Shown in pieces: positions 1 through 64,000 of a DNA stretch of 64,000 nucleotides. Location: assembly GCA_949299565.1 (NCBI GenBank), contig OX437086.1:944099-1008098 (forward strand), written 5' to 3'. The notes beneath the pieces are model-generated. The model was not told the DNA's origin, made no database searches, and was given only the letters and a program-made list of their open reading frames with translations. The translations under genes and the position numbers were made by a program. How positions within the stretch are numbered: the stretch's first letter is position 1; each line of letters starts with the position of its first letter. This DNA is from an uncultured Bacillota bacterium. GTDB taxonomy: Bacteria; Bacillota_I; Bacilli_A; RFN20; CAG-826.

Positions 1-58
1 AATTTCCCCCGGTGACCAACGCTACTTTACCCTCTAAAATTCTTGTATCAGAAGTCAT
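1..58 (-). CDS. SDR-family oxidoreductase, N-terminal fragment cut by the window edge
   Basis: Only the first 19 codons lie in the window; the gene runs off the left edge. The visible protein is MTSDTRILEGKVALVTGGN. The stretch KVALVTGG is the first beta strand and the start of the TGxxxGxG dinucleotide-binding loop of classical short-chain dehydrogenases such as FabG or sugar-alcohol/gluconate dehydrogenases. A strong AAGGAGGTGG ribosome binding site sits just upstream of the ATG and fixes the start. Substrate cannot be told from this fragment. The family is likely, the specific role unknown. Confidence 0.75.
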   Translation of the reverse strand, partial: MTSDTRILEGKVALVTGGN

Positions 59-468
59 CTATCCACCTCCTTGAAAGTATCTTCCCTTTATGATTTTAGA
101 TGCTTTGCAATTGAAAAATCTTATATTAAATAGTTATGACACTATAGATAAAACGTATAGTTTTGATTTTCAGTTAGCTTTTTATAAAAGGAGAATAAAA
201 CAAAAAGTGATGATTGTTCCTCGCGTTTTGTCATTTAATCAATCAAACATTCAAATAATCATCGATAGAAGCATTATAGATATATGATAATTCCACGTTT
301 CGTCCCAATTCACGCCTTCTCCATTTCCTTCACAATAGATTTTTAATTATTAGGAACGTTGAAGAAACGTTGCTAGACAAAGATTGGTCATCAGCAAAAT
401 TGCATCCCATCAAAAGCGATAACGACAATAGTCCAATGCAAAGGGAGCCTTTGAAAACAAAATGAACT
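59..468. other. Intergenic region, leader of the left-edge SDR gene
   Basis: About 410 bases lie between the SDR start and the end of the helicase gene. On the minus strand there is a TATAAT box at 273-278 without a convincing -35, which would give the SDR gene a leader of about 200 nt. I recognise no riboswitch or tRNA. A short open frame on the plus strand (90-287) lacks a ribosome binding site and family features and is probably chance. Confidence 0.5.
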
Positions 469-3096
469 CTATTTGAAATCAATAAAGTTTTTCATCCTCT
501 TATCATTTTTGTTTACAAAGGATTTCCTTCTGGCGCGGATCAAGACTTTATAACCTTCTTCGCGGCGTGTGTATATTGAGGTAAACGATGGAAAAATCTT
601 ATTAAGCTCTTTTTTAAGAATATATACATCAGATTTAGTGAGAGAAAAACAATCAGGACAAGAAAAGACATATTTATAGTCTGGCATGCCTAACATATTC
701 CTCCTGAGAAGCAGATATCGCGGTTCCTCAATTGGGGAGAACAATTCCTTTATGGCGTCCATAAAAAGGCTTTGTTCGTGGAAGGTAGCATTCTCTAATT
801 TCAAAGAAAAAATTCTCTTCGTCTCATCGGATTCCACTCTTATTTCAGATTCCTTATCTATATATCCTCTGCTCACCATAGCCTTATAAAGAGAGTTTGC
901 CACTAAACGAAAGGAACGATTGGGATCATGGTGAAGGATTAAGTAATAAAGACCTCGTGAGGCAAAGGCAAGAGCAAATACTGCAAGAGCGACAAGAAGA
1001 GTAGAAAGAACGCTCAGCTCCACGCTTTGAAAAAGAGCCCTCGCGAATGATGATATAGCGATACTAATGGTTAAACTAACAATATAGAGAATCGAAATTG
1101 AAATAGCGTTTACAAAGGAAAAAGATGGGATTTTGGCCTTCTTTTCAAAAGCAGCCTTAAAATAGGTATGACCATCATATTTCGCCAAGGCATTCTCCCA
1201 AGTCTCAAAAAGTTTCTGCCTTTCCCGACTTTTAATAAGCATCTCTTCGTTGACTGATTTAAAATTCTTTTGGGAGAACTTTTTCAAGATGGTAACTCTC
1301 TCAATTCCGCTTTCTAATTCTCCTGTTTCGTAGTTAGGACCGATGAAACATTTAAAACGCCTCTTAAGGGTGGTTAAATCTTCTGAAATGTCCTCTTCCT
1401 CTCCGCTCTCAAAATTATTTTTCTCTGAAAAGTCACCCTCTGTTTCAATGGTAACTAAATGAAAAATATTCGCGGTTTTATTTGGATGATTTTTATCAAT
1501 TCGGATGGCTCTTCCCCGCATTTGATTAGAAAGAACGAAGGAACCAATGTAACTTGCCATTATTAAAGAATTGATACAAGGTGAGTCGTACCCTTCGCCT
1601 AAAAGCGACTGGGTGCCAATCAAAATATTTATAAGACCTTTTTCGAATAATCGCGTGACGATTCCAACTTTTTGTTGGTTGCTTCCTTCAAAAGAAAAAA
1701 CGGAATAACCGGTATCGCCAAGTTCCTTTTCTTTAAAAACGACAGCTTGTTGTTTAAATTCCTCTTTAACGCCTTTAGGAAGAAGAATAAGTGCTCCAGA
1801 AAGGACGCCAATATTTCGGTATCCTTCCCGCCGGAGCGTCTCAAAAATCGAGACAATCGAAAGATTTTGAAATCCTTCCTTCGTTCCTATTTTTCGCATA
1901 TCCTCTTTCTTGATGAAATCAGTCAAGATTAATAAGCGAAGGTTTTCTTTCATGCTTTCAATTTCGCTTTCAACTATTTCAACAATGCTTTGCAATTTGC
2001 CAATAGAAGAAATCATTCTCCTTTTGAGGGAATCGCTGAGAGTGAGTTCAATTCCAAGGCGAGACATTACTCCGTGTCTCCTAAGAATGATTTCAAGTTC
2101 CTTCTTCTCCTCTTTCTTCAACAGCCTTTCGTCTTTAAGAAGAAAGTCATAAACTTTCGCGATGCTGTTATGATTGAGTCTATAAGGAAAACCTTTTAAC
2201 TTTCGATAAATCTTTTTGTCATAAGGAAATCCGTAAGATTTTAAATATGCTTCTACTAAAAAGAAGAGATGAGCTTTCCCGTAGACATAGGATTCATCTT
2301 CTCGATAGATGGCGCGGATTCTTCCCGCAAGTTCATTGAAGAAAAGGAGCTTATTAGTTTCATCGATGGCCTTCTTGACTTCCTCACGGTATGCCTTGAA
2401 AGCCTGAGTTTCTTCCTTAGAGGGCTTGTTAAAATAAATATAATCTTGATGTGGGCAGAGTGTCTTTTCCTTGACAAGTTCAGGAACAAAAATTTCTTCA
2501 TCGATTTCACCGCACGTTTCAATATACCTTTTCCACTCCGAGGCATTAGCATCATATGGAGGTGTGGCCGTCAAAGAAAGAATCGTCACGTCTTTCGACA
2601 GTTTTGCTAGAAATTCGTTCAAAGCTTTCTGCCATTGATTTTTGAGGTGATGAGCCTCATCAAGGCATATCGTCTTAATGCCTTCATTTTGAAGGATGGT
2701 GATGATGTCAAGTTTAGAGAAATCGTCCTCCTTTTCTCTGACCATAACTTTTTTCATCGTCGAATAGAGGGCTTGATAGGTAATAACGTTCACAAGCTTA
2801 GGCTTATTAAGATCATAAGAAATATAGTTTTCTACTGGAGTTTCTTCATCTAAAAACGCTTTCTTAAAACGTTCGCCCCACTGGTATTTAATTGTCGTTG
2901 TAGGAGTCAAAATAATCGCCTTATTATTGAGACGGCGAATCAATTCCAGCCCTAAAATTGTTTTTCCAGAGCCCGGAGCGGCTACAATATTGATTTTCTT
3001 GTCCAAAAGATATTTGCCACTATTGGAAAGAACTCTCTCTTGATATTTTCGGAACGTGCCGTGAAAGTAGACGTTTGCAAATAGATTTTCATTCAT
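469..3096 (-). CDS. SF2 DEAH-type helicase with C-terminal membrane hairpin and extra domain
   Basis: An 875-residue superfamily II helicase/translocase. Motif I is AAPGSGKT (residues 39-46), motif II DEAH (146-149), motif III SLTATPP (174-180), and motif VI QMRGRAIR (525-532) in the second RecA-like domain. Long charged segments at about 200-400 probably form an insert between the RecA lobes. The unusual part is after the helicase core: two hydrophobic stretches at about 660-683 and 694-712 look like a membrane hairpin, followed by a soluble tail of about 150 residues. I do not know a characterised helicase with this architecture. No nuclease, methylase or defence gene adjoins it. It is monocistronic with its own promoter. 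DNA or RNA unwinding or translocation follows from the motifs; membrane anchoring and any repair or defence role are inference. Confidence 0.8.
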   Translation of the reverse strand: MNENLFANVYFHGTFRKYQERVLSNSGKYLLDKKINIVAAPGSGKTILGLELIRRLNNKAIILTPTTTIKYQWGERFKKAFLDEETPVENYISYDLNKPKLVNVITYQALYSTMKKVMVREKEDDFSKLDIITILQNEGIKTICLDEAHHLKNQWQKALNEFLAKLSKDVTILSLTATPPYDANASEWKRYIETCGEIDEEIFVPELVKEKTLCPHQDYIYFNKPSKEETQAFKAYREEVKKAIDETNKLLFFNELAGRIRAIYREDESYVYGKAHLFFLVEAYLKSYGFPYDKKIYRKLKGFPYRLNHNSIAKVYDFLLKDERLLKKEEKKELEIILRRHGVMSRLGIELTLSDSLKRRMISSIGKLQSIVEIVESEIESMKENLRLLILTDFIKKEDMRKIGTKEGFQNLSIVSIFETLRREGYRNIGVLSGALILLPKGVKEEFKQQAVVFKEKELGDTGYSVFSFEGSNQQKVGIVTRLFEKGLINILIGTQSLLGEGYDSPCINSLIMASYIGSFVLSNQMRGRAIRIDKNHPNKTANIFHLVTIETEGDFSEKNNFESGEEEDISEDLTTLKRRFKCFIGPNYETGELESGIERVTILKKFSQKNFKSVNEEMLIKSRERQKLFETWENALAKYDGHTYFKAAFEKKAKIPSFSFVNAISISILYIVSLTISIAISSFARALFQSVELSVLSTLLVALAVFALAFASRGLYYLILHHDPNRSFRLVANSLYKAMVSRGYIDKESEIRVESDETKRIFSLKLENATFHEQSLFMDAIKELFSPIEEPRYLLLRRNMLGMPDYKYVFSCPDCFSLTKSDVYILKKELNKIFPSFTSIYTRREEGYKVLIRARRKSFVNKNDKRMKNFIDFK

Positions 3097-3143
3097 TAAT
3101 TAGTCATCCTAAATTGCTGCGACTGTCGATTAACTTCTTAAAG

Positions 3144-3171
3144 ATAATAAGGCTGTTTTTAACATCGTCAA
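3144..3171 (-). promoter_or_regulatory. Candidate sigma-A promoter of the helicase gene
   Basis: On the minus strand TTGACG (3166-3171) is followed after 16 bases by TATTAT (3144-3149). The predicted transcript starts about 40 nt before the helicase ATG. An AGGA motif lies about 10 nt before that ATG. Confidence 0.55.
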
Positions 3172-3304
3172 ACAATTATACAAACTATTCAATCTCTATA
3201 ACTATTAATCGTTAAGCAAAGAAGATTAATGCGATAAAATCCCGCAAACGACACTCAAACATAAAAGATAATTCGTTTTTTTATAAGAATAGTCGCCGCG
3301 CAAA

Positions 3305-3352
3305 CAAAAAAAGTCTGCACATCCTTAGGATCCCCCTAAGACTGTATCAGAC
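3305..3352 (-). terminator. Rho-independent terminator of the tRNA-Asp/tRNA-Phe unit
   Basis: On the minus strand an outer stem GTCTG/CAGAC encloses an inner stem CTTAGG/CCTAAG and is followed by a run of seven T. It lies directly downstream of the tRNA-Phe gene. Confidence 0.8.
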
Positions 3353-3365
3353 ATACCATTTCGAT

Positions 3366-3441
3366 TGGTGGCCCAAGGCGGAATCGAACCGCCGACACAG
3401 GGATTTTCAGTCCCTTGCTCTACCGACTGAGCTATCGGGCC
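3366..3441 (-). tRNA. tRNA-Phe(GAA)
   Basis: A complete cloverleaf of 76 nt with encoded CCA (3366-3368). The anticodon loop CTGAAAA gives GAA; the acceptor stem is GGCCCGA/TTGGGCC. It lies 8 nt after tRNA-Asp on the same strand, so the two are probably one transcript. Confidence 0.95.
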
Positions 3442-3449
3442 ACTATTTC

Positions 3450-3526
3450 TGGCGGACCATACGGGATTCGAACCCGTGGTCTCCTCCGTGACAGGGAGGC
3501 ATGTTAGGCCGCTACACCAATGGTCC
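3450..3526 (-). tRNA. tRNA-Asp(GTC)
   Basis: A complete 77-nt cloverleaf with encoded CCA. The anticodon loop CTGTCAC gives GTC; the acceptor stem is GGACCAT/ATGGTCC with discriminator G. First gene of a two-tRNA unit with tRNA-Phe. Confidence 0.95.
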
Positions 3527-3539
3527 AGCCGCAAAGTGT

Positions 3540-3568
3540 ATTATCCATAAATAGGAGCTATATTTCAA
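3540..3568 (-). promoter_or_regulatory. Promoter of the tRNA-Asp/tRNA-Phe unit
   Basis: TTGAAA (3563-3568) and GATAAT (3540-3545) on the minus strand, 17 bases apart. It sits between the rubrerythrin terminator and tRNA-Asp. Confidence 0.7.
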
Positions 3569-3576
3569 GACTAAAG

Positions 3577-3606
3577 AAAAAAAGAAAAGAGAGGCAGAAC
3601 CTCTCT
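3577..3606 (-). terminator. Rho-independent terminator of the rubrerythrin gene
   Basis: Stem GAGAGG/CCTCTC (3589-3594 with 3600-3605) and a five-base loop, followed on the minus strand by a T-rich tail. It lies about 20 nt past the rubrerythrin stop. Confidence 0.75.
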
Positions 3607-3626
3607 TCTTGTTTTAAAATCAATGA

Positions 3627-4169
3627 TTAATAGTTGATGGCTCTTAATTCAAAGAACGCTTGTGGGTGATTGCAGACCGGGCAAACTTTCGGAGCATACT
3701 TCCCAACAATGATATGTCCGCAGTTGCGGCATTTCCAAACAGCTAAGTTGTCGCTTCCGACAAAGACGACGCCGCCTTCTACCTTCTCTAAAAGACGAAG
3801 ATAACGAGCTTCGTGTTCTTTTTCAATTGCCGCGACCATTCTGAATTTGGCGGCAATTTCTTTGAAACCTTCCTCATCAGCTTCTTTGGCCATTGTCGCA
3901 TACATGTCGGTCCATTCATAATTTTCACCGGCGGCTGCTTCTTTTAAATTCTCGACCGTCGATTTGATATCGCCGCCTTCTAAATATTTAAACCAAAGCT
4001 TGGCGTGCTCTTTTTCGTTTTGAGCGGTCTCTTCGAAAATCGCAGCAATCTGCTCATAGCCTTCCTTGCGGGCCTTAGAAGCGAAATAAGTGTATTTATT
4101 CCGCGCTTGCGATTCGCCAGCGAAAGCTGTTTGTAAATTCTTTTCAGTTTTTGATCCTTTTAAGTCCAT
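3627..4169 (-). CDS. rbr: Rubrerythrin
   Basis: A 180-residue rubrerythrin, a cytoplasmic non-haem iron peroxidase that reduces hydrogen peroxide in anaerobes. The N-terminal ferritin-like four-helix domain carries the diiron ligand pattern ([12 protein letters not shown], then NEKEHAKLW, and a second pair around EADEEGF and [11 protein letters not shown]). The C-terminal rubredoxin-like domain has the paired CxxC knuckles CRNCG and CPVC. I start at the ATG of [10 protein letters not shown] because GAAGGAG lies 9 nt upstream; an ATG eight codons earlier has no binding site. The gene stands alone between its own promoter and terminator. It implies an anaerobic host that meets occasional oxygen. 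Confidence 0.95.
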
Positions 4170-4195
4170 AAAAGTAAACTCCTTCTCTACCAATG

Positions 4196-4224
4196 ATTAT
4201 AAATGTCTTTAAACGATTTGAAAA
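4196..4224 (-). promoter_or_regulatory. Candidate promoter of rbr
   Basis: TTTTCA (4219-4224) and TATAAT (4196-4201) on the minus strand with a 17-base spacer, ending about 27 nt before the rbr start codon. The short gap means the promoter nearly touches the end of the upstream acyltransferase gene. Confidence 0.6.
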
Positions 4225-4237
4225 ACAAAACGCTTGT

Positions 4238-5053
4238 TTAGTTCACGTTTTTCTTTTCTTCCCGTGGACGATAGGAAATATATTCGTAATTTTCGAAACT
4301 CGAAGCGGTCTCGACCATAAATTCGTATGTTAAATCGCGCATAATTTTCGCGCGTTCATGAAGCGGCTTATCCATCTCCGGATAAATGGGATTTGAAAGA
4401 TGAATGATTGCTTTCGGTTTCCGAAAACGAAGGATTTTACGTTTCTTAAAAGTTGTGCAAGCAGCTACAACCGGTGCCCCTAATTGCGAAGGATAAACAA
4501 AGGCTTGCTCACCAAAAGGTCTAATGATTGTCGCATATTTCCAAATATGAGCCTCAGGGAAGACAAGAACCACTTCTTTCTTCTTATTCGCGTACTTAAT
4601 AGCTTCGATGAAACGCATTCCTTGCTTTAAATCATCCTTATTCGGAAGAGGAATTGCTCCGAGGGTGCTTTCAAGGCCGCGAACTAACGGCATCGACATC
4701 GCCTCCTGCGAACAAATAATGCGCATCCTCCTCGGAGCGATAAGACCAACCGGCAATAAAAAAGCATCCGCGACCATCGTGTGATTGCCATAAACAAAAT
4801 ATCCGCCTTTGCGGCGAAGATGACGGAGTTTCTTCTTCCCGACTACTTTATAGCCGACAAAAAGATGCGAAATTAACCAAAGAACAGGTAAAGCTACCAC
4901 GTAATATAAAGCCGAAGAAAAGAAACGATAAATCGGGTTTTGGTGTGAGAATTTGTAATTCTCCGGTAAATCCTTCCGTTCGATGTTCGTGCCGGCAAAA
5001 TCATCGTGCAAAAGGTCATCGTAATAAATAATCCGTTCTTTCGTCTTTTTCAT
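4238..5053 (-). CDS. PlsC-like lysophospholipid/1-acylglycerol acyltransferase
   Basis: A 271-residue protein of the PlsC (LPLAT) family, which moves a fatty acyl group to a lysolipid or glycerol phosphate acceptor at the inner membrane face. The catalytic HxxxxD motif is seen in GNHTMVADAF (about residue 92), and FPEAHIWKY fits the later acceptor-binding motif. One hydrophobic stretch near residues 50-67 is a likely membrane anchor. It overlaps the upstream glycosyltransferase by the 4 nt ATGA, so the two are translationally coupled. The pairing suggests glycolipid or phospholipid remodelling rather than the main PlsC step, but this is inference. Confidence 0.85.
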   Translation of the reverse strand: MKKTKERIIYYDDLLHDDFAGTNIERKDLPENYKFSHQNPIYRFFSSALYYVVALPVLWLISHLFVGYKVVGKKKLRHLRRKGGYFVYGNHTMVADAFLLPVGLIAPRRMRIICSQEAMSMPLVRGLESTLGAIPLPNKDDLKQGMRFIEAIKYANKKKEVVLVFPEAHIWKYATIIRPFGEQAFVYPSQLGAPVVAACTTFKKRKILRFRKPKAIIHLSNPIYPEMDKPLHERAKIMRDLTYEFMVETASSFENYEYISYRPREEKKNVN

Positions 5054-6222
5054 TTTTTATTTTCTTCTGCCTGCTTCATTTTCTTCTCTTTTAAGGCTGC
5101 TGTCTCTTTGATCATTAATTCCATCTGATCCATGCACTTCTCAAAAAGGAAATGATTGCCATATTCTTCATAACGTTTGGCAAGAGCCTTTTTTTCATCT
5201 GGATGTTCAAACCAATAATCAATCCGCTTGCTTAATTCTTTGTAATTATTCATCCGGAAAAGGTTTGTATCTTCAAGCGCGAAATAACGCGTCGCCGATA
5301 AAGGAGAATTATTGATAACTGGCACCACGCCGCAACTGAAAGCCTCCAAACAAGATATAGCCTCGATTTCCGCATAAGAAGTGTGAACGTAAAGATCGCT
5401 CATGTTGATCATTTTGACTAAGCCAGCTCGATCAAAGTAGCGAAAAATTGGCTTCACATTATTTTTGGCAGCCAGCTTTTCTAGTTGTCGAATCCGCGGA
5501 CCCTCTCCAGCAAACACTACTTGGATATCGTCACGATGTTTCGAAGCACCCCACGCCCGAATTAAAAGATCTTGTCGCTTTTCTTTCGAATAACGCCCGG
5601 TGCATAAAATTGTGAATTTCTTGTCAAACGGCGATTCTCGTTCAACATCAAGGCGGTGAAAATCGCTGGAAACGCCATTGGATATCACGTACCCGTTGGT
5701 TTTGGCATGAACCGTCTTTTCAAAGACATCGCGAATAAACTGCGTCGGATAATGGACTGCATCAACATAACGATATAACTGATTGTAGAAATTTTGATAA
5801 ACAAAGCGATTGACGCGCGCGCTGCCCATAAAGTTAAAAAAATGCGAAGTGACGTTCTCAGCCTGGACGTGAAAGCCGGCTGAACAAGGAATTCCCAACT
5901 TAAAGGCAAGTTTTGCCGCTACGCGGCCTAAAGTGAACGGCATCATGACATGAACTTCGTCTACGTCTTTAATCGCCCGCCCGATTTCCATAAGATCGGC
6001 TTTGGCAAGGACGACCTCATTATGATCGACGATTCTCTGAAAAGGGCCGAATGTCATTACCGGCATCACGTAAAAGCCCTTCTTTCCTTTCTTATCCTTA
6101 TCGGGACAAACACAGCGAACAGTGTGTCCTTTGCTAGAAAGAGTTTGCATCAAATTGAGAGCCGCGATTGTCGTGCCGTTATTCGGTGCACCCAAAACGT
6201 CGGCAACCACAGTGACAATCAT
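5050..6222 (-). CDS. GT4-type glycosyltransferase, probably glycolipid-forming
   Basis: A 390-residue GT-B fold glycosyltransferase. The N-terminal acceptor domain begins with a glycine-rich loop (GAPNNGTTIAAL). The C-terminal nucleotide-sugar domain shows ILCTGRYSKEKRQDLLIRAW and the GT4 signature region SYAEIEAISCLEAFSCGVVPV, where the E(x7)E motif binds the donor. The layout resembles diacylglycerol glucosyltransferases of Acholeplasma and other Firmicutes. The start has an AAGGAGG site at ideal distance, and a good promoter lies at 6274-6302. The downstream acyltransferase overlaps by 4 nt, supporting a role in membrane lipids. Donor and acceptor are not proven by sequence. Confidence 0.8.
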   Translation of the reverse strand: MIVTVVADVLGAPNNGTTIAALNLMQTLSSKGHTVRCVCPDKDKKGKKGFYVMPVMTFGPFQRIVDHNEVVLAKADLMEIGRAIKDVDEVHVMMPFTLGRVAAKLAFKLGIPCSAGFHVQAENVTSHFFNFMGSARVNRFVYQNFYNQLYRYVDAVHYPTQFIRDVFEKTVHAKTNGYVISNGVSSDFHRLDVERESPFDKKFTILCTGRYSKEKRQDLLIRAWGASKHRDDIQVVFAGEGPRIRQLEKLAAKNNVKPIFRYFDRAGLVKMINMSDLYVHTSYAEIEAISCLEAFSCGVVPVINNSPLSATRYFALEDTNLFRMNNYKELSKRIDYWFEHPDEKKALAKRYEEYGNHFLFEKCMDQMELMIKETAALKEKKMKQAEENKK

Positions 6223-6273
6223 ATTTTCCTCCTTCGATAAAATGGTTATATGGTTTCTAGAACCTCAGTTTGT

Positions 6274-6302
6274 ATTGTAGAGATAGAAAAATAAAGATGC
6301 AA
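6274..6302 (-). promoter_or_regulatory. Promoter of the glycosyltransferase-acyltransferase operon
   Basis: TTGCAT (6297-6302) and TACAAT (6274-6279) on the minus strand, spacer 17 bases. The predicted leader is about 45 nt and ends in an AAGGAGG site. Confidence 0.7.
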
Positions 6303-6383
6303 AGAAAGGTTCTCTAATGCTTTTTCTTCAATTAGTAGAGAGGTTTCAAAGAGTAGAATCCTCAAAAATATCTCAAAAAAACT

Positions 6384-7511
6384 TCACTTAAGCCATGTTT
6401 CGCGGTTTATAACTGAAACATATTTTTCAACAATATCCGCGACTTTTCGGCTGACATCAGTGAAGGAATAATCAGGAACGATTGTCTTTGGCTCTTTACC
6501 CTCCTCAAAAAGCGTTTTGATCCGCTTTAAAGAGAGAGAAATCGATTCATAACTAACGCCTCCAAGCGCGATTGAACCGTGAATTAAGCCTTCTTGTCGT
6601 TCAGTCGAAGTTCTAATGAGGACAGCGGGAAAATGGAAAATGCTTGACTCTTCTGTCAGGGTTCCCGAATCGCTTAAAACTGCATAAGCGTTTTCTTGCA
6701 ATTTACAATATTCAAAGAAGCCTAAGGGTTTACTGGGGACAATATATTTAGAAAGAGGGAATCCTCGTTCCTCAAAGCGTTTTCGCGTTCGCGGATGAAC
6801 TGAGAAAATAACAGGCATTTTATATTCATCGGCGATACGGTTAAGAGCCGGATAAAGCGACCAAAATTTCTTCTCAATATCAACATTTTCTTCACGGTGT
6901 GCACTCATGACCAAATAATGGTTTTTTTCTAATTTCAAATCTTCAAGAACACGGCTATTTTCAATCTCATCTCGGTGAGCGTTGATGACTTCTAACATCG
7001 GGGAACCGGTTTTAAAGGTTCGCTTAGCCGAAAGCCCTTCCTTCATGAGGTTTCCATAAGCGTAGTCGCTGTAAGGGAGATTGATGTCGCTTATATGGTC
7101 GACAATTGTGCGATTTGTCATCTCGGCGACATTCCAATCCCAGCAACGATTGCCGGCCTCCATATGAAAAATCGGGCATTTCAAACGTTTGGCGCTGATT
7201 GCAGACAAGGCACTATTAGTGTCCCCGAGAATTAAAACCGCATCAGGCTTAACTTCATTCAATAGATCATAGCTTTTGGCAAGCACGTTTCCCATCGTTT
7301 CGCCTAGATTTTTACCGACACAGTTTAAATAATAATCTGGCTTTCTTAGCCCAAGCTCCTCGAAAAAAATCTGATTGAGTTCATAATCGTAATTTTGACC
7401 CGTGTGCACTAAAACATGCGCAAAACGCCTCTCAAATTCCTTAATTACTTCACTTAAACGAATAATTTCAGGGCGCGTGCCGAGAATCGTCATCACTTTA
7501 AGTTTTTTCAT
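6384..7511 (-). CDS. capG: UDP-N-acetylglucosamine 2-epimerase family, CapG-like
   Basis: A 375-residue protein of the non-hydrolysing UDP-HexNAc 2-epimerase family (WecB/CapG). Family marks are MTILGTRPEIIRLSEVI at the N-terminus, VHTGQNYDYELNQIFFEELG, HMEAGNRC, and the late SDSGTLTEESSIFHFPAVLIR region that holds substrate. Downstream of CapE and CapF it fits the last step of UDP-L-FucNAc synthesis, inversion at C2 of the L-talo intermediate. It overlaps capF by 4 nt (ATGA). It is the last gene of the run; no clear terminator follows. A general wecB role (UDP-ManNAc) is the alternative, but the neighbours favour capG. Confidence 0.88.
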   Translation of the reverse strand: MKKLKVMTILGTRPEIIRLSEVIKEFERRFAHVLVHTGQNYDYELNQIFFEELGLRKPDYYLNCVGKNLGETMGNVLAKSYDLLNEVKPDAVLILGDTNSALSAISAKRLKCPIFHMEAGNRCWDWNVAEMTNRTIVDHISDINLPYSDYAYGNLMKEGLSAKRTFKTGSPMLEVINAHRDEIENSRVLEDLKLEKNHYLVMSAHREENVDIEKKFWSLYPALNRIADEYKMPVIFSVHPRTRKRFEERGFPLSKYIVPSKPLGFFEYCKLQENAYAVLSDSGTLTEESSIFHFPAVLIRTSTERQEGLIHGSIALGGVSYESISLSLKRIKTLFEEGKEPKTIVPDYSFTDVSRKVADIVEKYVSVINRETWLK

Positions 7512-8629
7512 TTTTCTTTCTCCACTAACATCGGATACGTATCCGGGTTCATCGGGTCATAGAGTTCATTGGCCCACATAAGCGTCAAAGAATCTTCAGA
7601 GCCGATATTTTCAATGCTGTGCACATAGCCTGGAGGAATATCAATGACTTTAAATTCTTGATCATCAGCAATAATCTCTTGCACCTTCTCTTGATCGATT
7701 CTCCGTAATTTAATGAGGCATTTGCCCTTGATCACTAAATACTTTTCGTTTTTCGTGTGGTGATAATGGTTGCCCTTCACGATTCCCGGCTTCCCGATGT
7801 TCAGTGAAATTTGTCCCTCATTTGGACTCTTAAATATTTCCGTGAATGATCCGCGGTTATCGACATGCGAAAGGAGAGGATAAGTCAATTTATCTTCATC
7901 TAAATATGTTAAATATGTCGCATAAAGTTTCTTTGCAAAATCATTTTTTTGATTTGGCAAAAAGAAGTTCTCACGTGAATTTTTAAAAGAAAGAAGGAGA
8001 TCTGCTACTTCCTCTAAACGACAAGAATAATGGGGTTCTACGTAATTTATAGTGCCTTCTTTTGCCTTTTTTTGACTTTCTAATAAAGAGAGGAATTCTT
8101 TGCAAATATCGTCTATATAAACAAAATCAATGGCTGGCGCGTCTTTATTGATCGTCAACGGCAAATCATGCGCGACGTTATAGCAAAATGTCGCGATTAC
8201 TGAATTATATTGCGGACGTGACCATTTGCCAAAAACGTTATAAAGACGATATACATAAATCGGCACGCCTTCTTCTTTGGCGAAAAGGAAAAGCATCTCT
8301 TCGGCCATTCTCTTCGAGATTCCGTACGGCGTTGTTCTTTCCGCGTGGGTTGAAGAAGAAAAGACAAGCGGCACTTTAATTTGATACTTCTTAAGCGTTT
8401 CTAAAAGGCGTTCTGTGAAGTTCACGTTCCCGTCTTTAAATTCATCATCATTTAAAGGACGATTGATGCCGGCTAAATGAAAAATGAAGTCGCATTCTCT
8501 TACATATTGATCGAGATCAGATGGTTTATTGTCGAGATCATAGGCTAAAACCTGATGATTGTGGCTCAAAAGAAAAGCACAAAGATTTTTGCCAATAAAG
8601 CCGCGAGCACCTGTTACTAAAACTTTCAT
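7508..8629 (-). CDS. capF: Bifunctional reductase/cupin epimerase, CapF-like
   Basis: A 373-residue two-domain protein. The N-terminal SDR domain starts with the nucleotide loop GARGFIGKNL (residues 7-16) and has YGISKRMAEE, containing the YxxxK catalytic pair. The C-terminal domain from about residue 245 is a cupin with GNHYHHTKNEKYLVIKG, the metal-binding HxH pattern. This architecture is typical of CapF/WbjC, which epimerises and then reduces the keto intermediate on the way to UDP-L-FucNAc. It lies 8 nt after capE and overlaps capG by 4 nt. No strong ribosome binding site is visible, so coupling to capE is likely. Confidence 0.9.
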   Translation of the reverse strand: MKVLVTGARGFIGKNLCAFLLSHNHQVLAYDLDNKPSDLDQYVRECDFIFHLAGINRPLNDDEFKDGNVNFTERLLETLKKYQIKVPLVFSSSTHAERTTPYGISKRMAEEMLFLFAKEEGVPIYVYRLYNVFGKWSRPQYNSVIATFCYNVAHDLPLTINKDAPAIDFVYIDDICKEFLSLLESQKKAKEGTINYVEPHYSCRLEEVADLLLSFKNSRENFFLPNQKNDFAKKLYATYLTYLDEDKLTYPLLSHVDNRGSFTEIFKSPNEGQISLNIGKPGIVKGNHYHHTKNEKYLVIKGKCLIKLRRIDQEKVQEIIADDQEFKVIDIPPGYVHSIENIGSEDSLTLMWANELYDPMNPDTYPMLVEKEK

Positions 8630-8637
8630 CGCTAAAT

Positions 8638-9642
8638 TTACTGAAAAAGATCAAGCCTAAGCAGTTCTTTCTTCATTCCTTCCACATCAAGTCGTGTCGT
8701 GTTATGCGAGGTGTATGATTCTCCCAGATTTAAAATCTTGTTGCCTTTTTCAACATATTTATCGTAATTCAAATCGCGGTTATCCGCTTGAATGCGGAAG
8801 AAATGTCCTTCGTCGATCGCTCTTAACATCTCCTCTTGCGTCACGAGAGTTTCATAAAGTTTTTCGCCGTGCCGTGTCCCGATATATTCAATTCCAGTTT
8901 TGCTGTTCGTTAATTCAATAACAGCCTTGGCTAAAGTATCAATTGTCGCTGCCGGCGCTTTCTGGACGAACAAATCGCCTTGTTCACCATGTTCAAAAGC
9001 AAAAAGGACGAGATCCACTGCATCAGATAACGTCATCATGAAGCGCGTCATTTCAGGATTGGTGATTGTAATCGGACGTCCTTCTTTGATTTGTTCGAGA
9101 AAAAGCGGAATTACCGAACCGCGAGATGCCATAACGTTTCCATAACGCGTAAGACATAAAATCGTGTCGCCCTTCAACATTTGTCGACTTCTGGCGATGA
9201 CGTTTTTCTCCATTAAAGCTTTTGTCATTCCCATCGCATTTATCGGATAAGCTGCTTTGTCTGTCGAAAGGAAAATGGCTTTTTTTACATGATTTTCGAC
9301 GCAGGCCGTAATGACGTTATCGCTTCCGATGACGTTGGTTTTTAAAGCTTCCATCGGATAAAATTCGCACGAAGGAACTTGCTTTAAGGCTGCCGCTGAA
9401 AAAACATAATCAACGCCGCGGAAGGCATTGACAATCGCCCGATAGTCACGGACATCCCCGATATAAAATTTTAATTTGTCGTTGTTATAATGCTTCCGCA
9501 TGTCGTCTTGTTTTTTTTCGTCGCGCGAAAGAACACGAATTTCCTTAATATCTGTCTTCAAAAAGCGATCAACAACCGCATGACCAAAAGAGCCGGTTCC
9601 TCCAGTAACGAGAAGCACTTTGCCATCGAATAAATCAGCCAT
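8638..9642 (-). CDS. capE: UDP-GlcNAc 4,6-dehydratase/5-epimerase, CapE-like
   Basis: A 334-residue extended SDR enzyme of the CapE/WbjB/FnlA type that starts UDP-L-FucNAc synthesis from UDP-GlcNAc. It has the NAD loop GGTGSFGHAV (residues 14-23) and SRDEKKQDDMR after strand 2. The usual Tyr-Lys pair is replaced around STDKAAYPINAMGMTK, where the MxxxK arrangement is the mark of the inverting dehydratases. An AAGGAG site 6 nt upstream supports the start. It is the first gene of capEFG. The intergenic space to the upstream methyltransferase remnant is 66 nt and could hold the promoter, though I see only a weak -10. Confidence 0.92.
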   Translation of the reverse strand: MADLFDGKVLLVTGGTGSFGHAVVDRFLKTDIKEIRVLSRDEKKQDDMRKHYNNDKLKFYIGDVRDYRAIVNAFRGVDYVFSAAALKQVPSCEFYPMEALKTNVIGSDNVITACVENHVKKAIFLSTDKAAYPINAMGMTKALMEKNVIARSRQMLKGDTILCLTRYGNVMASRGSVIPLFLEQIKEGRPITITNPEMTRFMMTLSDAVDLVLFAFEHGEQGDLFVQKAPAATIDTLAKAVIELTNSKTGIEYIGTRHGEKLYETLVTQEEMLRAIDEGHFFRIQADNRDLNYDKYVEKGNKILNLGESYTSHNTTRLDVEGMKKELLRLDLFQ

Positions 9643-9708
9643 TTTTATCTCCTTATATCCCCTTGATATTATGCCAGTAAAAGAGTTTTTTCCATAAAAA
9701 GTAAAGCC

Positions 9709-10439
9709 TCAATCTTTCTTGGCGCGGATGATGAGCATCATCGGTCGTCTTAATTCATCTTTCATTCCAGGAAGTGACAACATCTCTTCTTTCGGAGTTG
9801 GCTCTATAACTCTTTCAATTTTGAAGCCATAATCAAGCAAAAGAGAAAAATATGTCGTCAATGTTCGATGATATTTTTTGACTTTTGTTCCAAGAAAATT
9901 CGTCAGGCGTTCGCCTTCATAAAAATAATTATCAAGGGGGAAATGCTGGATCTTACCATTATTGTCGTAAATCCAATCTTCGCTTCCTTCAGCGGTAAAA
10001 AGAGGGTGTTCCACGCTGAAAATAAAAAGTCCTCCGCTTTTGAGGAAAGAGAAAATTTTATGAAAGACGGAACTTAAATCTTCAACATAGTGAAGGGAAA
10101 GAGAACTAAAAATCACATCGAAACTTTCAGGTGGAAAATCCATCTCTTCCATTGCCTTCAAACAATAAATGATTTTCGGATCGTAATTGCGCTTTTCCGC
10201 CTCGTTTAGCATCGCAAGCGAACTGTCGAGTGCGTGTAAACCGCCTTTGCTCCATGTTCAACCATGTATTTGGCGTGCCAGCCATATCCTGATCCTAAAT
10301 CTAAGATCGTTTTCCCTTCAAAAGAAGGAAGAACTCTTTTTAAACTTTCCCACTCGCCAGCACCTTCTAAACCTTCTTTAGAGCGCGTCATTTCGCTGTA
10401 TTTTTTAAAGAATGAGGGATTGTCATAGATGTTTTTCAT
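9709..10439 (-). pseudogene. Class I SAM-dependent methyltransferase broken by a frameshift
   Basis: Two overlapping reading frames together make one methyltransferase of about 240 residues. The first (10439 down to 10206) holds the N-terminus and motif I, TILDLGSGYGWH. The second (10212 down to 9709) resumes with the DSSLAMLNEAEKR region, then FDVIFSSLSLHYVED (motif IV) and a later LKSGGLFIFSVEHP. The break is at about 10218-10235, just after GAKAVY. Removing the two bases AC from TACAC there would restore one frame reading AVYALDSSLAML. Either the gene is a recent pseudogene or the assembly has an indel. The family resembles small UbiE-like methyltransferases of unknown substrate. It starts 9 nt after the acetyltransferase gene, so they share a transcript. 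Confidence 0.8.
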
Positions 10440-10448
10440 AAAATTCTT

Positions 10449-11114
10449 TTAACGTTTTTTGAGAAGCAAATCAATTTGTTGTTCAACCTCAACTAAATTA
10501 TTGGAGGTAAGAAGCGGGATTAATTCGATAATCGTTTGACTATCGAAATCCCACCATTTCAATTCCAAAAGTTTCTTGCGAAGCGACTCATGAAAACGAT
10601 ATTTAACGAAGTGCGCGGGGTTTCCAACGACAACGCTGTATGGCTCAACATTTTTAGCAACAATCGCGTAAGCCCCGACAATCGCGCCATCGCCGATCTT
10701 CACGCCCGGCATGATGACCGCATTATGTCCGATCCAAACATCGTTCCCGACCACGATATCGCCCTTATTTGGTAGATCCTCAATGTGCGGAGTGCTAATC
10801 TCCTCCCATAGACCGCCTAAAACGTTAAAAGGATATGTTGTCGCAGTGTTGAGGCGATGATTTGCAGCGTTCATGATAAAAGTCGCGCCCTTCGCTATTT
10901 GCACAAATTTTCCAATTATCAAGCGGTCATGAAGAAATGGATAATTAAATAAAGCATTCCGTTTTTCGAATTCCAAAGGATGTTCATCATCGTCATAATA
11001 CGTGTAATCTCCGACGATGATATTTGGCGCTTTCACAATATTTTTAAGAAAAACTGAAGTTTTGTATTTCGTTGCATAAATTTCAGAGGGATTTGGGATT
11101 TCACCTTCCATCAT
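10449..11114 (-). CDS. Hexapeptide-repeat acetyltransferase, Vat/CatB-like
   Basis: A 221-residue left-handed beta-helix acyltransferase of the xenobiotic acetyltransferase group. Hexapeptide repeats run through IGKFVQIAKGATFIM and again GDIVVGNDVWIGHNAVIMPGV in part, ending in VVVGNPAHFVKYRF, the usual helix cap. ANHRLNT contains the catalytic His seen in Vat and CatB enzymes, which acetylate streptogramin A or chloramphenicol. I start at the first of two adjacent ATGs because AAGGAGG lies 5-8 nt upstream; an earlier in-frame start has no such site. Similar enzymes also decorate surface sugars, so drug resistance is only one possibility. First gene of a unit with the broken methyltransferase. 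Confidence 0.85.
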   Translation of the reverse strand: MMEGEIPNPSEIYATKYKTSVFLKNIVKAPNIIVGDYTYYDDDEHPLEFEKRNALFNYPFLHDRLIIGKFVQIAKGATFIMNAANHRLNTATTYPFNVLGGLWEEISTPHIEDLPNKGDIVVGNDVWIGHNAVIMPGVKIGDGAIVGAYAIVAKNVEPYSVVVGNPAHFVKYRFHESLRKKLLELKWWDFDSQTIIELIPLLTSNNLVEVEQQIDLLLKKR

Positions 11115-11161
11115 AAAATCCTCCTTAAAAGCTATTATTCGTTTTAATGATAACAAAACGA

Positions 11162-11790
11162 CTAATTTATTTTATCTCTATTCAATTTAAGTTTCTCTTT
11201 TCGATATTTAAGAAGGAGAAGAATGGCGAATGTGATCATCAAAAGGCTCGCGAATATTACAATTAAACCATTCCCGATGTTATGTTGATTTTCATCTTTT
11301 AATGACAATAAGGCAAATTGCGTTAAAACAAAAACCGTCGCAAGAGAAGAACAAGACAAATAATTATTCGCTCTTTGAAAGGGATCGTGATTTTGACGAT
11401 TCTTGTAAAGACTATAAATGTTGATGCCTAGTTGAATAAAAGCAAAAGTTACAATCGCTATTGCGTAGATCGTTCCATAACTTTTTGGCGTTCCTAAAAA
11501 GAAATAAATAATGTTATACGTGCCATAACTTAGAGCTGAAAAGAAAAGCAGAAGCGCAACGGCCAAAAGAATTCGCACCTTTTGTTTTGATCTTTTTTCT
11601 CTCCTTTGAAAATAAGAAAACGCGCAACATTAAGAAAGAAGCCGTAGAAACAGTCGACCCAAAGAAAGGAAGAACCAGAGATAATCGCTAAAACCAGTTT
11701 CCCAATATTGAGTGCGATTAAAACAAGAGGGCGTAAAAACAAAAAAGTCCTCTTTCCTTTCGCTAAAAATCTTTGACCTTTTCCTTGCAT
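11162..11790 (-). pseudogene. Small polytopic membrane protein, frameshifted at an A6 run
   Basis: Two frames look like one gene. The first (11790-11530) encodes a basic start and two hydrophobic segments (LRPLVLIALNIGKLVLAII and WVDCFYGFFLNVARFLIF). The second (11578-11162) encodes about four more segments. On the minus strand they meet at GAGAAAAAAGATC near 11600. One extra A in this A6 run would give a continuous protein of about 210 residues reading GEKKRSKQKVRILLAVA. The first frame has GAAGGTG before its ATG; the second lacks a binding site. Function is unknown; the small GS-containing first hairpin only faintly recalls cation diffusion facilitators. It could be a pseudogene, a sequencing error, or slippage on A6. 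Confidence 0.6.
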
Positions 11791-12202
11791 TGCACCTTCA
11801 TCTCATCAAATAAAGTTATTTTGAGTTGCCATCTTCCTTTCGCCTTTCGACTACGCACTTATTTAAATTGCCAGAAAAAGAGAAAGGAACGACAAAAAAC
11901 AGGCAAAAGTGTCGGATTAAGAGTATTAAATGATAAAAGTTAGGATAGCGCCTTCGGATAAAATGTCTTTGCGCTTATATCAACTTTTCCTTACCAAAAA
12001 AACATCAAGTTTATGTCTACTAAAATTAATTATTCGGCGTATAAATGCAGTTTGATTGATTTTCAATGTAACTTAATTTTAAAACGCTTTGAATGTTATG
12101 AATTGAACTCTAAAAGAGGCATTTAAAACCTTCCTTATTGCACAATAGATTTCTTAGATTTCGATAAATTATCGGATTTAGAAGACTGCTTATCAAATAA
12201 AA
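11791..12202. other. Intergenic region without recognisable features
   Basis: About 410 AT-rich bases between the broken membrane gene and the tRNA-Glu terminator. I see no open frame with a ribosome binding site, no RNA gene and no repeat. Several TTAAT-type A/T runs could act as promoter for the minus-strand membrane gene but none stands out. Confidence 0.5.
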
Positions 12203-12234
12203 TAAAAATGCCTACTACTTACGAATAGTAGACA
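12203..12234 (-). terminator. Terminator of tRNA-Glu
   Basis: Stem TGTCTACTA/TAGTAGGCA with one G-T wobble on the minus strand, followed by TTTTTATTTTA. It lies 14 nt beyond the CCA end of tRNA-Glu. Confidence 0.8.
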
Positions 12235-12247
12235 TCTCGTTTCTTTA

Positions 12248-12322
12248 TGGTGACCCAGCCGGGAGTCGAACCCGGGATTCAACCTTGAGAGGGTTGCGTC
12301 TTAACCACTTGACCACAGGGCC
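12248..12322 (-). tRNA. tRNA-Glu(CTC)
   Basis: A 75-nt cloverleaf with encoded CCA. The anticodon loop CTCTCAA gives CTC, reading GAG. The acceptor stem GGCCCTG/CTGGGTC contains a T-T mismatch at pair 6-67 and a G-T at 2-71, which is odd for a functional acceptor. It lies 55 nt downstream of gltX, the gene for its synthetase, on the same strand. Confidence 0.9.
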
Positions 12323-12331
12323 AGCCATGAA

Positions 12332-12360
12332 ATTAAAGCACCGCTCCTAGGCAAAAACAA
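12332..12360 (-). promoter_or_regulatory. Candidate promoter of tRNA-Glu
   Basis: TTGTTT (12355-12360) and TTTAAT (12332-12337), spacer 17 bases, in the gap between gltX and tRNA-Glu. No terminator separates gltX from the tRNA, so read-through is also possible. Confidence 0.5.
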
Positions 12361-12377
12361 GCAAAAAAGGAAAATGA

Positions 12378-14027
12378 TTAGAAGGAAAGAAGGCGACGTT
12401 TTGTCTCCTCTTCACCCAATATTTCAATAACCTCGTGAAGATTTGGTGACTCCTTCGCGCACGTTAAGGCTAAACGCAAAATCTCCGCTGCCATTGCCAT
12501 ATTTCCCCGATAATTAGTTGGATTGAGTTTATATTCTTTGTTTTGAACGGCAAAATTGAATTTTTTGGCAACTTCTTTAACTGAATTCCACCAACTGCTT
12601 TCATCAACGTGATAAGCCATTTCATTCGCTAAAACATTTAAATATTCATGAATGAATTCGGAATCGAAAGAGGAATCAAATGTTAAAGGAGTTTCGCGCA
12701 TCTTCATATAATCTTCAGGGAAGAAGAAAGAAGTAAGACGCACGATGTCTTCATAGGTTGCATAGTCCTTACGCGGATTCAGCCGTTCTTTCTCGATATC
12801 AAGAATTTTTGCTAAATATTCTTCGCGTCCTTCTACTTTTTTAGCAAACACAGGCGCATATTCTTTCGCCCAACGAAGAAGCGGCTCAATTAAATCCTTT
12901 CCTTTTTGCGTCGCTAACCACTCCTTTGAAAAATAGGTCAATTTATCGAGATCCATTAAAGCACCGTCAAGCGACATCTTCTTTAAAGAAAAGACGAATT
13001 TATCTAAATCAAGCGAATGATTTTCTAATGACCACTCCTCGAAATTAGAATTGGCGATGCTCATAAGATAAAGCAATAAACCTTGAGGCGGATAACCTTT
13101 CTCTAAGAAATAGGAGACGGCGGCTTCCGGATCTTTTCTCTTTGAAAGTTTGCGTTTATTGCCGTGATCAAGTTTCATGATGACTGGTAAATGCGCGTAT
13201 TTTGGCGCTTGAAAACCAAGAACGCGGAAAAGCTCCAAATGGATAGGCGTTGAAGGAATCCATTCCTCTCCTCGCGTCACTAAATTAGTTCCCATGAGAT
13301 GATCATCAATTGCGTGGGCAAAATGATATGTCGGTAAACCATCACTTTTTAAAATTACAATGTCAACATCGTTATCAGCGATTTCTAGATTGCCGCGAAT
13401 TTCGTCATGAAAAGTAATCTTATGGTTGTGATCGCCTTCGCTTCTTAGACGAATAACCCACGGTTTTCCTTCTTTTATGTATTGGATTTGTGTCTCGACG
13501 TTGAGATTGCGATCACGGGCATAAGCTCCATAATAACCGGGGAGAATTTTATTTGCTTCTTGGAAATCACGGATTGCTTGGAGCTCGCTGGCAGTGCAAA
13601 AATCTGGATAAGCTCTTCCTTTTCGCACTAAATCTTTGACAAACACTTTATAAATGTCGCCTCTGAGCGATTGTCGATACGGGGCATAAGCGCCTTTTTC
13701 GCCATCGGGTGTAAAGCCTTCGTCCGCAATAATCCCAAACTTTGCCAATTGCGTAATTAATTCCTGCGCACTGCCCTGGATTGTCCTTTTTGTATCCGTA
13801 TCTTCAATCCGCAAAAAGAAAACGCCATCGCTTTGTTTTGCAAGTTTATAAGCTAAAAAAGCCGTAAAGAGACTGCCGGTATGGAGAAAGCCTGTCGGAG
13901 AAGGAGCAAAACGCGTGACGAGAGCGCCTTCTTTCAAGGAACGCTTCGGATATTGCTTTTCAATATCTTCTGGTGTTTTTTGCACTTCCGGAAAAAGCAA
14001 TTCAGCTAATTCATAGTTGTCACTCAT
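12378..14027 (-). CDS. gltX: Glutamyl-tRNA synthetase
   Basis: A 549-residue class I aminoacyl-tRNA synthetase that charges tRNA-Glu. The HIGH-type motif is in RFAPSPTGFLHTGSLFTAFL and the KMSKS-type motif in KRKLSKRKDPEA. FLRIEDTDTKR after the first motif is typical of GluRS. The protein is about 60 residues longer than usual bacterial GluRS; roughly 37 of these form an N-terminal extension before the catalytic core. The start is supported by GAAGGAG 8 nt upstream. tRNA-Glu follows 55 nt downstream. Whether it also mis-charges tRNA-Gln cannot be told here, since glutaminyl-tRNA synthetase and gatCAB are not in the window. Confidence 0.95.
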   Translation of the reverse strand: MSDNYELAELLFPEVQKTPEDIEKQYPKRSLKEGALVTRFAPSPTGFLHTGSLFTAFLAYKLAKQSDGVFFLRIEDTDTKRTIQGSAQELITQLAKFGIIADEGFTPDGEKGAYAPYRQSLRGDIYKVFVKDLVRKGRAYPDFCTASELQAIRDFQEANKILPGYYGAYARDRNLNVETQIQYIKEGKPWVIRLRSEGDHNHKITFHDEIRGNLEIADNDVDIVILKSDGLPTYHFAHAIDDHLMGTNLVTRGEEWIPSTPIHLELFRVLGFQAPKYAHLPVIMKLDHGNKRKLSKRKDPEAAVSYFLEKGYPPQGLLLYLMSIANSNFEEWSLENHSLDLDKFVFSLKKMSLDGALMDLDKLTYFSKEWLATQKGKDLIEPLLRWAKEYAPVFAKKVEGREEYLAKILDIEKERLNPRKDYATYEDIVRLTSFFFPEDYMKMRETPLTFDSSFDSEFIHEYLNVLANEMAYHVDESSWWNSVKEVAKKFNFAVQNKEYKLNPTNYRGNMAMAAEILRLALTCAKESPNLHEVIEILGEEETKRRLLSF

Positions 14028-14077
14028 CTTCCTACTCCTTCTTTAATCCGCCAAAGATTATAAGACACTACTTCTAC

Positions 14078-14106
14078 TTGCGAAACTTTTTTATGCTCTC
14101 TATAAT
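14078..14106 (+). promoter_or_regulatory. Promoter of tRNA-Gly(GCC)
   Basis: TTGCGA (14078-14083) and TATAAT (14101-14106) with a 17-base spacer, 16 nt before the mature tRNA 5' end. It lies in the gap divergent from gltX. Confidence 0.8.
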
Positions 14107-14122
14107 AAGCAACGCTCACCAT

Positions 14123-14196
14123 GCAGGTGTAGTTCAGTGGTAGAACATTACCTTGCCAAGGTAACTATGCGGGTTCGATTCCCGTCACTTGCTCCA
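14123..14196 (+). tRNA. tRNA-Gly(GCC)
   Basis: A 74-nt cloverleaf with encoded CCA (14194-14196). The anticodon loop TTGCCAA gives GCC; the acceptor stem is GCAGGTG/CACTTGC. The only plus-strand tRNA of the window. Confidence 0.95.
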
Positions 14197-14206
14197 GAGC
14201 GTTATT

Positions 14207-14235
14207 AAACCCAGCATCAAACTGGGTTTTTCTTT
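14207..14235 (+). terminator. Terminator of tRNA-Gly(GCC)
   Basis: Stem AACCCAG/CTGGGTT with a seven-base loop, followed by TTTCTTTATTTTTT. Confidence 0.85.
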
Positions 14236-14264
14236 ATTTTTTACAATCTCAATCTATCTTTTGC

Positions 14265-14270
14265 TATAAT
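14265..14270 (+). promoter_or_regulatory. Extended -10 promoter giving a leaderless sugar transferase mRNA
   Basis: TGCTATAAT is a perfect extended -10 box. Its last base is 9 nt before the ATG at 14280, so transcription should start within 0-3 nt of the start codon. There is no ribosome binding site. Confidence 0.65.
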
Positions 14271-14279
14271 CGACCCGCT

Positions 14280-14906
14280 ATGAAAAAAGAAGATCGACGT
14301 TATTTTAAAAAGCGGCAACGCGCTTATTTGGTTTTCAAACGCTTCTGCGATATCAGTTTGTCTTTCCTTGTTCTTCTCGTCTTCTCGTGGTTTTTGTTAA
14401 TCATTTATCTGATTACTAAATGCACTTCCAAAGGACCTGGCATTTTTAAGCAACGCCGTGTCGGACGCAATATGAAGACTTATAACTGCTACAAATTTCG
14501 TTCGATGCGAATTGATGCCCCTCACTATCTAGCGCCCTCCGAAATGCAAGAAAGCACCCAACAAAGCTATGTTACTAAATGGGGAAAGTTCATGCGCAAA
14601 ACTTCGCTTGACGAACTTCCGCAACTTTTCAATATTTTAAAGGGCGACATGTCTTTTATCGGTCCGCGTCCTGCAACTGAACAAGAAGTTGAATTAAATG
14701 AAAAACGCGAATCTTACACTCCGCGTGTTTCTCTTTTGCGACCCGGCTTATCAGGTTTAGCGCAAGTGAAACTCAAAAGGCAGCATGACCCTCTCAAAAA
14801 AGCTGAATTAGACGCAGAATATGTGAAAAACGTTTCGTTTTCTTTAGATACTAAACTCTTTTTTAAAACTGCTTTTTCAATTTTTGGTTCCGAACAAGGG
14901 CGTTAA
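14280..14906 (+). CDS. Polyprenyl-phosphate sugar-1-phosphate transferase
   Basis: A 208-residue member of the bacterial sugar transferase family (the catalytic unit of WbaP/WcaJ, PglC-like). It moves a phospho-sugar from a UDP-sugar to undecaprenyl phosphate at the inner membrane, starting surface glycan assembly. One membrane segment lies at about residues 22-48 (FCDISLSFLVLLVFSW). The family core follows: PGIFKQRRVGRNMKTY, FRSMRIDAP, TSLDELPQLFNILKGDMSF and IGPRPATEQEV. With capEFG 5 kb away it could load FucNAc or a related sugar, but no glycosyltransferase locus joins them. The mRNA appears leaderless. Its end overlaps the end of the convergent membrane gene by 4 nt. Confidence 0.9.
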   Translation: MKKEDRRYFKKRQRAYLVFKRFCDISLSFLVLLVFSWFLLIIYLITKCTSKGPGIFKQRRVGRNMKTYNCYKFRSMRIDAPHYLAPSEMQESTQQSYVTKWGKFMRKTSLDELPQLFNILKGDMSFIGPRPATEQEVELNEKRESYTPRVSLLRPGLSGLAQVKLKRQHDPLKKAELDAEYVKNVSFSLDTKLFFKTAFSIFGSEQGR

Positions 14907-16057
14907 TTATCGCCTTTATTTCCGTCGCGCGTTCCATAATCTGAAAGATCCGGCGCACTACTGGATTTCGGAGAATCTATCTCTTTTTGCTCGGCTTTTT
15001 CATTATCAACTTTCGTGTCGCCGCGCCCGTAATCATCAGTGCTCGGAGTCTCCATATCATTTGGATTTTCTCTTTTGCTCTCATCGATTCTTCGTTTCAA
15101 TTGCTCGGCTTGCTCTTCAGAAATCCTCTGCATCATTTTTAATTGCTCTAAAGTTTGAAGAGCTAAACGATCGGCCATTGATTTGAAGTTATTAGAGAAA
15201 TGAGCGAAAAGAACGTCCATCAATTCCAAGTGGTACGGTAAATAAAAAAGAATGAAGAGAAGCGAGAACGCAATCCCAAAACCCGCAACCGCAAAATAAT
15301 TGCTTAAAAACAACGTTCCCAAATATGAACCGAGCGCAAATCCGCCGATCATCAACGGGTATAACGGCCATGCGTGCTTATAATAAGCGCCTCGGTATTT
15401 ATTCCCAAGCAAGCGAATCGTCATCTGATAAATCTGATTTTGCCCGCGATTATTGAGTTGTCGGACAGAATTTTTCAAATGCGGAAGCAACATGTTGCGG
15501 AACAATAAATGAAGGAAGACAAAGAAGAAAATTCCAATCCGCACAATATTTGCAGTTCCATAGAAAAGGCTCAAAGCTTGGTTATTGTTGACGATGTTGA
15601 TAATCTCGTTGGGGTCAATGTGTTGAATCGCTTCTTGAAGTTCGGAAATTCCCTCTTGAAAAAGCGGCCAATAAGCGCTGGCAATCAAGACAAAAAAATT
15701 CTGATAAACGTAACCGAAAAAGATGCTGAACAAAAGCGCGAATAAAGCGCTGCGAATAACGCGGTACGAGCCGTAAAAAGGGTGAGAAAAATAGGCGGCG
15801 AAAGATCGGAAAAATTCACCCCAAGATATCGTCTTTCCCTTTATTTTCAAAGTCGAAAGGGATGTTTGAAAAGCGAAAAGTAACGGCAAAATCAAAAATG
15901 GAGCCGTAATAAGATAAGTCCAAGGCTGATAAACTCCTAAAATCAGAAAGGCAGCGAGCATAATGAAAAAGGAAAGAAAAGGTGGCCAAAACCTGACACC
16001 GCACTCCTTCAGCTGACTGAAAGATTCTTTCATCAAACCCTTTTCCTCATTTTCCAT
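14903..16057 (-). CDS. Polytopic membrane protein of unknown function with charged C-tail
   Basis: A 384-residue protein with about six hydrophobic segments (roughly 25-43, 46-66, 103-126, 170-188, 231-252 and 256-275) and a soluble, strongly charged tail of about 100 residues rich in Glu, Lys, Asp and Ser. The general look recalls the DUF975-type integral membrane proteins, but I see no diagnostic motif. A GGAGGAAG site precedes the ATG, and the start overlaps the end of the NERD-domain gene by 11 nt. It is the last gene of the minus-strand run from pgpA. A job together with the NERD protein is plausible from the tight coupling. Confidence 0.6.
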   Translation of the reverse strand: MENEEKGLMKESFSQLKECGVRFWPPFLSFFIMLAAFLILGVYQPWTYLITAPFLILPLLFAFQTSLSTLKIKGKTISWGEFFRSFAAYFSHPFYGSYRVIRSALFALLFSIFFGYVYQNFFVLIASAYWPLFQEGISELQEAIQHIDPNEIINIVNNNQALSLFYGTANIVRIGIFFFVFLHLLFRNMLLPHLKNSVRQLNNRGQNQIYQMTIRLLGNKYRGAYYKHAWPLYPLMIGGFALGSYLGTLFLSNYFAVAGFGIAFSLLFILFYLPYHLELMDVLFAHFSNNFKSMADRLALQTLEQLKMMQRISEEQAEQLKRRIDESKRENPNDMETPSTDDYGRGDTKVDNEKAEQKEIDSPKSSSAPDLSDYGTRDGNKGDN

Positions 16058-16691
16058 CTTTTTCTTCCTCCAGCGCTTTCAGTTTCAATTCATGCAAATC
16101 CTGAACGGCTTGCCATAGTTCTCGTTGAACAAAAGGTCGGACATTTTTTGCTTCATAAGTAGAAATAACGCGTTCTAACTTAGAGATCGGCACTAACAAA
16201 TTCTCTTCATCCTGCGCTTCTAATTGATTGATAAAACAATCGTCATTGATCAAAACAATGCCAATCATAAAAGCCGAATTAATTCCGCTGGCGATCGAGA
16301 GGCGCTCTAAGGCAAAACGATTCTCGAAAAGAGGATTTATCAAATCCAATTTTCGATCGTCTTTCCGATAATTGATCCACCGCTCGTCGTTGAGGCGAAC
16401 GTTAATCGCGCCTTCAAAATAACGATCAGTAATGACATAAATATATTTATCGCCGGCTAAAACGTGGTCAATTGAGAGATAATTATTACCATCAAGACGA
16501 ACTTTTAAACCGTTTATTAGATAATAATCACCATTTCTAGCAACACGCATTACGGCATTATAGAAGGTTTTTGCGAGGTTTTTTCTTTGAATCTCGCGTT
16601 TTAAAGGACGATAAAAGAAAAGCAAAAAGAAAAGAACAGCCAAAACAATGACGATAAGCGAAAAAATTGTGACCCTGACATTATAGGGCAT
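16047..16691 (-). CDS. Membrane-anchored NERD-like domain protein
   Basis: A 214-residue protein with one N-terminal membrane segment (about residues 7-27) and a cytoplasmic domain. The region from NYLSIDHVLAGDKYIYVITD through FEGAINVRLNDERWINYR has the spacing of NERD (nuclease-related) domains: an IDHV strand, an IxDxxY-type strand where typical members have IExK, a G, then a Trp-containing strand. The usual catalytic Lys after the second strand is not obvious (TDRYFEG), so nuclease activity is doubtful. It starts 2 nt after the deoD stop (TGATAATG) and overlaps the next membrane gene by 11 nt. Function unknown. Confidence 0.55.
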   Translation of the reverse strand: MPYNVRVTIFSLIVIVLAVLFFLLFFYRPLKREIQRKNLAKTFYNAVMRVARNGDYYLINGLKVRLDGNNYLSIDHVLAGDKYIYVITDRYFEGAINVRLNDERWINYRKDDRKLDLINPLFENRFALERLSIASGINSAFMIGIVLINDDCFINQLEAQDEENLLVPISKLERVISTYEAKNVRPFVQRELWQAVQDLHELKLKALEEEKDGK

Positions 16692-16693
16692 TA

Positions 16694-17416
16694 TCAGGCA
16701 AACCTTTCCGCCAAAGCAATCGCTAAACTTACCATTTGCGAGAGGCCTTCTTGCCGCTCGGCACTATTAAGATGTGTATCATGTGAGAAAGAATCGGTGA
16801 CCGTTAGAAGCGCCAAAGCCTTCTTCCTTAACTCGCTGGCAATCTGAAATAAAGCGTAAGATTCCATCTCGACGCCTAAGACCCCTAAATCACGCCATTT
16901 ATCAGCGGTGCGGGGATCGTGATCATAAAAGATGTCCGCGCTTAAAATATTTCCGACTTGGAAAGGCAATTTCCGTTCACGCGCAATTTTCACAGCTTCC
17001 TCGAGTAGCGAAAAAGATGATAAGGCACTATATGTCGCTCCCCTTAAATCCCATTGACTCATCCAATTGCTATCAGTTGAAGCGCCTTGCGCAATTACAA
17101 GATCTTTGAGTTGAACATCTGAAAGATAAGTTCCCATCGTGCCGATTCGAATCAAGGATTCAACTCCATAATAAGTGAACAATTCGCGAGCATAAATTCC
17201 GATTGAAGGCATCCCCATTCCAGAAGACATCACTGAGATCCTTTTATGTTTGTCTTTACTATAACCAGTGTAGGCAAGTTCACCACGCACATCATTAATC
17301 AAACGAAAACCATCTAAATAATTCTCTGCAATCCAACGAGCTCTTAAAGGATCGCCCGGTAATAAAACAACTTTCGCAAAATCGCCTTTTTCTGCTGCAA
17401 TATGATGTGTCGCCAT
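16694..17416 (-). CDS. deoD: Purine-nucleoside phosphorylase, DeoD type
   Basis: A 240-residue hexameric-type purine nucleoside phosphorylase, which splits (deoxy)nucleosides with phosphate for purine salvage. Family marks are HIAAEKGDFAKVVLLPGDPLRA at the N-terminus (shown in part: LLPGDPLRA binds phosphate), SSGMGMPSIGIYARELF, and VLGVEMESYALF, whose Glu contacts the ribose. DSFSHD near the end holds the catalytic Asp region. Length matches the family (about 235). A GAGGTAAAAGA site precedes the ATG. It sits 12 nt after the RDD gene in the glm run; the link to those neighbours is probably only co-transcription. Confidence 0.95.
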   Translation of the reverse strand: MATHHIAAEKGDFAKVVLLPGDPLRARWIAENYLDGFRLINDVRGELAYTGYSKDKHKRISVMSSGMGMPSIGIYARELFTYYGVESLIRIGTMGTYLSDVQLKDLVIAQGASTDSNWMSQWDLRGATYSALSSFSLLEEAVKIARERKLPFQVGNILSADIFYDHDPRTADKWRDLGVLGVEMESYALFQIASELRKKALALLTVTDSFSHDTHLNSAERQEGLSQMVSLAIALAERFA

Positions 17417-17428
17417 TCTTTTACCTCA

Positions 17429-17935
17429 CTAGTCTATATCTATCGTATAAGTTCCGCTTAAAACATCAATAAAAGAACGATGAGAGTCACTGCAAATGAT
17501 AATAAAGAATTCCATAACCGCGTAAAGTCCGCATGTAAAAATAAAAAGAAGGAAGGAGGTCATTGAGCGAACCAAAAGAGATTTAAAACTCACATTTTTC
17601 CCTTCTTCATTCACCAGTCGCATTCTAAAAAAACGCAATCCCAAAGTTTGGCCATGACTGACATAAGGAAGGAACAAAAAATAAGCGATAACAACGATGG
17701 CGATCACCGCTCCACTCGCAAACATCGAAAGGAAAACAGAAAAAGTTCGCCAAGCAGAAGGCTCAGCCAACGCATGAATAAAAACGACTAAAGCTGGCAG
17801 TAGCAAAATAATTGAGGCCAAAATCATCACGGCCAAGTCAAAAAGAGCAGCCACAATTTTGTGAGATGGGCTTGCGGTTTCGCTTAAAAGCGGTCCTCTG
17901 ATTTCCCGCATTAAAGAACTCTTTTTTTCTTCCAT
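17429..17935 (-). CDS. RDD-family membrane protein
   Basis: A 168-residue protein of the RDD family with three to four membrane segments. The marks are the Asp after the first hydrophobic entry (AALFDLAVMILASIILLL), then GQTLGLRFFRMRLVNEEGKN in the middle loop and FIDVLSGTYTI at the end, where RSFIDVLSGT matches the family's RxxxDxxxxT closing motif. Some members are Na+ antiporters, but most have no known role. I start at the ATG at 17935; the TTG just before it is possible. It is 46 nt downstream of glmS and 12 nt upstream of deoD. Confidence 0.85.
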   Translation of the reverse strand: MEEKKSSLMREIRGPLLSETASPSHKIVAALFDLAVMILASIILLLPALVVFIHALAEPSAWRTFSVFLSMFASGAVIAIVVIAYFLFLPYVSHGQTLGLRFFRMRLVNEEGKNVSFKSLLVRSMTSFLLFIFTCGLYAVMEFFIIICSDSHRSFIDVLSGTYTIDID

Positions 17936-17981
17936 CAAAAAAAGATTACCACTACTTATCCTTTTCTAAAAGAAAAGAAAA

Positions 17982-19766
17982 TTAGGAAACAGTGACAGAT
18001 TTTGCTAAATTACGTGGGAAATCAATCGGTCGCTTTAAAAGAAGCGATAAATAATAAGAGAGATATTGCGCAAACAAAGCAGCCGGGAAGAAATCCAAAA
18101 GGTGATATGGCGTTTCGGGTAAAATGAACGCATCGCTTTTTTCGGCTAAATTAGAAGAACTGACTGTATAAATTTTAGCTCCTCGAGCGCGTAATTCTTG
18201 TAAGTTACTGCGGAACGGCAAATGAAGTCTTTCTTCCAAATCAAAGGCAATGATTGGTACCCCTTCTTCGAGAAGGGCAATCGGTCCATGCTTGAATTCG
18301 CCAGACGCATAACTTTCAGCGTGAACATAGGCTACTTCCTTAATTTTTAAGGCTGCCTCTCGACTCAAAGCTTCCCCAATCCCTTTGCCGACCAAATATA
18401 AGTCTCGATGATCGAGAAGCTGTTCAGCAATTTTTTTGATCTCTTCTCGCTGTTCCTTTACCATTTTCAAATTTGAAAAAAGAGAATCGGAAAAAGCCTC
18501 AGGCAGTTTATCGTCATGAATTTGATAAGCTAAAAGGAAAAGGGTATAAACTTCGGCTAAATAACTTTTGGTGGAGGCTACAGCCCGTTCGCTTCCAGCC
18601 ATAAGTGGCAAAGTATAATCGGCTAAAAACGTCATTGCCGAAGCTGGCTTATTGACAAGCGCAACTTGCTTATAGCCTTCTCTTTGCACGATTTTGGCTA
18701 AGCGAATCAAATCGGCAGTTTCGCCTGACTGCGAAAGGAAAAAGAAAAACGGATGAGATGATTTCTTGGGAAAAGGGTCTTCAACTTCGCTTGCAAGAAT
18801 GACTTCAACGCGAGTTTCCGGGAGCAAAATCTTAAAAAAGTGTTGAGCCGCCAAACAAGCGTGATACGAGGAACCACACCCCCCTAAAACGATGCAGTCA
18901 GTGTTTCGTGCTTCTTCTAATAAGGACTCAGAGAGGTGAGCATCGTGCCCGTAAGATGCTGTTAGACGTTCAAGAGTCGGAATCCCTTCTTCAATTTCTT
19001 TGAGCATGAAGTGCGGATATTTTCCTTTTCCTTCATTGCTCAAAAGCCCTTCTAAATCTTGTTTCGGGAAGTCATCTAAATTCACTTCTTCTCCGTTTCG
19101 ATAAATCAAACATTTATTGTGTCCTAAAACGCCGTAAACGCCATCGGGAAGCGCATAAGACACTTGTGCGCCCAAAGTCACTAGAGCCTCAACATCAGAG
19201 GCTAATAAATAATCATCTTCGCGCGGTGAAAGATATAAGGAGCTGCCCTGCTTCGCAAAAAAGATATCCGATGAGCCGTTGAACATGATCGCGAGAGCAA
19301 ACGATCCTTCTAATTCGTGAAAAAGAGCCTTTAAAGCATCGAGAGGAGCCGTTCCTTTCATAAGATGCTCCTCTAAAATATCCGCGACTATTTCGCTATC
19401 GGTGTCTCCGTAAAAGGAATAACCCTCTTCTTCAAAATGCGCTCTCCAAGAATCGGCGTTGTCGATAACTCCGTTATGAACAAGGCAAACTTTTTTATTG
19501 AGCGAAAGATGTGGGTGAGCGTTTGGAAGAGAAGGTTTTCCGTGTGTTGCCCAGCGATTGTGAGCAATCAACGCTTTGACATTTCCTTCAACATTAAGGC
19601 GCAATTTTTTGACGCCTCCAACGGCTTTTTGAATATTGAAATGTCCGTCATCCATTAAAAAAGCCACGCCACAAGAATCATACCCACGATATTCTAAGGC
19701 ACTCAATCCTTTGATAACTTCGTTTTTTGGATCAAGCGGCTTTGTTAAAGCAATGATTCCACACAT
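17982..19766 (-). CDS. glmS: Glucosamine-6-phosphate synthase (isomerising)
   Basis: A 594-residue two-domain enzyme making glucosamine 6-phosphate from fructose 6-phosphate and glutamine, the entry to cell-wall amino sugars. After Met removal the N-terminal Cys (MCGIIAL) is the glutaminase nucleophile; this fixes the start, although the frame is open two codons further. RGYDSCGVAF, NRWATHGKP and the TDSEIVADIL region belong to the glutaminase. Two SIS domains follow (GCGSSYHACLAA, SQSGETADLIRL, EFKHGPIALLEEG). The ATG shares one base with the glmM stop (TAATG). I see no glmS ribozyme upstream; a downstream position of glmM makes one unlikely. Confidence 0.97.
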   Translation of the reverse strand: MCGIIALTKPLDPKNEVIKGLSALEYRGYDSCGVAFLMDDGHFNIQKAVGGVKKLRLNVEGNVKALIAHNRWATHGKPSLPNAHPHLSLNKKVCLVHNGVIDNADSWRAHFEEEGYSFYGDTDSEIVADILEEHLMKGTAPLDALKALFHELEGSFALAIMFNGSSDIFFAKQGSSLYLSPREDDYLLASDVEALVTLGAQVSYALPDGVYGVLGHNKCLIYRNGEEVNLDDFPKQDLEGLLSNEGKGKYPHFMLKEIEEGIPTLERLTASYGHDAHLSESLLEEARNTDCIVLGGCGSSYHACLAAQHFFKILLPETRVEVILASEVEDPFPKKSSHPFFFFLSQSGETADLIRLAKIVQREGYKQVALVNKPASAMTFLADYTLPLMAGSERAVASTKSYLAEVYTLFLLAYQIHDDKLPEAFSDSLFSNLKMVKEQREEIKKIAEQLLDHRDLYLVGKGIGEALSREAALKIKEVAYVHAESYASGEFKHGPIALLEEGVPIIAFDLEERLHLPFRSNLQELRARGAKIYTVSSSNLAEKSDAFILPETPYHLLDFFPAALFAQYLSYYLSLLLKRPIDFPRNLAKSVTVS

Positions 19767-21112
19767 TAGCACACCCCCCCCACTTCAAGTTCGTGCTCAA
19801 GAAAATCCTTTGTTGCTTGAAGCGCTTTTTCATCTTCAGCTTCAAGCAAAATTCTAAGCAATGGCTCCGTCCCGCTTGCCCGCACAAAAACACGCCCGAT
19901 ACCACGCAAACGATTCTCTAATTCGGTCACTAATTCAATGTATTTTTTGCTATTGACGTACGCATTTAAAGCATCGCGATTTATAAACGGGAAATTCAAT
20001 AACAATGCTGGATATTTTTTATAAGCTAGAGCTTCCTTGATTAAGTCGGGCCGTTCATTGGCAATCCGCATAAAAAATAACGACGAAAGCAAACCATCGC
20101 CTGTCGGCAGTTCATCTTCAATGATGATATGCCCCGATGATTCCCCGCCTAAACTCAAATGGTCGCGCGATAATGCGGCTTGAACATTTTTATCTCCAAC
20201 GTCTACGCATTGATAAGAGATTTCGTTTTTTTTCAAAGCCTTAAGAAAGCCTAAATTCGCCATCGAGGTCGTGACTATTTGATTAGCTTGTAGTTTATTT
20301 TTTTCTTTAAGATAAAGCGCGTATAAAAAAATAAGACGATCGCCATCAAATTCTTGACCATCGTTATTAAAAGCTAAAAAGCGATCGCCGTCGCCGTCAT
20401 AAGAAAGTCCATAAGCGTACTTCCCGCTCTTTAAACCTTCTAACAATCCTTGAGGGTGAAGGGAACCGCAGTTGCGATTTATATTGAGACCATCGGGTTG
20501 ATTATTAATTACTTCAAAGGGAATCCCAAGTCTCTTAAAAACGCTGGGTGCAACTTCTGACATTGCACCGTTTGCAGTATCGATATAAACAGGAGCTAGC
20601 GTCTTATTGAGCACAAAATGATGTTTGAGCAACCATTCGTAATAGGGCTCGCAAAGCGTCTTTTGAGTTTCCAAACGCCCAATATTGGCATCCGTAGCTA
20701 AAACACCAGGCTCTTCCAATTCCATTAAATTTTCAAGAGCGCGTTCCTCATTATCACTGATTTTAGTTCCCTTTCCTGAAATGACTTTAAGTCCGTTGTC
20801 GCTGAAAGGGTTATGAGAGGCGGAAATCACAACTGCAAAATCGGCATGGTAATAAATGGCCGAATAAGCAATTCCCGGAGTCGGAAAAACTCCTAAATCG
20901 TAAACGTCAACTCCGCGCGACAAAAGCCCCCCGATCAAAGACGAGGAAAGCATCGGTGAAGAAAGACGCGTATCACGCCCGACAATTACGAGTCCTCGTT
21001 TATTGCGAATAAGAGTCGACAAAGCGGCGCCGAGCCGATAGGCATGCGTGGAGGTCAATTCATCGTTGGCGGCACCCCTTATTCCGTCAGTTCCAAAATA
21101 TAACTTTTTCAT
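19766..21112 (-). CDS. glmM: Phosphoglucosamine mutase
   Basis: A 448-residue alpha-D-phosphohexomutase converting GlcN-6-P to GlcN-1-P. FGTDGIRG (residues 6-13) is the N-terminal family mark, ISASHNPFSDNG holds the phosphorylated Ser (residue 99), DGDGDR is the metal loop, and RASGTEPLLR near the C-terminus binds phosphate. Length matches GlmM (about 448). The last codons contain a run of eight G on the coding strand directly before the TAA, which overlaps the glmS start. CdaA and GlmM are neighbours in many Firmicutes, where GlmM binds and lowers CdaA activity. Confidence 0.97.
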   Translation of the reverse strand: MKKLYFGTDGIRGAANDELTSTHAYRLGAALSTLIRNKRGLVIVGRDTRLSSPMLSSSLIGGLLSRGVDVYDLGVFPTPGIAYSAIYYHADFAVVISASHNPFSDNGLKVISGKGTKISDNEERALENLMELEEPGVLATDANIGRLETQKTLCEPYYEWLLKHHFVLNKTLAPVYIDTANGAMSEVAPSVFKRLGIPFEVINNQPDGLNINRNCGSLHPQGLLEGLKSGKYAYGLSYDGDGDRFLAFNNDGQEFDGDRLIFLYALYLKEKNKLQANQIVTTSMANLGFLKALKKNEISYQCVDVGDKNVQAALSRDHLSLGGESSGHIIIEDELPTGDGLLSSLFFMRIANERPDLIKEALAYKKYPALLLNFPFINRDALNAYVNSKKYIELVTELENRLRGIGRVFVRASGTEPLLRILLEAEDEKALQATKDFLEHELEVGGVC

Positions 21113-21148
21113 CGATCAATTTCTTTTCAATATTTTAGACATTATCAA

Positions 21149-22003
21149 TTATTCATTCGTGTTTGTTAAGGAATTATTTTCTTCCTCTGGCGACTCATAA
21201 TTCATGTCGTCCTCGAAAACACGCAAGAAATTATCGGGAGTTACTGGAGTCAAATCGCCCATGAAAGCAATTGAAATTCGTCCCGTTTCCTCCGAAACAA
21301 CAATTGTCACAGCATCGGAATTTTCACTGATGCCAATAGCAGCTTGATGACGCGAGCCATATTTGCCTGTTAACGGCCGTTCAGTGGAAACAAAGAAAAC
21401 GGAAGCACGAAGTATTTTATCGCCTTTGACGACTATTGCTCCATCGTGAAGTCTCGTTCCTTCGTAAAAAATCGTCTCCACCAATTCCGGAACGAAAGGG
21501 GCATTAATATCGACGCCTCGTTGACGAACGATGCTCCCGATTTTTGTTTCATCGAGAATGTTGTCCTTGCGCATGAAGGTGATGAGGGCGCCTCTTTTAA
21601 GACGCGACATGTCAAGGACTGCGCGATAAACGTTTTGTAAAAGAGCTTCACGGTCAAAAAGCTCCTCGGGTTGAACGCCTTTGTTTCTCTTTAAAAAGGA
21701 AATGAGCGATGGATTTTTAGCGTTTTTCCGTGCGGAAATAAATGAACGAAATTCGCTCATATTCGCAAAAAGAAATAAGAAAGTTGAGAGGAAACTGACA
21801 GTTAAAAAGATCCAAAAAAGATAGGAATAGATAAACCCGTTCAACAAATGAAAATGCAAAGCTAGAAAAACGATGGCTAGAGCATCACTGATACCGACGA
21901 TTAAAAGAGGAATCAGGCGATTAACAAGCCGAGCCAAAAGAGCGCCGAGAGCCAAAAATACAAGAATGACAAAAATATAAGTAACAATCTGAGCCGCTAA
22001 CAT
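21149..22003 (-). CDS. cdaA: Diadenylate cyclase CdaA
   Basis: A 284-residue membrane-bound diadenylate cyclase making c-di-AMP from two ATP. Three N-terminal membrane segments (about residues 3-22, 28-48, 54-76) are followed by the DAC domain, with LHDGAIVVKGDKI carrying the DGA motif and KYGSRHQAAIGISE carrying the RHR-type motif (here RHQ). I start at MLAAQIV because a GAGGAGAG site lies 6 nt upstream and the ATG shares a base with the pgpA stop (TAATG). The usual partner cdaR is absent; glmM follows after 36 nt. c-di-AMP controls potassium and osmolyte transport. Confidence 0.95.
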   Translation of the reverse strand: MLAAQIVTYIFVILVFLALGALLARLVNRLIPLLIVGISDALAIVFLALHFHLLNGFIYSYLFWIFLTVSFLSTFLFLFANMSEFRSFISARKNAKNPSLISFLKRNKGVQPEELFDREALLQNVYRAVLDMSRLKRGALITFMRKDNILDETKIGSIVRQRGVDINAPFVPELVETIFYEGTRLHDGAIVVKGDKILRASVFFVSTERPLTGKYGSRHQAAIGISENSDAVTIVVSEETGRISIAFMGDLTPVTPDNFLRVFEDDMNYESPEEENNSLTNTNE

Positions 22004-22503
22004 TATTCGCTCTCCTCTCTTTTCCAACGATGAGCGAAACGCGAAGCTGCGCTCGCTGCAATCGCACCGACGACATCATCTAAAAAAGTATTGCACCTTC
22101 CGGTGTTTTTTCCTTCTCTATTAATTTTTTTGATGATTCCGTATTTCTTTTTGTCAATGAATCCGAAATTTGTGAGAGCAATAGAGCCGTAAGTGTTGCA
22201 GATTCCATACGCCAAAACTTCATCGGAACCGAAAAGCGCCTCATCGCGCATCAAAGCATCAGTGAGATATTTATCGCTCATTTTTCCTTCTTCAGCGCAC
22301 TTATCTAATTCGATAGCCGTCATTACGGCATATTGTGTTTCTCTTTTGCTTAAAACAGCCCGCACTGATTCCTCAAGCTCTTCGGCAGTCAAATCAACAT
22401 GGTAATCAGCCTGCAAATAACGGGCACAATCGGCAATATCTTCAAGACGAACGCCTCTTTCCTCTAATATTTGTAGGCAGTGTTCCAAAAAATCATCCGG
22501 CAT
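22003..22503 (-). CDS. pgpA: Phosphatidylglycerophosphatase A / YutG family
   Basis: A 166-residue member of the PgpA/YutG/LtrC family, which in characterised members removes phosphate from phosphatidylglycerol phosphate. Family marks are GVRLEDIADCARYLQ, LSKRETQYAVMTAIELDK in part, NTYGSIALTNFGFID, and the metal-binding FLDDVVGAIAAS. The length fits YutG. I choose the ATG of MPDDFLEHC (22503): TGGAG lies 9 nt upstream, while an earlier in-frame start has none. First gene of the cdaA-glmM-glmS run, coupled to cdaA by TAATG. Confidence 0.88.
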   Translation of the reverse strand: MPDDFLEHCLQILEERGVRLEDIADCARYLQADYHVDLTAEELEESVRAVLSKRETQYAVMTAIELDKCAEEGKMSDKYLTDALMRDEALFGSDEVLAYGICNTYGSIALTNFGFIDKKKYGIIKKINREGKNTGRCNTFLDDVVGAIAASAASRFAHRWKREESE

Positions 22504-22761
22504 TTTATTTCTCCATATCCTAAAGGATATCACCAGTTTTTAAAGCATAAAAGCACACAAAAAACACTTTTTATAATAACTGCGCAAAACGCGCTTCTTT
22601 TATGAAAAATTTATAAAATATCTTTGAATAATGAAGTTTTTAAGAAAAACATAACGAAAATGTACTAATTGAATTTATCAAGCAGTTCCTTAATGTCTAT
22701 TCTTTCTTAAGAAATTTGCCCAAAATGCATATTAGTTTGCGGCCAAAATCATATTTTAAAC

Positions 22762-22784
22762 AAAAAATGCCGATATAATCGGCA
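22762..22784 (-). terminator. Terminator of tRNA-Gly(CCC), stem TGCCGAT/ATCGGCA
   Basis: A perfect 7-bp stem with loop of three bases, followed on the minus strand by six T. It ends 11 nt past the tRNA CCA. The same 7-bp stem recurs at 28007-28024 and 44161-44177. Confidence 0.85.
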
Positions 22785-22794
22785 GTTTAGTCAA

Positions 22795-22868
22795 TGGAGC
22801 ACCTGGCGGGAATCGAACCCGTGTAGCCAGCTTGGGAAGCTGGTGTTCTACCATTGAACTACAGATGC
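22795..22868 (-). tRNA. tRNA-Gly(CCC)
   Basis: A 74-nt cloverleaf with encoded CCA. The anticodon loop TTCCCAA gives CCC, reading GGG. The acceptor stem is GCATCTG/CAGGTGC with one G-T pair. Confidence 0.95.
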
Positions 22869-22883
22869 AAGTCAACGCATGCA

Positions 22884-22911
22884 ATTATAAATAATTAGCA
22901 CGCGTTGTCTA
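22884..22911 (-). promoter_or_regulatory. Promoter of tRNA-Gly(CCC)
   Basis: TAGACA (22906-22911) and TATAAT (22884-22889) on the minus strand, spacer 16, packed into the 46-nt gap after the DUF2188 gene. Confidence 0.65.
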
Positions 22912-22914
22912 GTT

Positions 22915-23172
22915 TCAGTCTTTGCGAATTTTGCCAGAAACACCATGAAGACGGTATGAGGCATTTTGTTTTTCTGACATTTCTTTAGCGAACGCTAATG
23001 CTTCCTTTTGCGTCTTGAAAAATTTAAGAGCTTTCTCGCCGTTTCCGAGTTTTACCTGCCACATATTTTTGTCTTTACGCTGCGTGACATGATACACCTT
23101 CGCGCTGCTCTTCTTTTTGTTCTCTTCGCTTTCGTTGACCTTTGTTTCTTTCACCACTTCTTTTTTTGCCAT
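22915..23172 (-). CDS. DUF2188 family protein
   Basis: An 85-residue basic, lysine-rich protein. Residues about 25-85 form a DUF2188 domain (YegP-like): YHVTQRKDKNMWQVKLGNG, then a helix KTQKEALAFAKEMSEKQ and RLHGVSGKIRKD, which resembles the family's closing LHGRNGKI. The domain is small, often single or repeated, and has no settled function. The first 25 residues are charged and probably disordered. AAGGTGG lies 8 nt before the ATG. The gene is alone between tRNA-Val and tRNA-Gly(CCC). Confidence 0.85.
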   Translation of the reverse strand: MAKKEVVKETKVNESEENKKKSSAKVYHVTQRKDKNMWQVKLGNGEKALKFFKTQKEALAFAKEMSEKQNASYRLHGVSGKIRKD

Positions 23173-23240
23173 AATCGCACCACCTTTTTAATATTCTACC
23201 AGCAATTGATGACAAAATGAGTTTTTCTACAAAATAAATA

Positions 23241-23266
23241 AAAAACGGACTTCAAATCGAAATCCG
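23241..23266 (-). terminator. Terminator of tRNA-Val
   Basis: Stem CGGATTTC/GAAGTCCG with one T-G pair and a five-base loop, followed on the minus strand by TTTTTTATTTA. Confidence 0.8.
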
Positions 23267-23278
23267 GAAACTATCAAT

Positions 23279-23354
23279 TGGTGGGTACCAAGAGGATCGA
23301 ACTCCTGACCTTCTGTACGTCAAACAGATGCTCTCCCAGCTGAGCTAGGTACCC
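23279..23354 (-). tRNA. tRNA-Val(GAC)
   Basis: A 76-nt cloverleaf with encoded CCA. The anticodon loop TTGACGT gives GAC; the acceptor stem is GGGTACC/GGTACCC. Confidence 0.95.
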
Positions 23355-23365
23355 ATCGCCTTGCT

Positions 23366-23394
23366 ATTCTAGACACTTTTAAATGAATAGACAA
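23366..23394 (-). promoter_or_regulatory. Promoter of tRNA-Val
   Basis: TTGTCT (23389-23394) and TAGAAT (23366-23371) on the minus strand, spacer 17, 11 nt before the mature 5' end. Confidence 0.7.
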
Positions 23395-23474
23395 GTAAAA
23401 GAAAAGATTATTTGCAAGTTAGAAATATCTCTCTATCTACTTGCAAAATATTTTTGCTCTGCGCGTCTCCCTGC

Positions 23475-23529
23475 TTGACATCTAAAAAGAAACAAGTACC
23501 ATCTCTCCGGTGATATCTCACCCGGTGAG
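23475..23529 (+). promoter_or_regulatory. Promoter and candidate MarR operator of the ABC exporter operon
   Basis: TTGACA (23475-23480) is followed after 16 bases by TACCAT (23497-23502). Just past the expected start site is a perfect palindrome CTCACCCGGTGAG (23517-23529), preceded by a second CCGGTGA half-site at 23508-23514. Placement over the start region suits repression by the MarR protein encoded next. No Shine-Dalgarno sequence is seen before the marR ATG. Confidence 0.6.
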
Positions 23530-23544
23530 TTAAATTTTAAATTT

Positions 23545-23997
23545 ATGAATAACATCGTCGAAATTTATAGCAAAAAAATTGCAAGAATCGGGAGGGCTCT
23601 AGCTTCACTCCCTCACGATCATCGAATCTTGGGCTTTGGGCAAGGTCAAAACGTTATTTTGTTCGCTCTTGAAAGAAGCGAGAACGGGTTGTCGCCAGGT
23701 GAATTATCACACCTATTGAATGTCGGAAGCGGAAGGATTGCTAATGTTCTTTTGGCATTTGAAAAAGCTAATCTGATAACTCGAGAAGTTGATCAACGCG
23801 ATCGTCGGAAAACAATCGTAAAAATCACAGAATCAGGAAAAAAATACGCTTCGTCTCAAAAAGAAACGTTTGAGCGATTCGTACAAACTGCTGTTGAAAC
23901 TCTTGGCGATGAAAATTTCAGTCTCTTCCTCGACTTATATGGGAAACTAGCTGAAAAAATGGTTGAGATGAAATTGAAGGAGGAAAGATATGTTTAA
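23545..23997 (+). CDS. MarR-family transcriptional regulator
   Basis: A 150-residue winged-helix regulator. Residues about 38-100 form the DNA-binding domain: GLSPGELSHLLNVGSGRIANVL is the helix-turn-helix (in part), and REVDQRDRRKTIVKITESGKK is the wing with the family's DxRDRR motif. Flanking helices would form the dimer interface and ligand pocket. It overlaps the first ABC gene by 8 nt and is the first gene of a three-gene operon, a common arrangement in which MarR represses its own exporter until a drug or toxic metabolite binds. The start lacks a ribosome binding site. Confidence 0.9.
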   Translation: MNNIVEIYSKKIARIGRALASLPHDHRILGFGQGQNVILFALERSENGLSPGELSHLLNVGSGRIANVLLAFEKANLITREVDQRDRRKTIVKITESGKKYASSQKETFERFVQTAVETLGDENFSLFLDLYGKLAEKMVEMKLKEERYV

Positions 23998-25954
23998 ACT
24001 CTATACGCGCTTAAGAAAACGCGATTGGTGGTTTGTCGCGATTATTGTTGTCCTAACAGTTTTACAAGTTTATTGCACGATGCTGATGGTCGATTACATC
24101 AGCGGCATGATTGAAGCCATTCAATATTTGAACTGCCATAACAGCGCTTATGAACTTTTCAATATGTTTGAAAGTGCAACAAGCGGAATCGAAGGAGGAG
24201 ATGCTCTTCTTGCCGCACTTCAGTCCATCTTTGCGCCTTTCGTCGATAGCAACGGGTCTATCGACTGGGTTTCATTGCAAAGCGATCCGGCTTATCTTGC
24301 CTTTATAAGCAACTTACCGATAGAAGTGCAAAACGTGATGAACACAATCATGAATGCCGGTCCCGGCGATATATGGATTGAAGCCGGAATGATGGTGTTA
24401 GTGGCTGTCGGAATTGCTGGTTGCCAAATTGTGATTGAAATCTTAGCCTCCTACGTCACGGCAAATCTCGCTTCAAAGGTTCGGGCTGAACTAAATGAGA
24501 AAGTATCTTCTTTTTCGCTCGCCGAAATCAAAAAGTTCACGACTGCTTCTTTAATTACTAGAGCAACAAATGACGTTCAGCAGGTCAGTATGTGCACTCT
24601 CTTGGTGCTCCGTATGATCTTCGCAGCCCCAATCACGGCGATTTGGGCCATTTGCAAAATCCAATCAGCAAGCTGGGAATTAACCTTGGCGACCGCGATT
24701 ACAATCATCTTGCTGGTCGCTGCTTTGACTCTCATCATGTGCTTTGTTTTGCCGGTTTTCAAAACGATGCAAAAGCGCATTGACCGCATCAACTCCTTAA
24801 CGCAAGAGAACTTGACTGGTCTCCGCGTTGTGCGGGCTTATAACGCCGAAGGATATCAGAAAAAGAAATTTGCTAAAGCCAATGAAGAACTTACAAAGAG
24901 TCAACTCTTTACTGGCCGTTTATTGGCTTTGATGTCTCCTGTCATGATGATTTTGATGAATGGTTTGACCTTGGCCATCTACTGGATCGGTGCCTATTTA
25001 ATTCAAGGAGGCTCTACTACTTTAAATTATGCGAGCGTCTCCGCCTTCTCGCAGTTGGCCACGCAAATCGTCATGTCGTTTATGATGCTTTTGATGATGT
25101 TTATCATGTGGCCGCGTGCCAGCGTCTCAGCCAGGCGAATCAACGAGGTCATCGAATGTCCTCTTTCAATAAATGATCCGGCAAATCCGAAAGACGTTCT
25201 TGAAAGCGGAACAGTCGAGTTCCGTGACGTTTCTTTCCGTTATCCCGATGCTGAAGAAGACGTTTTGGAGCATGTTTCCTTCAAGGCCAAAAAAGGCGAT
25301 ACCATCGCCTTCATCGGTTCAACTGGTTCTGGAAAATCCTCACTCGTGAACTTGGTAGCCCGCCTTTATGACGTGACGGATGGCGAAGTTCTCGTCGATG
25401 GCGTCAATGTCAAAGAATTGAAGCAAGAGACTCTTCGTTCACATATCGGCTTTGTCCCACAGCAAGGCGTTCTTTTCTCCGGAACGGTAAGGAGCAACAT
25501 CTCTTTGGGTCTCGAAGGCGAAATTGACGATGATGAATGCAAAAGGGCATTAGAAGTTGCCTGTGCTGATTCTTTTGTCAAAGACATGGAAGGCGGATAT
25601 GATGCCTCAATTGCGCAAGGCGGAACCAACGTCTCAGGCGGACAAAGGCAGAGGCTCTGCATCGCCCGCGCTGTCGCTTTAAAACCAGAGATTTTCGTTT
25701 TTGACGATTCGTTCTCTGCTTTAGATTTCAAAACCGATCGAGCCGTTCGTGAAAATCTAGCAAAAGACGAAAAAGACGCCACTAAGCTAATTGTCGCTCA
25801 ACGGATTGGAACAATCATGGATGCCGACTTGATTTTAGTTCTTCAAGAAGGAAAGGTTGTCGGTCAAGGGACACATAAAGAGCTTTTGAAGAACTGCAGT
25901 GTCTATCGTGACATTGCTCTCAGCCAGATGTCAAAGGAGGAACTTGGTTTATGA
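23990..25954 (+). CDS. Heterodimeric ABC exporter subunit with degenerate ATP site
   Basis: A 654-residue half transporter: six membrane segments then an ATPase domain. A large extracytoplasmic loop of about 90 residues (37-128) sits between segments 1 and 2, far longer than usual. The ATPase shows Walker A GSTGSGKS (443-450), Q-loop Gln 491, signature VSGGQ (548-552) and Walker B IFVFDD (568-573). Asp 573 replaces the catalytic Glu, and the switch His is Gln (KLIVAQRI). These changes mark the non-hydrolysing member of pairs such as LmrCD, BmrCD and TM287/288. AAGGAGG precedes the ATG; the gene overlaps marR by 8 nt and the partner by 4 nt. Drug or metabolite export is likely; substrate unknown. 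Confidence 0.92.
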   Translation: MFKLYTRLRKRDWWFVAIIVVLTVLQVYCTMLMVDYISGMIEAIQYLNCHNSAYELFNMFESATSGIEGGDALLAALQSIFAPFVDSNGSIDWVSLQSDPAYLAFISNLPIEVQNVMNTIMNAGPGDIWIEAGMMVLVAVGIAGCQIVIEILASYVTANLASKVRAELNEKVSSFSLAEIKKFTTASLITRATNDVQQVSMCTLLVLRMIFAAPITAIWAICKIQSASWELTLATAITIILLVAALTLIMCFVLPVFKTMQKRIDRINSLTQENLTGLRVVRAYNAEGYQKKKFAKANEELTKSQLFTGRLLALMSPVMMILMNGLTLAIYWIGAYLIQGGSTTLNYASVSAFSQLATQIVMSFMMLLMMFIMWPRASVSARRINEVIECPLSINDPANPKDVLESGTVEFRDVSFRYPDAEEDVLEHVSFKAKKGDTIAFIGSTGSGKSSLVNLVARLYDVTDGEVLVDGVNVKELKQETLRSHIGFVPQQGVLFSGTVRSNISLGLEGEIDDDECKRALEVACADSFVKDMEGGYDASIAQGGTNVSGGQRQRLCIARAVALKPEIFVFDDSFSALDFKTDRAVRENLAKDEKDATKLIVAQRIGTIMDADLILVLQEGKVVGQGTHKELLKNCSVYRDIALSQMSKEELGL

Positions 25955-27741
25955 GTAAAAAACGCAATGCGAAAAATACTACATCATCCTCGCTTCTAAA
26001 ATTAGGAAAGGATGCTGGAAAGCGTTTGATTCCAATCGGAATCGCTGCTCTTTTGTTGATATTCTCCGTTGTTCTTCAGATTTTGGCTCCGAGTTATTTA
26101 TCGGATTTCACAAATGAAATTGCGAACAACTATTTAATTCAAACAATTGATATGGCTAATCTTTTGCGGATTGGCATCACACTCATTATCTTTTACCTTT
26201 TAGTTGCGCTCAGCGGCTATCTCGCTAACTATATTTTGACGACCGTCACTCAACGTTATGCTCAAAAATTAAGAGATGACATCGCCGAAAAAATCAACCG
26301 TGTTCCGCTAGCCTATTTTGATTCGCATTCTCATGGCGATCTTTTATCGACTTTGACAAACGATGTTGATCAAATCGGACAATCGCTTCAGCAAAGCGTC
26401 GGCATGGTGGTTCAATCAGTTTTCATGCTGATTGGTGCCTTAATCGCGATGTTTGTCACTTCTTGGCAAATGGCCCTGGCGGCAATGGCGAGTCTGCCGT
26501 TTATGATCATCTTCGTCCTAATCGTTCTTAAGTTAGCCAACCCGCAATTCAAAAGACGACAAGACGCGATCGCGGCTGTCAACTCTGTCGTGGAAGAAGT
26601 TTATTCCGGACATCTTGTCATCAAATGTTTCAATGCTCGAAAAAAGACAAACGATTCCTTTAATAAGGAGAACAACAAACTGAAAAACGCGATGTTTTCC
26701 GCTCAATGTTTCGGTGGTCTCTTCCAACCGCTTATGAACTTCATTTCTTACTTCGCTTATGCGGCGGTCTTTCTCGTCGGCGGATTGCTCATGAATGCCG
26801 ATGCTGGCATCACTTTTGGAACTATCACCGCTTTCACGGTTTATGTATCCTTATTCCAGTCTCCTCTCAGTCAAATCGCTCAAGCGATGAATACCTTGCA
26901 GATGGCCTCTGCTTCTTCTCATCGCGTTTTCTCCTTCCTTGAAGAAAAAGAACTCGCCAACGAAGATGATAAGAAAGAACATTTCCCACTTATAAATGGC
27001 AAAAAGGCTGTTAAAGGTGAAGTCAATTTCAACCACGTTTCCTTTGGATATGATGAACACCGCACAATCATTCATGATTTCTCAGCCAGCATTAAGCCGG
27101 GAATGAAAGTGGCAATCGTCGGACCAACCGGCGCTGGCAAAACAACGCTTGTCAATCTCTTGATGCGTTTCTATGAATTAAATTCTGGCTCGATTACGAT
27201 TGATGGCGTTCCGATTTCAGAGATGAAGCGCGAAGAAGTTCATGATATCTTCGGCATGGTTTTGCAAGACACTTGGTTATTCCAAGGAAGCGTTCGTGAA
27301 AATCTTGTTTATAACACCGAAAACGTCAGCGATGAAAAAATCAAGGAAGCCTTAAAAGAAGGATCCTTGTCGCATTATGTTCGGACATTGCCAGGCGGAC
27401 TCGATTACCAAATCGAGGACACTTCTTCAATTGCCGGCGGGCAAAAACAACTTATGACAATCGTCCGTGCTTCTTTAAAAGATGCTCCGCTTTTGATTCT
27501 TGACGAAGCGACTTCCAACGTCGATACACGGACAGAAGAGAAAATCCAAGAAGCGATGGATCGCTTGATGAAAGGAAGGACTTCGTTTGTTATCGCTCAC
27601 CGCTTATCAACAATTCGCAATTCCGATCTGATACTTGTTATGCGCGATGGTGAGATTGTAGAGCAAGGAACGCATGATGCCCTTATGGCGCAAAACGGTT
27701 TCTATAGTTCGCTTTATAACTCGCAGTTTGCATTGGAATAA
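25951..27741 (+). CDS. Heterodimeric ABC exporter subunit with canonical catalytic site
   Basis: A 596-residue half transporter: six membrane segments in residues about 25-325, then an ATPase domain. Walker A is GPTGAGKT (391-398), Walker B LLILDE (514-519) with the catalytic Glu 519, and switch His 550 in VIAHRLSTI. Its own signature is SIAGGQ (493-498) instead of LSGGQ, as expected where the degenerate site borrows that motif. Together with the preceding subunit it should form one asymmetric exporter in the cytoplasmic membrane. It has an AAGGAGG site and a 4-nt ATGA overlap. A strong terminator ends the operon. Confidence 0.93.
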   Translation: MSKKRNAKNTTSSSLLKLGKDAGKRLIPIGIAALLLIFSVVLQILAPSYLSDFTNEIANNYLIQTIDMANLLRIGITLIIFYLLVALSGYLANYILTTVTQRYAQKLRDDIAEKINRVPLAYFDSHSHGDLLSTLTNDVDQIGQSLQQSVGMVVQSVFMLIGALIAMFVTSWQMALAAMASLPFMIIFVLIVLKLANPQFKRRQDAIAAVNSVVEEVYSGHLVIKCFNARKKTNDSFNKENNKLKNAMFSAQCFGGLFQPLMNFISYFAYAAVFLVGGLLMNADAGITFGTITAFTVYVSLFQSPLSQIAQAMNTLQMASASSHRVFSFLEEKELANEDDKKEHFPLINGKKAVKGEVNFNHVSFGYDEHRTIIHDFSASIKPGMKVAIVGPTGAGKTTLVNLLMRFYELNSGSITIDGVPISEMKREEVHDIFGMVLQDTWLFQGSVRENLVYNTENVSDEKIKEALKEGSLSHYVRTLPGGLDYQIEDTSSIAGGQKQLMTIVRASLKDAPLLILDEATSNVDTRTEEKIQEAMDRLMKGRTSFVIAHRLSTIRNSDLILVMRDGEIVEQGTHDALMAQNGFYSSLYNSQFALE

Positions 27742-27755
27742 GGAGTTCTAAAAGG

Positions 27756-27791
27756 AAAAGCCACGCATACCGCTGCGCGGCTTTTATTTTG
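27756..27791 (+). terminator. Terminator of the marR-ABC operon
   Basis: Stem AAAAGCC-A-CGCA with TGCG-C-GGCTTTT, six-base loop, then TATTTT. It starts 15 nt past the last stop codon. Confidence 0.85.
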
Positions 27792-28000
27792 GCTGAGATA
27801 TAGGAAAAATTTGTCTAAGTTAATAATCGAAATCAAAGCTCTACAAGAAACAAATATCTAGGTGTGTTTAATTCATGTGGACATCTTCTTTTTAAAGACA
27901 TTAATGCATCTTAAGAAAAATAATAGTAAAAGACTATGAGCGCTCTTTGATAACGCCTAATAGCATTTAACACTCTTAAAAATAGCAACGTTAAAAAAAT

Positions 28001-28024
28001 AAAAAATGCCGATATGAATCGGCA
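28001..28024 (-). terminator. Terminator of tRNA-Thr, stem TGCCGAT/ATCGGCA
   Basis: Stem at 28007-28013 and 28018-28024 with a four-base loop, followed on the minus strand by TTTTTTATTTTTTT. The stem equals those at 22768 and 44161. The 209 bases between this and the exporter terminator hold nothing I recognise. Confidence 0.85.
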
Positions 28025-28036
28025 TTTAATTTTTAA

Positions 28037-28112
28037 TGGTGCCGTCTAACGGAATCGAACCGCCAACCTACTGATTACGATTCAGTTGCTCTACCAGTTG
28101 CGCTAAGACGGC
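28037..28112 (-). tRNA. tRNA-Thr(CGT)
   Basis: A 76-nt cloverleaf with encoded CCA. The anticodon loop ATCGTAA gives CGT, reading ACG. The acceptor stem is GCCGTCT/AGACGGC. Confidence 0.95.
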
Positions 28113-28121
28113 GCGGAGCCA

Positions 28122-28150
28122 ATCTTAACGCATGTTTTAAAATAACTCAA
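28122..28150 (-). promoter_or_regulatory. Promoter of tRNA-Thr overlapping the ATPase stop codon
   Basis: TTGAGT (28145-28150) and TAAGAT (28122-28127), spacer 17. The -35 box contains the TGA stop of the upstream ATPase gene. Confidence 0.55.
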
Positions 28151-30852
28151 TGTTTCTTTGCGCTTTTGCGGTAGATCCACCTTCCGAAGACAGAAATTTC
28201 GTGAACTACCAAAGGCGAGAGAGCTAAGAGGAAGACCCAAAGATAATCGATTGGGTGATCGTGAAGCGGGAAGACGGAGAAGAAAGTATTGAGCCCAGGA
28301 ATTTCAATAACCGCGAAGGTTAAAGCTAAACCAACAAAGAAGGCTGTCCACAACATCGCGTTTTTGTCCTTGAAGACGCGGATAACAGAATGCCGATAAT
28401 CGGTCATTCCAAGCATATGGAACAATTGAGAGAAGGCTAACACCGAGAAAGCCATTGATTGTGCTTCTTCTAAAGCGATTTGATCTAACTCGAAATAAGC
28501 GTTGATATCAGCAATCGAGAAACAACCAGCTGAGAATGGCTTAATGAGGAAGGCAATAAGCGTTACTAAACCAATCAAAGCGCCATATGAGAAAACGAGA
28601 GTATATCCACCACGTGCAAATATTGATTCATTCGGATTACGCGGTTTATCATGCATGATATCGTCTGGCTTCTTATCAGAGCCAAGAGCAATCGCCGGAA
28701 GCGAATCGGTGACAAGGTTTACCCATAAAAGGTGCACTGCAATTAGAGGAGCCGGTAAACCAATCAAAGTGGCGACAAACATCGCTAAGACTTCACCAAT
28801 GTTACAAGATAAAAGGAAGAAAATTGTCTTGCGAATATTGGCATAAATGCCGCGACCTTCTTCCACCGCTTTTTCAATTGAAGCGAAATTGTCGTCGGTT
28901 AAAACCATATCGGCCGCGCCTTTAGCAACATCAGTGCCAGTAATGCCCATCGCAATGCCGATATCGGCTGTTTTAAGAGACGGGGCGTCGTTAACGCCAT
29001 CGCCAGTCATGGCCGCAATATGTCCGTTGGCTTTGATGGCACTGACGATTTGAACTTTGTTTTCTGGGGAAACGCGGGCAAAAACACGAACAAATTCAAC
29101 TTTTTTCTGTAGTTCTTCCGGCGTGCAAGCATCAATTTCATCGCCCGACATGCATTCCTCAGCTTTTGAAGCAATTCCGAGTTCTTTTGCAATCGCAAAG
29201 GCTGTATCTTTGTGGTCGCCAGTAATCATAATCGTTGTAATTCCAGCCTCTTTTAATGTTTGAACGGCTGGTTTAGCAGCTTCACGCGGCGGATCGACCA
29301 TTCCGACCAATCCAACAAAAATTAAATCATCTTCGCTCATCTTTTCCGGTTTAGCTTTCGAATCCTTGAATGAAAGTGCTAAAACACGAAGAGCCCGGGC
29401 AGACATTTTTTGTGAAGCTTCTTCGATTTGCTCGCGATGTTCGCTTGTTAAAGGAACAATCTTTCCATCTAAATGAATACTTTTGCAACGTGCGATAACC
29501 TGATCGAGCGCACCTTTTGTGAATTGCCGATAGCCGTTTTCATTTTGGTGCAAGGTCGACATCATTTTCCGAACAGAATCAAAAGGCAATTCATCGACAC
29601 GGGGCGACACTTCCTCTAAAGAGGATTTGCTCATCTTTAATTCATCGGCAAAACGAACCAAGGCGACCTCTGTCGGATCACCATAAACGCCTTTTTCGAT
29701 TGAAGCGTCGGAACACAAACACATTCCCTCCGCTAAGAGGATTTCGTTGTCGGCAAAATCTTTTTGTTCGTGGTAGGAGTTGTTCGCATAAGTAGCGACA
29801 ACCGTCATCTTGTTTTGAGTCAAGGTGCCGGTTTTATCAGAGCAAACAACCGAGACTGCGCCGAGAGTTTCAACAGACGCCAAACGCCTAACGATTGTAT
29901 TGACCTTCGTCATTTTGCGAACGCCAAGAGCAAGAACGATTGTTACAACAGCTAAAAGTCCTTCAGGAATCGCGGCTACTGCCAAAGAAACAGCACTCAA
30001 AAGCGATGTTGACCACCCGCTAGCAATCGTACCATTCACGCCATCATAAATAAGCGAAACGATAAACATCAAAATGACAATACCGACCGTCAAAATACCT
30101 AAGAACTTTGAAAGTTGGGCAAGCTTTTTCTGAAGAGGCGTTTGTTCGTTACCGCCATTCTCAAGCATCGTGGCAATCCGACCGATTTCAGTTTTCATGC
30201 CGGTAGCAATGACAACGCCTTCGCCGCGTCCGTAAACCACTGGTGTTGACATATAACATTCATTGACGCGGTCTCCAACACCGGATTCCTCACTCAAGAC
30301 AAAGGATGCATCCTTTTCAACCGGAAGCGATTCGCCAGTCAACGATGATTCATCAGTCTTTAATGAATGCGATTTCAAAAGTCGCAAATCAGCGGGAATA
30401 CTCCGTCCTTCTTCCAAAATGACAATGTCGCCAGGCACAAGTTCTTCAGCTTTAATCTCGATAAGATTACCGTCACGCCTGACAGTCGCCGTCGGCGATG
30501 ATAACTTCTTTAAAGCTTCTAACGCCTTCTCAGCGCGCGCCTCTTGAACAGTGCCAATGATCGCATTAATGAGAACAACGGCGAAAATAATGACGACATC
30601 GATATACGATTCACTATCTTGATTGATGATTCCAATGATTAACGAAATAAGAGCAGCGGCAAAAAGAACAAAAACCATCGGATCCTTGAATTGACCGAGG
30701 AAAGTGAAAAAGATTGATTTCTTTTTCTCCTCCTGCAGTTTATTAGGACCATAAGTTGCTTGACGCTTCTTGACTTCAGCGGAAGTTAGACCGGTTTCTT
30801 GATTGCTGTCTAATTCTTGGAGCGTCTCGGAGATGTTTTTATTTTCGAACAT
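28147..30852 (-). CDS. P-type cation-transporting ATPase (Ca2+/Mn2+ type)
   Basis: A 901-residue P2-type ATPase that pumps cations out at the cost of ATP. An N-terminal cation-ATPase domain (TGLTSAEVKKRQATYGPNKL in part) is followed by the actuator TGES loop, ten membrane segments, the phosphorylation motif SDKTGTLTQNK and the hinge TGDGVNDAPSLK. Segment 4 has VAAIPEGLLAVVT, with the PEGL motif of Ca2+ pumps. The frame is open 17 codons further upstream, but that stretch is the 3' part of a riboswitch; I start at MFENKNIS, with GAGGTG 4 nt before. A yybP-ykoY leader points to Mn2+-responsive control, so Mn2+ (or Ca2+ and Mn2+) export is the best guess. Confidence 0.93.
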   Translation of the reverse strand: MFENKNISETLQELDSNQETGLTSAEVKKRQATYGPNKLQEEKKKSIFFTFLGQFKDPMVFVLFAAALISLIIGIINQDSESYIDVVIIFAVVLINAIIGTVQEARAEKALEALKKLSSPTATVRRDGNLIEIKAEELVPGDIVILEEGRSIPADLRLLKSHSLKTDESSLTGESLPVEKDASFVLSEESGVGDRVNECYMSTPVVYGRGEGVVIATGMKTEIGRIATMLENGGNEQTPLQKKLAQLSKFLGILTVGIVILMFIVSLIYDGVNGTIASGWSTSLLSAVSLAVAAIPEGLLAVVTIVLALGVRKMTKVNTIVRRLASVETLGAVSVVCSDKTGTLTQNKMTVVATYANNSYHEQKDFADNEILLAEGMCLCSDASIEKGVYGDPTEVALVRFADELKMSKSSLEEVSPRVDELPFDSVRKMMSTLHQNENGYRQFTKGALDQVIARCKSIHLDGKIVPLTSEHREQIEEASQKMSARALRVLALSFKDSKAKPEKMSEDDLIFVGLVGMVDPPREAAKPAVQTLKEAGITTIMITGDHKDTAFAIAKELGIASKAEECMSGDEIDACTPEELQKKVEFVRVFARVSPENKVQIVSAIKANGHIAAMTGDGVNDAPSLKTADIGIAMGITGTDVAKGAADMVLTDDNFASIEKAVEEGRGIYANIRKTIFFLLSCNIGEVLAMFVATLIGLPAPLIAVHLLWVNLVTDSLPAIALGSDKKPDDIMHDKPRNPNESIFARGGYTLVFSYGALIGLVTLIAFLIKPFSAGCFSIADINAYFELDQIALEEAQSMAFSVLAFSQLFHMLGMTDYRHSVIRVFKDKNAMLWTAFFVGLALTFAVIEIPGLNTFFSVFPLHDHPIDYLWVFLLALSPLVVHEISVFGRWIYRKSAKKH

Positions 30853-30870
30853 ACAGCACCTCGTGCTACC

Positions 30871-30960
30871 GCGAGAAATCTCACCATCCGAAGGATCTGT
30901 CACCGGCTAGTTCCGAACTAGCGGCTTGACGATGACAAAAGCAGGTTACTCCTTTCCCGC
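30871..30960 (-). ncRNA. yybP-ykoY manganese riboswitch
   Basis: On the minus strand the closing stem P1 is GCGGGAAA with TTTCTCGC. The conserved 5' internal loop reads GGAGTAAC, followed by GTCATCGTCA, a 6-bp stem CTAGTT/AACTAG, the strand CCGGTGAC, and the conserved 3' loop GGTGAGA next to P1. These match the hallmark elements of the yybP-ykoY family, which binds Mn2+. Directly after P1 lies AGCAC-GAG-GTGCT, a hairpin holding the GAGG of the ATPase ribosome binding site. The 3' strand of P1 (CTCGC) could instead pair with CGAGG and hide that site, so metal binding would switch translation on. The last point is inference from base pairing. Confidence 0.85.
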
Positions 30961-30971
30961 ACAACAAAAGT

Positions 30972-30999
30972 ATTATATGGAAAATATAATTTCAGTTAA
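30972..30999 (-). promoter_or_regulatory. Promoter of the riboswitch-ATPase unit
   Basis: TTAACT (30994-30999) and TATAAT (30972-30977) on the minus strand, spacer 16. The predicted start is 5-10 nt before the P1 stem, so the transcript opens with the riboswitch. Confidence 0.65.
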
Positions 31000-31008
31000 A
31001 GGGCGATT

Positions 31009-31659
31009 TTAGTCACGATTGAGACGGAGATAAGTGAAGAAAACAGAGAGAGCTAGGCAAACATCGACCAACGGGCTAAAAAGAGCCATCATCGATAAAA
31101 CATCGAAGCCGACTACAGAAAAATAAACTGACCATGAAGCGATTTCAAAAACTGAACTCAAAGAAATCAAGATAAGAAAAATAATCGCGACATTTCGCAA
31201 AGAACGATAACGATAATCGCGTCCACTGATGAAATTCCTCGTGCGGATGTAAAGATAGATTCCTAGCGCAGCTGCCAGAACTAAAAGCAACAAGTGGACG
31301 ATATAAAGCCACGAATACGTCGTATTCGAACCATAGGGGAAAATGTCGATGATAAATGTAGCAATAACATCCCACACCATCATGAAAATAAAGGCCAGCA
31401 CACCAGAATAAGCTAGATATGAATTGCGGATATTTCCGGCATAAAGAAAATAAAGGACAAAGATAATAACGCCAAAATTCCAAATAGAACTAAAAAGGTT
31501 AAGCCCGTTATAGCCAAAATTGACAATGGCATATAAATCGCTGGCAAAAACACCACATTCAAAAATAAAGCCTAATGAGGCAAAAAGAATCGCTAGATAT
31601 TTTTTCCAATTATATTTCCAACTGCGGAAGAACCATTTAAGACGCGATAAGAATTTCAT
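31009..31659 (-). CDS. Six-segment membrane protein of unknown function
   Basis: A 216-residue protein with a basic, aromatic N-terminus (MKFLSRLKWFFRSWKYNWKK) and six hydrophobic segments at about 20-42, 54-74, 82-108, 117-137, 154-176 and 185-207. The loop RTRNFISGRDYRYRSLRN is positively charged and should be cytoplasmic. I do not recognise a family. The mRNA looks leaderless: a TATAAT box ends 6 nt before the ATG and no ribosome binding site exists. It ends about 10 nt from the promoter of the ATPase unit and is divergent from the flavoprotein operon. Confidence 0.7.
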   Translation of the reverse strand: MKFLSRLKWFFRSWKYNWKKYLAILFASLGFIFECGVFASDLYAIVNFGYNGLNLFSSIWNFGVIIFVLYFLYAGNIRNSYLAYSGVLAFIFMMVWDVIATFIIDIFPYGSNTTYSWLYIVHLLLLVLAAALGIYLYIRTRNFISGRDYRYRSLRNVAIIFLILISLSSVFEIASWSVYFSVVGFDVLSMMALFSPLVDVCLALSVFFTYLRLNRD

Positions 31660-31665
31660 GTACCA

Positions 31666-31698
31666 ATTATAGTCCTAGAGAGGAAAAAGCCATATAAT
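31666..31698. promoter_or_regulatory. Back-to-back -10 boxes of two divergent units
   Basis: On the minus strand TATAAT (31666-31671) lies 6 nt before the ATG of the membrane protein, predicting a leaderless mRNA. On the plus strand TATAAT (31693-31698) serves the flavoprotein operon with a leader of about 12-18 nt. Neither has a convincing -35, and each would have to lie over the other unit's promoter. Confidence 0.55.
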
Positions 31699-31722
31699 CA
31701 TTTGATAAAGAGATCAATGCTT

Positions 31723-33279
31723 ATGGAAAGAAAAACAGCAATCATCGTCGGCGCCGGTCCAGCAGGGCTCACTGCCGCTTATCAAATTCTTAAAACAGCG
31801 CCAAACATTCACCCTATAATCCTCGAGGAAAGTGCTGAAATCGGTGGAATTTCTCGCACCCATCTTTATAAAGGAAACCGGATGGACATCGGCGGTCATC
31901 GTTTTTTTACAAAAAACCATGAAGTTCAAGAACTTTGGCATGAGATTTTAAAAGTTCAAGGGGCGCCATCATCTGATGATTTGTTATTGAAACGTGACGT
32001 TCCTCTTGCGACGGGTGGCCCCGATCCTGAAAAAGAAGATGAAGTAATGCTTTCTCGTCATCGCATTTCGCGGATTCTTTATCTTCACAAATTCTTTGAC
32101 TACCCAATTTCTTTAAAATGGCAAACATTCAAAAACATGGGCTTCTCACGCACGATGAAGGCTGGTTTTGGATATTTAGGAAGCGCTGTCCATAAACGCA
32201 AAGAACTATCGCTTGCCGATTTTTACATCAATCGCTTTGGTAAACCGCTGTATCGGATGTTCTTTGAAGATTACACGAAGAAAGTGTGGGGTCGCGATCC
32301 GAAAGAAATTTCACCAGACTGGGGCGCGCAACGCGTCAAAGGGCTTTCGCTTTGGAAGGCTATCAGTAACGTCATAACAAAACCATTCCATAAGAAAAAC
32401 GTCGAAACATCTCTCATTGAGCGTTTTGAATATCCAAAATATGGGCCAGGTTTTTTATATGAAACGATGGCGAAGAGAATTGAGGAGATGGGCGGGGAAA
32501 TTCTCTTCAATCACCGCGTTAAAAAGGTAAATTTATCGGATAATCAAGTCACTTCTTTACTTGTGGAAACGCCCGCTGGCGATAAAGAAATAAGCGGTTC
32601 TTGCTTCTTCTCTTCAATGCCGCTTAAAGATTTATATTTGGCTATTGGAAATGAACTAGTTCCAAATGACGTTTTTGAAATTGCGACGCATTTAGTTTAC
32701 CGCGATTTCATAACCGTTGGCGTCCTCGCTAAAAAACTTCTTTTGAAGAACACAACTAAAGAAAAAACAATTAATGATTTAGTGCCTGACACTTGGATTT
32801 ATATTCAAGAAAGAGAAGTAAAAATCGGTCGTCTGCAAATCTTCAACAACTGGTCGCCGTACTTAGTGAAGGATCCTCTTAATAGCGTTTGGATCGGCCT
32901 TGAATACTTCGCGAATGAAGGCGATGAACTATGGGAGATGCCTGAAGAAGAATTTAAAAACTTTGCCATCAACGAATTGTCAAGCATCGGCGTCATTGAT
33001 CCGAATGACGTTATTGACGCGACCGAACTAAAAGTCAAGAAAGCCTACCCTGCATATTTTGATACCTACAAGGATATCGCCAAAGTGCGAGAACATCTTT
33101 TGACGATTAATAACCTCTATTGCATCGGGCGCAACGGACAGCATCGTTATAACAACATGGATCATTCAATGCTCACAGCCATTCAAGCCGTGCGTTCGCT
33201 CCTTGATCCTTCGAAATATCCGCCGGAACTTATATGGGAAGTGAACACTGAGCAAGACTACGCTGAGGAGAAAAAATGA
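31723..33279 (+). CDS. FAD-dependent amine oxidase/UDP-galactopyranose mutase-like flavoprotein
   Basis: A 518-residue flavoprotein. The N-terminal Rossmann loop is IIVGAGPAGLTAAYQIL, the second mark is GGISRTHLYKGNRMDIGGHRF in part, and a closing FAD motif appears in YCIGRNGQHRYNNMDHSM. This pattern belongs to the NAD(P)-binding amine oxidase group that includes UDP-galactopyranose mutase and protoporphyrinogen-oxidase-like proteins. The DIGGHRFF region and TWIYIQEREVKIGRLQIFNNW suggest a sugar-nucleotide or lipid-linked substrate rather than an amine. The start could also be the ATG two codons earlier. It overlaps the GT-C gene by 4 nt. Exact reaction unknown. Confidence 0.8.
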   Translation: MERKTAIIVGAGPAGLTAAYQILKTAPNIHPIILEESAEIGGISRTHLYKGNRMDIGGHRFFTKNHEVQELWHEILKVQGAPSSDDLLLKRDVPLATGGPDPEKEDEVMLSRHRISRILYLHKFFDYPISLKWQTFKNMGFSRTMKAGFGYLGSAVHKRKELSLADFYINRFGKPLYRMFFEDYTKKVWGRDPKEISPDWGAQRVKGLSLWKAISNVITKPFHKKNVETSLIERFEYPKYGPGFLYETMAKRIEEMGGEILFNHRVKKVNLSDNQVTSLLVETPAGDKEISGSCFFSSMPLKDLYLAIGNELVPNDVFEIATHLVYRDFITVGVLAKKLLLKNTTKEKTINDLVPDTWIYIQEREVKIGRLQIFNNWSPYLVKDPLNSVWIGLEYFANEGDELWEMPEEEFKNFAINELSSIGVIDPNDVIDATELKVKKAYPAYFDTYKDIAKVREHLLTINNLYCIGRNGQHRYNNMDHSMLTAIQAVRSLLDPSKYPPELIWEVNTEQDYAEEKK

Positions 33280-34961
33280 GCATTCGAAGCGAAAGTCGAA
33301 AAAGCTTTTCCACTTCTTTTGCTAATCTTTATCAACGTTTTTTGAATTGGAAGTTCCACCGCCTTGTTCTCGGCTTTCTTTATTTCCTGTTGCTTTACGC
33401 CCTCTATTTCATTTTTGCTTATCAGGAAGGTCTATATCACGAGAGCCAATATTACGGCTTCAACTCCTTTGCTTCTGAAATTGTTTTTTCATTGCTTATT
33501 GCCGTATTTGCCGTTTCGCTAGTTGTTTCGTGGTTTGTTCTCAAGAGAAAAAAACGATTGAAATTAGAGACTATCTCTTTTCATTTAGTCTTAATATCTA
33601 TGTCAATCGTCGTTCTTTTTTCTTATTTTCGTTTCATGAACACGAACTCATTCAAACATGATTATGCTTTGTTTTCCGAAGGCGGGCACTGGGCGATTAT
33701 CTATGATATTTATAATGACGGAGTTTGGCCGCCGGTAAATTTAGATAATCAATACTATCAACCAAAAATTTGGCATACGATCATTGCCTCTTTCATGCGC
33801 TTCAATTCCTTGTTCCTTCCAGTTCCGATCAATAATTCTATTATTCCAAATCTAGCGGATAATTTGCGTTTTTCCCTCTACACTTTCCGTGAATATCAAT
33901 TATTGGAAACGTCTAGAATTCTCATTGCTTTTTATGGTTCTTTGACAATTTATTTTATCTACAAAATCTTTTATGAACTTGGATTTCGCGAACGGCCGTT
34001 GCTTATAATTTCTCTTCTTTTGTCTTTCACGCCGATTTTTTGGTATATGCCATACTATGGCAATAACGATTCGCTTTCATTTTTCTTCGGCGTCTTAGCC
34101 CTCTATTTTGCCGTTCGTTATCGCAACAAAAAATCCTTTCTTGATATTGTTTTGACCGGATTTTTTCTTGGACTGAGCATGGCGACAAAATTAAATAATG
34201 CGATTATCGCCTTACCGATTGCATTTATCTTCCTCTTGGAACTAATCGAGGTCATAAAAGAGAGAAAAAACATTGGACGCTTTATTGGCCAAATCTTTCT
34301 TTTTGCCGTCATTGTTTTTCCGGTTGGACTGGCAGTCCCTCTCTATAACAACATCGTCTATGGGGAACCTTTCGGTTATGTTTTAAATCTTGAGGCTGAT
34401 GGCAATTGGAATTTCATGCATATCGATAGCAACGTCTATAATCCCTTGATGCGCTTTTTGCTTTTCCCGACTCCTGATGCCTTCTTCTCGATTTTTAACC
34501 TCCGTTATCATCAAAGTAGCGGCTTTTGGCAAGATGGAATATATATGTATAACTCGGTTTGGGGCGAGCAGGATTTCAATGTTTGGACAGCTTTTTTAAA
34601 AACAACGCTTTGGGGCGAATCTAGTTATGCCGTCAATGACTCCGTCTATTTTTTGATGTGCATATTCTATGGAATTGCTTTTTTGGTTGGCCTGCTTTTT
34701 GTCATTTCTCTTTTAACATTAACAATTTATTACCTCCTCAATCGTCATAATGGAGAAGAAGGTTTCCGTCACGCTTTCTTTTTAATTGTTTTCTTTGTAA
34801 GCGCCCTGTCTTATTGCTATTTCTCTTACAAATACCCGGTCGGCTGTTCGATGAACGCTCGTTATGCTTCGTATCTCTATATTCCGATTTATGGTTGCAC
34901 ATCCGTTCTCATCGATAAAACGGCAAATTCTTTTGCGAAAAGAAAGATTGTGCGTTCATGA
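33276..34961 (+). CDS. Polytopic GT-C (GT39/PMT-like) glycosyltransferase
   Basis: A 561-residue membrane protein with about 11-12 hydrophobic segments. The first large outer loop contains HDYALFSEGGHWAIIYDIY and later YYQPKIWHTIIASFMRF, where the acidic residues after segment 1 resemble the catalytic Asp/Glu of GT39 protein mannosyltransferases and ArnT-like enzymes. Such enzymes take sugars from polyprenyl-phosphate donors and act outside the membrane. ATGA overlaps tie it to the flavoprotein before it and the GNAT gene after it. Substrate unknown. Confidence 0.75.
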   Translation: MSIRSESRKSFSTSFANLYQRFLNWKFHRLVLGFLYFLLLYALYFIFAYQEGLYHESQYYGFNSFASEIVFSLLIAVFAVSLVVSWFVLKRKKRLKLETISFHLVLISMSIVVLFSYFRFMNTNSFKHDYALFSEGGHWAIIYDIYNDGVWPPVNLDNQYYQPKIWHTIIASFMRFNSLFLPVPINNSIIPNLADNLRFSLYTFREYQLLETSRILIAFYGSLTIYFIYKIFYELGFRERPLLIISLLLSFTPIFWYMPYYGNNDSLSFFFGVLALYFAVRYRNKKSFLDIVLTGFFLGLSMATKLNNAIIALPIAFIFLLELIEVIKERKNIGRFIGQIFLFAVIVFPVGLAVPLYNNIVYGEPFGYVLNLEADGNWNFMHIDSNVYNPLMRFLLFPTPDAFFSIFNLRYHQSSGFWQDGIYMYNSVWGEQDFNVWTAFLKTTLWGESSYAVNDSVYFLMCIFYGIAFLVGLLFVISLLTLTIYYLLNRHNGEEGFRHAFFLIVFFVSALSYCYFSYKYPVGCSMNARYASYLYIPIYGCTSVLIDKTANSFAKRKIVRS

Positions 34962-35353
34962 TAAAGCCGCTTTTTGCCTATCATCCGGACGAAACCTTTC
35001 AAAAACTTATAAAAGGACTGCTTCCGACCTTTTCTTTCGATGATAAAGAAAATCATTTTTATATGTTTCTTTTAAAAGATGAAGATCCTATTTCATTTAT
35101 CATGGCCACAAAAAACGGACCGATAAATTATTTACTAGAGCTAATCTATGTGAAAGAAGAATATCGTAGACTTAAAATCGGCCACTACTCCATTGAATTC
35201 TTAATTGCCAAGTTACGTTCATCAGGAATTTTTTATCTCAGCGTTTATAGCAGCGAAAAACTTCTCCCCTTCTATAAAAAGAGCCATTTTCGTATTGTTG
35301 AAAAAAATGACGATATATACCTATTAGTCAGAAATCTATATAAGGGTCATTGA
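34958..35353 (+). CDS. GNAT-family N-acetyltransferase
   Basis: A 131-residue protein with the GNAT core: a beta strand ELIYVKEEYRRLKIGHYSIEF in part, where the R-x-x-x-IG stretch stands for the acetyl-CoA-binding loop (RxxGxG/A), then a helix, LSVYSSEKLLPFYKKSHFRI, typical of the last strand and helix with FYxKxGF. It probably acetylates an amine on a small molecule, sugar or protein. Third gene of the flavoprotein operon, overlapping the GT-C gene by ATGA. It overlaps the convergent MEMO-AMMECR1 gene by 7 nt. Confidence 0.8.
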   Translation: MIKPLFAYHPDETFQKLIKGLLPTFSFDDKENHFYMFLLKDEDPISFIMATKNGPINYLLELIYVKEEYRRLKIGHYSIEFLIAKLRSSGIFYLSVYSSEKLLPFYKKSHFRIVEKNDDIYLLVRNLYKGH

Positions 35354-36726
35354 TGTTTTTCAACGACAAAACGATAGATGTCGTAATCCTCATCAAAATC
35401 GATGCCTGCTTTTTTTCTAGCTACATCGATTTGTTCATCGATATGGTGAATATCGGCTAAATTCGGAAGCAAAAGGCCGTGCCGCGAACCTTTTTGAATA
35501 ATGATTCCGTATTTCTCTGGATCTAAATCATCTAAATTTTCAACCTGTTCGGGAATAGAAAGAAAGTCGAGAGTGACTTTGATATATGGCAATTCATCTT
35601 TTCTCAGAGGAGGAAAGCGCGGGTCGAAGCTAGCAGATGAGATGGCATTCGCGACAATTTCTTCGCCCAGAGTATTTTTTAACGGGGTACTAGTTCCAAT
35701 GCATCCACGAATTGAGCCATTTTCCTCAATCGTCACAAAAACCCCGCGACTCGGGCCCCAAAAGACAAAATCTTCAGGAACTGCAATGATTTTTTGTGAA
35801 GTAACATATGTCTCAATTGCTGCATAGGCCAGCGCGACGAATTTATCATTATGCTTTTTCTCTTCATTGAGATTGAGGCGTTGCTTTCTAAGATATAGTT
35901 CATAAAATGAACGGCTTTGATTCTTGCCTAAAGGCTTGAAACTCATAGCAGCGTAACCAACGCCATGATAACTTTCATAAGCCAATAATTCTGGTTCAAC
36001 ATCTTGACAATCAAACGCGCCACACAAAACCGTTGTCGCCTTATGGGCGCACTGCTTAACAAGAGTGAGTTCATCGCGGCTATAGTCGAGGAGATTTCCA
36101 AAATTTCCAGCCTTTAAATCGCTAAGAAATTGTTCATCATACCTTTTACCTTGCGGATTATATCCATAAGAACTTTCATTGCTTTCAACATGTGAAAGAT
36201 CGCCGGTTGCAATAATAACAGCCTTGCGTCCCATCTCTTCAATCGTTTTATTGATATAGATTCCCAACCGATAATGATCCAATAAAGAAAGACCGCTCAA
36301 TCCAATGCGGACAAGCTGGTAATCGCGATAAAGGCGATTGATAAAGAAGAGCGGAACCATTGTGCCGTGATCTAGAAAGCCTAGTTGATTCCCCTCCACT
36401 CCAGCCGGCAAATTGTTTGATAATGAGCAAAAGCTCAATCGTCTAACGAATTCCTTATCGTAAAAGACACGGAAGGTGATATTTGGCGCGCCATAATCTT
36501 TCATTGAGCCTAAGCCAACTTCACCATCGCTTATCTGGAAATAATCAGAAAAAGCGGAAGCGTGAGAAGAAAGAACGATAATAGTCTCTGGCTTTAATTC
36601 CGCGATTTCCTCAGCTACTTTCGAATAGCTTTTGCGAATTGCTGAAAGTGCATGAGCATCTTTAGTTTCTTCAGCAGCAACTACTTCTGGCGGATGTGGA
36701 AGTAAATAGGCACGTAAAAGGCTCAT
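35347..36726 (-). CDS. MEMO-AMMECR1 fusion protein (AmmeMemoRadiSam A and B)
   Basis: A 459-residue fusion. Residues 1 to about 275 form a MEMO/LigB-type domain: LLPHPPEV (His 11), LSSHAS (His 55), DHGTMVPLFF (His 120) and ATGDLSHVE (His 179) are the expected metal-site positions. Residues about 295-459 form an AMMECR1 domain with the invariant RGCIGT (340-345) and SSASFDPRFPPL. Such proteins normally go with a radical SAM enzyme; none is in this window. Their role is not settled, though a link to RNA or metabolite modification has been proposed. No good ribosome binding site precedes the ATG. It lies 50 nt after the dehydrogenase gene on the same strand. Confidence 0.92.
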   Translation of the reverse strand: MSLLRAYLLPHPPEVVAAEETKDAHALSAIRKSYSKVAEEIAELKPETIIVLSSHASAFSDYFQISDGEVGLGSMKDYGAPNITFRVFYDKEFVRRLSFCSLSNNLPAGVEGNQLGFLDHGTMVPLFFINRLYRDYQLVRIGLSGLSLLDHYRLGIYINKTIEEMGRKAVIIATGDLSHVESNESSYGYNPQGKRYDEQFLSDLKAGNFGNLLDYSRDELTLVKQCAHKATTVLCGAFDCQDVEPELLAYESYHGVGYAAMSFKPLGKNQSRSFYELYLRKQRLNLNEEKKHNDKFVALAYAAIETYVTSQKIIAVPEDFVFWGPSRGVFVTIEENGSIRGCIGTSTPLKNTLGEEIVANAISSASFDPRFPPLRKDELPYIKVTLDFLSIPEQVENLDDLDPEKYGIIIQKGSRHGLLLPNLADIHHIDEQIDVARKKAGIDFDEDYDIYRFVVEKHQ

Positions 36727-36776
36727 GATTTATAGATTTTAGTGCTTGTGAGTTGAAATAGCGAGAATGATTATTC

Positions 36777-37823
36777 CTAACAGCAACCATCGTCAATGAA
36801 TTCATTGAATGTAAGGTGCGAATCATGGCAAGAAATCATCGGCAGTTCATCCATTGTAACCAATCCGCAATGCGCATTTATCACATCGGGAATTCGATTA
36901 ACAATTGTCGCGCATGTATGTTCGACGGTTTTTGGTTTCACAACATGGAATTCAACATCAGGCTCTCCGATAATTTTCCAGTCGCACATATCTCCGTCGT
37001 TCGGTCCATAGACTTTACCGATGCAACTAGTTTCGATGATTGGCCCTTCTAGCGTTTCGGTCGTCACGACCGCCGCCATCCCAATGCAATTGCCTTTTTT
37101 GATCACCTTATTAATTGTTTTTGATTCAAGATCACCATCATAAAAATAAGGAACGCATTTTTGCGTGTTGCATTTAACATGCCATCCCATGCGAGCTGCC
37201 AAAGCCTCGTTCGAATTCCAAACATAGGACGGAACAATGTCTTTAGGATGAGCAATATCACGCTCAAACTCTTCGGGTGTGAGATCGACGCCATGCGCCT
37301 TGGCCAAGGCTAGACCATAATCTTCAACATTGTAAGAGACTGCACCTTCAATCTTCTTAATGTAGTGACAAGAACCTGCCACTTGCGCCACCATATTGAC
37401 CCAGAAAGTGTCTTCCATTCCGCTTCCATAGAACGAGCAACAATTACTAGTTGCAGCTTCGTTTAATTCAACCGCCAATTTTGGCGAAGTAGTCCAGCAA
37501 TAGGTAGCTTCTTCACAGGTTGTGATTACATTGATTCCGCGCGTTAGGCAGCGCATAAAGTGTGGGAAGCAATCGGCGATAGTGCTAAAAAGCGTAACAA
37601 CAGCAATGTCTGGTTTTGTTTCATCCAAAACAGCATCCGCGTCCTTAGAAATCTTAACTCCTAATTCATAGGGCAATCCCGCGATAGTTCCGATATCCTT
37701 GCCAACTAAATCAGGATTCGTGTCAATGGCACCAACGATTAATGCTCCCCTTTCATGAAGATAACGAACGATGTAACGAGCCATCTTGCCACATCCATAT
37801 TGAACAACGCGAATTTGTCTCAT
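36777..37823 (-). CDS. 2,4-diaminopentanoate dehydrogenase-like oxidoreductase
   Basis: A 348-residue protein related to dihydrodipicolinate reductase. The N-terminal NAD(P) loop is [17 protein letters not shown], followed by [15 protein letters not shown] and [16 protein letters not shown]. The mid part [18 protein letters not shown] is typical of the diaminopentanoate dehydrogenases of clostridial ornithine breakdown. That enzyme deaminates 2,4-diaminopentanoate, but no ortA/ortB or D-ornithine aminomutase genes lie here, so the substrate could differ. It is unusually rich in Cys, ending in GCC. A GGAAGG site precedes the ATG. Confidence 0.78.
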
Positions 37824-37921
37824 GCTATAAACCTTCCGATTAAATAAAAACTATTTTTATTTAAGCAAGGAACCTTTTTAAAAACAATCGATAAAGCCAC
37901 CACAAGAATAAGAAAACACAT

Positions 37922-37951
37922 AAAAAACGATTCATGAACAACCATGAATCG
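37922..37951 (-). terminator. Terminator of tRNA-Leu(CAA)
   Basis: A perfect 9-bp stem CGATTCATG/CATGAATCG with a six-base loop, followed by TTTTTTA on the minus strand. It lies 18 nt past the tRNA. Confidence 0.85.
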
Positions 37952-37969
37952 ACTTTAAGAACATTGATA

Positions 37970-38053
37970 TGGTGCCCGTGGCCAGACTCGAACTGGCATG
38001 GGTTTCCCCGATGGATTTTGAGTCCATTGCGTCTACCATTTCACCACACGGGC
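37970..38053 (-). tRNA. tRNA-Leu(CAA)
   Basis: An 84-nt cloverleaf with long variable arm (CGGGGAAACCC) and encoded CCA. The anticodon loop CTCAAAA gives CAA, reading TTG. The acceptor stem is GCCCGTG/CACGGGC. Confidence 0.95.
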
Positions 38054-38062
38054 GCTTGTGTG

Positions 38063-38090
38063 ATTATACGATGCTCTATTAACTTTTGAA
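38063..38090 (-). promoter_or_regulatory. Promoter of tRNA-Leu(CAA) inside the 3' end of the TetR gene
   Basis: TTCAAA (38085-38090) and TATAAT (38063-38068), spacer 16. The -35 lies within the last codons of the regulator gene. Confidence 0.6.
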
Positions 38091-38588
38091 AGAGAAATCA
38101 CCAATGATGATTTTTAAGTCGTCTATGTTCACGCGACATTTGTTGCGACACCACGAATGAATAATGCCGAAAATATGATAATAGATTCCGATTTTATCTA
38201 AATCTTCCAATTTTGCGCGTCTTCTCCCACCTAACGCAGAAAAAAGAGGAAGAATCTTCGAAATGAATTGGGAAAATGATAAAGAAAGAATGACATCGGT
38301 CACCTCCATTCTTTCTTTTACAAAATTTAAAAAAGGATCAAGATTTTGAATGCTCATATCGTTAAAAATTCCCAAAGTTAAAAGTTCAGAAATAAAGTCA
38401 TCCTCTAAAGCTCTACATACTTGCTGAACATTCTGGTAATGAAGATAGAAAGTCGATTTATTAATATCAGCAATTTCAATTATTTCGTTGACATCAGGAA
38501 AAGAAAAATCACGCTTAATCGTTGCTAGAACAAACGCCTTTTTAATGACGGCTTCGGTTTTGCGGTATCTTCTATCTTTTAGTGGCAT
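38079..38588 (-). CDS. TetR-family transcriptional regulator
   Basis: A 169-residue regulator. The N-terminal DNA-binding helices read RRYRKTEAVIKKAFVLATIK, then a helix-turn-helix with VNEIIEIADINKSTFYLHYQN in part, where KSTFYLHYxN is the family mark. The C-terminal half is all-helical and would hold the ligand pocket; it is diverged and Cys-containing. It lies about 110 nt downstream of the GH31 gene on the same strand with its own promoter. Control of the neighbouring glycosidase, or of itself, is plausible but not shown. Confidence 0.88.
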   Translation of the reverse strand: MPLKDRRYRKTEAVIKKAFVLATIKRDFSFPDVNEIIEIADINKSTFYLHYQNVQQVCRALEDDFISELLTLGIFNDMSIQNLDPFLNFVKERMEVTDVILSLSFSQFISKILPLFSALGGRRRAKLEDLDKIGIYYHIFGIIHSWCRNKCRVNIDDLKIIIGDFSFKS

Positions 38589-38595
38589 ATCTAGT

Positions 38596-38640
38596 AATAA
38601 TCTACTTTTTTAATAAACTTTTGTCTATTAATAGATTATT
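38596..38640 (-). promoter_or_regulatory. Promoter and inverted repeat upstream of the TetR gene
   Basis: TAGACA and TAGATT form a promoter with 17-base spacer on the minus strand; the -10 ends 10 nt before the ATG. A 9-bp inverted repeat AATAATCTA (38596-38604) and TAGATTATT (38632-38640) frames it, one arm over the -10. This could be an autoregulatory operator. Confidence 0.5.
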
Positions 38641-38699
38641 TTATATATACTTTTTTTACAAAAAGCAGTTATTCCGCGTTATTCTTATTCTTCTTAATT

Positions 38700-41195
38700 T
38701 TAGTAATTAACCATGGTTATCAACGAATCGCAGGACGCCACGTCAACCTCGAACTCGAGAATATTTGAATCTCTAGACGCACCATCAAAGGCAAATAAAG
38801 GAGAATTCTTGTCTATTAAATATTTTTGACTAATAACTTCTTTCCCATTAATCGTGCATTCTTTTATATGAATATCGCCAGTTTCATGAAAGCGGAAATG
38901 TAGTTTCTTTATTTTTGGTAAATCTTTTTCACACGTATGAATATTTGATACTTTGATCACCGCATGACTTTGATAACACTCAATTGACGCCTTATATTCG
39001 TTATATTCGCCATCAAGAAAATTCATCGTTTCGCCATCATCAAAATATAGGCTAGTCTGATCGTTGCCGTTCGTTGATAAATAGATGTCCAAGCAAACAT
39101 CATCTTGCCTAATATCTTTCGTGTTGTTCCTATCTTTCCATAAAGGAACGATGGCTGGCAATTTGATAAAAAGCGGAAATTTATCGACTGGATATTTTTT
39201 ATTCAGGGTTTGGTTTCCGTCATAAGTCTTGCCATCAAAAAGCGATAAAAATTCGCCATGTGGCAAATATGTAGAAGCCGAATCTCTCGTTTCATTCACA
39301 TTGCGAATCGAGACTTTGAGACCAGCGCCCATCGAACCTTGGAAATATTCAATATATAAATCATGAATTTCTCCTTCATGAAGAATTGCAACTTCATCGT
39401 AAGTAAAACCGCGATTAAACCAAGCATCAACAACTAATTTTCCATCCAAATAAACACGAACTCCATCGTCTGAACCAATCATCAATTTGACGTCTTTGTC
39501 TGCGCATATTTTCGTTTTGAAAGTCGCCGAATAATTTTCTTTTTTAAAGCCCCGCAAAGGCGCTTTTTTTGACCAATCAAAGTCAATCTTCTTATATCTT
39601 CTTTGAACAAAATTTCCTTTTAAATTGCAGTTTTCATAGAACTTAGCAACTACTGCTGTCTTAAAGAAACTTTCTGGAGCAGTTCTCGTTGTATCGACAG
39701 GTATCACAGAACCGAATAAAATCTTGTCCCCAAGGAAAGCCTCATTCATCGGAACGGTTTCCATAGAATTTTCGTAGTAGTCGAGACTGCGAATTAAAGA
39801 AATTCCGTTCTCATAATTTTCATGAGCTAAAGCATAAAAATATGGAAGAAGCCTATAACGCATCTTCAATAAATCGCGCGTTATTTTTAATGCCTCCTCT
39901 CCATATAGCCATGGCTCGCGATATCGTTTTAATCCTTTTGTCGCATGAAAACGGAAAATAGGCGAAAGAGCGCCATATTGCATCCAACGAACATAAAGAT
40001 CATCATCCCCATCCCCGAAATGACCCGATAAGTCACTCGACATATAAGGGATGTTGTTGTTTGCGCATTTGATCATGTCGGCAAATTCCTGCTCTAAAAA
40101 TTCACGGTCCATTTTCGTATCGCCAGTCCATTGAATGCTATAAAGGTGAGAAGCGCTATTGCTGATGCCTAAATAGGTTCCATTATGAATATTGTCGACA
40201 TTTCCCATGATTAATGGTCGCCGATTTCCTTTTTTCTTGTAATATTGGGACGTAACATCCTGATATATATACATGCCCATTGTTTCTGGTGATAATCCTT
40301 TGGAAGGACTTAAAAGGCGTGTCCACCAATTCCGGTCATACCACCAGTAATCCAAACCCATTTTCAAAAGTTTAAGAAGGTTTTTGCGACGATATTTTAC
40401 TTCTTTTATGTCAAATGCAGAGGCAGCACCATTTACAGGCTCTGGGTGATCGTTGAAAGTTACAGATAAATTCATCGAATGGAGACGCGCAAAAGTTTCA
40501 CGCAAATCTGGAAAATCTTTTGTGTTGATCGTGTAACCTGAGCCGCCGCGACCATGCGGTTTCCGCCAATCAGTGTCTACAACAAAATTATCAAGCGGTA
40601 TATCGTATTCCTCAAACCGTTTGATTTCAGATAAAATGCTCTCATCGTTATATTCAAAGTATTTTGAATCCCAGACACCAAATGCCGCTAAAGGCGGAAA
40701 CAGAGAACGCCCACAAACGCTTACGAACTGTTGACGAAGAAGCGCTGGATCTTTCTTACTGAGAAACAAATAAAGAGTATAGCCTGACTCATCAATCTCT
40801 AGATGTTTTATATCAGCTGCTCTATAGTGTTTTGGAAGATAAATACGCGGATGATCTAAAAGAGGAAATATATTTGGAGTTTTTGATGGAAATGGAAGTT
40901 CACCGCTATTTTTTCTGATATTTTTGTGACTATATACTTCCTCTCCGTTCAAATTTATTTTTAAATTTTTGAGATCATGCGAGTGTTGCGGCAGCGTCAT
41001 CTCATAGTCCTTGAACTGAATATGAACTACTCCTTCGCGCACAGACGAATGAAACTTTTGATTTTTTAATGATGAAGCGGCTGAGCAAAACAGAGTAGCG
41101 CGTTCATCAAAACAGCGATGGCTACGCTTTTCTATTCGTATAATATCCCCTTCTTTAAAATTGATTTTAAAAGAACCTACAACTATATATTCCAT
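38700..41195 (-). CDS. Glycoside hydrolase family 31 with PA14 insert
   Basis: An 831-residue GH31 enzyme (alpha-glucosidase or alpha-xylosidase type). The barrel shows FVVDTDWRKPHG, LDYWWYDRNWWTRL with the likely nucleophile Asp, and YMSSDLSGHFGD with the likely acid/base Asp. RWMQYGALSPIFRFHATKG and later YALAHENYENG agree with the family. Inside the C-terminal part a PA14-like carbohydrate-binding domain is inserted (about residues 555-640: LMIGSDDGVRVYLDGKLVVD). No signal peptide is seen, so it should act in the cytoplasm. I start at MEYIVVGS because GGAAG lies 6 nt upstream. No transporter adjoins. Confidence 0.88.
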   Translation of the reverse strand: MEYIVVGSFKINFKEGDIIRIEKRSHRCFDERATLFCSAASSLKNQKFHSSVREGVVHIQFKDYEMTLPQHSHDLKNLKINLNGEEVYSHKNIRKNSGELPFPSKTPNIFPLLDHPRIYLPKHYRAADIKHLEIDESGYTLYLFLSKKDPALLRQQFVSVCGRSLFPPLAAFGVWDSKYFEYNDESILSEIKRFEEYDIPLDNFVVDTDWRKPHGRGGSGYTINTKDFPDLRETFARLHSMNLSVTFNDHPEPVNGAASAFDIKEVKYRRKNLLKLLKMGLDYWWYDRNWWTRLLSPSKGLSPETMGMYIYQDVTSQYYKKKGNRRPLIMGNVDNIHNGTYLGISNSASHLYSIQWTGDTKMDREFLEQEFADMIKCANNNIPYMSSDLSGHFGDGDDDLYVRWMQYGALSPIFRFHATKGLKRYREPWLYGEEALKITRDLLKMRYRLLPYFYALAHENYENGISLIRSLDYYENSMETVPMNEAFLGDKILFGSVIPVDTTRTAPESFFKTAVVAKFYENCNLKGNFVQRRYKKIDFDWSKKAPLRGFKKENYSATFKTKICADKDVKLMIGSDDGVRVYLDGKLVVDAWFNRGFTYDEVAILHEGEIHDLYIEYFQGSMGAGLKVSIRNVNETRDSASTYLPHGEFLSLFDGKTYDGNQTLNKKYPVDKFPLFIKLPAIVPLWKDRNNTKDIRQDDVCLDIYLSTNGNDQTSLYFDDGETMNFLDGEYNEYKASIECYQSHAVIKVSNIHTCEKDLPKIKKLHFRFHETGDIHIKECTINGKEVISQKYLIDKNSPLFAFDGASRDSNILEFEVDVASCDSLITMVNY

Positions 41196-41452
41196 AAAAC
41201 TTCCAGTTACATTACACAACGGCATTCTATCACATTTGAAGAATCATAAAACAAATCTTTGTCATTTAATTATTGCTGAAACATAAAATTTTATCTATAA
41301 AACGAAAATTGCGTCGATATAAATTTTTTGTCCAAAATTTAAAATAAAATTTCTCACAAAAAATGATGGGCAAAATTTTAAAATTCTCATTGAAAATAAC
41401 ACTCACATTGAGATATTTGAAACATGAAAACTTTGGAAAGGATTTATGTTTC

Positions 41453-44074
41453 ATGAAGAAAAAGTCGTTATTGATTTTGCCGTTGCTCGTCACAATTTTG
41501 GCTGCTTGCAATGGATATCAAGATTCCAGCACCTCGGCATCAAGTTCTAATCAAACTAGTTCAAGTGAAGTAGAACCCTCCTCTGTAGAATCTTCTAGCG
41601 ATACCTCTAGTTCTAGCGGAACAAGCAGCACCTCTTCTGCCCCTCAAACAATTTTTCAAAAGGATGGTTTTACATTTAATCTAAACGAGGAAACTGATCA
41701 ACTTGTTTTAGTGGCGTATGAATCGTCTGGGGAAGTCGAACTTACAATTCCAAGTGAGGTTGATGGACACCTTGTAACTGAAATAAGCCAGTCGTTTGCT
41801 ATGCAAGTGAACACAACAGTTAATAAACTTACAATCCCTGATACTATTAATAAGATTGGGCTTGGCGCTCTTAAATCTTTCACAAGCATTCAAGAACTTA
41901 TCACACCGCTTATTGCGGCTGACAATAATGATACATCCAGCGCTTTCGGCTACCTTTTTGGAAACGCAAGTTACATTCTGCAACAAAACTACATCCCTGC
42001 TAGCTTGAAGAAACTAACCGTCACCCAAGGTGTCATCAATGAATACGCGTTTTATAGTTTAGATCTAATTGAAGAATTTTCATTTGGCGGGACTTCCATA
42101 GGCAATAACGCTTTCAATGGTTCTAGGAGTTTGAAAAAAGTTGAGTTCATTGGAAATAGTCTCACCTCTATTGGCGATTACGCCTTTTATAATTGTCAAA
42201 AATTAACAGATTTTGCTCTTCCTGATACTCTCGAAAATTTAGGCAAATATGCTCTAGACGGCATTAATATCGAAACTTTAAATATCCCGGCAAGTCTCAA
42301 TACATTTACATTTACAAATTCAATATCGACACTAAAAGAAATCACTGTCAGTGAGGGAAACACTTCTTTCAAAGCCGTCGATGGAATTTTGTTCTCCTAT
42401 GATTTAGGAACTATCGTTTGCTATCCGGCTGCAAAAGACGGAACAACGTATTCTGTTCCGGACAATGTTACAAAAATCGGCGATAGAGCCTTTATGCGTG
42501 CTGAGAACCTAGAAACTATTGCTTTGGGAAACGTTAAAACAATTGGAAGCGAGGGATTTCGCTATTCTTCACTCGTAAGTGTGACATTGCCATCAAGCAT
42601 TGAGGAAATTGGCAAAACCGCTTTCAGCGCTTGCGGATCTTTAGAATCTTTCACTTTCCCTGACCAAGTATCTGTTAACGAAGTCTTAATCAATGAATTC
42701 TTGCTTTCAAGTTGCCCGAAGCTCACTAGCATTACGTTTCCAAATTACATCAAGAACATTCCGAATTATTGCGTGAGTAACTGCGAAAAATTAGCAGAAA
42801 TTGTCATTGAAGGTGAAATCGTTTCAATCGGACAGAACGCTTTTAGTAGCACTGCTATAACATCGCTTGAAATCACCTTTGCAGATAATGCGACGATTGG
42901 CGAGCGTATCTTCGTTAATTGCCCAAATTTTCAAGAATTTGTTGTCCATTTTGTAGATAACATCACAACATATCCAACCTTAGAGGGCCAAAAATTCGGC
43001 GAAGCTATTCCCATTATTAAAGTTGATGATCAAGCTACGCTAGATGCCTTAAAAGCGGCTTGGCCTGAATATAGCAGTTATATAGTTTTATCGGATACTC
43101 AAAGCGATATTTTCCTCATTGAAGACGGAGTTCTTCTAGACTTTCTTGGCGGTCCTGAGGACACTGAAATTGTTATTCCTGATACCGTGGTAGAAATTGC
43201 TGACCATTTTTTAGAGAATAATCAAACAGTAAAACACGTAACTATACCAGAGACTGTTACTGAAATTGGTTATCGCGCTTTCAGCGGCTGCGATGCTCTC
43301 TTAAGTGTCACATTCGAAGATGAAACTTTAGCTAATCTAACGCTTAAAACCAGCAAGGGCGAGGCCGGAACTGTGACTGATGTCTTCAATAGTAGTGTTC
43401 CTGTATACATTTTCAAAAGCAGCACTTCTATAACAAACTTCCTTACTCTTTGCACCAATAACAGACAGAAGAAACTCTGCTATCTTGAAGATGAGGTTAC
43501 ACGTGAGGAAGATGAAATCGTTTCAATAAATGGAGACGCTCTTATCCGTGCAAGTGGAAAGGAAAACTATTCGTTCAAAGATGGCATCACAATTGTTGGT
43601 CCGTACGCTTTTTATAATTCATCAGTCAGCAATGTTGATTTCAGTCAAATCAGTCGCATCGAAGAGTATGCCTTCAATGGAAGCGCAATCACAGAAGCGA
43701 TTTTGCCAGAAAGTGTAACTTACGTTGGCGATAGTGCATTCCAAAGCTGTGAAGAATTAACCACCGTTGAAATTCTTGGACCCGCTGTAATCAAAAGCAC
43801 AGCTTTTGCTGATGGTGGTAATATCTCCTCCTTAAATTTAGGAGAACAAATCGTCAGCATTGAAAGCGGAGCATTCACAAACGCAACAGACGGATCGATT
43901 GAATACGTAGTTCTTCCATCAAGCTTAGTCAATGTTGCCGAGGGAGCCTTTGAAGATTCTTCAATTCCTGAATGTCGCTGTAAATTTAGTCAGCAATACG
44001 CAGAAGACACTTTCAGCGATGGCAGCTATTTCGCTGATATGTTTGACAACGTCATTTGGGATTATACTGAATAA
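41453..44074 (+). CDS. BspA-type leucine-rich repeat lipoprotein
   Basis: An 873-residue surface lipoprotein. The signal peptide MKKKSLLILPLLVTILAAC ends in the lipobox LAAC (Cys 19), followed by a linker of about 40 residues made almost only of Ser, Thr, Glu and Pro. The rest is LRR_5 (BspA/Treponema-type) repeats such as IGDYAFYNCQKLTDFALPDT and IGDRAFMRAENLETIALGN. Such proteins bind host or plant material and are often variable. I start at 41453; the frame is open 30 codons upstream, but only this Met gives a proper signal peptide, with AAAGGA 10 nt before. Single gene with its own terminator. Confidence 0.93.
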   Translation: MKKKSLLILPLLVTILAACNGYQDSSTSASSSNQTSSSEVEPSSVESSSDTSSSSGTSSTSSAPQTIFQKDGFTFNLNEETDQLVLVAYESSGEVELTIPSEVDGHLVTEISQSFAMQVNTTVNKLTIPDTINKIGLGALKSFTSIQELITPLIAADNNDTSSAFGYLFGNASYILQQNYIPASLKKLTVTQGVINEYAFYSLDLIEEFSFGGTSIGNNAFNGSRSLKKVEFIGNSLTSIGDYAFYNCQKLTDFALPDTLENLGKYALDGINIETLNIPASLNTFTFTNSISTLKEITVSEGNTSFKAVDGILFSYDLGTIVCYPAAKDGTTYSVPDNVTKIGDRAFMRAENLETIALGNVKTIGSEGFRYSSLVSVTLPSSIEEIGKTAFSACGSLESFTFPDQVSVNEVLINEFLLSSCPKLTSITFPNYIKNIPNYCVSNCEKLAEIVIEGEIVSIGQNAFSSTAITSLEITFADNATIGERIFVNCPNFQEFVVHFVDNITTYPTLEGQKFGEAIPIIKVDDQATLDALKAAWPEYSSYIVLSDTQSDIFLIEDGVLLDFLGGPEDTEIVIPDTVVEIADHFLENNQTVKHVTIPETVTEIGYRAFSGCDALLSVTFEDETLANLTLKTSKGEAGTVTDVFNSSVPVYIFKSSTSITNFLTLCTNNRQKKLCYLEDEVTREEDEIVSINGDALIRASGKENYSFKDGITIVGPYAFYNSSVSNVDFSQISRIEEYAFNGSAITEAILPESVTYVGDSAFQSCEELTTVEILGPAVIKSTAFADGGNISSLNLGEQIVSIESGAFTNATDGSIEYVVLPSSLVNVAEGAFEDSSIPECRCKFSQQYAEDTFSDGSYFADMFDNVIWDYTE

Positions 44075-44112
44075 CGAAATTGAGTTCGTACTGTAATTTT
44101 CTCAACATCAAC

Positions 44113-44146
44113 AAAGAGCCTCTAAAAATGAGGCTCTTTTAATTTG
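44113..44146 (+). terminator. Terminator of the LRR lipoprotein gene
   Basis: A perfect 10-bp stem AAAGAGCCTC/GAGGCTCTTT with seven-base loop, followed by TAATTT. Confidence 0.85.
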
Positions 44147-44155
44147 ATATCAAAA

Positions 44156-44177
44156 TAAAATGCCGATTTTATCGGCA
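44156..44177 (-). terminator. Terminator of the tRNA-Leu/tRNA-Arg unit, stem TGCCGAT/ATCGGCA
   Basis: Stem 44161-44167 and 44171-44177 with loop TTT, followed by TTTTATTTTG on the minus strand. Third copy of the stem seen at 22768 and 28007. Confidence 0.8.
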
Positions 44178-44189
44178 CTTTTATTAATT

Positions 44190-44266
44190 TGGCGCGCCCG
44201 AGGCGATTCGAACGCCTGACCTCAAGCTTCGGAGGCTTGCACTCTATCCATCTGAGCTACGAGCGC
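44190..44266 (-). tRNA. tRNA-Arg(CCG)
   Basis: A 77-nt cloverleaf with encoded CCA. The anticodon loop CTCCGAA gives CCG, reading CGG. The acceptor stem is GCGCTCG/CGGGCGC with one T-G pair. It follows tRNA-Leu(CAG) by 9 nt. Confidence 0.95.
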
Positions 44267-44275
44267 CTAATAATT

Positions 44276-44359
44276 TGGTGCACTGGATGAGAGTTGAACT
44301 CATACTGGTCGCCCAACTAGCTCCTGAAACTAGCGCGTCTACCATTCCGCCACCAGTGC
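44276..44359 (-). tRNA. tRNA-Leu(CAG)
   Basis: An 84-nt cloverleaf with long variable arm and encoded CCA. The anticodon loop TTCAGGA gives CAG, reading CTG. The acceptor stem is GCACTGG/CCAGTGC. First gene of a two-tRNA unit. Confidence 0.95.
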
Positions 44360-44368
44360 TCGGCGATA

Positions 44369-44397
44369 AATATACCGCTAGTTGTCTAAAAAGTCGA
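44369..44397 (-). promoter_or_regulatory. Candidate promoter of the tRNA-Leu/tRNA-Arg unit
   Basis: TCGACT (44392-44397) and TATATT (44369-44374), spacer 17, overlapping the last codons of the hydrolase gene. Confidence 0.5.
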
Positions 44398-45316
44398 ATA
44401 AAGACTTCATGACATTCTCATCTAAGGCAGTTGCGCGGACAATGTCCATCTTGAGTTCTATTGGGGCATAGGGAGTGATTAGGCCTTTCTTCATCAATTC
44501 AGCTTGATAGTTATTCGCATCTTCACTGCGCCATGGCTGGTGACCGCGTCCAGGAACAATCAAGTATTTAATGCTGGCGTTCGGCAAATGATGCTTTAAA
44601 TCCAAATATCCCGCTTGAGGAAGAACCATCGGGTCCTTATCGCCTTGGACATAAAGAATTTTCGCCGAACTCTTCTTCAAAGAAGAATAAACCGCCACAT
44701 CAGCGTCATAACCGCCTAAACTTTTTAAAACAAGAGACATCAAAAAACGAATTTTTTTATATCGCCCATGATTAACGTAATAGGCAAATTCACGAGAAGG
44801 AGAAGTAAAACCTGCTAACGAAATGATTTTACGCACCGACGGATAAGAAGAAGTCAATAATGCACCATAACCACCCCAACTATGACCGACAACATAAAGA
44901 GGAAGAGTTTTAAACTCGTTATTCATCTCAAACCACGCAAAAAAGGCTTTAATATCGCGATTTGTATGTCCCAAGCCATAAAAATAACGACCCTCTGATT
45001 CTCCGCATCCCGTGTTGTCATAAGCATAAACCACGTAACCTCGCCGAGCAAAAGAAGCAATTTCTTTTATATAGGCGCTGCGGCCAGCTCCCGCGCCGTG
45101 TAAAAAGAGGATTACGCCTTTTTTCTCCACGTTTTGATAAAAATAGAAACTACCGGAAAGAAGCCATTTGCCGGATTGAAAGGAAAAGTTTTGATAACTT
45201 AAGTCGAAATCCTCTGGCTGATAATAAGGAAGCGCCGGAGACGGATCGTTACGGCAAAACGTCGCTTTTTTAAATCCATGACGAAAAAGAAAGAAAAGTG
45301 TCAAACACATAGTCAT
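44378..45316 (-). CDS. Alpha/beta hydrolase
   Basis: A 312-residue alpha/beta-hydrolase fold protein. The oxyanion region is LFLHGAGAGRSAY, the nucleophile elbow VVGHSWGGYGALL (Ser in GHSWGG), the acid lies in YVQGDKDPMV, and the catalytic His in VPGRGHQPW. A hydrophobic start suggests membrane association. It resembles the dipeptidyl-peptidase/BAAT-like and DUF-type esterases; substrate unknown. Its ATG shares a base with the GH3 stop (TAATG), so it is coupled to the beta-glucosidase and may remove acyl groups from glycans or glycosides. The frame could also start at the third codon. Confidence 0.82.
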   Translation of the reverse strand: MTMCLTLFFLFRHGFKKATFCRNDPSPALPYYQPEDFDLSYQNFSFQSGKWLLSGSFYFYQNVEKKGVILFLHGAGAGRSAYIKEIASFARRGYVVYAYDNTGCGESEGRYFYGLGHTNRDIKAFFAWFEMNNEFKTLPLYVVGHSWGGYGALLTSSYPSVRKIISLAGFTSPSREFAYYVNHGRYKKIRFLMSLVLKSLGGYDADVAVYSSLKKSSAKILYVQGDKDPMVLPQAGYLDLKHHLPNASIKYLIVPGRGHQPWRSEDANNYQAELMKKGLITPYAPIELKMDIVRATALDENVMKSLFDFLDN

Positions 45317-47667
45317 TAATTCCTCTTAATTAAAAGTTTCAAAGCTTTGAAAAATTCATGATTTGAAAACGCGACAATAAACGGAGCCCATTTGGGATTG
45401 ATGCCTCCGGCCCCCATCATTCGAATCGGCATATCTAAAACCATTTTTAATTGTCGCGGGTTCTTTTCAAACATCTTCAATAATTTTTTGTAGCAAATAT
45501 TCCCAATGAACGTCCCAATAAAATCGCGGAAAGGCGAGTCGATTGTGAACGGACGCCCTTTATGTTTTATCTCCTCTAAATGCGCGTTTTTTTCAATGAG
45601 ACTTAAAAATTCTTCATCAGAACATTCAAAGTTATTGTCGTTTAAGACCTTTAAAAAATGTTTAGAGAGAGAATTTTCTTTCACTATTTCCCCGTCGAGT
45701 TCAACTTCAAGTTTGATCGGTAAATCGATTGATGAAAAACCCAAATAAAGTTCGTGAAGCCCTTTTTCTATCACAAATTTCTTTTGCTCGGAGTCATAAA
45801 AAGAAAATCTCTCGCTTGGAATTAAAACGCTTATTTCTCGTTCCTCATGAGAATCAAGTTCGACTTTTAAAAAGAAAATCAATTCGCAGAGTGGCGAAAC
45901 GCGAGACAAACTCTTTGGCCCGCAATAGATTTGCACAACCGCCATTCCGGCTCGTTCTCCGGTGTTTTCAAGAGAGAACTTCAATTTGATATTTTCGCCG
46001 TCAAGAGAAGAGGAAGGATTTTTAATTGCAAAGGTTGTATAAGAAAGGCCGTGTCCGAAGGGATAAAGAACGGGACGTGAGACGCTCGTATAATAACGAT
46101 AGCCAACAAAAAGCCCCTCCTTATACGAGACAACCCGTTGATCTTTAGCAAACGAAGAAAAAGACGGCACGTCCTCTAATGCCAAAGGCCAAGTTTCCGA
46201 TAAATGTCCTGACGGATTGAGCTGACCAAGCAAAATATCGTTTAAAGCCTCAGCCGTCGCCTCGCCTGAAAAATATGTTAAAAGAACCGCTTCAGCCTTT
46301 TCTGCAGGAATAACAAGCGGACCCCCGCTCATCACAACCAAAATAATATGAGGATTCAAAGCATATAAAGCCCCTAATAAATCCAATTGGTTCTTTGGCA
46401 AATCGATATTTTGTCGATCGTATCCCTCTGAAAATTCTGACTCGGGAAGCCCGATAAAATAAACAATATGAGCAGCAGAAGCCGCAAGGTCTAAAGCATC
46501 CTTAAAAAGTTCCTTGTCTTCCTTATCATCAAGGCGATAGCCGGGCGCGTAGTTACAAACGCCATTCGAAGAAGTAACAAGTTCTTTGAAGGAAGTTTTG
46601 TTTTTCGGGACAACGTGCGAGGAACCATTGCCTTCAATCGGAAATTCCTCCATTATTGCTCCGATAAAAACCGTCTTTTCGTAATTAGAAAGTGGCAAAA
46701 CGTTTTCCTCGTTTTTAGCCAAAACAATGCTTTCGGCAGCGGCTTTTTTAGCAATTTGATGAGATGCAAGGAAAGAAAAGTCTTTTTTATTTTTGGAACC
46801 GCTTTTTGCCTTCTCGCTCATTTTGGTGAGACGATCAGATGACTCGACGACTTGTTCCATTTTTAAGTCACCACGTTTTAAAGCTCTAAAAAGAGAATGC
46901 GTGCGGTCCGCACTCCCGGGCATTTCAAGATCCAAACCAGCTGCATGAGCCTTCACGCAGTCAGAGACTGCTCCCCAATCAGACATCACGACCCCTTCAT
47001 ATTTAAGTTCGCCGCGCAATATGGTTTTTAAAATATAGGGGTTTTCTGAGACGTAAATGCCATCATAAGCATTGTAGGAGCACATTATGGCCCAGGGGTT
47101 GGCGTTTTTAATCACCATCTCAAATGGACGTAAATAAAGTTCATGAAAAGCGCGTTCATCAACCTCTGAACTAGAGGAAACTCGATATGTTTCTTGATTA
47201 TTCAATAAATAATGCTTGACGCAAGCACCAACGCCTTCTTCTTGCAACGAAGAAACAAAAGAAGAGGCAAGAACCCCTGTTAAAAGCGGATCTTCACTCC
47301 AATATTCAAAATTTCGACCGCCTCGCGGATCACGCTTAATGTTAATTCCGGGCCCCAGAATTAAATTCGTATTAAACGCCTGCATCTCTTGCCCGAATAT
47401 ATGGCCTAATTCGCTTATCAATTGAGGATTCCAAGTGTTTGCTAGAGCAGAAGAAGTCGGATAGCATGTCGCGGGAACAGATGTCGGATCGGGATTCGAA
47501 TCATCAAGAGTTATGCGTAGTCCCGTTGGCCCGTCGTGCATGATTACGCATTCTAAATCGCAGGACGGAAAAGCGTACGTCCCCCAAGGACCATTTCCTG
47601 TCAATGAACGGAGACGTTCAGCAAGAATGACATCGTCAACACGGTCTTCTAATTTAATTTTTTTCAT
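45316..47667 (-). CDS. Glycoside hydrolase family 3 beta-glucosidase-like enzyme
   Basis: A 783-residue GH3 enzyme. The N-terminal barrel shows IMHDGPTGLR, GPGINIKRDPRGGRNFEYWSEDP in part, KHYLLNNQET (KH at 151-152) and VVMSDWGAV with nucleophile Asp 230. The (alpha/beta)6 domain includes YFSGEATAEALNDILLG and HLSETWP, and a fibronectin III-like domain follows (GLSYTTFAI onward, with NTGERAGMAVVQIY). No signal peptide is present, so it acts in the cytoplasm on beta-linked gluco- or xylo-oligosaccharides. It lies 41 nt after the GT-C-like gene and is coupled to the hydrolase. Confidence 0.93.
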   Translation of the reverse strand: MKKIKLEDRVDDVILAERLRSLTGNGPWGTYAFPSCDLECVIMHDGPTGLRITLDDSNPDPTSVPATCYPTSSALANTWNPQLISELGHIFGQEMQAFNTNLILGPGINIKRDPRGGRNFEYWSEDPLLTGVLASSFVSSLQEEGVGACVKHYLLNNQETYRVSSSSEVDERAFHELYLRPFEMVIKNANPWAIMCSYNAYDGIYVSENPYILKTILRGELKYEGVVMSDWGAVSDCVKAHAAGLDLEMPGSADRTHSLFRALKRGDLKMEQVVESSDRLTKMSEKAKSGSKNKKDFSFLASHQIAKKAAAESIVLAKNEENVLPLSNYEKTVFIGAIMEEFPIEGNGSSHVVPKNKTSFKELVTSSNGVCNYAPGYRLDDKEDKELFKDALDLAASAAHIVYFIGLPESEFSEGYDRQNIDLPKNQLDLLGALYALNPHIILVVMSGGPLVIPAEKAEAVLLTYFSGEATAEALNDILLGQLNPSGHLSETWPLALEDVPSFSSFAKDQRVVSYKEGLFVGYRYYTSVSRPVLYPFGHGLSYTTFAIKNPSSSLDGENIKLKFSLENTGERAGMAVVQIYCGPKSLSRVSPLCELIFFLKVELDSHEEREISVLIPSERFSFYDSEQKKFVIEKGLHELYLGFSSIDLPIKLEVELDGEIVKENSLSKHFLKVLNDNNFECSDEEFLSLIEKNAHLEEIKHKGRPFTIDSPFRDFIGTFIGNICYKKLLKMFEKNPRQLKMVLDMPIRMMGAGGINPKWAPFIVAFSNHEFFKALKLLIKRN

Positions 47668-47708
47668 ACTAGTTTGATTTTATCAGCCTTCTAAACAAGA
47701 AACCATCA

Positions 47709-50030
47709 CTAGCAAAAAGGCATCCATAAATTATCAAAAACCCTCGCAATCGAGAAAAAATCACCGCCGTTCAAGCCGTCAAAATTATTAAAGGCCAGAG
47801 AAAAAGACAAGACTAACGTTGGAACAAGCAAAAGGAAAGAGACGCTATTGGCCAGTGAAAGACCATTATTCAGTTTCTTGACCCGTGTTTCATAAAGCAA
47901 CGACCAACTCCCTAATGAAATTAGAGCGCTCATTGGCCATAAAGCTAGTTGATAACGATAGCAAACACCAGCTAGAGAATACGTGCTCCCGGCCACAAAC
48001 AAAAGAGCCAAAATCCCTAAGAACAATCCCGAACAAACATATTTTTTCTTCTTCGAAATAGCAAAAAAGAAAGCGAAAAGACCATAAAAATAAGGATTCA
48101 TGAAAATGCCGATAACGCCGACGTTATATGGATGCGTTTCGTTAGCGAGATTCAAAATGTTTAATTCAAAGAACGGCCACTGGTTAGACACTCGATATGG
48201 CGTTAGAAAGTAATGACAGACGCCATCGAAGAACCCTTGAAGAGAATAACCATATTCCCGCGCATCAACGATCGTCAATTGATAAGAACTGCCAAATTCC
48301 AAAACATTATCAAAGCGCGCGTAATTATAAAAACCAAGAAGAGAAACGCCCGCCCCTAAAAGCACGAAAGGCGGAAACAATGTCAAAAACTTTTGTGCAA
48401 GGGTCTTTTCTTTCGAACGAAAATAAAAAACAAGAAAAGGCAATAAAAGAATTGCAAAAATCGCTAAATCTGGTCGAGAAGATAAAACAATCAAAAGAGC
48501 GAAAGCAGTTAAAGTCAAAAAGAAAGTTTGCTGACGCGTTTTCTTAAAAGACAGAAAGACGAAAACCAACATCCAAACCAAACCCATAAGCCCGTAAGTG
48601 AAAGGCAGACGATATTTCCAATCCGTCCAACGTTCGGCCAAAAAGGAAAGAGGCAACGAAGAAAAATAAGCAGCAACCATAAGGAAAATGAAAAGTTTTA
48701 ATGGCATTGAAGGAGAGATTTTTTCAACAAGAAGCGACCCTAAATAGAAAAAACCAACGCTATAAACAATCAAAGAAAAAGCCATCATGAAAACGCCGTT
48801 CGGAACTTGGCCTGTCAAAAAATAAACCGGAAACATCGTGATGAATAAAGGAGCGGGACCGTAATAGCAATAATATTTTCCGTTATAGAAAGCCGTATCC
48901 CACAAATATTCAACGCCCAATAAATTCGTTGGATTATAGGGATTGCTCACCATAAGCAATTCATCTGAGGGAACATTTAACAAAGAAAATTGTCCATGCA
49001 AAAAAGCATCGAACAAGTTGTAATAAAGAAATGGGTTTCCCTCAAGAAATTCCTCATCAAAAGGATATGAAGTGAGATATCTAGTTGGGTAAAGAATCAC
49101 AAGCACAAGGAAACAACAAAAAGCCAAACCTCCAGTTTTTAAAACATAAGAACGAAAGTGGGAGTGAACGCATGATGTCGTCTTCGGACTCTGGAAATTA
49201 AAAATCAAATTCAAAAGCGTCAAAGACGTAATAGATAGAAGCGAGAATCGCAAAGAAGAGAAAGTCGGCACCAAAGGAGGATCGATTGTAATCCCGTCCA
49301 ACAATAGAACTGAGTTTTGTCCAACTCGACCACGAAGATAATTAATTTCTAAACGCAAATTTAGACTATCTTCTGGAACATCAATACGCATGCTTGCAAG
49401 ATAAAGCGGATTGAAACTGCCGTTTGAATAAGGAATGAAAGGCTCTTCGCTTGTTCCTCTTTGAACGCTTAAAAGATATTCAAATTCCTGATTGCTAGAT
49501 GGAAGTTGCAGAGAAAATGATGAAATGCCGTCAGATGGAAAAGTTAAAATCGTCCCGTTTTCAATCGAAATTCTATCGCCCTCATAAGTTGTAGAAATTA
49601 TTTGACTATATTCTAACGTCGATGAATGATCATCCGCGCCTATCGCTTGAGCATTGAAAGCGAAAGCCTCTAAGAAAAGAAAAAGAAATAAAGAAGAAAG
49701 TGAGAAAGCAAACTTAAGTTTCTCTTTGACTTGCAACGAAGAACTTAAAATTTTTAAAAAGAACTTTCCTGGTTCTAAAAAAGCGATAAAGAGATTAAAA
49801 AAGAAAAAGAGAAGCGCGAAATTCCAAAGTTGAAAACTAGGAAAAAGAAAATAAAAAAGGAGTCCAAAAATTAAATTCGAAAGAAGAAGGAACGAGAAGC
49901 TTAAAGATTTAGATAAAACAAGGAGTTCATAATTTATCTTCTCTTTTTTGCGAACAATACGGATAAAAGAAAAAGCGAAAGAAAGAAAGAAAAGAACGAA
50001 AGGATATAAAAATAGGAAAAGCCAGATCAT
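47709..50030 (-). CDS. Large polytopic membrane protein, possible GT-C glycosyltransferase
   Basis: A 773-residue membrane protein. Four N-terminal hydrophobic segments precede an extracytoplasmic beta-rich region of about 150 residues, then about nine more segments. YPFDEEFLEGNPFLYYNLFDAF and NGKYYCYYGPAPLFITMFPVY (in part) resemble the first outer loop of GT-C enzymes with acidic residues. I start at MIWLFLFL because this ATG overlaps the ogt TGA by 4 nt; an upstream open frame lies inside ogt. A role in surface glycan or teichoic-type polymer assembly is plausible but unproven. Confidence 0.65.
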   Translation of the reverse strand: MIWLFLFLYPFVLFFLSFAFSFIRIVRKKEKINYELLVLSKSLSFSFLLLSNLIFGLLFYFLFPSFQLWNFALLFFFFNLFIAFLEPGKFFLKILSSSLQVKEKLKFAFSLSSLFLFLFLEAFAFNAQAIGADDHSSTLEYSQIISTTYEGDRISIENGTILTFPSDGISSFSLQLPSSNQEFEYLLSVQRGTSEEPFIPYSNGSFNPLYLASMRIDVPEDSLNLRLEINYLRGRVGQNSVLLLDGITIDPPLVPTFSSLRFSLLSITSLTLLNLIFNFQSPKTTSCVHSHFRSYVLKTGGLAFCCFLVLVILYPTRYLTSYPFDEEFLEGNPFLYYNLFDAFLHGQFSLLNVPSDELLMVSNPYNPTNLLGVEYLWDTAFYNGKYYCYYGPAPLFITMFPVYFLTGQVPNGVFMMAFSLIVYSVGFFYLGSLLVEKISPSMPLKLFIFLMVAAYFSSLPLSFLAERWTDWKYRLPFTYGLMGLVWMLVFVFLSFKKTRQQTFFLTLTAFALLIVLSSRPDLAIFAILLLPFLVFYFRSKEKTLAQKFLTLFPPFVLLGAGVSLLGFYNYARFDNVLEFGSSYQLTIVDAREYGYSLQGFFDGVCHYFLTPYRVSNQWPFFELNILNLANETHPYNVGVIGIFMNPYFYGLFAFFFAISKKKKYVCSGLFLGILALLFVAGSTYSLAGVCYRYQLALWPMSALISLGSWSLLYETRVKKLNNGLSLANSVSFLLLVPTLVLSFSLAFNNFDGLNGGDFFSIARVFDNLWMPFC

Positions 50031-50476
50031 ATTTTTTCTCGTGCTTCTAAAGACAAGAGCCATTCCTTTTTCTTCGTTCCTAGAAGAAAGCCGCCTAATC
50101 CGTTTTGTGAAACAACTCGGTGGCAAGGAACGACTAACAATAGCTTATTGCGTTTCAATGCTTGTCCGATCGCTCTATAGGCTTGACTGCCGATTGCTTT
50201 GGCAATCTCTCTATAAGTTTTTGTTTCGCCATAAGGAATCTTAGCAGTCTCCAAATAAACTTTTTCGGCAAATTCACTGGCCTGAATCTTGAAAGGAAAA
50301 CTAAAACTTTTTCGTTTTCCAGCAAAATATTCTTTAAGTTCTTCAATAACACTCAAGAGAAAAGAAGAAGTCGTCATAGTTATTTCTTCATCAACCACTT
50401 CTAGTTCCAAAAGAACATCGTTCTCCGAAACTAATTTCAAGTTTCCTAAAGGAGAAGCGATAATTGCGATAGCCAT
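50027..50476 (-). CDS. ogt: Methylated-DNA-protein cysteine methyltransferase
   Basis: A 149-residue O6-alkylguanine repair protein. It takes the alkyl group from DNA onto its own Cys in a suicide reaction. The active site is VPCHRVVSQNGLGGF, and IPYGETKTYREIAKAIG is the helix-turn-helix and Tyr/Arg finger region. The N-terminal part is short, as in Ogt. I start at the ATG at 50476; a TTG five codons earlier lies inside the -10 box. A TATAAT ends 6 nt before the ATG and no ribosome binding site exists, so the mRNA should be leaderless. It shares ATGA with the following membrane gene. Confidence 0.94.
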   Translation of the reverse strand: MAIAIIASPLGNLKLVSENDVLLELEVVDEEITMTTSSFLLSVIEELKEYFAGKRKSFSFPFKIQASEFAEKVYLETAKIPYGETKTYREIAKAIGSQAYRAIGQALKRNKLLLVVPCHRVVSQNGLGGFLLGTKKKEWLLSLEAREKI

Positions 50477-50482
50477 AGCGTG

Positions 50483-50515
50483 ATTATACAAAAAAAGACG
50501 AGCGATGTCGTCTTT
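50483..50515 (-). promoter_or_regulatory. tRNA-Ala terminator overlapping the ogt promoter
   Basis: On the minus strand the stem AAAGACGA/TCGTCTTT (50494-50501 with 50508-50515) plus seven T terminates tRNA-Ala. The ogt -10 TATAAT (50483-50488) begins one base after the T run, and the -35-like ACGACA (50506-50511) lies inside the stem with 17-base spacing. One segment of about 33 bp therefore serves as terminator and promoter. Confidence 0.7.
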
Positions 50516-50525
50516 ACTTTTTGTT

Positions 50526-50601
50526 TGGTGGAGCGTAAGAGGATCGAACTCTCGACCTCCTCCATGCCATGGAGGCGCTCTCCCAGCTGAGCTAACGCCC
50601 C
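50526..50601 (-). tRNA. tRNA-Ala(GGC)
   Basis: A 76-nt cloverleaf with encoded CCA. The anticodon loop ATGGCAT gives GGC. The acceptor stem is GGGGCGT/ACGCTCC with one G-T pair at 3-70, the identity element of tRNA-Ala. Confidence 0.95.
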
Positions 50602-50627
50602 AAACCAGCCTTTTTAAGGCGGATATA

Positions 50628-50656
50628 AGCCTATGACTTAATCACTTGCTTGTCAA
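50628..50656 (-). promoter_or_regulatory. Weak candidate promoter of tRNA-Ala
   Basis: A perfect TTGACA (50651-50656) inside the end of the antiporter gene is followed after 17 bases by TAGGCT (50628-50633), a poor -10. Co-transcription with the antiporter is the alternative, since no terminator separates them. Confidence 0.35.
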
Positions 50657-52064
50657 GAGAATCTCCGTGAGAAGAAGGAGTGTCGGCTGTCTCTTTTGCC
50701 TCTGTTTTCTCAAGACGATTATTGGAATCGTCACCATTTTTATTTTTGAGAAGAAGTTTTAAGAAAATCGGGGTAAGGAAAGAAGTTAAAAGAATCAAGA
50801 TCAGCGTAAACGGCATAATGGAAGAACTGACTAACCGCGCATCAATGCCTGTTTGAGCTGTTACAATCAAGACTTCGGCACGCGCCATCATTCCAACGCC
50901 GATAGCCCCCGACTCCCGCAAATTAAATTTTGAGAGTAAACCACCGGCACCGGCGCCAATCACTTTTCCTAAAGCTCCGACAAGTACCCAAACTAAGCCA
51001 AAAAGCAAGAATGTTATGTCGCTGAAATCAAATGTCGCGTCATACATTTTAAGCGCCACCGAAGCAAAGAAAATCGGAATGAAAAAGACGTTTGCCGTCG
51101 TTTCAGTGCGGTGATCGATATAACCTTTCGGTTGAGTTGAGCTGAGAATTAACCCCGCGATGTAAGCGCCGGTAATATCCGCGATTTGGAAAAATCCTTG
51201 CGCTAAATAAGCCCATAAAAAACAGAAGGCAAAACCAAAAATCGGAATCCTGATATGATGCGGGAACTTACGTCCGAGCCAATTGAAGATCGGACGCACC
51301 AAGAAGCCGGCGCCAATTGATAAACCGAAGAAAAGCGCCATATTGCAAATAATCACGATAACTTCCGTCGTCGCATTTAAACTGCCGCCGCAGGATGTGA
51401 TAATCCAGGCTAATAAATTGAAATCGCTCGAACCGCCGCTTGAACCAGAAAGAGAAATAACGAGAGATAAAGTAATGATACCGATGATGTCATCGATAAT
51501 GGCCGCGCTGACAATCGCGTTGCCGACTTTGCTTTCTAATTTTCCCAGTTCTTTTAAAGTCGCAACCGTAATCGAGACGCTAGTAGCCGTCAAAATAACG
51601 CCATAATAAATGTCGCTATAAATCGGATTGACGCCAGGCTCAAGGAAACTAGCCTCCATTCCGGCATACTCGCGGAAAAGGAAGGCAACAACAAAGCCTA
51701 AGGCTAAAGGCACGGCTACCCCTAAAGTCGTAATAATTCCGGCTGCCTTTCCAACCGATTTAACAGCTTTTAAATCTGTTTCGATTCCGGCTGAAAACAA
51801 GATCAAGACAACACCGATTTTTGCGAGAATGTCGATGCCATTCATCGTATAATCAGTGATTATCGTCTCGCCCGGAATAAAGGTTATGAGGCCAACAAGT
51901 AGCCCCGCAACCAAAAAACCGATAACTTGAGGGACTTTTATTTTTTGAAAAAGCAACGCGAAAACTTTCGCAGCAATCAAAATCAAGGCTATCGGCAAAA
52001 GAACCATGAAAGGAGAACCATCACTAACTTCCCCGTTCAACATAAAGGCACCTAACTCAGGCAT
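50631..52064 (-). CDS. CPA2-family cation:proton antiporter
   Basis: A 477-residue integral membrane protein with 12-13 hydrophobic segments. LFSAGIETDLKAVKSVG and the motif AAIIDDIIGI (Asp 191 and 192) are marks of the KefB/NapA group (CPA2), in which the two Asp residues bind the ion. The C-terminal tail of about 40 residues is soluble and charged; no RCK domain is present. It should exchange Na+ or K+ for protons. GGAGGA precedes the ATG. A PII-like small protein is transcribed divergently 100 bp away. Confidence 0.92.
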   Translation of the reverse strand: MPELGAFMLNGEVSDGSPFMVLLPIALILIAAKVFALLFQKIKVPQVIGFLVAGLLVGLITFIPGETIITDYTMNGIDILAKIGVVLILFSAGIETDLKAVKSVGKAAGIITTLGVAVPLALGFVVAFLFREYAGMEASFLEPGVNPIYSDIYYGVILTATSVSITVATLKELGKLESKVGNAIVSAAIIDDIIGIITLSLVISLSGSSGGSSDFNLLAWIITSCGGSLNATTEVIVIICNMALFFGLSIGAGFLVRPIFNWLGRKFPHHIRIPIFGFAFCFLWAYLAQGFFQIADITGAYIAGLILSSTQPKGYIDHRTETTANVFFIPIFFASVALKMYDATFDFSDITFLLFGLVWVLVGALGKVIGAGAGGLLSKFNLRESGAIGVGMMARAEVLIVTAQTGIDARLVSSSIMPFTLILILLTSFLTPIFLKLLLKNKNGDDSNNRLEKTEAKETADTPSSHGDSLDKQVIKS

Positions 52065-52163
52065 AGAAAATCCTCCGGCGAGATTATAGTCTCCTTAAAA
52101 AGAAAAGGTGATAGAACTTTCACGATTTTTTGTAACGCTGTAAGATTTAAATGAGGTGGATTT

Positions 52164-52502
52164 ATGAAAACGATTCTTTTTGCTGTTCTCGACCGTGGAG
52201 AAAAAACCGATCTTCTTTACCAAGCAATAATCAAGGAAGGTTTCAATGGCACGATGATTAAAACACAAGGCCTCCGCCATATCCTTGAACGGCAAATCTA
52301 TGAAAAACCCGCCGTGCTCTCACTTTCACAAATCGCTGAAAACACTCATGAATCAGGTCAAAACTCGACGATGTTTTTTATCGTTGAAGCGCGCGATTTA
52401 TTGCGTCTAGAAGATCTTATTCGTCAACACACCGGCGACTTCAAAGACATTCATGGCTGTATGTTCGTTCTACCGATTCAAGACTTTGAAGGAAGTTTTT
52501 AA
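52164..52502 (+). CDS. Small PII-like protein, distantly like the c-di-AMP receptor DarA
   Basis: A 112-residue protein with alternating beta strands and helices. The start MKTILFAVLDRGEKTDLLYQ, a middle helix-strand pattern and the end MFVLPIQDFEGSF echo the DarA/PstA family, which ends in VFVMPVDEFQ-type sequence. The T-loop part is different and lacks the TGGFL stretch of DarA, so c-di-AMP binding is uncertain. GAGGTGG lies 6 nt before the ATG. It is divergent from a CPA2 antiporter and ends 1 nt from the convergent hydrolase stop. Confidence 0.55.
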   Translation: MKTILFAVLDRGEKTDLLYQAIIKEGFNGTMIKTQGLRHILERQIYEKPAVLSLSQIAENTHESGQNSTMFFIVEARDLLRLEDLIRQHTGDFKDIHGCMFVLPIQDFEGSF

Positions 52503-52503
52503 T

Positions 52504-53061
52504 TTATTCTTCTGACCAAGTTTTTAAAAGTTCGTCAACAGTGTAAACGCTGGCACCATAGACGCTTTTAAGATAGGAAATGCCGCTTTTATAATCCTCT
52601 TCAGTAAAGGAATCGGTGGCGTCAGAAGCAACGACAACTTCATAACCGAGGCAATAAGCATCCGCGGATGTATGACGAACGCACATATGCGTGTGCAATC
52701 CCGTCATCACAACTGTCTCAATTCCAAGTTCATGCAATAAAAGATCTAAATCCGTATGGAAAAAACCGCTATAACGACGTTTCGGCACTACATAATCAGT
52801 CGGAGAGAGTTCTAATTCCGGAATCACCTGCGCACCGAAAGTTCCAGCAATCGCGTGATCGCCCCATAATTTAAGTTCGTGATCGATTCCTTTAATATGC
52901 GCATCATTACAGAAAATAACGGGTATCCCTAATTTACGTGCTCCCTTTAAAAGGCGAGCGGTTGCAGGCACAATCGCCAGTCCTCGGTCGCATTTTAAGG
53001 CTCCTGTCACAAAGTCGTTCAGCATGTCAACGACGAGAATTGCTGTCGTTTTTTTCTTCAT
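52504..53061 (-). CDS. Isochorismatase-like cysteine hydrolase
   Basis: A 185-residue member of the isochorismatase/nicotinamidase superfamily. VVDMLNDFVTG supplies the catalytic Asp 11, the Lys lies in YVVPKRRYSGF, and TGLHTHMCVRHTSADAY contains the nucleophile Cys after a cis-peptide region. FCNDAHIKG could provide metal-binding residues as in nicotinamidase. Nicotinamide deamidation is one option, but other amidases share the pattern. GAGGAG precedes the ATG. The CCA end of tRNA-Arg(CCT) is only 22 nt upstream on the same strand, so the mRNA probably comes from the tRNA transcript. Confidence 0.88.
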   Translation of the reverse strand: MKKKTTAILVVDMLNDFVTGALKCDRGLAIVPATARLLKGARKLGIPVIFCNDAHIKGIDHELKLWGDHAIAGTFGAQVIPELELSPTDYVVPKRRYSGFFHTDLDLLLHELGIETVVMTGLHTHMCVRHTSADAYCLGYEVVVASDATDSFTEEDYKSGISYLKSVYGASVYTVDELLKTWSEE

Positions 53062-53083
53062 TTTTCGCTCCTCTTTTTATTTC

Positions 53084-53160
53084 TGGCGCGCCAGAGCCGA
53101 CTCGAACGGCTGACCCCTTCCTTAGGAGGGAAGTGCTCTATCCAACTGAGCTACTGGCGC
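53084..53160 (-). tRNA. tRNA-Arg(CCT)
   Basis: A 77-nt cloverleaf with encoded CCA. The anticodon loop CTCCTAA gives CCT, reading AGG. The acceptor stem is GCGCCAG/CTGGCGC. No terminator follows; the hydrolase gene starts 22 nt downstream. Confidence 0.95.
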
Positions 53161-53180
53161 TGCGAAGAAAAAATACACTT

Positions 53181-53209
53181 TTTATAAGCGTTTGCCTAGT
53201 GTTCTTCAA
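53181..53209 (-). promoter_or_regulatory. Promoter of tRNA-Arg(CCT) and probably of the hydrolase gene
   Basis: TTGAAG (53204-53209) and TATAAA (53181-53186), spacer 17, about 20 nt before the tRNA. Confidence 0.6.
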
Positions 53210-53262
53210 AAAGTAAAGAAATTATAGGAAACATATGTAAAGGCATTTCGCACATTTATAAA

Positions 53263-53286
53263 GAAAAAACCTCGACCAAGTCGAGG
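53263..53286 (-). terminator. Terminator of tRNA-Pro
   Basis: A perfect 7-bp stem CCTCGAC/GTCGAGG with three-base loop, followed by TTTTTTCTT on the minus strand, 12 nt past the tRNA. Confidence 0.85.
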
Positions 53287-53297
53287 ATCATTGCTAT

Positions 53298-53374
53298 TGG
53301 TCGGAACGACGGGATTCGAACCCGTGACCTCCTGGTCCCGAACCAGGCGCACTACCAAGCTGTGCTACGTCCCG
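53298..53374 (-). tRNA. tRNA-Pro(CGG)
   Basis: A 77-nt cloverleaf with encoded CCA. The anticodon loop TTCGGGA gives CGG, reading CCG. The acceptor stem is CGGGACG/CGTTCCG with the bacterial proline C1-G72 pair. It lies 30 nt after polC. Confidence 0.95.
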
Positions 53375-53392
53375 AAACACCTAGCGTGCTAA

Positions 53393-53421
53393 AGGATACC
53401 CTTTCTAAGAGAGAAATTCAA
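53393..53421 (-). promoter_or_regulatory. Promoter of tRNA-Pro at the end of polC
   Basis: TTGAAT (53416-53421) lies within the last polC codons and TATCCT (53393-53398) just after the stop, spacer 17. Confidence 0.55.
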
Positions 53422-56400
53422 ATAGAGACATTTGATTTGACTCTCCTAAACCATCTAAAGCACCGATAGAGGAAAGCGATTCGATGTCTGAAGTCGTTAG
53501 CTGCGTCCGTTCATGCAAATCTTCTTTCGAAAGAAATTTCCCGTCTTTTCTAGCTTCCACAACCGTTTCAGCCGCTTGTAAACCCAGACCCGATAAAACT
53601 GTGAAAGGAGGAACAATCGCATTCTTTTCTAAATCGACGCTCCAAGTACCCGCTAACGATTTTTCTAAAGATATGTTTTCGATGTTGTATCCGCGATCCA
53701 CCATTTCAAGCGCAGCGATAAGACCTTTTAAAATTTCCTCATCTTTATCCTTGAAATCATCACGTTTATCGCGTTTTTCATTCAAAGTAACGATTCCTTT
53801 AAGAATTTTGTCGTAACCACCGGACATCGTTAAAATATCGAATTTGTCGCAACGCGTCGAAAAGTACGTCGCATAGAAATCTAAAGGATGATAGAGCTTA
53901 AACCACGCAACACGCACTGCTCCAATAACGTAGGCAGTCGCATGTGCCCGTGGGAAAAGATAATGAATATGATTGCACGAACGAATATACCATTCCGGAA
54001 CATGGTGCTGTCGCATCAACTTTTCTTGTTCGGGCTTTAAACCTTTACCGTGTCGAACGTCTTCCATGATTTGGAATGCACTTGAAGAAGGTACCCCCAT
54101 CGGAATCAAATAATTCATGATATCGTCACGACAACCAATGACATCTGACAACGAACATGTCTTTTGACGCAATAAATCTTGGGCGTTATTTTGCCAAACT
54201 TCAGTACCATGAGAAAGTCCGGAAATGACGAGAAGGTCATTGAAACTTTTCGGCGAGGCTTCTTCCAAAATCCCTTGAACAAAAGATGTGCCGAATTCCG
54301 GCAAAGCAATCGAGCCAGTCTTAAAATTTAAAGGATTCTTCTTGAGTTTAAGCTCATCAGCCGAAGAGAAAAGCGAAAGCACGCGCGGGTCATTTAAAGG
54401 AATATCTTCCAAGGCAACGTGCGTGGATAACGACATCATGCGAAGCGCCATCGGATCAAGGTGTCCCAACAAGTCCAGCTTTAAAACAGAGTCATGCATG
54501 CTCGCAAATTCGTAATGGGTTGTAAGCCAATCAGCGTCTGGATCATCAGCAGGATGCTGATAAGGCGTGAAATCAAAAATTTCCATATTCGAAGGAATGA
54601 CAACGATGCCACCGGGGTGCTGCCCGGTCGTCCGTTTCACTCCAACGCAGCGCTTCGCTAAAGAGGAGATGTAAGCGCGCTCATCCGGATTTGACCAATC
54701 ACGCTTTAAAACCCGCTCAAAATAACCGCGAACATAACCGATCGCGTTCTTTTCTTCAGCTGTAGCAATCGTCCCCGCTCTAATGACGTGGGGAGAATCT
54801 AAGAATTCGCCGCGAGCGATCTTTTCGTTTTCTTCTTTGCTTGACAAAAGTTCACGAGCATAAGCATGCGCGCGACTTTGATAATCCTTAGGGAAATTTA
54901 AATCGATGTCAGGCACCTTTTCGGCATTGAAGCCGAGGAAGGTTTCAAAAGGAATATCCTGCCCGTCGCCTTCCATCATCGTTCCGCAGACAGGACATTT
55001 TTTAGGTGCTAAATCAAAGCCTGAACGAATATGTTCATCGTTGCTCCATTCTAAATGATGACAATGCGGGCAAAGATAATGAGGCGGTAATGGATTGACC
55101 TCGGTAATGCCTGCCATCGTCGCGGCAAAAGAAGAGCCAACCGAACCCCGTGAGCCAACTACATAACCATCTTCATGAGCCTTTTTAACGATTAAATGCG
55201 CAATGTAATAAGTGACAGAATAACCATTGGAAATGATACCGTTCAACTCTTTTTCAAGACGTTCGACAATTAAAGGATCAGGATTCTCACCATATTTTTT
55301 ATGGAGGTTTTCCTCGCAAATCTCCCTTATTTTCTCTTCGCTTCCCGGCAAATTCGCGGTCGGCGGATATAACTTATCCTTTAAAATTTTTAGAGGCTCA
55401 CATTGATCAGCAATCAAGTTGGAGTTGGTGATAACCATCTGATAGGCTTTTTCTTCCGGCAGCCATTCCTTAAATGATTCCAGCATTTCTTCAGTTGAAC
55501 GGAAATGCTGATCTGGATTTTCGAAAGCCGGCAAGCGTTCACGAATTCGAGGGTTTAAAGGATGTAATGTATTCCCTAGTCCCTTAGCGGAAATATAGAT
55601 ATCCCGCGTGATTTTATCTTCGGGATTCACATAATGCGCATCGCCTGTCGCGACTAACGTTTTCCCGAGTTTTTCGCTTTCATCAACGATTGCTTGTAAC
55701 GTTAAATTCAAGCGTTCTTCCGTATAGGCTTCAGTGTTGACGAGGAACGAATAATTCTCGCGCGGTTGTAATTCGATGTAATCATAGAATTTAATTTTTT
55801 CGTCGAGAAATTCTGCCTCACGATGACCGGCAGCTTCAAAAACATCTCCGTTGAAACAAGCCGAGCCAAGAAGAAGATTAGCTCTTTCCTTGTTTAAATC
55901 CGCGCGAGGAATTCGAGGAGAAGTATCGCGCGCTAAATATTTGACGTGAGAGTCAGAAACCAAACGATAAAGAGCCTTAAGTCCTTCTTGGTTTTTTGCA
56001 AGAGCAATCACATGATATGAACGCAAGTGTCTAAACATCAACGGATTGTTGGACTTTAGTTTTCCAAGTTCAGCATGCGTCAAATCGTAATTGTCTTTAA
56101 GTAAGCGCGGCAAAATAGCCTGCCAAACATCATTTAAGACTTCAGCGTCATAATCAGCGCGGTGCGCCTCATCCTCATCATAAATATGAAGATTCAAATT
56201 CTTCGATAAACTGCCCAAGCGATGGGAAGCGGCTTCCGGGAACAGATAGTGAGACAAAGCCAAGGTATCGATGACCGGATTTTTTAAAGCCGGCTTGCCG
56301 TTTGCCTTCCTTAACTGATTTAAAAAGCCAACATCGAACGGAGCGTTATGAGAAACGATAATCGCGTCCCCGACAAAATCAGAAATAATTTTCTCAGCCT

Positions 56401-57802
56401 CTTTTAAAGACGGAGCGTTCATAACCATTTCATTGGTGATTCTTGTTTTTTTAACAATGAAATCCGGAATTTTAATGCCTGGATTAATAAATTGATCCAA
56501 GCGATCAATAATCGTCCCGTTTTCAACAATGACTCCCCCGAATTCAGTCGGCCGATCAAAACGCGTGCTGAGACCCGTTGTTTCAAAGTCGAGCAAACAA
56601 TAACGGGCCTTGTTCAAGGCGATTGTGGCGGGATTCATAATGTACTCTGGGTCATCAAAAACGTTGAATTCACAGCCATAAATTATTTTGATTCCCGTTT
56701 TCTTTGAAGCATTTTCAGCAGCGGGGAAACTTTGAATAACGCCATGGTCAGTAACCGCCAAGGCTTTCATTCCCATATTTTTGGCAACCTTGCAATAATC
56801 AAGAATCTCGCCAAGACCATCCATCGCCGACATCTTCGTGTGAAGATGGAGTTCTATCCGTTTTTCAGGAGCGTGGTCCTCTCTTAAAGGAAGCGGAGCC
56901 AATTTCTCCAAATTGTCCGCCCTAACTTGCCGTTCATTGGTTCGACTGTCAAATTCGAGACTTCCGGTCACCCGGACACGATCTTTTTCACTGAAGGATT
57001 TGAGTAAATCAGTAGTTAAAGTCTCATTTTCATAGACGCGTACATAAATAGCGCTTCCGCCATCCATGACGCCGAAAGTACCCATCAATTTCCCTTTGCG
57101 CGACATTCTCAAATCAACTGAAAAAATCGTGCCGGCAAACGAAAAATGGCCGCTGGATAAAGAGAAAATCTCGCGAATTGAATGAATCGTGACTGAGGGA
57201 CCGCTATTGCGGCGAGAACGTCTGGCGTTCTTTCTTTCTTCGCTTATTGCCTCAATGTGTTGCGCTACAGCTTCTTTAATCGCCATTTCCATCACTGAAT
57301 CTTCTTCGCTTATTTCCTCATTTTTTTCGCTCTTCTCTTCAACTTTCGGTCTTTCTATTACTTCCTGAAATTCACCTTCTTCTAAAGTGAAAGAATAAGA
57401 AATATACTGCAAAAGCCCATTAAAATCATTGAAAATTGAACTAAAACCATCCTTCTCTCTTTTTAATGGAGAAACAAGAATTCGATCGTTTCCTAAATCG
57501 GTTAAGGAGCAAATGCCTTTTGCATGATGATATATCTCATATTCATTGAATAAAGTTTTTAAATCATCAAATGTCGGCTTTTCAACATAGGAAAAACGGA
57601 TGCTCGCTTCATAATCTAAACGGCCGACTGCCTCAATAAAACGAAAAAGAGAAGAGGCTTCCCATGGCTTCTCTTTACGAATTGACATGATAACGTTGTT
57701 ATGGTTGCGAGGGTCGCGTCCAACCATTTGAAACTCCATCATAAAATCCGGAGTCGGATCAAGCCCCAGTGAGACTAAAAACCGTCGCATTTTTTCTTGC
57801 AT
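53405..57802 (-). CDS. polC: DNA polymerase III alpha subunit, PolC type
   Basis: A 1465-residue Gram-positive replicase, the main chromosomal DNA polymerase with built-in proofreading. Order: N-terminal domain, a charged linker (about 155-205), OB fold (about 225-305), PHP domain split around the exonuclease (IELHLHTKMSAMDGLGEIL, about 317-336, in part), 3'-5' exonuclease with LLDFETTGL (Asp 405 and Glu 407 from the ATG), zinc-binding CPHC and CPVC, polymerase core with VPDIDLNFPKDYQ, and helix-hairpin-helix end. The length matches B. subtilis PolC (about 1437). The ATG at 57802 lies 1 nt after the rseP stop; a TTG three codons earlier is possible. tRNA-Pro follows. Confidence 0.97.
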   Translation of the reverse strand: MQEKMRRFLVSLGLDPTPDFMMEFQMVGRDPRNHNNVIMSIRKEKPWEASSLFRFIEAVGRLDYEASIRFSYVEKPTFDDLKTLFNEYEIYHHAKGICSLTDLGNDRILVSPLKREKDGFSSIFNDFNGLLQYISYSFTLEEGEFQEVIERPKVEEKSEKNEEISEEDSVMEMAIKEAVAQHIEAISEERKNARRSRRNSGPSVTIHSIREIFSLSSGHFSFAGTIFSVDLRMSRKGKLMGTFGVMDGGSAIYVRVYENETLTTDLLKSFSEKDRVRVTGSLEFDSRTNERQVRADNLEKLAPLPLREDHAPEKRIELHLHTKMSAMDGLGEILDYCKVAKNMGMKALAVTDHGVIQSFPAAENASKKTGIKIIYGCEFNVFDDPEYIMNPATIALNKARYCLLDFETTGLSTRFDRPTEFGGVIVENGTIIDRLDQFINPGIKIPDFIVKKTRITNEMVMNAPSLKEAEKIISDFVGDAIIVSHNAPFDVGFLNQLRKANGKPALKNPVIDTLALSHYLFPEAASHRLGSLSKNLNLHIYDEDEAHRADYDAEVLNDVWQAILPRLLKDNYDLTHAELGKLKSNNPLMFRHLRSYHVIALAKNQEGLKALYRLVSDSHVKYLARDTSPRIPRADLNKERANLLLGSACFNGDVFEAAGHREAEFLDEKIKFYDYIELQPRENYSFLVNTEAYTEERLNLTLQAIVDESEKLGKTLVATGDAHYVNPEDKITRDIYISAKGLGNTLHPLNPRIRERLPAFENPDQHFRSTEEMLESFKEWLPEEKAYQMVITNSNLIADQCEPLKILKDKLYPPTANLPGSEEKIREICEENLHKKYGENPDPLIVERLEKELNGIISNGYSVTYYIAHLIVKKAHEDGYVVGSRGSVGSSFAATMAGITEVNPLPPHYLCPHCHHLEWSNDEHIRSGFDLAPKKCPVCGTMMEGDGQDIPFETFLGFNAEKVPDIDLNFPKDYQSRAHAYARELLSSKEENEKIARGEFLDSPHVIRAGTIATAEEKNAIGYVRGYFERVLKRDWSNPDERAYISSLAKRCVGVKRTTGQHPGGIVVIPSNMEIFDFTPYQHPADDPDADWLTTHYEFASMHDSVLKLDLLGHLDPMALRMMSLSTHVALEDIPLNDPRVLSLFSSADELKLKKNPLNFKTGSIALPEFGTSFVQGILEEASPKSFNDLLVISGLSHGTEVWQNNAQDLLRQKTCSLSDVIGCRDDIMNYLIPMGVPSSSAFQIMEDVRHGKGLKPEQEKLMRQHHVPEWYIRSCNHIHYLFPRAHATAYVIGAVRVAWFKLYHPLDFYATYFSTRCDKFDILTMSGGYDKILKGIVTLNEKRDKRDDFKDKDEEILKGLIAALEMVDRGYNIENISLEKSLAGTWSVDLEKNAIVPPFTVLSGLGLQAAETVVEARKDGKFLSKEDLHERTQLTTSDIESLSSIGALDGLGESNQMSLFEFLS

Positions 57803-57803
57803 A

Positions 57804-59153
57804 TCAGCCAATCAGCCCCCAAATATCTTTGAAAACCAAGCCAACCATCAATAAAAGCAAAAGTCCGAAACCGATTAGCGTCAAAACGTTTTTAACCTTG
57901 TCGGGAATTTTGCGCTTGAAGACTTTTTCAACAAAAGTCACCAATAACTGCCAACCATCTAAGCCAGGAATCGGTAGCAAATTGAAAATTGCTAAGTTCA
58001 AAGAAATGTATCCGCCATACATGAAGAATGTCCGTCCCCAGCCAATAAGAGCGGAACTTTGAGAGAGGACGCCGCCCATTGCAACAACAGAGCCGAGTTG
58101 TGAAAAATTGAAGGTAAAAATAGATGCGAGACCAAGCCCAATCATTTCAAAGAAATAGACAAAATAAGAACAACCGTTCGCCAAACGTTCAGTAAAGGAA
58201 GGCCAAAATTCTAGAGTCGTGATTGTCGGCGAATTGTTGCTAGGTAAATAGCCCTCAAAATTCGCCCCTTGAACCTCTAGACTTATTACTTCCGAGCTGC
58301 GGTTCATGATTTGTTCAGAAGTCGGACGCCCGTCACGGCTATCGCCATGAACAATCTCAAGACTCAAAGTCACAGTGTCGCCGGGTTCAAGAGCAATCGG
58401 ACGTGAAAAATCCGCTTTGGCGGTAATTCCTAAGGCTAAATCATCACTATCAGCGTAAAAGCCTGACAAAGGCTCATAAAATTCAAGTGATGAATAAAGA
58501 GGATTTGAGGAAATGTTGCTATAAACATAAACAGCAACCGCTTCAGTGACTTCACCGTCATTTTCAATCAAAGCATTTGTATCGACAGTAAATCCGCGTT
58601 GATTGAGATTTTCGTCAGTTGCGATTTCTGGCGAATATAAGCGATCTTTATCGCTGTCGAATTCATAAATAAGTTCACCATCATCGGTAGAAAGGCTCCC
58701 CTCAACCCATAAGCCGTAAGATTGAAGAGTCGTTCCGTTATGCTCAATCAAAAGAGCTTGGCTTTGATAATAGGAAGGAAAACAAAGCGCATATATGAAG
58801 GTGAAAAGAAGGGCTAAAAAGAGATTGACGGCCACGCCCGCCACCATCACGAGCGCTCGTTTCCATGGTTTGACTCCCTCCAAGGAACGAGAACGCGGGA
58901 CCTTTTTCCCGAAAGGCAGTTCCACGCCTTCTTCATAGATGCTGACGAAACCGCCAAGAGGAATGAGGCGCAAAGAATATCTTGTCTCGCCATTCTTCCG
59001 CTTGAAAGAGAAGATTCGCGGACCAAAACCAATCGAATATTCAAGGCAATAGATATTAAAACCCTTGGCCATCCAAAGGTGACCAAGTTCGTGGGAAGCG
59101 ATAAGAATTCCCAACATGACAACTAAAACGAGAATGGTTATAAAAATCTGCAT
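57804..59153 (-). CDS. rseP: RseP-family M50 site-2 zinc metalloprotease
   Basis: A 449-residue intramembrane protease (RseP/RasP) that cuts membrane segments of anti-sigma factors and remnant signal peptides. The first segment ILVLVVMLGILIASHELGH carries the HExxH zinc site, and LLPIPGLDGWQLL holds the NPxPxLDG-type third ligand. The central extracytoplasmic part is longer and more acidic than usual and I cannot recognise a clean PDZ domain there. I start at MQIFITIL so that the first membrane segment is N-terminal; the gap to the dxr stop is 4 nt and no good ribosome binding site is present. proS, found between rseP and polC in Bacillus, is missing. Confidence 0.92.
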   Translation of the reverse strand: MQIFITILVLVVMLGILIASHELGHLWMAKGFNIYCLEYSIGFGPRIFSFKRKNGETRYSLRLIPLGGFVSIYEEGVELPFGKKVPRSRSLEGVKPWKRALVMVAGVAVNLFLALLFTFIYALCFPSYYQSQALLIEHNGTTLQSYGLWVEGSLSTDDGELIYEFDSDKDRLYSPEIATDENLNQRGFTVDTNALIENDGEVTEAVAVYVYSNISSNPLYSSLEFYEPLSGFYADSDDLALGITAKADFSRPIALEPGDTVTLSLEIVHGDSRDGRPTSEQIMNRSSEVISLEVQGANFEGYLPSNNSPTITTLEFWPSFTERLANGCSYFVYFFEMIGLGLASIFTFNFSQLGSVVAMGGVLSQSSALIGWGRTFFMYGGYISLNLAIFNLLPIPGLDGWQLLVTFVEKVFKRKIPDKVKNVLTLIGFGLLLLLMVGLVFKDIWGLIG

Positions 59154-59157
59154 GGTT

Positions 59158-60303
59158 TTATTTACCGAGAATTTCGTGGAGACGCTTACGAGCCCAAGCA
59201 TCCGCTTGCTGGATTTCCGTCAACCCGGGCTTGATTATAGATGGTGCTTCCTTAAGAAGACAAGAGATGCTCTCAGCAATCTCTAAAAAAGAAATTTTCT
59301 CATCGACAAAAAGTTGAACTGCCTCTTCATCTGCTGCGTTGAAAATGGCGGGATATACGCCTCCCTTTTTAAAAGCAGCAAGAGCAAGAGAAAAAGCGGG
59401 ATAACGCGCCAAATCAAGTTGCTGAAAGTGATAATCTCCAAAATCATGAAAGTCTTTGGCTTCTTGAATTTCAAAAGGAATTTTTCTTTTGTGCAAAGCA
59501 TAACTTATAGGGCCGCGCATATCATTAATCCCGATGTCCGCCAAAAAAGTTCCATCCTCCACTTCCACCATTGAATGAATGCGACTCTCATAGTGAATTA
59601 GAACGTCAATTTGTTCTAAAGGATAAGAAAAAAGCCAAAAAGCTTCCCCGACTTCAAAGCCTTTGTTGACCATTGTCGCACAGTCAATCGTGATGCGCTT
59701 CCCCATTTTCCAAGTGGGGTGCTTAAGAGCTTCTTCAGCCTTGATGGTTTTAAAAGTATCTAGAGGACGCGAACGAAAAGGACCGCCAGAGGCTGTTAAA
59801 ATTAAACGCTTAACTTTCCGTCCGTTAAGACGTTGAAGGCATTTATCAATCGCAACATGCTCAGAATCGATAGGAAATAGTTGCCCGCCATCTTTTAGGA
59901 GTCTATTTATAAGCGCACCGCCAACATAAAGCGATTCTTTGTTAGCTAAATATAAATTGGCTTTTCGCTCTAAAATGCGGAGCGAAGGTTCTAAGCCTTT
60001 AATGCCAACCAAGGCATTGACGGCTCCGTCAAAGTCGCTTTCTTCAATAAGCGATAAAACGCCACTCTCCCCGCTATAAATTTTTAAAGATGGATAACGC
60101 TTCTGGTAAAAAGAAGCCTGTTTCGCATCAGCGATTGAAACTCTGGAAATGGTTGGAAAACGTCTCAAATAATCTTCAAGCGCAATTCTGCGGTAACCAA
60201 AAGCCAATCCGACAACCGCAAATTGCTCTTTTTCATTTTCTAGAAGTTCGAGAGACTGGGTTCCGATACTTCCGCTGGCGCCTAAAACAAGAATTTTTTC
60301 CAT
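59158..60303 (-). CDS. dxr: 1-deoxy-D-xylulose-5-phosphate reductoisomerase
   Basis: A 381-residue NADPH enzyme making methylerythritol phosphate in the DXP isoprenoid pathway, which feeds undecaprenyl phosphate. The NADPH loop is LGASGSIGTQSLELL; ANKESLYVGG, SEHVAIDKCL and TASGGPFRSRPL are the usual active-site stretches. I start at MEKILVLG, whose ATG shares a base with the cdsA stop (TAATG); a frame open 73 codons upstream lies inside cdsA. Length matches the family (about 385). Confidence 0.96.
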   Translation of the reverse strand: MEKILVLGASGSIGTQSLELLENEKEQFAVVGLAFGYRRIALEDYLRRFPTISRVSIADAKQASFYQKRYPSLKIYSGESGVLSLIEESDFDGAVNALVGIKGLEPSLRILERKANLYLANKESLYVGGALINRLLKDGGQLFPIDSEHVAIDKCLQRLNGRKVKRLILTASGGPFRSRPLDTFKTIKAEEALKHPTWKMGKRITIDCATMVNKGFEVGEAFWLFSYPLEQIDVLIHYESRIHSMVEVEDGTFLADIGINDMRGPISYALHKRKIPFEIQEAKDFHDFGDYHFQQLDLARYPAFSLALAAFKKGGVYPAIFNAADEEAVQLFVDEKISFLEIAESISCLLKEAPSIIKPGLTEIQQADAWARKRLHEILGK

Positions 60304-61358
60304 TAGAAAAGCCCGATTATTTGAATGATGACAACGACCAAAATTGAAAGACCCAAGGCAGTGAACATATGGGAATCCACGCGGTCTAAAACGCCTCCAT
60401 GACCCTTCAATATTTTGCCGAAATCTTTGATAGCGAAGGAACGCTTCACGAAACTGAAGGCTAAATCTCCCAAATCGCCAAAAAGAGGGACCGCCAAAGC
60501 AAAAAGAAGAATCCAATACCAATTATCAAGCGTTAAAAACGGTAAAGGAGCAAAGCCGAAAGAGGCCAATGTAAATCCGACGGCGCTTAAAATCACAAAC
60601 GTTCCCAATAACCCGAAGAGAAACCCTTCCCACGTCTTGTTCGGCGAAACGCGGGGATTAATCTTATGGCGACCGAAATAAGTTCCCATAAAATAGGCCA
60701 ACGTGTCATTTATCGCAGCCCCGATAAAACCAAACAAAATAAGTTCGGCCGAAACTAAATATTGAAAATGCGCATGTTCGCCTAATTTGAGTGTGTCTAA
60801 AGAAGACGTCAAACCGCTCGGCCAATCAAGCGCTAAATTGGGATTCGCGGCGAAATAAAAGGGAACATAACGGAGGAAGAAGAAACTTTGAAAGCCAAAG
60901 CCAACCAAAAGAGTCATCAAGAAGAAATAAGCGACATCATGGAAAGAAAAAGTTTCATCCAAGATTCCGATTAGGAAATAAATGATTAACGAAAGAAGAA
61001 TTCCGCTGAGCGGAAAACTTAAGCCGTCGTAATAATCAGTCAACGAAAAAACATAGTTAGTTGGGTCATTTAAATAAGCACTGAGATTCGGCCCGGCAAT
61101 AAACCAATAAGCATATAAATAAACGATGAAATAAGTAAATAAATGCACCCACCAATGATATTTCTTCCCCGGCGCCTTCAAAATTTCAAAAATGCCAATC
61201 GCGATGAAAGGAACTAAGACAGCAAGAAAAACGTAACCGCCTAAAAAGATTGCAGGGATTAAAATCGCAAAAAGAACAAAAGCGATGATGATGCGCGACT
61301 TCAAGGATGTTTTGAATTTCTCGTCAGTCTTATTGACCTGAATAGAAACGTGCCTCAT
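60303..61358 (-). CDS. cdsA: Phosphatidate cytidylyltransferase
   Basis: A 351-residue integral membrane enzyme making CDP-diacylglycerol from phosphatidate and CTP. About nine hydrophobic segments are seen. The signature SPNKTWEGFLFGLLGT and the late KDFGKILKGHGGVLDRVDSHM in part are typical. It is longer than the usual 260-280 residues: an insert of about 70 residues with a polar loop (AGPNLSAYLNDPTNYVFSL) lies in the first half. It overlaps uppS by ATGA and dxr by TAATG. Confidence 0.94.
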   Translation of the reverse strand: MRHVSIQVNKTDEKFKTSLKSRIIIAFVLFAILIPAIFLGGYVFLAVLVPFIAIGIFEILKAPGKKYHWWVHLFTYFIVYLYAYWFIAGPNLSAYLNDPTNYVFSLTDYYDGLSFPLSGILLSLIIYFLIGILDETFSFHDVAYFFLMTLLVGFGFQSFFFLRYVPFYFAANPNLALDWPSGLTSSLDTLKLGEHAHFQYLVSAELILFGFIGAAINDTLAYFMGTYFGRHKINPRVSPNKTWEGFLFGLLGTFVILSAVGFTLASFGFAPLPFLTLDNWYWILLFALAVPLFGDLGDLAFSFVKRSFAIKDFGKILKGHGGVLDRVDSHMFTALGLSILVVVIIQIIGLF

Positions 61359-62080
61359 CCTTTTATTCCTCCGTAACGACGATCTCTTTGACTAAAAACA
61401 CGCAAACAATCGAGAAGAGCTTTGCGATTAAAATCCGGCCACTTCACCTTCGTGAAAACAAATTCAGCGTAGGCGCATTCATAAAGCATGAAGTTGGATA
61501 AACGTTCCTCGCCGGATGTTCTAATCAAAAGATCGATTGACGGAAAATCTGGCTGATACAAATAACGCGAAAAAAGCGCTTCATCTATCTCCTCTTTATT
61601 CACTTTTCCCTCTAAAACATCCGCGACCAAATTTTTTGCAGCCCGCACAATCTCTTGCTGCCCCCCGTAATTGAGACAAATATTCGCGTGGAATTTTTTG
61701 CAGTTCTTTGTTTCCTCCATAGCCTTGATCGAAGCTTCGCGTGTGCTCTCCGGGAGACGCGAAAGATCGCCAGAAACATGAATTCGAACATCATTTTTTT
61801 GAAAATGCCCCAGTTCTTTCGAAAGGAATTCTTCAAGATAATTCATCAGATGATCAATTTCTTCTTGGGGGCGATTCCAATTTTCGGTCGAAAAAGCGAA
61901 AAAAGAGCAATAACGAACATTCAATTCAATGAGAGTGTCTAATAAATCAATCAAGCGTTTGCAGGCTTCGCGGTGCCCAAGATAACGCGGCAAACCTCGA
62001 GATTTAGCCCAACGTCCGTTTCCGTCCATGATGAAGGCGATGTGCTGAGGAATAATTAAAGACGTCTCTTCTTTTCCCAT
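61355..62080 (-). CDS. uppS: Undecaprenyl diphosphate synthase
   Basis: A 241-residue cis-prenyltransferase that extends farnesyl diphosphate to the C55 carrier lipid for wall and surface glycans. FIMDGNGRWAKSRGLPR carries the catalytic Asp, SFFAFSTENWNRP the second motif, and LLIRTSGEERLSNFMLYE in part the third. No ribosome binding site precedes the ATG; a perfect TATAAT ends 7 nt upstream, so the first gene of this essential operon appears to be leaderless. Confidence 0.96.
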   Translation of the reverse strand: MGKEETSLIIPQHIAFIMDGNGRWAKSRGLPRYLGHREACKRLIDLLDTLIELNVRYCSFFAFSTENWNRPQEEIDHLMNYLEEFLSKELGHFQKNDVRIHVSGDLSRLPESTREASIKAMEETKNCKKFHANICLNYGGQQEIVRAAKNLVADVLEGKVNKEEIDEALFSRYLYQPDFPSIDLLIRTSGEERLSNFMLYECAYAEFVFTKVKWPDFNRKALLDCLRVFSQRDRRYGGIKG

Positions 62081-62087
62081 GGAAAAG

Positions 62088-62147
62088 ATTATACACGGAA
62101 AGGCGGGCTATAAAATGTTTTCCTTATCTCATAATTCGAATTATCAT
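62088..62147. promoter_or_regulatory. Divergent leaderless promoters of uppS and the LRR membrane protein
   Basis: The 74-bp gap holds TATAAT on the minus strand (62088-62093), 7 nt before the uppS ATG, and TATCAT on the plus strand (62142-62147), 7 nt before the LRR gene ATG. Neither start has a ribosome binding site. The -35 regions are weak. Confidence 0.55.
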
Positions 62148-62154
62148 AGAGCCC

Positions 62155-63186
62155 ATGGATGAGAAAAAACGTGTTGAAGATTATCTAGCGCAAGGTTCAA
62201 AAGAACTGGAAGCCTATAAAGAAAAACAAGAGGATAAAATCCCTTCGCTGGAAGGCGAAAGCAAAAAAGAGGAGAATCCCGAAACTCCGAAGAAAGAAGA
62301 AAAGAAGAACGAAAAACCTCTAGCGCCTGAAGATCCTCCTTTAAAAAGCGACAAAAAGGCGAAAAAAACACTTATTGTTGTATCAATCCTTTCCTTCCTT
62401 TTGATAGCGGCTTTAGTAACAACAATTACAATCGGTGCGATTTTAAGAAACCAACCATCAAGCGACGATGACGCAAGTTATGTTGATCCGAATGCTGGCT
62501 TCTATGACCTTGACGGCAATTCGTTAACTGGAGGAAGTTTTGTTTTCGAAGCAGCAAATGATGGAACTCTTCGCATCGCTGATATCGCTATCCCCTTAAA
62601 TTCTAGCGTCATTTCTTTCCCTTCTTTTGCCGAAGATGAAAACGGAAACCTTCTTAGAATTGATGGTTTTTCTTCTCGTGACGTTTGGTCAAATCCTAAT
62701 GCTGAAAATATAAAATCCTTATATTTCCCGGGTCTTTACTTCGATATTCCCGAAAATTTCTTCAGTGATTTAAACATTAGCGACATCCATTTTTCTAATA
62801 GCGCGCGTGAAGATTCTTTTATCGTTCAAGAAAGGACATTCGCGAATTGCTTGAATCTTGTAGAAGTAGATTTTCCATATTCCTTAAAAGAGATAAAAGA
62901 GGAGGCTTTTCTTAATTGCGCGAGTCTTATTTCTTTAGATTTCAGAGACACCTCTCTTCAAATTCTTAGTGAGGCCTCCTTTAGAGGTTGTTCGAACTTA
63001 GAAACTTTAATTTTGCCTTCGACGATTGTAGATTTTGGTGACTATCTTTTTGAAGGCACTTCTCTTGCATCACTTTCCTATGATGGAACGATGAATGAAT
63101 TTGAAAAAACCACCCGCGCTGACGAGTGGCTTACCGGTTCTCAAATTAAACGCGTCATTTGCGTGGACGGCGAGATTGTCCTTTGA
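62155..63186 (+). CDS. Membrane-anchored leucine-rich repeat protein
   Basis: A 343-residue protein. Residues 1-70 are charged (Lys, Glu) and likely cytoplasmic and disordered; 71-97 form one membrane segment (TLIVVSILSFLLIAALV); the outer part contains a few LRR_5 repeats, for example FANCLNLVEVDFPYSLKEIK and FRGCSNLETLILPSTI. It lacks the lipobox of the large LRR protein at 41453. It is a signal-anchored relative, perhaps a cell-envelope sensor or adhesin. It is inserted on the opposite strand between uppS and frr, splitting the usual frr-uppS cluster, and ends 1 nt from the frr stop. Confidence 0.8.
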   Translation: MDEKKRVEDYLAQGSKELEAYKEKQEDKIPSLEGESKKEENPETPKKEEKKNEKPLAPEDPPLKSDKKAKKTLIVVSILSFLLIAALVTTITIGAILRNQPSSDDDASYVDPNAGFYDLDGNSLTGGSFVFEAANDGTLRIADIAIPLNSSVISFPSFAEDENGNLLRIDGFSSRDVWSNPNAENIKSLYFPGLYFDIPENFFSDLNISDIHFSNSAREDSFIVQERTFANCLNLVEVDFPYSLKEIKEEAFLNCASLISLDFRDTSLQILSEASFRGCSNLETLILPSTIVDFGDYLFEGTSLASLSYDGTMNEFEKTTRADEWLTGSQIKRVICVDGEIVL

Positions 63187-63187
63187 A

Positions 63188-63733
63188 TTAGACCGTCATT
63201 ATTTCTTTTTGTTTATTCGCTAAGATTTCTTCAATCTTTTTGTTGCTGGCTTCCACGCTCTTTTGAATTTCATCTTCAAGACGTTTCTTATAATCGTCAG
63301 AATAACTATCGTCTTTCTTGATTGATTCTAAAGCGTCGCGACGGACATTGCGGACAGCAACTTTTGCTTCTTCAGCCAATGCTTTGGCTTGTTTCGCAAT
63401 TTCTCTCCGCACATCTTCAGTGAGAGGCGGAACAATCAAACGGATGCAATCGGCTTCCACTTGAGGGTTGATTCCGATATTCGCAGAAGCAATCGCCGAG
63501 GCGATGCTCTTAATGTCTTCCCGCGAATATGGTTTAACCAATAATTGACGCGGCTCTGGCATCGAAATCGAGCAAAGAGAAGTGATCTCCATCTTGTCGC
63601 CATAATAATCGCATTGAATGCCTTCTAAAATTTGCGGATTGGCCCGTCCGCTGCGAAGTTTCGAAAAAGATTGCACAAAAGCTTCAATGCTTTTTTCAAG
63701 ACGTCCTTTTGTCTCGATAACTATTTGATCCAT
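63188..63733 (-). CDS. frr: Ribosome recycling factor
   Basis: A 181-residue factor that, with EF-G, splits ribosomes after termination. KLRSGRANPQILEGI, the start of the hinge region, DYYG-type DYYGDKMEI, and SMPEPRQLLVKPYS are family marks, as is RVNIRRDA-like VRNVRRDALESIKK near the end. Length matches the family (about 185). It starts 1 nt after the pyrH stop and is probably translated with it. Confidence 0.97.
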   Translation of the reverse strand: MDQIVIETKGRLEKSIEAFVQSFSKLRSGRANPQILEGIQCDYYGDKMEITSLCSISMPEPRQLLVKPYSREDIKSIASAIASANIGINPQVEADCIRLIVPPLTEDVRREIAKQAKALAEEAKVAVRNVRRDALESIKKDDSYSDDYKKRLEDEIQKSVEASNKKIEEILANKQKEIMTV

Positions 63734-63734
63734 A

Positions 63735-64000
63735 TCATTTTTCCCTCCTGATGATGCTTCCTAATTTTTCACCTTTCAAAACTTTTACCAAGCTCCCGAA
63801 ATCATTCATATCAAAGACGCGAATTTCCAAATCGGAATTTTCAAGCATTGCTACCGCCGTTAAGTCCATCACGCCAAGCTTACGTTCCACTACTTCGCGG
63901 AACGTCAGTAATTCGAGGAATTTAGCGTTCGGATTGAGTTTAGGATCGCTGTCATAAACGCCGGCGACCCCGTTTTTCCCCATTAAAATCGCGTCTGCTT
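63735..64000 (-). CDS. pyrH: UMP kinase, C-terminal part cut by the window edge
   Basis: The last 87 or so residues of UMP kinase, which makes UDP from UMP. ADAILMGKNGVAGVYDSDPK is the nucleotide-binding stretch typical of PyrH, and MDLTAVAMLENSDLEIRVFD follows as expected. The gene continues beyond the right edge. The order pyrH-frr is the usual one. Confidence 0.95.
   Translation of the reverse strand, partial: ADAILMGKNGVAGVYDSDPKLNPNAKFLELLTFREVVERKLGVMDLTAVAMLENSDLEIRVFDMNDFGSLVKVLKGEKLGSIIRREK

Follow-up and report, generated by a model that had tools for sequence, protein, structure and literature searches.

SF2 helicases are already well known, and several of their groups resemble the protein described here. 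XPB/RAD25 and the Hef/FANCM-type translocases (archaeal XPB, PDB 6p4f and 2fwr; Hef, 1wp9) have a ResIII-type pair of RecA domains with an extra domain between the two lobes. The RIG-I-like receptors (LGP2, MDA5 and RIG-I) combine a helicase that carries a helical insert with a C-terminal domain, and PbeA and the TIGR04095 phosphorothioation-restriction helicase have SF2 cores as well. In Bacillota, ComFA is a membrane-associated SF2 translocase. SF2 motors that are built into the membrane are few. Here we describe a gene in a 64,000-nucleotide stretch of DNA from an uncultured Bacillota bacterium (the window), whose predicted product joins such a motor to a membrane hairpin and a basic C-terminal domain; it is this architecture that is new.

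The gene is complete, running from an ATG at 3096 to a stop at 471-469 (Table 1). The original prediction had its position right, while the strand is here corrected to minus, as a plus-strand reading of the interval contains 29 stops and was ruled out. In a Pfam search the product matched ResIII (PF04851) with 76.8 bits, where the cut-off is 22.5 (E=2.4e-21), together with Helicase_C, and with all SF2 motifs present it belongs to SF2. The motifs had been called intact from the sequence, and they are also near-invariant in the 93-96 aligned homologues (GSGKT, DE[AC]HH, TATPPY, GEGWDSP and QMRGRAIR). In the AlphaFold model of the whole protein (pTM 0.83, mean pLDDT 87.7) RecA1 is followed by a helical insert and then by RecA2; a linker leads from there to two long helices, behind which comes a C-terminal domain of mixed alpha/beta fold. 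Pairwise identity across the family differs strongly between these regions (RecA1 59%, insert 29%, RecA2 55%, linker 39%, hairpin 16%, C-terminal domain 36%), and the insert is variable in sequence while its length is steady (155-166 residues).

Table 1. Features of the helicase locus, with positions in the window.
Feature	Position	Strand	Basis
ORF of predicted membrane-tethered SF2 helicase (875 aa)	469..3096	-	ORF and homologues
RecA1 domain, residues about 10-225	2422..3069	-	Pfam ResIII E=2.4e-21, invariant columns, model
RecA1 motifs: I GSGKT 42-46, II DEAHH 146-150, III TATPP 176-180	2422..3069	-	
Insert joining RecA1 to RecA2, all-helical, residues about 227-385	1942..2418	-	Model, regional identity, Hef/RLR/XPB-type fold matches
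RecA2 domain, residues about 386-550	1447..1941	-	Helicase_C, alignment, model
RecA2 motifs: V GEGYDSP, VI QMRGRAIR 525-532	1447..1941	-	
Predicted transmembrane hairpin of two helices (661-688, 693-721) with hydrophobic cores at 664-682 and 694-712	934..1116	-	Prediction
C-terminal domain (residues 722-875), basic with pI 9.6 and without known relatives	472..933	-	
Candidate promoter of sigma70 type (TTGACG-16-TATTAT), about 48 nt 5' of ATG	3144..3171	-	Consensus match only
tRNA-Phe(GAA), immediately upstream of helicase gene; accessory-gene site	3366..3441	-	
tRNA-Asp(GTC)	3450..3526	-	

Every family member examined has intact helicase motifs save one. This is the second of two tandem copies in Lachnospiraceae (RGIG6370; L071:12729-15334), which adjoins an intact copy and has degenerate motifs (DEPHH, TMRGIALH); its tail is apparently in a different frame, and it may be a decaying or a regulatory paralogue. 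At two other loci (L090:9890-12604 and L091:5287-8034) an N-terminal double zinc ribbon (CSECGQ...CTNCGAP) is fused to the helicase.

The XPB/RAD25 and Hef/FANCM-type translocases include the best PDB sequence match (2.9e-06) and were also among the best fold matches. Compared with XPB and Hef, however, the window protein has neither a nuclease partner nor a nuclease domain, and its predicted membrane hairpin and new basic domain are additions. Against the XPB equivalog NF045503 it scored 34.9 bits, where 610 are needed, over residues 15-153 only, and five homologues behaved likewise. The XPF-type nuclease and HhH domain that follow the helicase in Hef were not found in the tail, which has no Pfam match and no invariant acidic set. 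A Foldseek search with the whole model matched three kinds of protein, RIG-I-like receptors, archaeal XPB and Hef, at E-values near 1e-13 but with low TM-scores, which places the relation to all three at the superfamily level. The RIG-I-like receptors gave the top E-values, over about 690 alignment columns, but with TM-scores of about 0.3, and unlike them the window protein has no CARDs, as its helicase core begins at about residue 11. Nor does it have their C-terminal RNA-binding domain, since the tail gave no confident PDB match and contains a single conserved Cys (C813). PbeA and the TIGR04095 helicase were matched partially (8e-15 and 2e-8), but the match is limited to the helicase part, the tail is absent from it, and neither a full-length PbeA nor conserved neighbours that could form a Pbe system were seen; the PADLOC matches were to generic helicase only. 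ComFA differs in its C-terminal architecture, its models in Pfam and NCBIfam were not matched and no com gene is a conserved neighbour. On these sequence comparisons the protein belongs to an unnamed, widespread gut-bacterial family whose architecture no curated family covers; the homologues that share its tail fall in no named helicase family, and our literature search found no paper describing it.

Between the linker and the C-terminal domain, the two hydrophobic segments noticed in the original prediction (about residues 660-712) appear as hydropathy peaks (KD 2.15 for the first and 2.51 for the second) and as modelled helices of 28-29 residues, with a moderate pLDDT of about 61-78. A 19-mer with a mean hydropathy of at least 1.85 is kept in 93 of 95 homologues, a second segment of this kind occurs in 91, and the best hydrophobic 19-mer is free of any charged residue in 81 of 93 members. 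The hairpin is at the same time the least conserved part of the whole protein. Hydrophobicity that stays constant while the sequence drifts is expected of a lipid-facing anchor and unlike a buried core, so that these stretches do not look like the interior of a globular fold. Directly after the second helix the family has a mean net charge of +1.9, which fits an N-in/C-in topology. The hairpin is thus real as a predicted membrane anchor, strong both in prediction and in conservation. It is absent from two alphaproteobacterial members, Tritonibacter among them, which retain the C-terminal domain; the anchor can accordingly be lost, and membrane attachment is not indispensable. This natural hairpin-less form offers a ready comparison for the role of the anchor. 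At one hairpin-less alphaproteobacterial locus a 145-aa gene with no Pfam family (L012:11552-11989) overlaps the start of the helicase gene by 4 bp. Possibly, its product is a partner that stands in for the hairpin.

The soluble domain proposed to follow the hydrophobic segments (residues about 722-875) is also found in the models, as a helix-b-b-helix-b-b-helix-b-helix fold, and the tail modelled alone (pTM 0.80, pLDDT about 80-97) agrees with the whole-protein model. In all members this domain is basic (pI median 9.8, minimum 9.0), compared with a pI of 5.8 for the helicase core, and its conserved residues include R793, Y794, P814, G848, R849 and R856. The family alignment of this domain contains no invariant set of acidic residues, as a nuclease needs, which makes a nuclease unlikely and binding of nucleic acid or acidic lipid likely. 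Searched apart from the core, the last 220 residues had no match in Pfam, NCBIfam or PADLOC, the sole tail match being a weak PHROG alignment of 35 residues to the hydrophobic stretch. The tail profile found nothing confident among PDB sequences, and Foldseek with the tail gave no confident match among PDB and viral structures. In 392 genomes of the phylum the profile of the domain matched only the helicase protein and decayed fragments, and the domain was not found in other architectures. The domain thus has no named family, in line with what had been suspected from the sequence.

The helicase gene is monocistronic by context, with tRNA-Asp and tRNA-Phe genes upstream and an oxidoreductase gene downstream. 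That it stands alone was thus correctly predicted, whereas a promoter of its own is plausible only: the candidate TTGACG-16-TATTAT lies upstream, but such sigma70-like sites show no clear excess in the region (13, with 9.9 expected from shuffled sequence). The tRNA pair (3366-3526), next to a rubrerythrin gene, marks a site whose accessory genes vary within the genus. In congeners the 3' side of the same pair is occupied by Phd/YoeB, an HTH protein, AAA_14/DUF4143 or ATPase_2 ATPases, or lipoproteins, often with the same genes (rubrerythrin or acyltransferase) on the far side. Across the family a tRNA gene lies within 500 bp upstream of 6 of 76 helicase genes, whereas for other ORFs the figure is 8 of 676 (p=0.001, on small numbers). 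No neighbour or partner gene is conserved across the family loci, and candidate integration repeats around the gene matched at chance level only. The neighbourhoods showed neither an excess of defence genes, the PADLOC signal among 142 near neighbours being no higher than among 142 distant ones, nor recurring com genes.

At least 520 relatives were found in a genome scan, among the matches listed mostly from Bacillota, plus spirochaetes and Candidatus Scatousia, and plasmid records add members from Paenibacillus and alphaproteobacteria. The cultured Kineothrix alysoides also has a homologue. The gene is present in 1 of 37 genomes of the genus, 11 of 196 of the order and 12 of 392 of the phylum, and in all five genomes of one other genus. 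In a tree built by a quick method the window protein groups with a homologue from a different family within the order, while members from its own family are in other starred clades, and spirochaete members are nested inside Bacillota. Both placements point to horizontal transfer. Nearly all close pairs have a dN/dS of 0.03-0.1, which shows that the gene is under strong purifying selection and not decaying; decay does occur elsewhere in the family, as in the broken tandem copy at L071.

We propose that the family consists of self-contained, horizontally mobile, membrane-tethered SF2 nucleic-acid translocases, and give this explanation as a whole a probability of roughly 0.4. With an N-in/C-in hairpin, the motor and the basic domain would both lie at the cytoplasmic face of the inner membrane, where the basic domain may grip nucleic acid (or else acidic lipid) and movement powered by ATP would work on nucleic acid situated at the membrane. 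As a guess, put at somewhat under even odds, the most likely use would be a one-gene defence that targets nucleic acid brought in by phages or plasmids. Since no nuclease signature is present, such a defence would need translocation or signalling rather than cutting, and it might strip or block nucleic acid at the site of entry or turn its detection into a perturbation of the membrane. Of the original interpretation the architecture stands, an SF2 translocase with a membrane hairpin and a further C-terminal domain; among the roles it suggested, which were DNA uptake, segregation, defence and the anchoring of RNA processing, defence is favoured only through the accessory behaviour of the gene, namely patchiness, transfer and the tRNA hot spot, and the neighbours give no signal. 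Against defence, the adjoining genes are ordinary housekeeping genes, and in some lineages the gene seems stable and vertical (5/5 in one genus, very low dN/dS), where a physiological role suits equally. More speculatively, the family may represent an undescribed, widespread class of single-protein membrane-tethered nucleic-acid sensors or translocases whose insert resembles that of the Hef/RIG-I-like receptor group and whose basic fold is new. They would catch incoming nucleic acid at the inner membrane, or turn its detection into membrane perturbation. Each member joins a motor, a predicted anchor and a new fold in one gene; should it guard or move nucleic acid at the membrane, the whole system could be transferred to laboratory hosts as a single gene.

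Among other functions, a role in envelope stress keeps the best, though low, chance. The helicase would then work with phage-shock-type membrane-maintenance machinery and couple the state of the membrane to the handling of nucleic acid there. In one ruminant-gut Clostridia clade (L081, L086, L087, L091 and L094) it adjoins a cluster of Band-7/SPFH plus zinc ribbon, DUF4428, zinc-ribbon, TPM and DUF6935 genes, two family members carry an N-terminal zinc ribbon, and in Tritonibacter DUF4178 and DUF350 genes are nearby. Band-7 plus zinc ribbon, TPM, DUF350 and DUF4178 are known as neighbours of phage-shock systems and partners in membrane stress, in a survey that mentions no helicase (PMC11237479). 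However, the apparent association comes from two lineages only, the Tritonibacter genes lie on the strand opposite the helicase, and genes of this kind are absent around the window gene and at the remaining loci. The loci with phage-shock-type DUF350 and DUF4178 genes near the helicase (L012 and L015) belong to a lineage distant from the Clostridia clade.

It is rather unlikely that the protein is a motor for DNA uptake or transfer that pulls or unwinds single-stranded DNA entering via ComEC or a conjugation channel, as its likeness to ComFA, likewise a membrane-associated SF2 translocase, might suggest. ComEC was detected in 10 of 11 helicase carriers and 119 of 185 non-carriers in the order sample, a weak trend, but ComEC is common anyway, many of its matches are weak and in one carrier (G059) it was not detected. 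Moreover, no com genes recur beside the helicase, and 36 of 37 congeners do without it. About as little can be said for a membrane-anchored RNA helicase that aids RNA decay or processing at the membrane, where RNase Y is bound in Bacillota. The basic C-terminal domain and the RNA-binding RIG-I-like receptors among the closest solved folds would suit it, but the sequence matches XPB/ResIII-type DNA translocases and not DEAD-box RNA helicases, and the distribution is too patchy for core RNA decay. Least probable is a soluble helicase of which the hairpin-less alphaproteobacterial form would be the basic design and the hairpin a hydrophobic element for dimerisation or packing, since the Tritonibacter protein and the moderate pLDDT of the hairpin are outweighed by helices of 28 residues, the charge-free 19-mers, sequence conservation lower than anywhere else in the protein, and positive charge where the cytoplasmic side is expected.

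A phage origin of the family was rejected, as the relatives on viral contigs have only the generic helicase core in common with it. Two full-length matches labelled 'Bacteriophage sp.' were likewise not accepted as phage genes, being short, unverified faecal scaffolds. These records (MT836806.1, L013; MT838455.1, L014) look bacterial and are probably mislabelled; the first also carries apparent amino-acid ABC transporter genes.
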